DNA of 34,678 bases from a virus: the IMG/VR virus record IMGVR_UViG_3300009161_000132, positions 1 through 34,678 of that record; one strand, given 5' to 3'. Of this stretch, positions 1 to 34,678 are shown piece after piece (the stretch's first letter is position 1; every line of letters begins with the position of its first letter). The notes under the pieces are model-generated. The model was not told where the DNA came from. It worked only from the letters and a program-made list of their open reading frames with translations, and made no database searches. Position numbers and translations under genes: made by a program.

Positions 1-9
1 AAGTAACAC

Positions 10-31
10 GCAGGAATGCTAAGTTGCCTGC
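10..31 (+). promoter_or_regulatory. Short hairpin at the left edge
   Basis: GCAGG (10-14) can pair with CCTGC (27-31). It follows an AGTAAC word at 2-7, the same word that precedes the hairpins at 289-318 and 783-812. It probably lies just after the end of a small gene outside the window. There is no T-tract, so terminator function is only inferred from the repeated layout. Confidence 0.35.
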
Positions 32-65
32 TGGTTTGCGTCATAGAGTATAGCACTAAGTAACA

Positions 66-95
66 TTGACCCAACGGGAGTAGGGGTCATTAAAT
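66..95 (+). promoter_or_regulatory. Possible sigma70-like promoter for the 45-aa gene
   Basis: TTGACC (66-71), an 18-nt spacer and TTAAAT (90-95) resemble -35 and -10 boxes (5/6 and 4/6 to consensus). TGACCC and GGGTCA in the same stretch can also pair as a stem. It sits about 45 nt before the ATG at 141. Early cyanophage genes are read by host RNA polymerase, which fits, but the -10 box is weak. Confidence 0.35.
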
Positions 96-140
96 ATACT
101 CCTCCCAGCACACATTTCACTTCAACTTTCTTTTTTTATT

Positions 141-278
141 ATGTCTAAGTCTGTGATTCTTTCTCTATTGGCACAAGGTAACACTGGCACTGAAATCTTG
201 GGTATTCTGGATACATTAATTGCCGATATTGAACAGGAGAATATTGATGACGTTGCTGAATACTATGCAGCATTGTAG
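141..278 (+). CDS. Small conserved hypothetical protein (45 aa)
   Basis: This ORF begins MSKSVILSLLAQGNTG and ends YYAAL. The ATG follows a pyrimidine-rich leader with no Shine-Dalgarno sequence, and no other in-frame start is needed. The protein is acidic and looks helical, with no cysteine, signal peptide or membrane segment. From memory, small proteins with a similar SxLAQGNTGxEIL start occur in T4-like cyanophages, with no assigned function. The gene stands alone: a promoter-like sequence is upstream and a hairpin (289-318) directly downstream, so it may be its own early transcription unit. Function unknown. Confidence 0.75.
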   Translation: MSKSVILSLLAQGNTGTEILGILDTLIADIEQENIDDVAEYYAAL

Positions 279-288
279 TTAGTAACTG

Positions 289-318
289 AGTGCCCTCTAG
301 TTAACTCTGGGGGGCACT
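289..318 (+). terminator. GC-rich hairpin after the 45-aa gene
   Basis: AGTGCCC (289-295) pairs perfectly with GGGCACT (312-318), 11 nt after the stop codon. No T-tract follows, so it is at best an atypical terminator; it could instead protect the transcript's 3' end. A near-copy follows the next gene at 783-812. Confidence 0.5.
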
Positions 319-331
319 TAAGTTAGTTACG

Positions 332-359
332 TTGATCAATGAAAGTAGTAAGGTTTAAT
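332..359 (+). promoter_or_regulatory. Sigma70-like promoter for the 115-aa gene
   Basis: TTGATC (332-337, 4/6), a 16-nt spacer and TTTAAT (354-359, 5/6) form a plausible host-type promoter. The implied transcript would start near 366 and carry a leader of about 55 nt. That leader includes a small hairpin in which GGGAC pairs with GTCCC at about 365-385. Confidence 0.45.
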
Positions 360-420
360 AAGGGGGGACGTGTAAAGTGTCCCTATAGTGTAACCACCAA
401 ACCAACTCAACTTTCCTCCC

Positions 421-768
421 ATGCGTAAGATCGAATCCGCAATGATTGAAGCAATTGAGAATCAACTCAATTGGCAGGTTGCTAACACTCAAGTGATCAA
501 CTCTGAATTGGCAAGTGATGGAACTGTTGTGAGTGTAGTTAAACTTCACGGGCACAAGATTGCCGTGATCGGTGACAATTTCATTCAACTATTTGATGGT
601 GGTTGGCAGACTGCTACCACTAAAAGTAGGTTGAATGCAATACTCAAAGGGTTCGGAGTTGCTGGTGAAAGTGTATTTCAAAAAGCAGGAGAATGGTTTC
701 TTCGTAGACAAGTAGACTTCAAAGTTGATTTTGAAGTTGTTAAGTTTACCAGTGGAATGGTGATCTAA
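421..768 (+). CDS. Conserved phage hypothetical protein (115 aa)
   Basis: The protein starts MRKIESAMIEAIENQLNW and has a helical N-terminus, then a beta-rich core and a basic FLRR stretch near residues 93-96. The most distinctive segment is LFDGGWQTATTKSRLNAIL at about 57-75. I recall this motif from small uncharacterised proteins in cyanophages and other marine phages, with no established function. There is no membrane segment or catalytic signature. The ATG is preceded by CAACTTTCCTCCC, a pyrimidine tract rather than a ribosome-binding site. The gene has its own promoter-like sequence and a downstream hairpin, as the 45-aa gene does. Confidence 0.85.
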   Translation: MRKIESAMIEAIENQLNWQVANTQVINSELASDGTVVSVVKLHGHKIAVIGDNFIQLFDGGWQTATTKSRLNAILKGFGVAGESVFQKAGEWFLRRQVDFKVDFEVVKFTSGMVI

Positions 769-782
769 AGTAACACTCACTC

Positions 783-812
783 AGTGCCCCGTGATTGACA
801 CTCTGGGGCACT
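783..812 (+). terminator. GC-rich hairpin after the 115-aa gene
   Basis: AGTGCCCC (783-790) pairs perfectly with GGGGCACT (805-812) around a 14-nt loop, 15 nt after the stop codon. It is a near-copy of the hairpin at 289-318, and both are preceded by an AGTAAC word. No U-run follows. The loop contains TTGACA, which may be the -35 box of the next promoter. Confidence 0.55.
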
Positions 813-823
813 TATGTTAGACT
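795..823 (+). promoter_or_regulatory. Sigma70-like promoter overlapping the hairpin
   Basis: A perfect TTGACA (795-800) is followed by an ideal 17-nt spacer and TAGACT (818-823, 4/6 to TATAAT). The -35 box lies in the loop of the hairpin at 783-812. It would drive the small genes from 922 onward. I see no gene between 824 and 921. Confidence 0.4.
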
Positions 824-921
824 TGTGAGTGTCAGTGAAACGGCAGTGTTTTGCGGGTTCGTTGTTATCGTTGCGGGGGGCGATGCGTATATAAAAACCC
901 AAACTACCCTAACCTACAGAG

Positions 922-1128
922 GTGACAAAACGAGACCTCTATCTCACACTTATAAAAAAATTCCCAGTGAAAAAAATCTTCCCTCAGAAGTCTTACACAC
1001 AAATAAAAACTCCATACTGGAATTTCTATAGAGTTGTACTTGCAGGATGGATGATAAGATATCCAAAACCTTTTTTTGTCTTTTTAGGATTTTGTATTGT
1101 GCTTATATATAATGCGGTCACAAGATAA
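922..1128 (+). CDS. Small membrane protein, hypothetical (68 aa or 53 aa)
   Basis: The reading frame starts with GTG at 922; an alternative in-frame GTG at 967 would give 53 residues beginning MKKIFPQKSYTQ. No clear ribosome-binding site separates the two. The N-terminal part is basic and the C-terminus, about residues 49-65 (KPFFVFLGFCIVLIYNA), is one hydrophobic segment able to cross the membrane, ending in a short polar tail. This suggests a single-pass inner-membrane protein. The NFYRVVLAGWMIR...PKPFF segment resembles small proteins I recall from cyanomyoviruses. The start is uncertain and the function unknown. An overlapping frame at 795-1031 was rejected. Confidence 0.6.
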   Translation: MTKRDLYLTLIKKFPVKKIFPQKSYTQIKTPYWNFYRVVLAGWMIRYPKPFFVFLGFCIVLIYNAVTR

Positions 1129-1160
1129 TTCAAGATAAAAAAATTTCCGGTAAAAATTTT

Positions 1161-1361
1161 ATGACTCAAATCGAAAAAATATATCACATATATGCAGGGG
1201 ATAGATGTTTATTTCATTCTATCAAAGAAGAAGAATTTAATACAACCTGGTCAACACTTAAGATTATGGTCGGTCTGATGAAAACAGACTATACTATAGA
1301 AGACTTGTCGTATGAAGAACTTACCTTCAATAAAGATCTGGCACTTCATTCTTCTCATTGA
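1161..1361 (+). CDS. Small conserved hypothetical protein (66 aa)
   Basis: The protein starts MTQIEKIYHIYAGDRCLFHS and contains EEEFNTTWSTLKIMVGL and DLSYEELTF. It is acidic and soluble-looking, with a short beta-hairpin-like start and two likely helices. I recall proteins of this pattern (IYxxYAxDRCLFHSLxExEF) in many T4-like cyanophages, never with an assigned function. The ATG follows a very AT-rich leader without a Shine-Dalgarno sequence. It lies 32 nt after the membrane protein and 52 nt before the glycosyltransferase, so all three could share a transcript. Confidence 0.8.
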   Translation: MTQIEKIYHIYAGDRCLFHSIKEEEFNTTWSTLKIMVGLMKTDYTIEDLSYEELTFNKDLALHSSH

Positions 1362-1413
1362 CAATTTAAAGGTAAAAGACTAAAATAAAAAATGAAAATG
1401 GATTGATTCACTT

Positions 1414-2181
1414 ATGGCAAAAGGATTTACAGTCAAAGCAAATGCACCAAAACCAAAGGAACAAGAATGGGATATTGATGCAATTAAAGAAAGAATGCGT
1501 GGAAAGTCAATTGTATTTTGTCTTCCTGGTCGTGGGTGTTCTTTTATTTTTCTCAAGGCATTTGTACAACTCTGTTTTGATCTCGTACAAAATGGAATGA
1601 GTATTCAAATTTCTCAAGACTACTCATCAATGGTAAACTTTGCACGTTGTAAATGCCTAGGTGCAAATGTATTACGTGGACCAAAACAAATTCCCTGGGA
1701 TGGAAAACTTCAATATGATTATCAACTTTGGATTGATAGTGATATTGTTTTTGATTCTACCAAGTTCTGGCAATTGTGCGATATGGCACTGCCCGCAGAA
1801 GGAGACGAAAAGGAAATCGTTGGTGGTTGGTATGCCACAGAGGATGGTGTCACAACTTCTGTGGCACACTGGTTAGAGGAGGATGATTTCCGCAGAAATG
1901 GTGGTGTGATGAATCACGAAACTGTGGAGAGTATCTCAAAAAGGCGTAAGCCATTCACAGTGGATTACACTGGTTTTGGTTGGGTACTGATTAAGAAAGG
2001 AGTTTTTGAAAATCTTGAATATCCTTGGTTTGCTCCCAAGATGCAAGTCTTTGAATCTGGTGCAGTACAAGACATGTGTGGTGAGGATGTCTCATTCTGT
2101 CTCGATGCAAAAGAAGCAGGATTTGAAATCTGGTGTGATCCGCGCATTCGTGTCGGACATGAAAAAACTCGTGTGATCTGA
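1414..2181 (+). CDS. GT-A fold glycosyltransferase-like protein (255 aa)
   Basis: The protein probably transfers a sugar from a nucleotide-sugar donor. It has the outline of a GT-A/family 2-like enzyme. An N-terminal strand (SIVFCLPGRG, about 32-41) leads to a helix. A metal-binding DxD motif is present as WIDSD (106-110). An acidic GEDVSFC motif (223-229) sits where GT2 enzymes carry the catalytic base, and a late histidine lies in VGHEK (248-251). There is no signal peptide or membrane segment, so it should act in the cytoplasm. The acceptor is unknown; a virion protein or host surface precursor are guesses. The stop overlaps the next ATG (TGATG), implying coupling. Chosen start: the first ATG of the frame. 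Confidence 0.75.
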   Translation: MAKGFTVKANAPKPKEQEWDIDAIKERMRGKSIVFCLPGRGCSFIFLKAFVQLCFDLVQNGMSIQISQDYSSMVNFARCKCLGANVLRGPKQIPWDGKLQYDYQLWIDSDIVFDSTKFWQLCDMALPAEGDEKEIVGGWYATEDGVTTSVAHWLEEDDFRRNGGVMNHETVESISKRRKPFTVDYTGFGWVLIKKGVFENLEYPWFAPKMQVFESGAVQDMCGEDVSFCLDAKEAGFEIWCDPRIRVGHEKTRVI

Positions 2182-2336
2182 TGAAAGAAAAACTTTATAA
2201 TTTACTTTATAAAGGACGTATCATACACAAAAATCTCACTGCAGAGGACTGTGGTGAGATTCTTCAAGACCTCTCCGAACAATTTTATGCAGGAGAAGAT
2301 ATTGACCCAGAACTTATTGAACTTGAGGAGGTTTAA
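2181..2336 (+). CDS. Small acidic conserved hypothetical protein (51 aa)
   Basis: The ATG overlaps the glycosyltransferase stop by one base, so translation is probably coupled. The protein begins MKEKLYNLLYKGRIIHKNLT and then becomes strongly acidic, ending LIELEEV. AEDCGEILQDLSEQFY looks like one amphipathic helix. I recall proteins of this pattern in cyanomyoviruses. The next gene's ATG immediately follows the stop (TAAATG). Function unknown. Confidence 0.75.
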   Translation: MKEKLYNLLYKGRIIHKNLTAEDCGEILQDLSEQFYAGEDIDPELIELEEV

Positions 2337-2483
2337 ATGGCAGCAAATAAAAAATCACTGAGTGTCTCAGATGGTATTGAATCCCATTCCAAAAATACTC
2401 GACAGGGTTATGGAAGAAATACAAAGTACTCTGCAACCAGCAGAAATAAACCTCGTAAACCACGTAGAGGGCAAGGTAAGTAA
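2337..2483 (+). CDS. Small basic conserved hypothetical protein (48 aa)
   Basis: The protein starts MAANKKSLSVSDGIESHSKN and ends in the basic tail NKPRKPRRGQGK. Its composition (Lys, Arg, Ser, Gly, Asn; no hydrophobic core) points to a disordered nucleic-acid-binding or ribosome-associated peptide, but that is inference. The ATG directly abuts the stop of the previous gene, and AGGAGG lies about 9 nt upstream inside that gene (GAGGAGGTTTAAATG), the best ribosome-binding site in this area. Very similar short proteins occur in T4-like cyanophages as far as I recall. A terminator follows. Confidence 0.75.
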   Translation: MAANKKSLSVSDGIESHSKNTRQGYGRNTKYSATSRNKPRKPRRGQGK

Positions 2484-2499
2484 AGAATATTTCTCAAGG

Positions 2500-2527
2500 C
2501 ATTTGAAGAGTCTTCAAGTGTCTTTTT
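2500..2527 (+). terminator. Rho-independent terminator
   Basis: CATTTGAA and TTCAAGTG pair (8 bp with one G-T pair) around GAGTC, and TCTTTTT follows directly. It closes the 922-2483 gene group. The rest of the 147-nt gap up to 2630 contains a CTTGAAG direct repeat and no gene. Confidence 0.65.
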
Positions 2528-2630
2528 AATTCTTATAACTAATTAAGACTCTTATTTGCCTTATGATCTGGGTGGCGCCTCGCTTCTCGCTTGAAGGGAA
2601 CTTGAAGAGAATAAAAAAAGAAATCTGTAA

Positions 2631-3326
2631 ATGTCTTACCTAAATCACAATCTCCCAACAATCACTTGTTATATTCGTAACGAATTTCTCTATAATCATA
2701 AAAAAGGACATGGAGAGGTAACTTTATGCGACGTACACTCCGTAGCATCCTTAGAGAAGCACGTACCCCTCTTTGAGGCATTTCTAGAGAACGGAGTCAA
2801 CTGGACAAGAAGACCAATTCATGCATTTTGTTGGAAACCAGATGCACAAGTTCCAAAATTAGAGGAATGTATGTGGTGGGATTGCTTTTCTCCTTATGTT
2901 GATGTTCAAGTACGTTCAAGACTTGCTAACTTACGTGCCGAACTTATCAACTATAAGGCGAAAAAGAATGAAGGAACTTATTTGTTTACTCTTGATTGGT
3001 CCTGGGAATCAAAATCTACTTTAAATACAAACTTTAGTGAGACACCAGAACATAAATGTGCTCATTTCTTTAAAATGGATAATGGAAACTTCTATGCATA
3101 TCCAAATAACAAGATTTTATGGTACGATGATGCTTGGATACGCAATAGAATTGCCAAAAATCCTGGGTATGAAATCGATATGACTGAATATTCTGTTGAA
3201 AATATTCGTAAAATTGAAACATCTGACGATTTTATGTATGAAATCAAAGAAATTCGGGATAGCAACCCCGTAAAAAGTTCTGATTTACCAAATCAGGAGC
3301 AAACTCATGACCAAAAAGGTGGATAA
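2631..3326 (+). CDS. Conserved cyanophage hypothetical protein (231 aa)
   Basis: The protein starts MSYLNHNLPTITCYIRNEFL. It is rich in aromatic residues and has recognisable blocks: GHGEVTLCDVHSVASLE (about 27-43), VNWTRRPIHAFCWKPDA (57-73), WWDCFSPYVDVQVRSRLA (82-99) and NKILWYDDAWI near 159-169. I recall this family from many T4-like cyanophages, close to gene 25, without a function. It looks like a compact globular alpha/beta protein. No signal peptide, membrane segment or catalytic motif is evident. The last 20 nt overlap the next gene. Position before the baseplate genes suggests a morphogenesis role, but nothing in the sequence proves it. Confidence 0.85.
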   Translation: MSYLNHNLPTITCYIRNEFLYNHKKGHGEVTLCDVHSVASLEKHVPLFEAFLENGVNWTRRPIHAFCWKPDAQVPKLEECMWWDCFSPYVDVQVRSRLANLRAELINYKAKKNEGTYLFTLDWSWESKSTLNTNFSETPEHKCAHFFKMDNGNFYAYPNNKILWYDDAWIRNRIAKNPGYEIDMTEYSVENIRKIETSDDFMYEIKEIRDSNPVKSSDLPNQEQTHDQKGG

Positions 3327-3558
3327 GGACTCAGATTATATGAGAGACCAATGGGGAACATCATATCTCTCTAGTGAGTATGGTTGGGAAGAGAAGATAA
3401 AAAAGCAAAAGATGCTTCGTGAAATCTCAAATGATGATCTCACACCTAAAAAGCACGATTTTGTAGTTCAAAAAGAACTTCATGAAAAAATTCGAAATGA
3501 TGATGATTATGATGATTGGGAGTATGGAACAGAACCAATTCCATTAACCGAATTTTAG
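3307..3558 (+). CDS. Small acidic hypothetical protein (83 aa)
   Basis: The protein starts MTKKVDKDSDYMRDQWGTSY. It is highly charged, with Lys/Glu in the middle and a run of Asp near residues 65-71 (NDDDYDD). It has no hydrophobic core and is probably partly disordered. The ATG overlaps the end of the previous gene by 20 nt and is preceded by CAGGAG, a good ribosome-binding site. It ends 30 nt before gene 25, and that gap holds a late promoter-like octamer. Function unknown. Confidence 0.7.
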   Translation: MTKKVDKDSDYMRDQWGTSYLSSEYGWEEKIKKQKMLREISNDDLTPKKHDFVVQKELHEKIRNDDDYDDWEYGTEPIPLTEF

Positions 3559-3560
3559 TG

Positions 3561-3568
3561 AATAAATA
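3561..3568 (+). promoter_or_regulatory. T4-type late promoter for gene 25
   Basis: AATAAATA matches the T4 late octamer TATAAATA at 7 of 8 positions and lies 20 nt before the ATG of gene 25. In T4, late promoters consist of this octamer alone, read by host polymerase with gp33 and gp55. It marks the likely start of the baseplate operon. Confidence 0.6.
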
Positions 3569-3588
3569 ATATAGATTCATAATATTCA

Positions 3589-3990
3589 ATGCCTCTAGAG
3601 CGAGTCAGTCAAGGTTTCAAAGACATTAGTATGTCTTTTCAGGTTAATCCCCTGAATCTAGACTTAATTGCTCTGAAAAATGAAACTGCAATTGCTCGTT
3701 CAGTTCGTAATATTGTATTTACTCTTCCAGGAGAGAAATTCTTTGATTCAAATTTTGGATCTCGAATTTCAAACTCTCTTTTTGAAAATGTAGATGAAAT
3801 TTCTGCATCAATCATTCGAGATGAAATACGAAATTCAATCACAAACTATGAACCACGAGTTGAATTGATTGATGTTCAGACAACTCCTGATTATGATAAT
3901 GCATCATTTGATGTTTTAATTCAATATCGAATTATTGGTGCAGATGTGTTGCCTCAGCAACTTGAATTTGTTTTGCAACCTACTCGGTAA
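3589..3990 (+). CDS. gp25: Baseplate wedge subunit gp25
   Basis: This is the gp25/TssE-family wedge protein, which bridges the baseplate wedge and the first ring of the contractile sheath. Its 133 aa match T4 gp25 (132 aa). The family signature EPR is present at residues 88-90 (NYEPRVEL). The conserved block around FTLPGEKFFDSNFGSRI (about 44-60) is also typical. The family is called lysozyme-like, but in T4 it is structural. Gene 6 follows after 8 nt, the T4 order. A late promoter-like octamer lies 20 nt upstream. The start is the first ATG of the frame and fits the family length. Confidence 0.95.
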   Translation: MPLERVSQGFKDISMSFQVNPLNLDLIALKNETAIARSVRNIVFTLPGEKFFDSNFGSRISNSLFENVDEISASIIRDEIRNSITNYEPRVELIDVQTTPDYDNASFDVLIQYRIIGADVLPQQLEFVLQPTR

Positions 3991-3998
3991 TTAGGTAA

Positions 3999-5924
3999 AT
4001 GCCACTAGTAAATTTTACAAATCTGGATTTTGACCAGATTAAGACAACTCTTAAAAACTACTTAAAATCTAATTCCAACTTTACGGATTATGACTTTGAG
4101 GGATCTAATCTCTCGACAATTCTTGATGTTTTGGCATACAACACTTATATCACTTCATATAATGCAAATATGGTTGCAAATGAAGTTTTTATTGATAGTG
4201 CAACACTCAGAGAAAATGTTGTTTCACTTGCAAGAAATATTGGATATGTTCCAAAGTCAAGAAAGGCAGCAACATCAACAGTTAGTTTTTTTGTAGATAC
4301 TTCGAGCATCACTCCACCTCCAGTATCACTTACATTGCACAAGGGACCAATTGCAAGCACTTCTGGGTCCTTTGGCAATCAATCATTTGTATTTTCAATA
4401 CTTGAAGATATTACAGTTCCTGTTTTTAATAATATTGCATCATTTGATGAAATTAAAATTTATGAGGGAGTTCTTTTAACCAGCAATTTTACATATAATC
4501 CAAGAAATCCAAATCAGAGATATATTCTTCCAAACTCTGGAATTGATACGGATTTGATTTCTGCAATTGTAAGACCAAATGAGACCTCTACGATATCAGT
4601 TAAGTACAATCTTCAGAACAGTTTATTTGGTGTAAATTCGGAATCAGAAGTTTATTACATTCAAGAAATTGAAGATGAAAGATATGAATTAATTTTTGGT
4701 GATGGTGTTTTTGGAAAAGCACTTGAAGACGGAAATTATATTCAGGTTTCTTATATTGTATCAAATGGTGATAGTGGAAATGGAATCAGTCAATTTACAT
4801 TTTCAGGAAGACTTTCATATACTCGAAATTCAATTACATATAACATTACTTCGGGTATTTCTTTACTTACAACAGGTCTAATATCTTCAGGTGGAGAATC
4901 TATTGAACCAGTAGAATCTATTCGTAAATTTGCACCGAGAATTTATGCATCTCAAAATCGGGCACTTACATCTAATGATTATGAAACTTTAATTCCTGCA
5001 AAAATTTATCCAGAGACAGAATCTATCTCTGTTTTTGGTGGAGAGGAATTGATTCCCCCACAGTATGGGAAAGTTTTTATTAGTATTAAACCAAGAACAG
5101 GAGATTTTTTACCAAATTTAATTAAGGAAAATATTAAATTAAAATTGAAACAATATGCGGTTGCGGGAATTGTTCCTGAAATTTTGGATCTAAAATATCT
5201 TTACTTGGAAGTAATTTCGAATGTATACTATAATTCAAATTTAGCACCAAGTGCATCTAACATATCAAGTATAGTTCAATCAAATGCTCTTAAATATGCA
5301 GAATCTACAGAACTTAACAAATATGGTGCTCGATTTAAATATAGTAAATTTTTAAAAATTATTGATGATAGTCACGATTCAGTAACATCAAATATTACAA
5401 GAATTCAAATGAGAAGAGACTTACGTGTAGTTTTGAATTCTTTTGCAGAATATTCAATCGGATTTGGAAATCAATTTCATATTAATAGTATGAATGGATA
5501 TAATATCAAATCTACGGCATTTAGAGTATCTGGAATTTCTGAAGAGGTCTATATATCTGATATTCCAGATACAAATCGAAGTACTGGTTCTATTTTTATG
5601 TTTACTATTCCAAATATTTCTTCTACAAATCCAACGATTATAAAAAGAGGTATTGGAAGAATTGATTACATAAAAGGTATTATAACATTAAATCCAATTA
5701 ATATTACATCTGCAAAAATCAAAGATGGTCAATCAATAATTCAAATTTCTACAACTCCACAATCAAATGACGTGATTGGGTTACAGGATTTATATTTGCA
5801 ACTAGATATTAATAATAGTATATTTGAAATGGTAATCGATGAGATTTCATCTGGATTAGATCCATCAGCATCAAACTATATCGTAACTTCAAGTTATAAC
5901 AACGGAAATTTGGTAAGAGTGTAA
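3999..5924 (+). CDS. gp6: Baseplate wedge subunit gp6 (baseplate J-like)
   Basis: gp6 dimers form the continuous inner ring of the T4 baseplate and change conformation when the sheath contracts. The 641 aa are close to T4 gp6 (660 aa). The N-terminal block FDQIKTTLKNYLKSNSNFTD and YNTYITSYNANMVANEVF (about 47-64) are typical of this family, followed by SARNIGY-like and PxSRKAATSTVSF stretches. The central ALTSNDYE segment near residues 320-327 is characteristic of baseplate J-like proteins. A TTAGG-type ribosome-binding site precedes the ATG. The gene sits between gp25 and the 4016-aa gene with 1-8 nt gaps, so translation is likely linked. Confidence 0.95.
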   Translation: MPLVNFTNLDFDQIKTTLKNYLKSNSNFTDYDFEGSNLSTILDVLAYNTYITSYNANMVANEVFIDSATLRENVVSLARNIGYVPKSRKAATSTVSFFVDTSSITPPPVSLTLHKGPIASTSGSFGNQSFVFSILEDITVPVFNNIASFDEIKIYEGVLLTSNFTYNPRNPNQRYILPNSGIDTDLISAIVRPNETSTISVKYNLQNSLFGVNSESEVYYIQEIEDERYELIFGDGVFGKALEDGNYIQVSYIVSNGDSGNGISQFTFSGRLSYTRNSITYNITSGISLLTTGLISSGGESIEPVESIRKFAPRIYASQNRALTSNDYETLIPAKIYPETESISVFGGEELIPPQYGKVFISIKPRTGDFLPNLIKENIKLKLKQYAVAGIVPEILDLKYLYLEVISNVYYNSNLAPSASNISSIVQSNALKYAESTELNKYGARFKYSKFLKIIDDSHDSVTSNITRIQMRRDLRVVLNSFAEYSIGFGNQFHINSMNGYNIKSTAFRVSGISEEVYISDIPDTNRSTGSIFMFTIPNISSTNPTIIKRGIGRIDYIKGIITLNPINITSAKIKDGQSIIQISTTPQSNDVIGLQDLYLQLDINNSIFEMVIDEISSGLDPSASNYIVTSSYNNGNLVRV

Positions 5925-5925
5925 A

Positions 5926-8900
5926 ATGACAGAAAAAAGAATTCAATTCAGCAACATTGTTAAAAATCAACTTCCAAATTATGTAATAGAAGAATTTCCA
6001 TTAATTTCTGAATTTTTATCACAATACTATATTTCGCAAGAATTTAAGGGGGCTCCTGCAGATTTAATTCAAAATATTGATAGATATGTAAAAATTGATG
6101 AATTAACGAATCAAACAGATTCTACAGTTCTTGGACAAGATATTTCATTTTTTGATACGGATATTATTATAGATCAAACTGGTGTTGGAATAGAAGATTT
6201 TCCAGATTCTTATGGTGTTCTGCAAATTGATGATGAAATTATTACATATACAGGAAAAACCTCAAGTTCTTTTACCGGATGTGTTCGAGGATTTGTTGGA
6301 ATTACTTCTTTTACAAAACAAAATTATCCGGATCAATTAGTTTTCTCAGAAAGTGAGTCTGCAGAACATACATCTGGAGCAGTAATTAAAAACTTAAGTT
6401 CTTTATTTTTAAAAGAATTTTTACTTAAAACAAAATATCAGTTATTACCAGGACTTGAAAATAGAACTCTAAGTTCAAATATAAATCAATCTCTTTTTAT
6501 TAAGCAGGCAAAGGATTTTTATCTGAGTAAGGGAACTGATGAGTCATTTAAAATTCTATTCAATGCATTATATGGTGAAAGTGCTGTTATTATTAGACCA
6601 AAAGATTATTTGTTTCGACCATCAGATGCAAATTATCGAGTCACTGACGATTTAGTTGTAGAAAGAATTGAAGGTGATCCATTAAATTTACTAAATGCAA
6701 CATTATTTCAAGATGAATATCACAATATTTCAAGAGCATATGCACCAATTGCAGATGTTGAAGTTGTAATTTCTGAACTTGGAACTACTTATTACAAATT
6801 AAGTTTAGATTCTGGATATAGTCGTGATATTAGAGTCGATGGTGCAATTTATGGAAATTTTGTAGTTCATTCAAAAACACAATTAATTGAATCTGTTTCT
6901 ACGGGAACTACCACATTATCAGTAGATTCTACAGTTGGGTTCCCACAAAGTGGAGAACTTTCAGTAACTTATAATGATAATACCACGGGAATATTATCAT
7001 ATTCTCATAAATCACTTACTCAATTTTTTGATTGCTTTGGAATATCTGGAATCATTGAAGATAAATCTCAAATTGGAATCAATACTTATGCATATGCAAA
7101 TGTATCTAACGAATTAATTAAAGTAAGAATTAATTCTGTTATTAAATCTTGTTCAATTAGCAATGATACTCGTTACTATCATGTCGGAGATACTGCACAA
7201 ATAAGAACACTTGGTGTAGATATTGATAATTATTTGTTTAATAATTGGTTTTTAAATATTGCATCGTCATATGAAATTACTTCAATATCTCTACAAAATA
7301 CTTTTGATTATACCTACAATATTACAGTTAAAACTCCACATATTTTTAAAATTGGAGATTCTGTTAAAATTATAAATTCGAGTGGATCTGAAAAATTATC
7401 TACGATTAGTAATGTCGATTCTTCCACATCATTTTCAATATCTGGGCAGGGAGTTCTTTCAAATGATCAATACATTATAAGAAGAAATTTATTAAAGATA
7501 AATTCAAATACTTTTCTAAATTTATCAAATATAAATTCAAATGTTCAAAATTTATACAAATTGGATGAAAAATTACTGATTTCTTCTTCATCTATACCCA
7601 CATATTATAACCAACCTTTAGATTTATACAACAAATCTGTAACATTTTCTGGAACATTTCCATCTTCTGGAGTTGGATCAACTAATATATTCAACATCAC
7701 TTCAACAAAAGATCACGGATTTTATACAGGAGATATTGTTTATTATACTCCAGAAAAACAAACATCTATCAATCCAGATACATTAGAAGAAGAAAAAACT
7801 GTTATAAGTTCACTCTTTGATGAGGGAATTTATTATGTTAAAAGAATTGATCAAAATAATATACAACTTGCAAATAGTAAAGATAGCATTTATTATTCAA
7901 ATTTTGAATATGTAAGTGATGCAACATCTGTAAGTAACAATAAAATTGAACTTTATGATTTTAAATCAAAAACTCTTCTTTCACAAAAATTATTAAGAGA
8001 AGTATCTACTCCGATAAATGATGGTCAGGTATATCCAACAAACTCAGGATTTACAGGAATTTTAATTAATGGTGTTGAAATATTAAATTATAAATCATCA
8101 GATTTAGTTTATTACGGAGCACTTCAAAATATTGATGTAATTGCACCTGGATTTGGATATGATGTCATTACTCCCCCAACTTTGATTATATCTGATGCTG
8201 TTGGATATGGAGCTACTGGATACTGTGCAGTAAGAGGATTTTTATCTGAAATTAAAATTATTGATAGTGGATTTGATTATCAAGGCACTCCAAAAATAAA
8301 CATAACTGGTGGAAATGGTGTTGGTGCGAATGCCAGCGTGAATATGAAACTCATTGATCACGAGTCATCATTTAATTCGGAGAGTCCATCTGCTCTTGTT
8401 GGTATAGGAAGCACTGTTTCAACAATTGGATTTGGAACTTATCATAAGTTTAGAAATTCTGAAAGAATCATTTATAAAACAAACGGACAAACTGCAGTCG
8501 GAGGTCTCTCAACAGATTCTTCATACTATGTGTCTACAATTTCTCCGTATGTTGTTAAATTACATAAAACTTTAGATGATGCAGTTTCTGGAATTAATAC
8601 TGTTGTTTTATCTTCTTATGGAGTTGGAAATCATACTCTTCAATCATACAATAAAAAATCTGTAGTTGGATCTATTAACATTATCAATTCTGGAAGTGGA
8701 TATGAAAACAAAAAAAGAACATCACAACCTTCAGGAATAAGCACAGCATTAAGTATTGTTGAAATTGAAAATCACGATTACAAATCAGGAGAAGTTGTAG
8801 TTTATAATGTTGATGGGACTGCTGTGAGTGGTCTTACAACAAACACTTCATATTATGTTACAGTAGTTGATAGTGATAAATTTAGACTGTCTCAAGTGGG

Positions 8901-11900
8901 TGTAGGATCCACAAATCAAGATTTTTATTACAATACAAAACAATTCGTCAACTTTAATTCTGTTGGATCTGGAACACATATTTTCAATTACCCAGAAATC
9001 AGTGTTGAAATCGTTGGAGATGTTGGAATTTCGTCCGTGGGGTCAGAAACCTTTAAATCTATAATTAAACCAATATTTAGAGGACAGATTACTTCTGTTC
9101 ATCTATCAGATAATGGAATTGGATATGGATCTTCAGAAATTTTAAATTATAATCGTCAACCAAGTATAACATTAGATAGTGGATCAAATGCACAATTAAC
9201 CCCTATTATTGAAAATGGAAAAATTGTTGACGTTATTATTAACAATTCTGGAGTCAATTATTCTTCTCCTAATATTTCTATTACTGGAAGTGGATCTGGT
9301 GCTTCCATAACCCCAATAGTTCAAAATGGTGCAATAACTTCGGTTAAAATTATTAATGGTGGAATTGGATATTCACAAAGATCAACTTTTATTACCATCA
9401 CACCACCAGGATCTTCTTGCAAATTTGATCCAAAAATACAAACTTGGAGAGTGAATTTATTTGAAAAATATTTTAATAATATTACAGATGATGATGGAAT
9501 TCTCTCAAAAGGTCTCAATAAAAACTATCAATTAGAATATTCACATTTATATGCTCCAAGAAAATTAAGAGAAGCAGTTTATTCTGTAAATCAGAACGGA
9601 AACGTTTTATATGGAAGCCCTGATCTCATTAAAGTTAACAATACAGAACAATTATCAACAAAACATTCTCCGATTATTGGTTGGGCATATGATGGAAATC
9701 CTATTTATGGTCCATATGGATACATAACCAAACAAGGAGGAGTAATTTCTCCTATGAAATCTGGATATGAATTAAATTCTTTACAACAAAGACCAAATTT
9801 TCCACTTGGATTTTTTGTAGAAGATTATGTATATTCTGAAAAAAGTGATGAAACTGTTCTGGATCATAATAATGGAAGATTTGGTGTTACTCCAGAATTT
9901 CCAAATGGAACTTATGCATACTTTACGACTATAAATTATACTTCTTCAGATAATTCTGGACCATTTGTAAATTATAGAAGACCAGTATTTCCATATTTGA
10001 TTGGAGATGCCTTCAAATCAATTCCAAACGAATTTAATTTTAAAATTGCATCAAATCAAGACGATTTTGATTTAAATCAAACAAATTGGTTAAGATTTAC
10101 GACTCCGTATAATATTATCAATGGTACTGCATCATATTCATATTTACAAACTCCAAATAATTTAAATCAGACGGTTGATGTTAAGTATACACTTCCTGGT
10201 TCAGTTGAAAATATTGGAATCAATAGTGGTGGAGATGGTTATAAGGTAAATAATTCTATTGTATTTGATGAAAGTGGGACAAAAGGATATGGTGCAGCTG
10301 CAAAAGTTTCTAGAATAAAAGGAAAATCTGTAACTCTGGTCAGTACTGCAACAAGTACGATTAGTAATGTGGAATTTTTCTCTGGTGAAGAAAAAAATTC
10401 ATTTACAATATATGCCGAAAATCCTCATAATCTGAACAATAATGATATTGTCAGTGTTTCTGGATTAAACACAACATCAACTTCTCTTCAATTAAGTCCA
10501 TATACTATTGGAGTTACAACATCAAATATTTTGACACTCAATGTGGGAGTTGGAACTGCTGTTGCAACAGGAATTGTTACTTATTTTTCTGTTACTGGTA
10601 ATTTAAGTCCAACAAGTATCCGTGAAAATGATATTTTTACAATATCTACAGAAAAAGTAAAAATATTAAATGTAGATCCATTCAATTCTAGAATTAGAGT
10701 TCTAAGACAGATTGATAGTACTGTTGGCATTTCTCATACTGCAACAGAAATTTTATATGAAAATCCAAGAAAATTAAAAATTACCTCTGGAATTACAACC
10801 TCATATGATTACAAATTAAACCGTCAAATATATTTTAATCCTAAAGACTCCATCGGACTTGGAACGATTGCAGGAGTTGGAATCGGAACAACTATTACAA
10901 TATCAAATCCTGGGGCAGGAATAACTCAAATTTTTATTCCAACAAAAACAATTTATCTTCCAAATCACAAATTAGAAACTGGAGACATACTGACATATTC
11001 TCCAAATATCGGATCTTCAATTGGAGTTTCTACAAATGGAATTTCAACATCAGTTACTCTTACAAACCAATCACAGGTATTTGTTGCAAAAATTTCAGAA
11101 GATTTGATTGGTATTTCTACAGTAAGAGTTGGTTTAGGCTCTACAGGAGTTTTTGTTGGAATTGCTTCTACAACAAGAGGTTTGAGTACTCTCTTCTTTA
11201 CTGGAATTGGAACAGGAATATATCACAGTTTTGAAACAAATTATGACTCAATTATTGGAAATATTTCTAGAAATTTGGTCACAGTTTCTACTTCACAAAC
11301 ACACGGACTAACAGCAGAAGATTTTGTTTATATTTCTGTAAACCCTTCTATCAGCACAACTTTTGCTGTGAAATATAATGATTATAATAGAAGATTGGTT
11401 ATTAATTCAAAAGATTTTATTTCAACAGGAGTAAATACTTCTACCAGTTCTATTAATATTGTCAATCACGGATTTATTAATGGACAAAAAATTATTCATA
11501 TCTCAAGTTCTCCATCCGGAGGTCTTCAGAATAATCAAATCTATTATGTAGTAATTGTAGATAATAATACACTTAAACTTTCAAATACTTATTATAGTGC
11601 TACAAGTCTGATTCCAGAAATTGTTGGAATCACGAGTGCTTCCAGTGGTACATTATCACCAATTAACCCAGCAATTCAATTATATAAAAATTCTACCATA
11701 ACATTTGATCTTTCCGATTCCTCTTTATCATATACGGATCAATTCGCATTATATCCAGCATTTGAATTTAAATTTTATAAGGATTCAAATTTTACTGAAG
11801 AATTTACTACTTCAAAAACTTCTAATGTCTTTGAAGTTCAAAAAATTGGGACAATTGGTGTAACTACAACCGCAAAGGTAATTTTAAACGTAAATGAAAA

Positions 11901-14900
11901 TACTCCAGAAAAATTATATTATAATCTCATTCCAATATATGATAACAACACTCCACAAATAAAAAGAGAAGTTGTTATTGATACTTTGATTCAGGACCAT
12001 AATGAATTGCAAATTGAATCCAGCAAATATAATGGAGAACATAAAATTTCTATTGCCACACCAAGTTCTTTTACTTACAATTTGCCAGAATTTCCAGAAT
12101 CTGTTTCATATGGATCTTCAACATCAGTAATAAGTTATGAAACAACATCTTCTTCGGCATCTGGACCGATTGCAAAATTCGAAATAAAGAATAGAGGGCA
12201 AAATTATTATTCACTACCAGGAATCACAACAATCGTGAGTGTTTCTGGATCAAATGCAATTGTAGAACCTTCTAGCACCAGTATTGGTAAAATTAAAAAA
12301 ACAAAAATATCTGATATTGGATTCGATTTTTCTTCAGACAATACTGTTAGACCTACAGTATATCTTCCACAAATCATAAAAGTAGATCCTTTGGCATCAT
12401 TTGCTTCAATTGGAATTTCTTCGGCTGGAAGAGGATATAGTTCTGCACCAAAATTAATTGTTATTGATGGTAAAACTCAAAATGTCATTCCAGAAGTTGA
12501 TTTGAGATATTCGTTGGGTGATACTCAAGTCACTATTTTAAGAAATACTTTTGGAATTAATAATTCTTTACCGACAATTCTTCCTACAGAAAATACAAAT
12601 GGTGTTGGTATTAATTCTATTAGTTTTAACAATTCAACTAAAAGTGTAACTGTTAGATTGTCTGTTGGATTTAGTACAGCAAATTCATTCCCATTTCAAG
12701 TCAATGACAAAGTTTTAATTGAAAATGTAAGTGTGGGAGTCGGATCTACTGGAAGGGGATATAATTCTAAAGACTATAATTATAATTTATTCACACTTAC
12801 TTCTGTAACTCCAAATTTGGGTGGAATAGGATCTGTAAGTTATAGTCTTGCCGAATTTTTAGATTCATCAGAAATTCCTGGAAATTATGATTCAACCAAT
12901 TCGTCTGGAAGAATTATTCCACAAAAATACTTTCCAATTTTCAATCCAATTTTATCTAAAAATAATTTTTTAATCGGTGAAACGACAACATCAGATTCTT
13001 CTACAGGAATAGTCGAAAATTGGGATCCAAAAAACAATTTACTCACCGTAAGTTCAAATGATAATTTTTATTCTGGATCTATTATTAAAGGATTTACTTC
13101 TAAAACTCAAGGAAATATAACTTCTATTGAAAGAACAGATTCTTTCTTTGAAACGGGAGCAACCTCTAAAGTTGAAAAGGGTTGGCAGATTAATGCAGGA
13201 TTTCTGAACGATAATTTACAAAAAATACAAGATAGTTTTTATTATCAAAATTTTTCATATTCAATAAAATCAAAAATAGATTATGATACTTGGAATGATG
13301 TAGTAAGTACACTGAATCACACTGCAGGATTTAGAAAATTTGCTGATTATCAATTAGAGTCATCTTCTTCACAATCTTTATCTGTAGGAATTTCTACAGA
13401 TTTAACATCTTTTGAAATTCTGAATAATATTGTGGGTAGTGCGAATTTAAACTGCGTTTATGATTTTGATTTAGTAAAGGAGAATTCTTTACAAATTGGA
13501 AATTCGTCATTTTCTGACGAAATTATATTTTCAAGTCGAATTCTTACCGATTATCAAGAATCTGTAGGAAATAGGGTACTTTCGATTGATGATATTAGTT
13601 CACAATTTAATAGTAGTCCAAGAGCAACTCGTTATTCAGATATTCATAGATTTAAATTATCAGATGCAAGAGTACAAAAATATTTTATATACACAAAAGA
13701 TCAAAGGTATACTGACGAAAGACAGTGTGAATTTGTCACACTTTTACATAATGATGCAACTGGATTTTTAAATCAATATGCAAAGGTTTATAGTACTAAT
13801 GATTTGGGATCATTCGATTTTAGCATTCAAGGAACCGAGGGAATATTAGAATTTTATCCAATAAAATATATCATAAACGATTATAATGTTTCTATTATTG
13901 CTTATGATGTAAAAGGCGTTCTGTCTGGTGTTAGCAGTGCTAATTACGGTGGAATTGTAAATATAGTAGGAACAAGTGTATCCTCAGTTTCGGTAGGGTC
14001 CACTTGTACAATTGTAAGTATTGCAAATACATATACTTCGGCAAAGGTTTTAGTTGAAATTAGTGCAAGTAATGGGCAATATGAGTTTGATGAGTTGAAT
14101 ATTATTCACGATGGATCAAATATTCAATTTTTAGAATATGGGCAATTAACAAATAATTCTACTCTTCCATATTCAAGTTCTGGACTGGGTACCTACAACC
14201 CATATTTTTCTGGTTCAAATCTAATTGTAGATTTTATTCCAAATACTGGATTAGCAGTTACTTGCAACACACTACACATCTCAATTGCAAATACATCATA
14301 TACTGGTGTAGGAACTTTTAATATGAAGTATTCTTTGTTAGAAGCAAGAACAACTTCAATCGCATCATCAACATCCCCAATTGCAACTCCGGTCGGGCAA
14401 TATGTCAATATTAATAGCGATAATTTTGATTATGACTGTGCTCACTTCTTGGTTCAAGTATCAGATACCATAAACAATCAGCATCAATTGTCTGAGGTTA
14501 TAGTTCTTCACAATTCTACAGATACTTTTATTACTGAATTTGCAAATATAGAAACTGCATCTGGACTTGGAACAGTAGGTGTATCTAGAACAGACACATA
14601 TACAAAAATTACCTTTACTCCGAATCCAAATATTCAAGTTCAGGTAAAATCATTTATGAATGCACTACAAATTACAAATGAAACGAGTGATATTACAGAA
14701 ATTGATTTAACAAATTCTTCTATAGTCACAGATAACAATACCTATGAAGGAACTGAACGAAGCATAAAGAAAGATTTTAATCTCCAACATAAGACTGATG
14801 ATATATTCCGGAGAAATTTTGATGGAAGTGATTCTCAGATTGTGAATATATTGAACAATACAATAACAATTCCAAATCATTTTCTGGTAAGTGGAGAAGA

Positions 14901-17900
14901 AGTTGTATATTCACACGCAGGTGCAGGATCAACTCAGGCAATTGGAATTGCCTCAACTAGTTTTGTTGGAATTGGAACTACTAATAAGTTACCGGCAACA
15001 GTTTATGTTGTAAAGGTAAGCAGTAATTTGATCAAATTAGCTTCTAGTGCTCAAAATGCATTAAAATCAATTCCAGAAGTTCTCAATTTTACTTCTGTTG
15101 GTATTGGATCTTCTCATACATTTAATGCAACCAACCAAAATGCAAAGGTTATTGTTGCTATTGACAATTTAATCCAATCTCCTGTTGTATCCAGTGCGAT
15201 TACATCTACATTATCTAAACAACTTTTAATATCCGAAAATACAGCATACTTTACAGGAATCACATCATTTTTTGGTGGAGATTTAATAAAAATTAATGAT
15301 GAAATTATGAGAATTGATGGTGTGGGAATTGGATCCACAAATACAATTCTTCTTAAGAGACCTTGGTTGGGAACTACTGTTGTAGGGCACTCTACGGGAG
15401 CTCTGATTACCAAAGTAGTCGGAAATTACAATATTGTAGACAATACTCTAAACTTCTCCGAAGCTCCATATGGAAATATTCCATTAAGTGCATCTACAAA
15501 CGAACCGGATGAAATAGATTGGACTGGAATATCGGTATCTTCCACCTTTCAGGGAAGAGTATTCTTAAGATCAGGAACTCCTAATTCTAGTAATGAAACA
15601 TATTCTAAAAATTATGTTTTTGATGATATTTCCAATAATTTTAATGGTAGTAAAAAGGATTTCACTCTTACTTCCAGTGGATCTAGTGTGACTGGAATTA
15701 GTAATGAAAATGCAGTCATTTTAATTAATGATATTTTCCAAGGACCAGGATTAAATGCAGATTATACTTTATCAGAAAATCTAGGAATTACAAGTATTAC
15801 TTTTACCGGAACAGCATCATCAGTTTCATATGATGTAAATGTTTCAACTCTCCCAAGGGGTGGAATTATTGTATCTGTTGGATCAACTGGAGGGTTTGGA
15901 TACCAACCACTTGTTTCTGCTGGTGCAACCGTTACAGTTTCTATTGCAGGAACAATTTCTGCAATTAGCATTGGAAATAGTGGTTCTGGATATAGGTCTG
16001 GAATACAAACCAGTGTAAGAGTTGGTGTAACAACTTCATCAACAGGATCACCAAACATTCAATATATTGGAACAGCTGCGGTAAGTAATGGAAATATTGT
16101 GAGTATTGCAATTACAAATCCAGGAACGGGATATACTTCCACCAATCCACCAGAAGTAATTATTGATTCACCACTCTCATATTCAGACATACCATTAGTT
16201 TATAGTGCTTCTTCAGTTTCTGGAAATGGTGGTAATGCAACTGCAAGTATTGTGGTGGGACAAGGTTCAAGTGTAATTGATTTTGAAATTACAAATCTTG
16301 GATATGGATATGGTCAGGAACAAATTTTAACTGTTGCAATTGGTGGAACAATAGGAATTCCGACTACAGGGTCTGCTTCTTTTAGAGAATTTCAACTTTC
16401 AATTCAAGAAACATACACTGATGAATTTTCTGGATGGTCAATTGGTGAATTACAAATTCTTGATAATTATGATGCATTGTTTGATGGATCTAGAAAAGAA
16501 TTTCCAATCACAGTTTCTGGAAGTCTTATTTCAATTCGTTCTGCACCAGGATCACCTGTAGATGTTCAGGATGTTTTGTTGATTTTTATTAATGATATTT
16601 TACAAATACCTGGAGGTGGTTATATCTTTAATGGTGGAAGTGTTATTACATTTACAGAAGCACCAAAATCGGGAGATACTTCAAAAATACTCTTCTATAA
16701 GGGAAGTGGTTCTATTGATGTAATAGAAAGAAATATTTTAGAAACCGTAAAGGAGGGTGATGATTTAACTATTGGTTATGATCCTTCTATTGGACAACCA
16801 GCAACTTTCCAAGAAGATGAAAGAACTGTTACTAGTATTACATCCACAAATACTGTTGATACACTTCCATATTTTGGACCTGGCAATACAAATGATTCAA
16901 ATTTATTAAGACCTGTTGTTTGGTGCCGACAAACCGAAGATAAAATTATTAATGAACAAATAATTGGAAAGAATAGAATTATATATGAACCTCTAATTTA
17001 TCCAACAGCATATTTAATTCAATCAGTTGGAATTGGATCTACGATCATTTATGTAGATAATATTCGCCCATTCTTTAATCCAATTAATGAAAATAATGTA
17101 ACTCTAAATTTCCAAAAAAATATTACATTAATTTCTCAAGATGGTAGAGTTGGGGCAACTGCAACTTGTATAGTCTCTTCTGGAGGAACGATTACTTCGA
17201 TTGTAATTAGTGATGGTGGAGTTGGATATACAACCACACCAATAATATCAATATCTCAACCAATTGGATTTGGAACAACAGCAGCACAAAATACTGCTCT
17301 TGCAACTGCAACCATATCTAATGGAATTGTAACAGGAATTGCAGTTACATATAGTGGAATTGGGTACATATCTACTTCTGTTCCACAAGTATTAATTGAA
17401 CCACCAACATTTGTTTATGAAGATAATGCTGTAATTTCTTATCAAGGAGATTTTGGAATTATATCCGGAATTTCGACAACTTCTGTTGGGGTTGCTTCAA
17501 CTGGATTAGTATTTGATATGTTAATTTCACCAAATTCATTTTTAAGAAATTCATCAATAACTGGAGTTACAACTATTAGTGGAATTCAAACTGGTTATTA
17601 TTTTACGATCTATAACTCCAATGTCGGTAGAGGTGTGACTTCACTTAATTCTTTAGGATCAACTGTTGGAATTGGATCAACTTTCTTAGACAATGTGTAT
17701 CAGGTGGCAGCAGTTTCAATAGCACAAACTTCCACAATTGGTTTTGGAGTCACTTATGTTGCAAAAGTAACAGTAAGTGTCTCTAGTTATAATGGACTAT
17801 CTGGAATTGGTTATAGCAATTTTTATGGTGAATTTAGTTGGGGAAAAATCAACCTTTCATCTAGATCCAAAGAAAATTTATATAGTGCATACACTAATAA

Positions 17901-17976
17901 TGGATTTACTGGAATTTCAACAGGATCAATTGCATCTAGAAAAATTCCATTAAAATATTTGAACTATATTTCATAA
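5926..17976 (+). CDS. Giant baseplate wedge protein in the gp7 position (4016 aa)
   Basis: An uninterrupted frame lies between gene 6 and gene 8, where T4 has gene 7 (1032 aa, wedge initiator), so it probably fills the gp7 role; I could not see direct gp7 similarity. It is a mosaic. Residues 1-260 contain a conserved start (FSNIVKNQLPNYVIEEFPLI; FIKQAKDFYLSKGTDESFK near 190). Residues about 1245-1365 are a YHYH-type domain. About 2400-2580 is another conserved-looking core (GWQINAGFLNDNLQ). About 2578-2920 holds a triplicated domain. Between these lie many GxGYxxxP units, HGFxxGDxVxY units and GDEIxxY units. There is no membrane segment. Such repeats suggest a long beta-rich, surface-exposed appendage, perhaps glycan-binding (inference). 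Stop codon overlaps the gp8 late promoter. Confidence 0.9.
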   Translation: MTEKRIQFSNIVKNQLPNYVIEEFPLISEFLSQYYISQEFKGAPADLIQNIDRYVKIDELTNQTDSTVLGQDISFFDTDIIIDQTGVGIEDFPDSYGVLQIDDEIITYTGKTSSSFTGCVRGFVGITSFTKQNYPDQLVFSESESAEHTSGAVIKNLSSLFLKEFLLKTKYQLLPGLENRTLSSNINQSLFIKQAKDFYLSKGTDESFKILFNALYGESAVIIRPKDYLFRPSDANYRVTDDLVVERIEGDPLNLLNATLFQDEYHNISRAYAPIADVEVVISELGTTYYKLSLDSGYSRDIRVDGAIYGNFVVHSKTQLIESVSTGTTTLSVDSTVGFPQSGELSVTYNDNTTGILSYSHKSLTQFFDCFGISGIIEDKSQIGINTYAYANVSNELIKVRINSVIKSCSISNDTRYYHVGDTAQIRTLGVDIDNYLFNNWFLNIASSYEITSISLQNTFDYTYNITVKTPHIFKIGDSVKIINSSGSEKLSTISNVDSSTSFSISGQGVLSNDQYIIRRNLLKINSNTFLNLSNINSNVQNLYKLDEKLLISSSSIPTYYNQPLDLYNKSVTFSGTFPSSGVGSTNIFNITSTKDHGFYTGDIVYYTPEKQTSINPDTLEEEKTVISSLFDEGIYYVKRIDQNNIQLANSKDSIYYSNFEYVSDATSVSNNKIELYDFKSKTLLSQKLLREVSTPINDGQVYPTNSGFTGILINGVEILNYKSSDLVYYGALQNIDVIAPGFGYDVITPPTLIISDAVGYGATGYCAVRGFLSEIKIIDSGFDYQGTPKINITGGNGVGANASVNMKLIDHESSFNSESPSALVGIGSTVSTIGFGTYHKFRNSERIIYKTNGQTAVGGLSTDSSYYVSTISPYVVKLHKTLDDAVSGINTVVLSSYGVGNHTLQSYNKKSVVGSINIINSGSGYENKKRTSQPSGISTALSIVEIENHDYKSGEVVVYNVDGTAVSGLTTNTSYYVTVVDSDKFRLSQVGVGSTNQDFYYNTKQFVNFNSVGSGTHIFNYPEISVEIVGDVGISSVGSETFKSIIKPIFRGQITSVHLSDNGIGYGSSEILNYNRQPSITLDSGSNAQLTPIIENGKIVDVIINNSGVNYSSPNISITGSGSGASITPIVQNGAITSVKIINGGIGYSQRSTFITITPPGSSCKFDPKIQTWRVNLFEKYFNNITDDDGILSKGLNKNYQLEYSHLYAPRKLREAVYSVNQNGNVLYGSPDLIKVNNTEQLSTKHSPIIGWAYDGNPIYGPYGYITKQGGVISPMKSGYELNSLQQRPNFPLGFFVEDYVYSEKSDETVLDHNNGRFGVTPEFPNGTYAYFTTINYTSSDNSGPFVNYRRPVFPYLIGDAFKSIPNEFNFKIASNQDDFDLNQTNWLRFTTPYNIINGTASYSYLQTPNNLNQTVDVKYTLPGSVENIGINSGGDGYKVNNSIVFDESGTKGYGAAAKVSRIKGKSVTLVSTATSTISNVEFFSGEEKNSFTIYAENPHNLNNNDIVSVSGLNTTSTSLQLSPYTIGVTTSNILTLNVGVGTAVATGIVTYFSVTGNLSPTSIRENDIFTISTEKVKILNVDPFNSRIRVLRQIDSTVGISHTATEILYENPRKLKITSGITTSYDYKLNRQIYFNPKDSIGLGTIAGVGIGTTITISNPGAGITQIFIPTKTIYLPNHKLETGDILTYSPNIGSSIGVSTNGISTSVTLTNQSQVFVAKISEDLIGISTVRVGLGSTGVFVGIASTTRGLSTLFFTGIGTGIYHSFETNYDSIIGNISRNLVTVSTSQTHGLTAEDFVYISVNPSISTTFAVKYNDYNRRLVINSKDFISTGVNTSTSSINIVNHGFINGQKIIHISSSPSGGLQNNQIYYVVIVDNNTLKLSNTYYSATSLIPEIVGITSASSGTLSPINPAIQLYKNSTITFDLSDSSLSYTDQFALYPAFEFKFYKDSNFTEEFTTSKTSNVFEVQKIGTIGVTTTAKVILNVNENTPEKLYYNLIPIYDNNTPQIKREVVIDTLIQDHNELQIESSKYNGEHKISIATPSSFTYNLPEFPESVSYGSSTSVISYETTSSSASGPIAKFEIKNRGQNYYSLPGITTIVSVSGSNAIVEPSSTSIGKIKKTKISDIGFDFSSDNTVRPTVYLPQIIKVDPLASFASIGISSAGRGYSSAPKLIVIDGKTQNVIPEVDLRYSLGDTQVTILRNTFGINNSLPTILPTENTNGVGINSISFNNSTKSVTVRLSVGFSTANSFPFQVNDKVLIENVSVGVGSTGRGYNSKDYNYNLFTLTSVTPNLGGIGSVSYSLAEFLDSSEIPGNYDSTNSSGRIIPQKYFPIFNPILSKNNFLIGETTTSDSSTGIVENWDPKNNLLTVSSNDNFYSGSIIKGFTSKTQGNITSIERTDSFFETGATSKVEKGWQINAGFLNDNLQKIQDSFYYQNFSYSIKSKIDYDTWNDVVSTLNHTAGFRKFADYQLESSSSQSLSVGISTDLTSFEILNNIVGSANLNCVYDFDLVKENSLQIGNSSFSDEIIFSSRILTDYQESVGNRVLSIDDISSQFNSSPRATRYSDIHRFKLSDARVQKYFIYTKDQRYTDERQCEFVTLLHNDATGFLNQYAKVYSTNDLGSFDFSIQGTEGILEFYPIKYIINDYNVSIIAYDVKGVLSGVSSANYGGIVNIVGTSVSSVSVGSTCTIVSIANTYTSAKVLVEISASNGQYEFDELNIIHDGSNIQFLEYGQLTNNSTLPYSSSGLGTYNPYFSGSNLIVDFIPNTGLAVTCNTLHISIANTSYTGVGTFNMKYSLLEARTTSIASSTSPIATPVGQYVNINSDNFDYDCAHFLVQVSDTINNQHQLSEVIVLHNSTDTFITEFANIETASGLGTVGVSRTDTYTKITFTPNPNIQVQVKSFMNALQITNETSDITEIDLTNSSIVTDNNTYEGTERSIKKDFNLQHKTDDIFRRNFDGSDSQIVNILNNTITIPNHFLVSGEEVVYSHAGAGSTQAIGIASTSFVGIGTTNKLPATVYVVKVSSNLIKLASSAQNALKSIPEVLNFTSVGIGSSHTFNATNQNAKVIVAIDNLIQSPVVSSAITSTLSKQLLISENTAYFTGITSFFGGDLIKINDEIMRIDGVGIGSTNTILLKRPWLGTTVVGHSTGALITKVVGNYNIVDNTLNFSEAPYGNIPLSASTNEPDEIDWTGISVSSTFQGRVFLRSGTPNSSNETYSKNYVFDDISNNFNGSKKDFTLTSSGSSVTGISNENAVILINDIFQGPGLNADYTLSENLGITSITFTGTASSVSYDVNVSTLPRGGIIVSVGSTGGFGYQPLVSAGATVTVSIAGTISAISIGNSGSGYRSGIQTSVRVGVTTSSTGSPNIQYIGTAAVSNGNIVSIAITNPGTGYTSTNPPEVIIDSPLSYSDIPLVYSASSVSGNGGNATASIVVGQGSSVIDFEITNLGYGYGQEQILTVAIGGTIGIPTTGSASFREFQLSIQETYTDEFSGWSIGELQILDNYDALFDGSRKEFPITVSGSLISIRSAPGSPVDVQDVLLIFINDILQIPGGGYIFNGGSVITFTEAPKSGDTSKILFYKGSGSIDVIERNILETVKEGDDLTIGYDPSIGQPATFQEDERTVTSITSTNTVDTLPYFGPGNTNDSNLLRPVVWCRQTEDKIINEQIIGKNRIIYEPLIYPTAYLIQSVGIGSTIIYVDNIRPFFNPINENNVTLNFQKNITLISQDGRVGATATCIVSSGGTITSIVISDGGVGYTTTPIISISQPIGFGTTAAQNTALATATISNGIVTGIAVTYSGIGYISTSVPQVLIEPPTFVYEDNAVISYQGDFGIISGISTTSVGVASTGLVFDMLISPNSFLRNSSITGVTTISGIQTGYYFTIYNSNVGRGVTSLNSLGSTVGIGSTFLDNVYQVAAVSIAQTSTIGFGVTYVAKVTVSVSSYNGLSGIGYSNFYGEFSWGKINLSSRSKENLYSAYTNNGFTGISTGSIASRKIPLKYLNYIS
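9640..10020 (+). other. YHYH-type domain inside the giant baseplate protein
   Basis: Residues about 1245-1365 contain GWAYDGNPIYGPYGY and, 60 residues on, LDHNNGRFGVTPEFPNGTYA and then PVFPYLIGDAF. This is the layout of the YHYH domain family, in which aromatic-rich motifs with Asp/Asn surround a VTPExPxGTYxY core. The family is found in secreted and surface proteins of bacteria and marine viruses; its biochemical role is not established. It is flanked on both sides by GxGY-type repeats. Confidence 0.8.
13660..14690 (+). repeat. Triplicated ~85-residue domain in the giant baseplate protein
   Basis: Three diverged copies begin near 13660, 14035 and 14430 (residues about 2578, 2703 and 2835). 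Each has a hydrophobic strand, an acidic loop, then FVTLLHNDAT / LNIIHDGSNI / VIVLHNSTDT, an F...EY/EF segment, a Gly-rich turn (LGSF, LGTY, LGTV), and a strand ending xFxPxx. The copies are recognisable in protein but not obvious in DNA, so the duplication is old. Confidence 0.65.
15870..16365 (+). repeat. Array of GxGY beta units in the giant baseplate protein
   Basis: Successive units read GGFGYQP, NSGSGYRSG, NPGTGYTSTNPPEVII and NLGYGYGQ, each preceded by an Ile/Val-rich strand after a Gly-rich turn. Further clusters of the same unit lie at about 8128-8330, 9092-9410, 12170-12470 and 17150-17415. The pattern suggests a stacked beta fold. Confidence 0.7.
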
Positions 17977-17979
17977 ATA
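17972..17979 (+). promoter_or_regulatory. T4-type late promoter for gene 8
   Basis: CATAAATA (7/8 to TATAAATA) overlaps the stop codon of the giant gene and lies 17 nt before the gene 8 ATG. It would allow gene 8 and the downstream giant gene to be made independently of the 12-kb gene upstream. Confidence 0.6.
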
Positions 17980-17996
17980 GATAAAAACAATGTAAA

Positions 17997-19553
17997 ATGG
18001 CAGCAATCATAACTGATCAAATTAGAATATTGAATGCAAAGAATTTTGTTTCTGGAATAAGCACTGGAACAAACTCTTATTATACTTTTATTGGTCTTCC
18101 AAATCCAACAGATTTTCAATCAGATTGGGATACAAATCCTCCTTCACCAAAAGACAATTTTAATGAGGAGAATAATTATTGGGATACAATGATTGCATTA
18201 AAGAAAATTAATGCAAGTGATGCTCGATTGGTGATTCAAAGAAGATTTTGGTCTTCTGGAACTGTTTATGATATGTATCGTCACGACTATAGTAGTTCAA
18301 ATACGGCTCCAATATCGGGAGCAACTAACCTATATTCGGCAAATTATTATGTAATCAATAGTGATTATCGTGTTTATATCTGTTTACAGAACGGAATTAG
18401 TCCAGATAATCCTACAGGGAAACCATCTCTTGACGAACCAACATTTACAGATTTGGAACCAAGGTCTGCTGGTTCTTCTGGAGATGAATATATATGGAAA
18501 TACCTTTATACTATCAAACCAAGTGAAATTGTAAAATTTGAATCCACAGATTTTATACCTGTTCCTTCAGATTGGGAAACAAGTTCTGAAAGTGCGGCAG
18601 TTAGAAATAATGCAATAGATGGGTCTCTCAAAATTGTAACAATTACAGATAGAGGAGTTGGTTTAGGAACAGCAAATAGAACTTATACAAGAGTTCCCAT
18701 CAAAGGTGATGGAAGTGGAGCAGAGTGTACGATTGTAGTTGATAATGATCAAAAAGTCCAGTCAATTACAGTATCTAATCAAGGATCTGGATATACTTAT
18801 GGAAATGTCGATTTGATTTCTGGTGGATTTCCGACAGGAACTACGAGACCCACCTTTGATGTCATTATTCCACCTCAAGGAGGTCACGGATATGACATCT
18901 ATCGAGAACTCGGTGCAATTAACGTTCTTTTATATTCAAGAATTGAAAATGATGTTCAAAATCCAGATTTTATAACAGGAAATCAAATTGCAAGAATTGG
19001 AATTGTTCAGAATCCAAAATCATTTGGATCTACACAAATTATGTCCCTGGACAAGGCAAGTGCAGTTTATGCTCTAAGACTCACAGGAATTGGATATGAT
19101 TCAGCAACTTTTGTGGCAGATAGTTATATTACTCAGACAATTGGAACTGGTGTTACTGCTGCTGGAAGAGTTATAAATTATGATCAAACAACCGGAGTTT
19201 TAAAGTATTGGCAAGATCGGTCAGTTGCAGGATTTAATACAGTCGGAACAGCACAGACCACTCCTCCATATGGATTTAACTTAAATCGTTTTACAAGTTC
19301 TCCATCTACGGGTGGAAGTTTGTCAATTATACCAACTAATGGTACTACAACTCTTTCAATTAGTACAACATTTACGGGTATTTCTACTGTAATAAATAAT
19401 AGAACATATTACTTAGGTCAATCTTTTTCAAATGGTCTGGCAAATCCTGAAGTTAAAAAATATTCTGGCAATATAATTTACGTTGACAATAGACCGTCAA
19501 TCACCAGATCATCAAATCAAAAAGAAGATATCAAAGTTATTTTGCAATTCTAA
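17997..19553 (+). CDS. gp8: Baseplate wedge subunit gp8
   Basis: gp8 is a T4 baseplate wedge protein that binds gp7 and gp10. The similarity to T4 gp8 is visible at both ends of the protein. In the N-terminal half, YWDTMIALKKINASDARLVI with RRxW, an YICLQN...TGKPS stretch and GDEYIWKYLYTI parallel T4's MWTHMMGTVKVL, VYRCLD and GYVWEYLFEI. At the C-terminus, GNIIYVDNRPSITRSSNQKE parallels T4's GEMIYMENRPPI. At 518 aa it is much longer than T4 gp8 (334 aa). Extra sequence includes a GxGY repeat pair at about residues 205-285 and a Gly/Thr-rich stretch at about 385-463. A late promoter lies just upstream; the next gene starts 6 nt after the stop. Confidence 0.9.
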   Translation: MAAIITDQIRILNAKNFVSGISTGTNSYYTFIGLPNPTDFQSDWDTNPPSPKDNFNEENNYWDTMIALKKINASDARLVIQRRFWSSGTVYDMYRHDYSSSNTAPISGATNLYSANYYVINSDYRVYICLQNGISPDNPTGKPSLDEPTFTDLEPRSAGSSGDEYIWKYLYTIKPSEIVKFESTDFIPVPSDWETSSESAAVRNNAIDGSLKIVTITDRGVGLGTANRTYTRVPIKGDGSGAECTIVVDNDQKVQSITVSNQGSGYTYGNVDLISGGFPTGTTRPTFDVIIPPQGGHGYDIYRELGAINVLLYSRIENDVQNPDFITGNQIARIGIVQNPKSFGSTQIMSLDKASAVYALRLTGIGYDSATFVADSYITQTIGTGVTAAGRVINYDQTTGVLKYWQDRSVAGFNTVGTAQTTPPYGFNLNRFTSSPSTGGSLSIIPTNGTTTLSISTTFTGISTVINNRTYYLGQSFSNGLANPEVKKYSGNIIYVDNRPSITRSSNQKEDIKVILQF

Positions 19554-19559
19554 GAAATT

Positions 19560-22500
19560 ATGCCTCAACAAACTAATCTCAACGTATCTCCATACTTTGA
19601 CGATTTTAATTCTGACAACAATTATTCTAAGGTTCTATTTAAACCTGGATATCCCGTACAGGCAAGGGAACTCACAACCTTACAATCAATTTTACAAAAT
19701 CAGATTGAAAAATTTGGGCAGCATTTTTTCAAAGAGGGTGCAAAAGTTATTCCAGGGAATACTGGATATAATGCACAATATTATGCGGTTGAATTAAATA
19801 ATTCTTATTTGGGAGTTCCTGTTGAGGCATACGTATCACAACTAATTGGAACAAAAATTACAGGACAAACTTCTGGTGTAACTGCTGTTGTTGATAATGT
19901 ACTATTTGCAGCAAATTCTGAGAGAGGTAATCTCACTCTTTACGTAAATTATCTTTCTTCAAGTACTGCAAACAATTCTACAAAAACTTTTTCTGATGGA
20001 GAGGGACTTCTTGCCGGATCAACAATAAACTCTGGTCTCTTAGGAAATAGTACAATTCAGGCAGGACAAACATTTGCAATTACTCTTGCAAATAATGCAA
20101 ATTCTATTGGTTCTGCGTTCACTATTACCGAAGGTGTTTATTTTGTAAGGGGACAATTTGTAAGAGTAGCAACAGAAACTCTAATTTTAGATCAATATAG
20201 CAATACTTCAAATTATAGAGTTGGATTATTTGTAAATGAAGAAATTATAACACCAGATATTGATGAAGGTCTAAATGATAATTCTCAGGGATTTAATAAT
20301 TATTCTGCCCCAGGAGCAGATAGATTTAGAATATCAGTATCACTTTTTAAAAAAAGTTTAGACGATTTTAATGATAATAATTTTGTAGAACTTGCATCTG
20401 TGAGTGCAGGTGTTTTAAAATCTCAAAAAACCACTACAGATTATAGCAACTTAACAGATGAGTTAGCAAGAAGAACCTATGCAGAATCTGGAGACTATTG
20501 TGTAACTCCATTTGATGTATCAGTCAAAGAGTCACTAAATGATCAACTAGGAAATCGTGGTATCTTTAATGTTGGTCAATTTACTTATGGTGGATCAGTT
20601 CCGACTGATGATTTAGCAGTTTATCAAATTTCTCCAGGAAAGGCATTTGTTCGTGGATATGAAATTGAAACTATCAGTCCAACATTTCTTGATGTACCAA
20701 AACCAAGAACAACAAAAACTTTAGAAAATCAGGCAATTAATTATAATACTGGACCAACTCTAATTTTAAACAGAGTTTATGGATCTCCTGTAATTGGAAT
20801 TGGAAATACTTATGTATTAAGTTTGAGAAATGAGAGGGTTGGTATTGCAAGCACAACTGCTCCTGGAAAAGAAATTGGTTTATCTAGAATTTATGATTTT
20901 AGATTAGAGTCCGGGTCTTATAATGCATCAAATTCAAATATTAATCAGTGGTATATTTCACTATATGATATTCAAACAATTACTGAGATTAGTTTAAACG
21001 AACCTATTACTCTTTCTGTTCCAACTTTTATTAAGGGAAATAACAGTGGTGCCACTGCATTCTTAAAAGAATCTGTATCAAATTCTGCACTTTTAACTGT
21101 TTATGAAAAAACAGGGGAATTCATAACAAATGAGTCATTTACAATTGATGGAATTGTAAATGGAAGAGTAGCAATTGCAATTACATCATATGGAATTTCT
21201 GATGTTAAGTCGGTTTACGGTGTTGTGGGATCTGGATCTACATTTACGGCTGATGTTCTTCAATCAACTGCATTTTTTGTTGGAATTGCTACAATTGCCT
21301 CTTTTCAGTATAATTCAAATGTAAGTATTTTAACAACTAATATTACATCAACAGTTGGTGTTGGATCAACTAATATTTTTGTAAACAGCACTTCCGGAGT
21401 GTCAGTAGGTAGTTCTATTAGTATAGGTACGTCAATTACAAACGCAGTTGTGACTGGTGTTGGAAATACTTTTGTAACTATTGGTGCTGGAGCAACAATA
21501 GGAAATTTACTTAATTTATCAATCAACAATAGTGTGGGTATTGGATCTACTCAATTATTTGTTGCAAGTAGCACAGGAGTTTCTATTGGGGGTTCTTTTA
21601 ATCTTAATAGGGGAAATTTAATTACAACAATTACTACTGGGCAAACTGTGGGAATTGGGTCAACTCAAATTTTTGTGACAAGTCTTTCTGGAGTTGCCAT
21701 AGGAAACTCTGTTACTGTAGGAGCAGCACTCACAAATGCACGTATTGTTGGTCTAGGCACAACATCTGTTTTTATTGGAACCGGAAGCACTGCATCAGTA
21801 TCCATAACCGCAGGAACAGCAGTCACATTCTCTCTTATAAATTATGGGTTATCTGTTGTTAGTTTAGGTTCAACATCTATCTTTATTGGAGCAGGAAATA
21901 CAATATCTTCTGCAATTGGAATTGGAAGTACTTTGGCATTTACAAACACTTCTTCTCTGATTACGGGAACAGTAGTATCTTTCACAAATCCACTATTTAC
22001 AAGTGATGTAACATCACCAAATAAATTATTTCCAGGAACAATTGTTAAAAAAGACAATATAGTTTCTTATGGATCAGCAAGTAATAGAGATCCTTTTTAT
22101 GGAAAAGTTGTATCTGTAGGAGCAACATCAATTCAAATTAGTGGTATTGCAACAGTTACCGGAGTGTGTGATGGAGCGCTTCCAACTGTAACATTATCAG
22201 TAACAGATTTGCAAATATTGACCACAAATTTAGAAGATTCCACAGATAACACTCTTTATACAAAACTTCCAAAGAATAATATATCTTCTGTTGATCTTAC
22301 AAACGCAAGTTTAACGATTAGAAAATCTTATACGGTCAATATTCTAAACAATCAACTTTCAACAGCAGCAGTTGCCGGATCTAACGAAACCTTCTTGCCT
22401 TTTGATGAAGAAAGATATTCATTAATTCGGTCTGATGGATCCACAGAAGTTTTGACTTCTGATAAGTTCTCATTCACATCTGGATCAACTCAACTTCAAA

Positions 22501-25500
22501 TTTATAATCTTGGATCAAATAACACTGGTGCAACATTAGTTACGACACTCACAAAAATAAAACCAAAAGCAAAATCAAAACTCAAAAATAGAGTGAATAG
22601 TGTTATTGTAGATAAATCAAAATATAATTATTCAGGAATAGGTGGAACTACAATTAATGATGGACTAACTTTTGGAAACTACCCTTATGGCACCAGAGTT
22701 CAAGATGAAAATATTTGTTTAAATGTTCCTGATGTGATTGAAATTCATTCAATTTATGAATCATTAGATACAACAGATCCATCAGCACCAACTGCTGTTT
22801 TATTCTCAATTACAAGCCCATCCACAACAACTTCTGAGTTGATTATTGGTGAAAAAATCACAGGACAAACAAGTGGTGCAATTGCAATCTGTGCAGAAAA
22901 ATTAACAAATACTCAAATTTCATTTATATACAAAAATCAAAATACTTTTAAAGAAGGAGAAACATTAGTATTTGAAGAATCAAATATTCGTGCAATCGTA
23001 GTAACATTAAATATTGATAGTTTTAATATTTCTTCAAATTATACATTCTCTACTGGGCAAGAAGGCACATTTTATGATTTTGGTGTAATCAATAGAAAAT
23101 CGGATTCTGATGAACCAACTAAAAGACTAAAAATTTATTTCCAAAGTGGATATTATCAATCTTCAGATGATGGGGATATTACAACAGTAAATTCATACGA
23201 TACTTTTGATTATAGTAAAGAAATACAAAGTGTGAATGGAATTTCAAATTCAGATATTATTGATATTCGACCAAGAACTTCTTCATATACAGTATCTGAA
23301 AACTCCAGATCACCACTAGAATTTTATGGTCGAAATTTTAATGCATCTGGAAATTCTGCAGCAAATGTTCTTGCTTCAGATGAATCTATTCTCACAACTT
23401 TTTCTTTCTATTTGGGAAGAATTGATAGAATTTATCTTTCAAAAGATGGTAAATTACAAGTCAAATATGGCAATCCTGCAGAAAGACCAGAAAAACCAGT
23501 ATCTGTTGATGATGCGATAGAAATTGCTACAGTATTTTTACCAGCATATCTTTATAATGTTTCACAATCTTCCATAGAATTTTTAGATCATAAAAGATAT
23601 CGAATGGTTGATATTAAACAACTTGAAAATCGTATTAAAAATTTAGAGTATTATACATCTCTTTCACTATTAGAAACAAATACTGCAGGACTTTTTGTTC
23701 CTGATTCAAATGGATTGAATAGATTTAAATCTGGATTTTTTGTAGATAATTTTACTTCACTTCTTGCACAAGAAGATGGTGTTTCTTATAAAAATAGTAT
23801 TGATTTAAGAAATAAGGAATTGAGACCTCAACATTATACAAATTCTGTAGATTTAATTACAGGACCTGTAATTAATGTTGATCCAAATGCCGATCTTCAA
23901 TTTTCACCTCCAGAAGGGGTCAATATTAGAAAATCTTCAGATATTATTACTTTAGATTATGCAGAACGTGAATGGTTTAAACAAACTTTTGCAACAAGAT
24001 CTGAAAGTGTGACTCCATTTTTGGTTAGTTTTTGGCAAGGGACTGTGGAACTTACTCCCTCATCTGATACCTGGGTAGACACTACAAGAATCGAAGCAAA
24101 AATTATTAACACTGAAGGAAATTATGCAGAAACCCTTGCTACTGCAAGTAGAACTTTAAATGTAGATCCACAGACAGGATTTTCACCAACAATATGGAAT
24201 TCTTGGGAAACAAATTGGACAGGTCAAGAAGTTACTCAAAACACAAGAGAAAGAACTGAAACTACTACTAGTGGTGGAAGATGGGGTCAAATGGGACTTC
24301 GTGGAAATGGTGATTTAACTGGAGGACAATTCATAACCGATACAACGACTACCGTTCTTAGAGATACTCTAAGAGAAGTAAGAGATACTGGAGTTCAGAC
24401 AAGAACAGGAAATAGAACTATTGTTACTGAGCAATTTGATGCATCATCTGTTGGTGATAGAGTTGTAAGTCGAAATCTCATTTCATTTATGAGGTCAAGA
24501 AATATTCAATTCATTTCTAAAAAAATAAAACCACTCACTCAGATGTATGCTTTTTTTGATGGAGTTAATGTCACAAAATATTGTGTTCCAAAACTTTTAG
24601 AAATTAATATGATATCTGGTGTCTTTCAAACCGGAGAGACTGTAATTGGATCAATTTCAAATACTGGATTGGGACCAAATAATACAAATACAAACTCAAG
24701 AATAACTTTTAGAGTTGCTCAACCAAATCATAAAGAAGGTCCTTACGATGCAGCAGTAACAACTTTTTCGTTGAATCCTTATACAAGTCAAGTTCTTCAA
24801 GGAACATATTCATCAACATCAACTATTTTGAATGTTGATACATTTTCACTATCAAATGAACCTCAAGGACAATTTAGTGGAAGAGTTGAAAGTGGAATGG
24901 TTCTTATTGGAGGAACAAGTGGGGCCCAAGCAACAATTACAAATGTGAGATTGATTTCTGATTTATCTGCAACTCTAATTGGAAGTTTCAATGTTCCCAA
25001 TCCAAATATTAATGTTCATCCAAAATTTGAAACAGGATCTAAAGTTTTTACATTGATAAACAATGATTCAAATGATCAAAATGTAGCAACAACAATTGCC
25101 GAAGAAGGATTTACTTCGAGTGGAACTTTAGAAACTGTTCAAGAAAATATTATTTCTGTAAGAAATGCACGAATTGAAAATAAACAAGAATTTGAAGACA
25201 GGGCAGTTTCAAGGACAACAGGAACACAAGTTATTTCAACACAAGCAGTTTCTCAATCAACCTCACAAAATGTTAATATTGTTTGGTATGATCCATTAGC
25301 ACAATCATTTTTGGTAGAAGACAGTACAGGAGTGTTTTTAACAAGATGTGATGTATTTTTCAGATCAAAAGATGATACTGATATTCCTGTAACTTTTCAA
25401 ATCAGAACTATGCAAGGAGGATTTCCAACAAGAAAAGTTCTTCCATTTTCTGAGATTATATTAGAACCAAATCAAGTTTCTACATCAGGTGATGGGTCTG

Positions 25501-27731
25501 TTGCAACTTCCTTTGTATTTAAGGCACCAGTATATCTTGAAGGGGGACAGGAATATTGCGTTTGTATTGCATCAAATTCCACAAAATATAGTGTGTATAT
25601 TTGTAGAATTGGTGAAAATGATCTTCTGACACAAACATTTATTTCAAATCAACCAACTTTAGGATCTTTATTTAAATCTCAAAATGCCTCTACTTGGGAA
25701 CCAAGTCAGTGGGAAGATTTGAAATTCACATTGTACAGAGCTGATTTTATTCAATCTGGATCTGCAGAATTCTATAGTCCAGAACTAACAGAGGGTAACA
25801 ATCAAATTGCAACTTTACTTCCAGATTCACTAAATCTAAATTCTAGAAAAATTAGAGTGGGATTAGGTACCACAGTACAAGATAGTGGATTAACTCTTGG
25901 AAATACTGTTCTTCAGCAGGGAAGTAATGCAACTGGTAATTTTGTTGGAAGTGCAGGAATATCAACAGGAACACTAAGTGTAATTAATGCGGGTATTGGA
26001 TATACCCCATCATCAGGGTCTGCTACTTATAGTTCTGTAACTTTAAATACAATAACCGGAAGTGGTCAAGGAGCAACTGCAAATATAACAATATCAAATG
26101 GTTCAGTTGTATCCACTGGAGTTACAATTGCATCTGGTGGGTCTGGTTATCAAGTTGGTGACGTTCTTGGAATTACAACGATTGGAAGTCTTACAATTGG
26201 ACAAAACGCAAGATTCTCTGTTGGCATTATTACAGCAGTTAATCAATTAATTCTTGATAATGTTCAAGGAGATTTTGTAACTGGTGTTGGTAAAACCATT
26301 CAATACATTAATAACTCCGGTCTTACAACAACACTAAATTCCTCTTATGGTGGAAATGTTACAATTTCTACGATTAATGTAGTAAGCGATGGTTTGAGTA
26401 TTGTAGTGAATCATAAGAATCACGGAATGTATTCAAATACAAATCTGGTATCTATTTCTGGAGCAATTTCTGATGTAAAACCAACAAAATTAACATCAGG
26501 ATATACTTTTGATTCTACATCAGCAATTCTTGTTGACGATTCTTCTACATTCTCAACTTTTGAAAATGTTGGTGTCGGAACAACAAATCCAGGATATCTT
26601 TTGATTGGAAATGAAATTATTTCTTACACATCAACTTCTTCTGGTTCAATTGGTGGACAAATTGTAAGAGGTTCAAATCCAATTAACTATGTAACTGGCA
26701 CACCAGTTTATAAGTATGAGTTGAGTGGAGTTTCTCTAAGAAGAATTAATAAAACTCACAATTTATCAGATGTAACTGCAGCAGATTCAATTTCTTTTGA
26801 TTCTTATACAATCAAATTGAACACATCATCAAATACTGGAATAGCAAGAAGTACATCATCTGGATATCCGACTCTTTATTTAAATCAAACAAAATCAGCA
26901 GGTGGTTATAATATAAAGGCATCTCAAAATATGCCCTTTGAAATCATTACTCCAATGGTGCAAAACGTTACTGTGACCGGAACTTCACTCAGTTCAGAAA
27001 TCAGAACAATATCTGCATCCAGTATTAGTGGAAATGAAATTCCATTTATTGATACTGGATTTGATAATATTACATTAAATCAAGTAAATTATCTTGATAG
27101 TCCGAGAATGATTGCTTCTAAAGTGAATGAGACTCAATACCTTTCAACACTCCCTGGTAGTAAGTCAATGAATTTGAGAGTTTTCTTAAACACAATTGAT
27201 AGTAGATTAAGTCCAGTTATTGATACTCAAAGAGTAAGTGTGATATTAACTTCAAATAGAGTTAATAGTGTGATTACAAATTATGCAGAAGATTCAAGAG
27301 TTAATAGTATTTTTGATGATCCAACTGCATTCCAATATCTTTCAAAAGAAATTACTCTTGAAAATCCAGGAACATCGATTAAAATATTACTCAGTGCATA
27401 TAACAATCTTTATTCAGATATTCGTGCATTTTATGCAATCAGTGAAAATCAAAACTTCAATGCAATTTTTGTTCCATTTCCTGGATACGAAAATCTTAAT
27501 AGTAGAGGACAAATAATTGATATTCAAAATAATAATGGTCATCCAGATGCTTTTGTTCCATTAACATCAAATACTGGATTTTCACTGACTGATGTTTCAT
27601 TTGCCGAATATACATTTACTGCAGATCAATTACCAGCATTTAGATCATATCGGATCAAAATCATTATGACTTCTACAAGTCAGGTATATGTTCCAAGATT
27701 GAAAGATCTGAGAGTAATTGCATTGGCATAA
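19560..27731 (+). CDS. DUF4815-type giant tail/baseplate protein (2723 aa)
   Basis: The N-terminus has the DUF4815 hallmark (YSKVLFKPGYPVQARELTTL followed by QSILQNQIEKFGQHFFKEG, about residues 22-62), a domain known from phage virion proteins. Its position after gene 8 is where T4 has genes 9-12 (baseplate periphery and short fibres), so it likely provides peripheral baseplate or fibre function (inference). Other parts: GIGST repeats at about 598-810; a region with FYLGRIDRIYLSKDG (about 1280) and a helix-like HKRYRMVDIKQLENRIKNLE; a Thr/Arg-rich low-complexity stretch (about 1558-1627); ISFMRSRNIQF and MYAFFDGVNV (about 1640-1670); WYDPLAQSFLVEDSTG (about 1907) opening a jelly-roll-like segment; GxGY units (2137-2210); and a C-terminal conserved-looking domain. 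Start ATG lies 6 nt after gp8. Confidence 0.9.
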   Translation: MPQQTNLNVSPYFDDFNSDNNYSKVLFKPGYPVQARELTTLQSILQNQIEKFGQHFFKEGAKVIPGNTGYNAQYYAVELNNSYLGVPVEAYVSQLIGTKITGQTSGVTAVVDNVLFAANSERGNLTLYVNYLSSSTANNSTKTFSDGEGLLAGSTINSGLLGNSTIQAGQTFAITLANNANSIGSAFTITEGVYFVRGQFVRVATETLILDQYSNTSNYRVGLFVNEEIITPDIDEGLNDNSQGFNNYSAPGADRFRISVSLFKKSLDDFNDNNFVELASVSAGVLKSQKTTTDYSNLTDELARRTYAESGDYCVTPFDVSVKESLNDQLGNRGIFNVGQFTYGGSVPTDDLAVYQISPGKAFVRGYEIETISPTFLDVPKPRTTKTLENQAINYNTGPTLILNRVYGSPVIGIGNTYVLSLRNERVGIASTTAPGKEIGLSRIYDFRLESGSYNASNSNINQWYISLYDIQTITEISLNEPITLSVPTFIKGNNSGATAFLKESVSNSALLTVYEKTGEFITNESFTIDGIVNGRVAIAITSYGISDVKSVYGVVGSGSTFTADVLQSTAFFVGIATIASFQYNSNVSILTTNITSTVGVGSTNIFVNSTSGVSVGSSISIGTSITNAVVTGVGNTFVTIGAGATIGNLLNLSINNSVGIGSTQLFVASSTGVSIGGSFNLNRGNLITTITTGQTVGIGSTQIFVTSLSGVAIGNSVTVGAALTNARIVGLGTTSVFIGTGSTASVSITAGTAVTFSLINYGLSVVSLGSTSIFIGAGNTISSAIGIGSTLAFTNTSSLITGTVVSFTNPLFTSDVTSPNKLFPGTIVKKDNIVSYGSASNRDPFYGKVVSVGATSIQISGIATVTGVCDGALPTVTLSVTDLQILTTNLEDSTDNTLYTKLPKNNISSVDLTNASLTIRKSYTVNILNNQLSTAAVAGSNETFLPFDEERYSLIRSDGSTEVLTSDKFSFTSGSTQLQIYNLGSNNTGATLVTTLTKIKPKAKSKLKNRVNSVIVDKSKYNYSGIGGTTINDGLTFGNYPYGTRVQDENICLNVPDVIEIHSIYESLDTTDPSAPTAVLFSITSPSTTTSELIIGEKITGQTSGAIAICAEKLTNTQISFIYKNQNTFKEGETLVFEESNIRAIVVTLNIDSFNISSNYTFSTGQEGTFYDFGVINRKSDSDEPTKRLKIYFQSGYYQSSDDGDITTVNSYDTFDYSKEIQSVNGISNSDIIDIRPRTSSYTVSENSRSPLEFYGRNFNASGNSAANVLASDESILTTFSFYLGRIDRIYLSKDGKLQVKYGNPAERPEKPVSVDDAIEIATVFLPAYLYNVSQSSIEFLDHKRYRMVDIKQLENRIKNLEYYTSLSLLETNTAGLFVPDSNGLNRFKSGFFVDNFTSLLAQEDGVSYKNSIDLRNKELRPQHYTNSVDLITGPVINVDPNADLQFSPPEGVNIRKSSDIITLDYAEREWFKQTFATRSESVTPFLVSFWQGTVELTPSSDTWVDTTRIEAKIINTEGNYAETLATASRTLNVDPQTGFSPTIWNSWETNWTGQEVTQNTRERTETTTSGGRWGQMGLRGNGDLTGGQFITDTTTTVLRDTLREVRDTGVQTRTGNRTIVTEQFDASSVGDRVVSRNLISFMRSRNIQFISKKIKPLTQMYAFFDGVNVTKYCVPKLLEINMISGVFQTGETVIGSISNTGLGPNNTNTNSRITFRVAQPNHKEGPYDAAVTTFSLNPYTSQVLQGTYSSTSTILNVDTFSLSNEPQGQFSGRVESGMVLIGGTSGAQATITNVRLISDLSATLIGSFNVPNPNINVHPKFETGSKVFTLINNDSNDQNVATTIAEEGFTSSGTLETVQENIISVRNARIENKQEFEDRAVSRTTGTQVISTQAVSQSTSQNVNIVWYDPLAQSFLVEDSTGVFLTRCDVFFRSKDDTDIPVTFQIRTMQGGFPTRKVLPFSEIILEPNQVSTSGDGSVATSFVFKAPVYLEGGQEYCVCIASNSTKYSVYICRIGENDLLTQTFISNQPTLGSLFKSQNASTWEPSQWEDLKFTLYRADFIQSGSAEFYSPELTEGNNQIATLLPDSLNLNSRKIRVGLGTTVQDSGLTLGNTVLQQGSNATGNFVGSAGISTGTLSVINAGIGYTPSSGSATYSSVTLNTITGSGQGATANITISNGSVVSTGVTIASGGSGYQVGDVLGITTIGSLTIGQNARFSVGIITAVNQLILDNVQGDFVTGVGKTIQYINNSGLTTTLNSSYGGNVTISTINVVSDGLSIVVNHKNHGMYSNTNLVSISGAISDVKPTKLTSGYTFDSTSAILVDDSSTFSTFENVGVGTTNPGYLLIGNEIISYTSTSSGSIGGQIVRGSNPINYVTGTPVYKYELSGVSLRRINKTHNLSDVTAADSISFDSYTIKLNTSSNTGIARSTSSGYPTLYLNQTKSAGGYNIKASQNMPFEIITPMVQNVTVTGTSLSSEIRTISASSISGNEIPFIDTGFDNITLNQVNYLDSPRMIASKVNETQYLSTLPGSKSMNLRVFLNTIDSRLSPVIDTQRVSVILTSNRVNSVITNYAEDSRVNSIFDDPTAFQYLSKEITLENPGTSIKILLSAYNNLYSDIRAFYAISENQNFNAIFVPFPGYENLNSRGQIIDIQNNNGHPDAFVPLTSNTGFSLTDVSFAEYTFTADQLPAFRSYRIKIIMTSTSQVYVPRLKDLRVIALA
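21351..21990 (+). repeat. Tandem GIGST repeats in the 2723-aa protein
   Basis: Units begin at residues about 598, 658, 696 and 768: VGVGSTNIFVNSTSGVSVGS, VGIGSTQLFVASSTGVSIGG, VGIGSTQIFVTSLSGVAIGN and a weaker LGSTSIFIGAGN. Spacing is irregular (60, 38 and 72 residues). The DNA of the first three is also clearly similar (GTTGGTGTTGGATCAACT-type words), so at least part of the expansion is recent. Confidence 0.75.
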
Positions 27732-27732
27732 T

Positions 27733-27960
27733 ATGGAATATGCAAAGGTTGAAGGACATTCTCACCTTGTACGTGATTCAAAGACAAATTCAATTATTAA
27801 TACAAATATGGTAGAATATCAAGAGTATTTAAATAGACGTAATGTAAAGGTAGATGAGAATCAAAAGATACAACATCTGGAATCCGATGTTGCTAATATA
27901 AAAGATGATCTCAGTGAAATAAAATCTTTATTAAGGAGTTTAGTCAATGAATCCCGATGA
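27733..27960 (+). CDS. Small coiled-coil protein after the tail giant (75 aa)
   Basis: The best start is the ATG at 27733, one base after the stop of the giant gene; a longer frame from a TTG at 27718 would overlap it and lacks support. The protein begins MEYAKVEGHSHLVRDSKTNS, then NMVEYQEYLNRRNVKV, and ends in a heptad-like helix (IQHLESDVANIKDDLSEIKS) suited to a coiled coil. I recall proteins of this pattern in cyanophages, between the tail genes and gene 13. In T4 this slot holds fibritin (wac); the short helix alone is not evidence of that function. Its 3' end overlaps the next gene by 14 nt. Confidence 0.8.
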   Translation: MEYAKVEGHSHLVRDSKTNSIINTNMVEYQEYLNRRNVKVDENQKIQHLESDVANIKDDLSEIKSLLRSLVNESR

Positions 27961-28123
27961 AATTAAACTTGAAAATTTAAGTAAAAATTTTGAATACTTT
28001 AAAATAAGCACAGAAATAGATAGTATTAATGATATTGAAACTGCAAAAGATTTTGCAAAATGTTATTGTAAATTGTATTTGAAACAGCAAGAGGTTCTTT
28101 CATCTTTAGGTTCTATCAAATAA
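27947..28123 (+). CDS. Small conserved hypothetical protein (58 aa)
   Basis: The protein begins MNPDEIKLENLSKNFEYFKI and ends LSSLGSIK. It is predicted helical throughout, with AKDFAKCYCKLYLKQQEVL as the likely main helix. An AAGGAG ribosome-binding site lies about 10 nt before the ATG, inside the previous gene, which it overlaps by 14 nt. The two proteins may therefore be made in step. Similar proteins occur next to the preceding gene in cyanomyoviruses as I recall. Function unknown. Confidence 0.75.
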   Translation: MNPDEIKLENLSKNFEYFKISTEIDSINDIETAKDFAKCYCKLYLKQQEVLSSLGSIK

Positions 28124-28147
28124 TAACTATAGATATAAAGACATTGC

Positions 28148-28155
28148 TATAAATA
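28148..28155 (+). promoter_or_regulatory. T4-type late promoter for the neck/packaging genes
   Basis: TATAAATA matches the T4 late consensus at all 8 positions and lies 22 nt before the gene 13 ATG, in the 54-nt gap after the 58-aa gene. It is the strongest promoter candidate in the window and probably drives genes 13 to 16. Confidence 0.75.
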
Positions 28156-28177
28156 TTTAAAAAAGAGCAAAAAATAA

Positions 28178-29026
28178 ATGGCACAACCATCATCAAGACA
28201 AGGTTTGATAGATTACTGCAAAAGAAAACTGGGAGCACCAGTTCTAGAAATTAACGTTGCAGATGAACAAATTGATGATTTGGTTGATGATGCTCTTCAA
28301 TTTTTTAATGAAAGACACTTTGACGGAGTAACTCAAATATACTTAAAGTACCAAATTACTCAAGGAGATATTGATCGTGGTAGAGCCCCTGCAGGAAATA
28401 GTACGACTGCGGGAATAGTTACCACGACAGCATCTGCAACTATAGTTGGAACCGCAACAACTTTTACATATCGAGAAAATAGTAATTATCTACAAATACC
28501 TTCATCAATTATTGGAATTAATAAAATTTTTAAATTTGATGGATCCAATACTGCTACAAATAATATGTTCAGTGTAAAATATCAATTATTTTTGAATGAT
28601 ATTTACTACTGGGGTTCAACTGAACTTTTATCATATGCAATGGTAAAAACTTATTTGGAAGATATTGATTTTCTTCTCAATACAGAAAAACAAATCAGAT
28701 TCAATCAGAGAATGGATAGGTTATATTTAGATATTGACTGGGCAAGTGTAAATGTTGGAGATTATTTGGTAATTGATTGTTGGAGACTTCTTGATCCAAA
28801 TGATTTTTCAAGAGTCTGGAATGATTCATTCTTAAAACCATATTTAACATCACTTATCAAACGTCAATGGGGACAAAATTTAATCAAATTTCAAGGTCTC
28901 AAACTGCCCGGTGGTGTTGAATTGAATGGTAGACAAATTTATGACGATGCTCAAAAAGAAATTGATGTGATTATGGAAAGAATGTCAAATACTTATGAGT
29001 TACCTCCTCTCGATATGATAGGATAA
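28178..29026 (+). CDS. gp13: Neck protein gp13
   Basis: gp13 joins gp14 in the neck that seals filled heads and provides the tail-docking surface. The 282 aa compare with 309 in T4. Recognisable blocks are SSRQGLIDYCKRKLGAPVLE (about 5-24), DLVDDALQFFNERHFDGV, FNQRMDRLYLDIDW and FLKPYLTSLIKRQWGQNLIK, ending YELPPLDMIG. Residues about 70-95 are a Thr/Ala-rich insert (STTAGIVTTTASATIVGTAT), probably an exposed loop. The gene has the best late promoter in the window and is followed after 4 nt by gene 14, as in T4. Confidence 0.95.
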   Translation: MAQPSSRQGLIDYCKRKLGAPVLEINVADEQIDDLVDDALQFFNERHFDGVTQIYLKYQITQGDIDRGRAPAGNSTTAGIVTTTASATIVGTATTFTYRENSNYLQIPSSIIGINKIFKFDGSNTATNNMFSVKYQLFLNDIYYWGSTELLSYAMVKTYLEDIDFLLNTEKQIRFNQRMDRLYLDIDWASVNVGDYLVIDCWRLLDPNDFSRVWNDSFLKPYLTSLIKRQWGQNLIKFQGLKLPGGVELNGRQIYDDAQKEIDVIMERMSNTYELPPLDMIG

Positions 29027-29030
29027 TCAG

Positions 29031-30446
29031 ATGCTCAATCCATTTTTTCTGCAAGGATCTGCAAGTGAAAAAAACTTAATGCAAGATTTGATTAATGAAT
29101 CAATTCAAATTTATGGTGTTGAGGTTCATTATTTGCCCAGAAAATATATTACAGAAAAAACAGTCTTAAGAGAAGTTATTGAATCCGTTTTTGATAATGC
29201 ATATCCAATTGAAGCATACATTAGTAGTTATGATGGATATGGAGATAATCCTACAATACTTTCTAAATTTGGAATTCAAAATTTAAATGAATTGACTTTA
29301 GAAATTTCCAGAGAAAGATTTGAAACTTATATTTCACCATTAATAAAAAATTTGAGCAATATCAAATTATCAAATCGACCTAAAGAAGGAGATTTGATAT
29401 ATTTCCCTCTCGGGGATCGTTTATTTGAAATCAAATATGTAGAGCACGAAAAACCATTTTATCAATTACAAGGAAATTACACATATCAATTAACTTGTGA
29501 ACTCTTTCAATATGAGGATGAGGTTATTGATACTGGAGTTGGTGAAATTGATGATACTATAGGAGGATCTGATGATAATGATCCAGATAATTCTTTCGTT
29601 CCTATTGGACCAATTCAAACACTAACTCTTGTTGGAACTGGAGTAACTGCAACTGCAATAACAAACATTGTGTCTGGAGGAATTCGATTCTTTACTGTTA
29701 CAAATAGAGGAGGTGGTTATTCAAGTGCTCCTAGAGTTGCAATATCATCCGCACCATCAGGAGGAATGACTGGTATTGGGTCTGCAACAATGATTGGAGG
29801 AATTGTTGTCTGTACAGATAATACAAATCCAAATTTAAAATCCGTTCAATCCGTTGAGGTTATCAATTCTGGTTTTGGTTATACAATAGCACCAAAAGTT
29901 GCATTTTTTGGAGATGGTGCAGGAGCAGCAGCAACTTGTACGATTGGTAGTGGTGTAGTTGGCATTATTACCATTACAAGTGGTGGTTCTGGATATGTGG
30001 ACACACCCACGATTACATTTACTGGTATTTCAACCGTCTCTGCTGCTGCAACTGCCGTAGTAAGTTCTGCAGGAACGATTACTCAAATTCGCATCATAAA
30101 TGCAGGATTGGGATACACATTATCTCCTACCATTACAATTGGAAATCCATCATTAACTTCTACTGGAAACTTTATTTTTAATGAGGTTGTTATTGGATCT
30201 GCAAGTTCAACGACAGCACGAGTCAAATCTTGGAGTTCTGTAACGAATATACTTGAAGTATCAAATGTTACTGGTGAATTTGAAGTTGGGGAAAATATTG
30301 TAGGTTCTGCCTCAAGTTCTTCCCACAAACTTCGTTTGATTAATGTTTACCCACCAGATAATGGTTATTCTTCAAATAAAGAAATAGAGAATGAAGCAGA
30401 TCAAATTATAGATTTTAGTGAAAGAAATCCGTTTGGTGTCCCATAA
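29031..30446 (+). CDS. gp14: Neck protein gp14 with a large repeat insertion
   Basis: gp14 forms the head completion ring with gp13. The N-terminal 165 residues are a clear gp14: NPFFLQGSASEKNLMQDLIN, ESIQIYGVEVHYLPRKYI, GDLIYFPLGDRLFEIKYVEH. The C-terminus (about 445-471, IIDFSERNPFGVP) also looks like the conserved tail. Between them are about 180 residues of GxGY units (GGGYSSAPRVAI, GFGYTIAPKVAF, GSGYVDTPTITF, GLGYTLSPTITI) and one TSG-type unit (GENIVGSASSSS). This makes it 471 aa against 256 in T4. AGGATAATC precedes the ATG. The same repeats occur in the tail giants, so the neck probably carries extra surface appendages (inference). Confidence 0.92.
   Translation: MLNPFFLQGSASEKNLMQDLINESIQIYGVEVHYLPRKYITEKTVLREVIESVFDNAYPIEAYISSYDGYGDNPTILSKFGIQNLNELTLEISRERFETYISPLIKNLSNIKLSNRPKEGDLIYFPLGDRLFEIKYVEHEKPFYQLQGNYTYQLTCELFQYEDEVIDTGVGEIDDTIGGSDDNDPDNSFVPIGPIQTLTLVGTGVTATAITNIVSGGIRFFTVTNRGGGYSSAPRVAISSAPSGGMTGIGSATMIGGIVVCTDNTNPNLKSVQSVEVINSGFGYTIAPKVAFFGDGAGAAATCTIGSGVVGIITITSGGSGYVDTPTITFTGISTVSAAATAVVSSAGTITQIRIINAGLGYTLSPTITIGNPSLTSTGNFIFNEVVIGSASSTTARVKSWSSVTNILEVSNVTGEFEVGENIVGSASSSSHKLRLINVYPPDNGYSSNKEIENEADQIIDFSERNPFGVP
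29680..30150 (+). repeat. GxGY repeat insertion within gp14
   Basis: Four GxGYxxxPxVxI-type units of 40-50 residues lie between the gp14 core and its C-terminal tail. The unit is the same family as in the 4016-aa protein, gp8 and the 2723-aa protein. Confidence 0.75.
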
Positions 30447-30458
30447 ATTATCAGATGG

Positions 30459-30465
30459 TTAAATA
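30459..30465 (+). promoter_or_regulatory. Weak late promoter candidate for gene 15
   Basis: TTAAATA (GTTAAATA is 6/8 to TATAAATA) lies 21 nt before the gene 15 ATG, the same distance as the better late octamers in this window. CATAAATT at 30442-30449 is another 6/8 match but is farther away and overlaps the gp14 stop. Confidence 0.3.
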
Positions 30466-30486
30466 GTACTATATGTTACTTATCAT

Positions 30487-31494
30487 ATGTTTGAGTATTT
30501 TTACCACCAAATCTTAAGAAAAACTGTTATTGCATTTGGTTCTCTCTTTAATGATATTACAATTAAACACACAAATTCTGCAAATGAAATTGTAAGTGTT
30601 ATAAAAGTTCCTCTTGCATATGGACCAACGCAAAAGTTTTTGGCAAGATTAGAGCAGTCTCCAGATTTAAGTAATCCAATTCAAATTACATTACCAAGAA
30701 TGTCTTTTGAGTTTACTGGATTGACATATGATACTGCTAGAAAATTAACTACGACACAAACATTTTTATCAAAATCCGTTACTGACGGAACTGAAACTAA
30801 AAAAACTTATATGCCAGTTCCATATAATTTACAATTTGAACTGTCTATAATGTCAAAGTTGAATGATGATGCTCTTCAAATCATCGAACAAATTCTACCA
30901 TATTTTCAACCATCATATAATCTTACAGTTGAACTTGTTGATGAAATTAATGAAAAAAGAGACATTCCAATTATTCTTGAAAATGTTACGATGCAAGATG
31001 AGTATGAGGGAAATTTTGATAAAAGAAGAGTCTTAATTTATACTTTGAGATTTACTGCAAAGTTATATCTTTTTGGACCAACTTCAACAGTAACAAAAGA
31101 TATTGTCAAGAAAGTATCCATCAATTACATTACTGGAGATACTACAAATACTCCCAAGAGGGAAGTTGTATATTCTGCAGAACCGAGAGCTATCAAAAAT
31201 TATACTGGTACTGTGATTACAAATATTGCAAATGATATTACAACCGAAGATGTTTTGATTACTGTAAATAATGCATCTTCTATTTCTGTAAATACTTATC
31301 TTGATATTGAGGGTGAAGAAGTATATGTAAAATTGAAATCTGGTAATGTTCTTACTGTGGAAAGAGGAAGAGATGATACAACAATTACATCTCATCTTGC
31401 TGGTGCCCAGGTCAAATCAATCACAAGTGCCGATGATTTATTAATAGAAGAGGGGGATGATTTTGGATTTAGTGGATCTACAACGTCACCATAA
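30487..31494 (+). CDS. gp15: Tail completion / sheath stabiliser gp15
   Basis: gp15 caps the tail tube and sheath and joins the tail to the neck. The 335 aa start MFEYFYHQILRKTVIAFGSL, then FNDITIKH, KVPLAYGPTQKFLARLEQ and ITLPRMSFEFTGLTYD, all typical. MPVPYNLQFELSIMSKLNDD and QDEYEGNFDKRRVLIYTLRF follow. T4 gp15 is 272 aa; the extra C-terminal part (about 240-318) is a module with TEDVLITVNNASSIS, YLDIEGEEVYVK and LTVERGRDDTTIT, also found in the tail giants. The tail is acidic (EEGDDFGFSGS). Its stop overlaps the gene 16 ATG (TAATG), so the two are probably co-translated. Confidence 0.92.
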   Translation: MFEYFYHQILRKTVIAFGSLFNDITIKHTNSANEIVSVIKVPLAYGPTQKFLARLEQSPDLSNPIQITLPRMSFEFTGLTYDTARKLTTTQTFLSKSVTDGTETKKTYMPVPYNLQFELSIMSKLNDDALQIIEQILPYFQPSYNLTVELVDEINEKRDIPIILENVTMQDEYEGNFDKRRVLIYTLRFTAKLYLFGPTSTVTKDIVKKVSINYITGDTTNTPKREVVYSAEPRAIKNYTGTVITNIANDITTEDVLITVNNASSISVNTYLDIEGEEVYVKLKSGNVLTVERGRDDTTITSHLAGAQVKSITSADDLLIEEGDDFGFSGSTTSP

Positions 31495-31943
31495 TGACAG
31501 AGAAGAATGAATCAAAAAAATTTGATAAATTAAATGAAACTTTTAATGTTTCGGGAGAGGTAGTGGAAACTGAAATTATAAAAGAAACTCACGAAAATAA
31601 AATTGGTGAGATTTCGAATTCAATTCAAGATATTAAAAAAGATTATGAATATACAAGAGGAAATTTATATTCTTTAATTGAGAAGGGTCAGGAAGCAATT
31701 AATGGAATTCTTCAGTTAGCTCAAGAAAGTGAAATGCCTCGTGCATATGAAGTTGCCGGACAATTAATTAAAAATGTGGCAGATGCAACCGATAAATTAA
31801 TGGACCTACAAAAGAAACTCAAAAATATTGAGGAAGACAAACAACCTCGTGGACCAACAAACGTCACAAATGCATTATTTGTGGGGTCAACAGCAGAATT
31901 GGCAAAACTTTTAAAAAAACAATCTACTGAAGAAAATGTTTAA
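31494..31943 (+). CDS. gp16: Small terminase subunit gp16
   Basis: gp16 recognises viral DNA and regulates the large terminase during head filling. Identification rests on position (directly after gene 15, before gene 17), length (149 aa; T4 164) and an extended helical core: ISNSIQDIKKDYEYTRGNLY, IEKGQEAINGILQLAQESE, RAYEVAGQLIKNVADATDKL, MDLQKKLKNIEED. The C-terminal RGPTNVTNALFVGSTAEL segment is what I recall from cyanophage gp16. The N-terminus (1-40) is charged and looks flexible. The ATG overlaps the gene 15 stop by one base. Unlike T4, another gene separates it from gene 17. Confidence 0.88.
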   Translation: MTEKNESKKFDKLNETFNVSGEVVETEIIKETHENKIGEISNSIQDIKKDYEYTRGNLYSLIEKGQEAINGILQLAQESEMPRAYEVAGQLIKNVADATDKLMDLQKKLKNIEEDKQPRGPTNVTNALFVGSTAELAKLLKKQSTEENV

Positions 31944-31960
31944 GAGTTTAAAAAAAACTC
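31944..31960 (+). terminator. Short hairpin after gene 16
   Basis: GAGTTT (31944-31949) pairs with AAACTC (31955-31960) around a five-A loop, directly after the gene 16 stop. No T-tract follows, so it is a weak terminator or an RNA 3'-end stabiliser. A late promoter-like octamer follows at once, which supports a boundary between transcripts. Confidence 0.4.
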
Positions 31961-31962
31961 AT

Positions 31963-31970
31963 AATAAATA
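31963..31970 (+). promoter_or_regulatory. T4-type late promoter for the 628-aa gene
   Basis: AATAAATA matches TATAAATA at 7/8 and lies 23 nt before the ATG at 31994. An AAGGA ribosome-binding site lies between (31976-31980), rather far from the start. It would drive the 628-aa gene and gene 17 together. Confidence 0.5.
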
Positions 31971-31993
31971 TAAAAAAGGATATTGATCAATAA

Positions 31994-33880
31994 ATGGACG
32001 CATATAAAAAGTTTACTCATAAAACTCCACATTTAAAGGGTAAACAACATCAATTAGATCCCAATATAGACCTAAAGCAATTGGTTCATCACGCAACAGT
32101 TCAGTATGTTGATCGGGATGCTGATGGTGATGTTGATGTTTATGACAATCCAAAGAAAAAAACACCAGATGAAAATCCAATTGGAGTTGATTTTGGCAAT
32201 CTTTCAAAAAAATTAATTGCAAAACAAAAGGGAGAAATTAAACATACTAAAAGAGGTATGGCATACGAAGAAGTGGAGGAAAAAAGGTATTGCCCTCTTT
32301 GTGATAAAAGAGAGACACGTTCAGAATGTTCTTATGGCGAAAAGGCATGGGATAAAGTTTCCGTGAAAGACCATGAGTATTCTATGGCTCGTTCTGAACT
32401 CTCTACAGTTATGAATGCTGTTAAGAGACTTCAGAAAAAAATGAGTAAGGGAGAAGGAAATGTTGAGGCATGGGTCCAATCAAAAATTACAAAGGCAGCA
32501 GATTATCTTGATTCTGCGGCAGATTATATTGATAGTGGTGAAATGGATGAAGCAGCAAATCCTGCTCAACAAGCAGCAATTGCAATTAATATGAAAAAGA
32601 AAGGTATAAAACCAAAATCAGAAGTTGATGAAGCATGTTGGGTTGGATATAAACAAGAAGGGTTAAAGAAAAAAGGAAAGAAAATGGTTCCAAATTGTGT
32701 TCCAGAAGAAACAGAAATTCAAGAGGCATCAAAGTCAGGAGATGCTTCTCTTCACGATTGGTTTGCAAAAAGCAAATCTTCTGATGGAAAACCTGGATGG
32801 GTCCAGTTAGGAGGAAAATATGCAGGAAAACCTTGTGCAAAACAACCAGGGCAAACTACTAAACCAAAATGTGGTAGTTCAAAAATGGCAGCAGAAATGT
32901 CTCCAGAAGAAGAAGAAAGAGCGGCAGAAAGAAAAAGAAGAGAAGATCCAAATCCAGATAGAAAAGGTAAGGCAATAAATGTTGCAACAGAAGAGTATGT
33001 AGAGGAAGATGCATGTAAAACAAAAGTTAAATCAAGGTATAAAGTCTGGCCTTCTGCATATGCATCAGGAGCACTTGTAAAATGTCGTAAAGTAGGTGCC
33101 GCAAACTGGGGAAATAGCAGTAAAAATGAAGAGATTGTTTATGAAGGTGATTATTGGCATCCAGATCCAGAAATAGATAGAAAACTTGGTGGTCCTGGAC
33201 CAAATCAACGTGCTCGTGAAGATCATCCTCAACCAAAATCAGATCCAAAGAAATTGCGTAAGGGTGAATCTTATATCGATTGGAATAAACGTCAAAGAGG
33301 TCTCAAGAATTCTTATGAACCAGATGGTGAATTGATTGATGAGTCAACTCGTTTACAAGCAGAAACAGGAAACATTCTTGCTGTAATTTTAAACTGGAGA
33401 GGAAAGACATATTCAATTAGAATGTTCTTTCCACAAATTGGAATGCCCAGCAGGAAAGATGTTACGACAGAGATACAAAAAATTTATCCAGGTTCTCAAG
33501 TTCTTCAATATAAAATTTCAACAATTGAACCAGGAATGCCACTGATTCAAGTTGTAAATTCAAAATCAAAAAACTATTTACTCAATTCTAAAACAATTGG
33601 TGAAGAAGTTGAGATTGAAGAAGATTGGCAGAAAGAAAATCGTAAAGACAAAACTGATGGGTTAAGTCAAAAAGCAGTGAATGCATATCGCAGGGAAAAT
33701 CCGGGTTCAAATCTTCAGACAGCAGTAACAGAAAAGAAACCAACTGGTAAAAGAGCATCACGTAGAAAAAACTTTTGTAGTCGTATGTCAGGAATGAAGT
33801 CAAAACTTACTTCTGCAAAAACTGCACGAGATCCAGATTCAAGAATAAATAAAGCACTTCGTCGTTGGAACTGCAACTAA
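31994..33880 (+). CDS. Lysine-rich mosaic protein between terminase genes (628 aa)
   Basis: No single function is recognisable; the protein is a chain of small cassettes joined by acidic linkers. In order: an N-terminal block with an acidic DRDADGDVDVYD stretch (39-51); CPLC...C cysteines (100, 103, 112); a helical cassette with RSELSTVMNAVKRLQKKMSK and VQSKITKAADYLDSAADYID (132-181); DEACWVGYKQEGL (212-224); DWFAKSKSSDGKPGWVQLGG with PGQTTKPKCGSSK (250-297); DACKTKVKSRYKVWPSAYAS (339-358); an alpha/beta domain (455-530, FFPQIGMPSRKDVTTEIQKI); and a basic tail with GKRASRRKNFCSRMSGMK (585-602) ending RRWNCN. I recall most of these cassettes from uncharacterised marine phage proteins. A packaged, DNA-binding or scaffold protein is one possibility. 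Gene 17 starts 4 nt later. Confidence 0.8.
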   Translation: MDAYKKFTHKTPHLKGKQHQLDPNIDLKQLVHHATVQYVDRDADGDVDVYDNPKKKTPDENPIGVDFGNLSKKLIAKQKGEIKHTKRGMAYEEVEEKRYCPLCDKRETRSECSYGEKAWDKVSVKDHEYSMARSELSTVMNAVKRLQKKMSKGEGNVEAWVQSKITKAADYLDSAADYIDSGEMDEAANPAQQAAIAINMKKKGIKPKSEVDEACWVGYKQEGLKKKGKKMVPNCVPEETEIQEASKSGDASLHDWFAKSKSSDGKPGWVQLGGKYAGKPCAKQPGQTTKPKCGSSKMAAEMSPEEEERAAERKRREDPNPDRKGKAINVATEEYVEEDACKTKVKSRYKVWPSAYASGALVKCRKVGAANWGNSSKNEEIVYEGDYWHPDPEIDRKLGGPGPNQRAREDHPQPKSDPKKLRKGESYIDWNKRQRGLKNSYEPDGELIDESTRLQAETGNILAVILNWRGKTYSIRMFFPQIGMPSRKDVTTEIQKIYPGSQVLQYKISTIEPGMPLIQVVNSKSKNYLLNSKTIGEEVEIEEDWQKENRKDKTDGLSQKAVNAYRRENPGSNLQTAVTEKKPTGKRASRRKNFCSRMSGMKSKLTSAKTARDPDSRINKALRRWNCN

Positions 33881-33883
33881 TAT

Positions 33884-34678
33884 ATGAGTGCTGACATTTA
33901 TCTTGGTAATCCTTTACTTAAAAAGGCAAATACACCAATTGAATTTACAGAAGATCAAATTCTTGAATTTATAAAGTGTAAGGAAGATCCTGTATTTTTT
34001 GCAAAAAATTATGTAAAGATTGTGACTTTGGATCACGGATTACAACCATTTAAGATGTATCCGTTTCAAGAAAAACTTGTTGAAAGATTTCATAAGAATA
34101 GATTTAATATTTGTAAGATGCCTCGGCAGACTGGTAAGAGTACCACTGTCGTATCATATCTTCTTCATTATGCAGTATTTAATGATAATGTAAACATAGG
34201 TATTCTTGCAAACAAGGCAGCAACGGCAAGAGAACTTTTAGATCGTCTTCAAACGGCATACGAAAATCTTCCAAAGTGGATGCAACAAGGAATTATTTCT
34301 TGGAACAAAGGTTCTCTTGAATTAGAGAACGGATCTAAAATTTTAGCAGCATCCACTTCGGCATCTGCTGTTCGTGGTATGTCTTTCAATATCTTGTTCT
34401 TGGACGAATTTGCGTTCGTCCCAAATCACATTGCAGATTCATTCTTTGCATCGGTATATCCAACAATTACTGCAGGTAAAAATACAAAGGTAATTATTGT
34501 ATCTACACCACACGGTATGAATCATTTCTACCGTATGTGGCACGATGCAGAGAAAGGAAAAAACGAATACATTTTTACGGATGTTCACTGGAGTGAAGTT
34601 CCTGGTAGAGATTCTGCCTGGAAGGCACAGACAATTGCTAACACTAGTGAACAGCAATTCAAAGTTGAATTTGAGTGT
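33884..34678 (+). CDS. gp17: Large terminase subunit gp17, 5' part (cut by window end)
   Basis: gp17 is the motor of T4-type DNA packaging: an N-terminal ATPase and a C-terminal nuclease. The 265 residues visible cover most of the ATPase domain. The Walker A motif is MPRQTGKST (79-87; T4 has SRQLGKTT). The Walker B motif is ILFLDEFAF (170-178), with catalytic E175. The coupling motif region is VSTPHGMNHFY (206-216). The N-terminal adenine-binding region includes KMYPFQEKLVERF (57-69). The nuclease domain lies beyond the window. There is no ribosome-binding site; the ATG lies 4 nt after the previous stop, so translation is probably coupled. Confidence 0.97.
   Translation, partial: MSADIYLGNPLLKKANTPIEFTEDQILEFIKCKEDPVFFAKNYVKIVTLDHGLQPFKMYPFQEKLVERFHKNRFNICKMPRQTGKSTTVVSYLLHYAVFNDNVNIGILANKAATARELLDRLQTAYENLPKWMQQGIISWNKGSLELENGSKILAASTSASAVRGMSFNILFLDEFAFVPNHIADSFFASVYPTITAGKNTKVIIVSTPHGMNHFYRMWHDAEKGKNEYIFTDVHWSEVPGRDSAWKAQTIANTSEQQFKVEFEC

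Follow-up and report, generated by a model that had tools for sequence, protein, structure and literature searches.

What kind of protein is encoded between the small and large terminase genes of a T4-like marine virus, and what would such a protein do there? The window, by which we mean the whole 34,678-nucleotide stretch of DNA that was analysed, comes from the genome of a T4-like virus and includes part of it only, with a late cluster of baseplate, neck and terminase genes; its source is a marine phage, apparently a cyanophage. A gene at 2631-3326 of the window matches phrog_3704, a PHROG family labelled 'ferredoxin'; it may encode a ferredoxin-dependent bilin reductase and suggests a cyanobacterial host. 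An earlier note on this DNA had singled out a Lys-rich, 628-aa reading frame between the terminase genes, and this description is borne out by the following features:

31494..31943, + strand: gp16, small terminase subunit, upstream neighbour (PF11053, E 1.4e-7; phrog_445, E 1.9e-53)
31963..31970, + strand: AATAAATA, resembling a late promoter, some 30 nt upstream of the ATG
31994..33880, + strand: cassette protein and candidate polyprotein, 628 aa, PHROG_727 / T4-GC119 family (phrog_727, E 3.9e-121)
33884..34678, + strand: gp17, large terminase subunit, running off the window (PF03237, E 8.1e-21)

Family and genomic site

The reading frame is continuous over its 628 codons for amino acids, 83 of which specify Lys (13%); the protein has a pI of 9.27 and a net charge of +25, most of it supplied by the C-terminal module J (+15 in residues 544-628). 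An assembly or frame artefact is ruled out by closely related intact copies in other metagenomes (L007-L014). Matches to phrog_727 and to PF19846 (E 1.1e-15) place the protein in the PHROG_727 / T4-GC119 / DUF6321 family, and 15 PHROGs families match different stretches of it with E < 0.01. A tblastn search located relatives in 504 phage records, the bulk of them from phages that infect Synechococcus and Prochlorococcus, with pelagiphages in addition; the PHROG_727 family records (about 500) are mostly Kyanoviridae. The protein has no relatives among PDB sequences and no match in NCBIfam, and the Pfam and PHROGs searches gave neither homology to TerS or TerL nor any metallopeptidase or other enzymatic domain.

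The S-SM2 family member (SSM2_109, T4-GC119) is likewise sited between gp16 and gp17. Among the 147 or more different proteins that contain four modules or more, 58 are flanked by both genes, and for nearly all of the remainder the contig ends too early or one neighbour is not resolved; one has the order gp15-X-gp16, and in P-SSM2 the gene (gp114) lies between gp15 and gp16. The gp16-gp17 interval is a described hot spot in which additional genes are common in cyanophages (PMC3037559), so that the insertion is present as the earlier note said but is not unusual. Its suggestion of an undescribed system does not stand, since the family is known (T4-GC119, PHROG_727, DUF6321), the S-P4 homolog is annotated as a structural protein and the site is a known hot spot. 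The location could also suggest a terminase accessory protein for DNA packaging, and the position is indeed fixed in nearly all relatives; we nevertheless regard this as very unlikely, because this recombination hot spot also houses plastocyanin, zwf, gnd and PTOX genes (PMC3037559), the P-SSM2 copy lies elsewhere, and the modules are expendable and shuffled.

A late promoter belonging to the gene itself, as the earlier note proposed, is plausible from AATAAATA, which is kept in the closest relatives but is missing from many homologs. As that promoter TATAAATA was ruled out, its sole copy in the window being at 28148 and not at this gene; the relaxed NATAAATA fits. The 7-mer ATAAATA occurs at window positions 3562, 17973, 28149 and 31964, 20-30 nt before four + strand ORFs, a placement expected of late promoters; yet it is rarer than chance across the whole window.

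Modules and their shuffling among relatives

We divided the protein into ten modules, A-J, with module starts chosen by eye:

31994..32233, + strand: module A (residues 1-80), with a DxDxDG loop; N-terminus MDAYKKF, no cut site
32273..32365, + strand: module B (94-124), Cys knuckle CPLC..RSEC; joint VEE96
32366..32551, + strand: module C (125-186), helical; C-terminal end MDE186
32552..32632, + strand: module D1 (187-213), AANPAQQAAIAINMKKK; C-terminal end VDE213
32633..32725, + strand: module D2 (214-244), CWVGYKQEGLKKKGKKMVPNC
32732..32998, + strand: modules E and F (247-335), DWFAKSKSSDGKPGW..., with homologs that are weakly DUF5872-like
32999..33115, + strand: module G (336-374), KVKSRYKVWPSAYASGALVKCRK; joint VEE338|D
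33116..33331, + strand: module H (375-446), DYWHPDPEIDRKLGGPGPNQRARED; joint VYE384|G
33332..33601, + strand: module I (447-536), predicted beta-beta-alpha-beta domain (pLDDT 71-87 across the folded part)
33602..33877, + strand: module J (537-628), DUF6321 (PF19846, E 1.1e-15), all-alpha; at the C-terminal end in nearly every architecture

When the relatives' proteins were searched with each module, about 345 loci among the matches listed yielded at least 150 non-redundant multi-module ORFs in more than 60 architectures. The order in the window protein is ABCDEFGHIJ; relatives have ECGHDIJ (L036-L040), EGDBCJ (L065), EFGDJ (P-RSM4) and EFDGDJ (L052), and module J almost always closes the chain. 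Individual modules are found as small genes and within other proteins as well; some adjoin or fuse with cytidylyltransferase and Zeta-toxin-like domains, one relative carries DUF192, and related cargo genes carry Zeta toxin or HicA domains. In such genes at L073:3093-5756 and L067:5440-6750, modules E/F accompany cytidylyltransferase and Zeta-toxin-like domains, or modules C/D accompany a HicA-like one. The earlier note had expected its cassettes to recur in other combinations, and each cassette that it named was found elsewhere in a different combination, so that none is unique to the window protein; the modules appear in shuffled orders at a nearly fixed genomic site. These comparisons of sequences strongly support the cassette nature of the protein and the re-use of its modules.

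A structure model of the whole chain was unusable (pLDDT 37.7). Modules I and J modelled together (111 sequences) reached pLDDT 76.6, with module I predicted as beta-beta-alpha-beta, module J as alpha-helical, and between them a predicted disordered linker (residues 523-542) that holds or abuts two strict L/I-x-E sites (IGE537 and IEE543). Foldseek gave no match to the PDB at E < 0.001 for modules I and J; module I weakly resembles T7 Gp2 (4lk0, TM by target 0.57, E 0.88), YkzG (4njc) and small viral proteins of Gp2 size. The likeness of the modelled domain to T7 Gp2, an RNA polymerase inhibitor, found no support when the sequences were compared and is only a lead.

Protease motifs, targeting leaders and virion proteomes

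In the precursors of cyanophage gp23, the motifs MIAE|Q, FLSE|A, ILTE|T and FLAE|A lie close to the position at which T4 gp23 is cut. T4 gp21 cleaves after L/I-x-E (PMC9026906), and the placement of these motifs suggests that the same rule likely holds in cyanophages. The window protein contains four L/I-x-E motifs, all of them at joints:

32717..32725, + strand: strict motif IQE244|A, joint D2/E; L/I-x-E in 13 of 14 aligned rows with P3 letters
33335..33343, + strand: strict motif IDE450|S, joint H/I; Glu in 16 of 16 rows, with I, L or V at P3
33596..33604, + strand: strict motif IGE537, invariant in 16 aligned relatives; lies in linker I/J, which is predicted to be disordered
33614..33622, + strand: strict motif IEE543|D, immediately upstream of module J

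Across the family, [ILVMF]xE is present at 584 of 778 distinct joints against 242.5 expected, V, M and F at P3 being unproven for gp21, and the strict [IL]xE at 281 of 778 against 121 expected; many joints share descent, and the counts are thus not independent events. The scan covered positions -12 to +2 relative to the module start, and the expectation was taken from the same residues after shuffling. Enrichment is weak at joints C, G and B. Control motifs, in which [ILVMF]x is followed by another P1 residue, were at or below expectation (observed/expected: D 109/118, K 63/152, Q 34/43, S 104/105). Because the module starts had been chosen by eye, we added a second test that avoids them, taking instead the points at which local alignments break off when proteins with different module orders are compared; here the hydrophobic-x-Glu motif is found in 35.3% versus 21.3% (largest of 200 nulls, 23.5%), and any Glu in 0.74 versus 0.61. 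The window protein has, then, putative prohead-protease sites of a kind enriched at joints, at which the prohead protease would cut.

The general excess of Glu in the linkers is also what one would see in an intact, uncut minor virion protein (of the head interior, neck or tail) made of modular peptide-binding segments, the Glu-rich linkers of which mimic sites; the finding of homologs in virions and the annotation of the S-P4 protein are also compatible with it. Shuffled residues do not reproduce the motif, however, the control motifs show no enrichment at joints, and stand-alone modules start with the T4 targeting leader, which has this cut site too, so that we consider an uncut protein unlikely, if the most serious of the alternatives.

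The leader, ten residues long and like that of T4 internal proteins, is found at the start of many such modules, as in MKSFKEFVAE|VAAWQRKEG (L081) and MKKFEQFVKE|ANKSGD (L052), and the leader closest to T4, MKTYQEFISE|AKKCWPGY (L196), compares with MKTYQEFIAE in T4 ipII/ipIII. Some polyproteins too begin with a T4-type capsid targeting sequence (CTS). Fossil leaders lie inside polyproteins directly before module J (MKTFGEFMAE|ATPAWQRKEG, KTFSQFMTE|ASAAWQRKEG), as would be expected if separate internal proteins became fused; such CTS-like copies within chains number just 13. The DNA pattern of the leader occurs in T4 in exactly three places, ipII, ipIII and 61.1; in S-CREM2 in five, all gene starts (SAM hydrolase gp6, gp13, kinase gp14, gp136 and cytidylyltransferase gp154); and in S-SCSM1 as two gene-start matches, NMNAT and gp030. 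T4 gp61.1 (NC_000866 18966-19130, - strand, L388), a hypothetical protein of 54 aa, starts with the capsid-targeting-like MKTFKEFIKE. A small conserved leader protein, phrog_1742 (MKSFKQFxSE|SVNISGDFNGN; L087:6921-7238 and many other loci), is found between the polyprotein and gp17; its gene is directly downstream of the polyprotein gene in many loci and is absent from the window.

On the window protein we looked for a canonical N-terminal leader ending in L/I-x-E and did not find one (MDAYKKFTHK). Tyr at 4 and Phe at 7, positions that matter for targeting in T4 IPIII (PMC9026906), are kept, but the residues on which cutting depends, 8 and 10, have changed, position 10 being Lys and not Glu; a canonical leader was rejected on these grounds, and for want of it we do not file the protein as a T4 internal protein. 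Among 135 relatives with at least three modules a leader is present in 16, about 88% being without one. T4 core proteins such as gp22 enter the prohead without a leader. A missing leader, together with the same protease motif, would suit a component of the prohead core or scaffold like T4 gp22, gp67 or gp68, cut by gp21 during maturation and with its pieces mostly expelled, as those of T4 gp22 mostly exit the head (PMC9026906). We think this improbable, since these phages already encode gp22, the modules are basic or Cys-containing and freely swapped, unlike scaffold, homologs are still detectable in finished virions, and the related proteins that bear leaders have enzymatic identities (NMNAT, SAM hydrolase, kinase).

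Two family members were detected in virions by mass spectrometry, S-SCSM1 gp029 (PMC9602691) and S-CREM2 gp137 (PMC10665884), the latter by 4 unique peptides only, with 4.1% coverage. These detections bear out the earlier note's proposal of a virion-associated protein, likely of the head, and from them entry of the polyprotein into the prohead may be supposed. The published S-CREM2 virion proteome contains the products of all five leader genes (5/5, p = 6.8e-4, the virion set being 52 of about 217 genes), including gp136, which adjoins gp137 between gp16 and gp17. For the two S-SCSM1 genes with the leader pattern, NMNAT is in the virion and gp030 is not reported there. The S-CREM2 authors raise contamination for enzymes in the virion fraction (PMC10665884), and a late host-takeover protein of the cytoplasm might have been detected in virions for this reason; contamination does not predict the 5/5 detection of leader-bearing genes, and we give this explanation very little credence. 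More broadly, S-CREM2 (OR473000; L356, L358) gp6, gp12, gp13, gp14, gp136 and gp154 are virion-detected with T4-type capsid targeting leaders, among them MKDFDSFLEE, RFASFMAE (at about residue 25), VKRFDAFLTE and MKNFSSFLTE; the enzymes that bear them are a SAM hydrolase, a Cas9-like nuclease, an APH-like kinase and a cytidylyltransferase, and the leaders argue for true packaging over contamination. Beside NMNAT in S-SCSM1, the Lys-rich virion proteins gp089 and gp280 (L091:36357-37328, 40061-41623) resemble further cargo polyproteins (KEGFSNWRNDLRE, KKEEVELDER joints).

A candidate head-cargo polyprotein among known systems

Sequence comparison establishes that the protein is built of modules, that relatives shuffle them, that the genomic site is fixed, that the motif is enriched at joints and that the leaders are homologous to those of T4; the protease sites at joints and the T4-type leaders point to a processed polyprotein of internal or ejection peptides and not to an intact DNA-binding or scaffold protein. 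We favour internal head cargo over an uncut virion protein, an expelled core component, a packaging accessory and contamination, and with modest confidence hold it probable that the window protein is a polyprotein of such cargo cut by a gp21-type prohead protease. The late-expressed polyprotein would enter the assembling prohead core, where the protease would cut after hydrophobic-x-Glu at the joints, most surely at IQE244, IDE450 and IGE537/IEE543; the small, mostly basic or Cys-containing pieces would remain in the head with the DNA and be ejected into the host as the T4 internal proteins are. Their likely job, proposed by analogy with Alt and with T4 IPI, a restriction inhibitor (PMC3012670), would be to blunt host defences or reprogram the cell, and shuffling at a fixed site would allow quick exchange of cargo between phages. 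The wider idea, that cyanophages use one polyprotein, cut within the capsid by the head-maturation protease, to supply the host cell with an interchangeable set of mini-proteins, and that the T4-type leader marks packaged NMNAT, SAM hydrolase and kinase, is more tentative, and we put it slightly short of an even chance.

Cyanophages are among the most abundant marine viruses, and many of their virion proteins have no assigned role: S-SM1 has 18 hypothetical structural proteins and S-CREM2 has 22. Should the joints prove to be true cut sites, a single rule would foretell both the pieces of this large, fast-changing family and the enzymes packaged in the head, the injected cargo of T4-like marine phages would become directly testable, and many candidate peptides for anti-defence or takeover could be catalogued.

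The DUF6321-ending cyanophage proteins of T4-GC119/PHROG_727 (S-SM2 SSM2_109, S-SCSM1 gp029, P-SSM2 gp114) share family, site and modules with the window protein; they are known as hypothetical or structural only, and the literature searched describes no processing or cargo role for them. The polyvalent proteins of phages and conjugative elements (Iyer et al. 2017, PMC5512222) are also multidomain, shuffled, encoded beside virion genes and proposed to be processed and delivered, and the window protein resembles them in joining several domains of a shuffled kind in a single chain, with virion genes as neighbours; they use built-in zincin-like metallopeptidases and enzymatic domains, whereas none was found in the window protein by Pfam and PHROGs and its putative sites point to the prohead protease. 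The head cargo of the giant phages phiKZ and SPN3US includes a mass of ejection proteins that a gp21 homolog trims (PMC9026906; PMC7411985); unlike the window protein, it is not known to take the form of short, exchangeable modules in one chain. With T4 IPI-IPIII and Alt the window protein has in common gp21-type sites and small, often basic products, which are predicted in its case; the ten-residue targeting leader of the T4 internal proteins is shared by its relatives, although the window protein has no canonical one, and where the T4 proteins are separate genes with one leader each, this family joins up to ten modules in a single chain.
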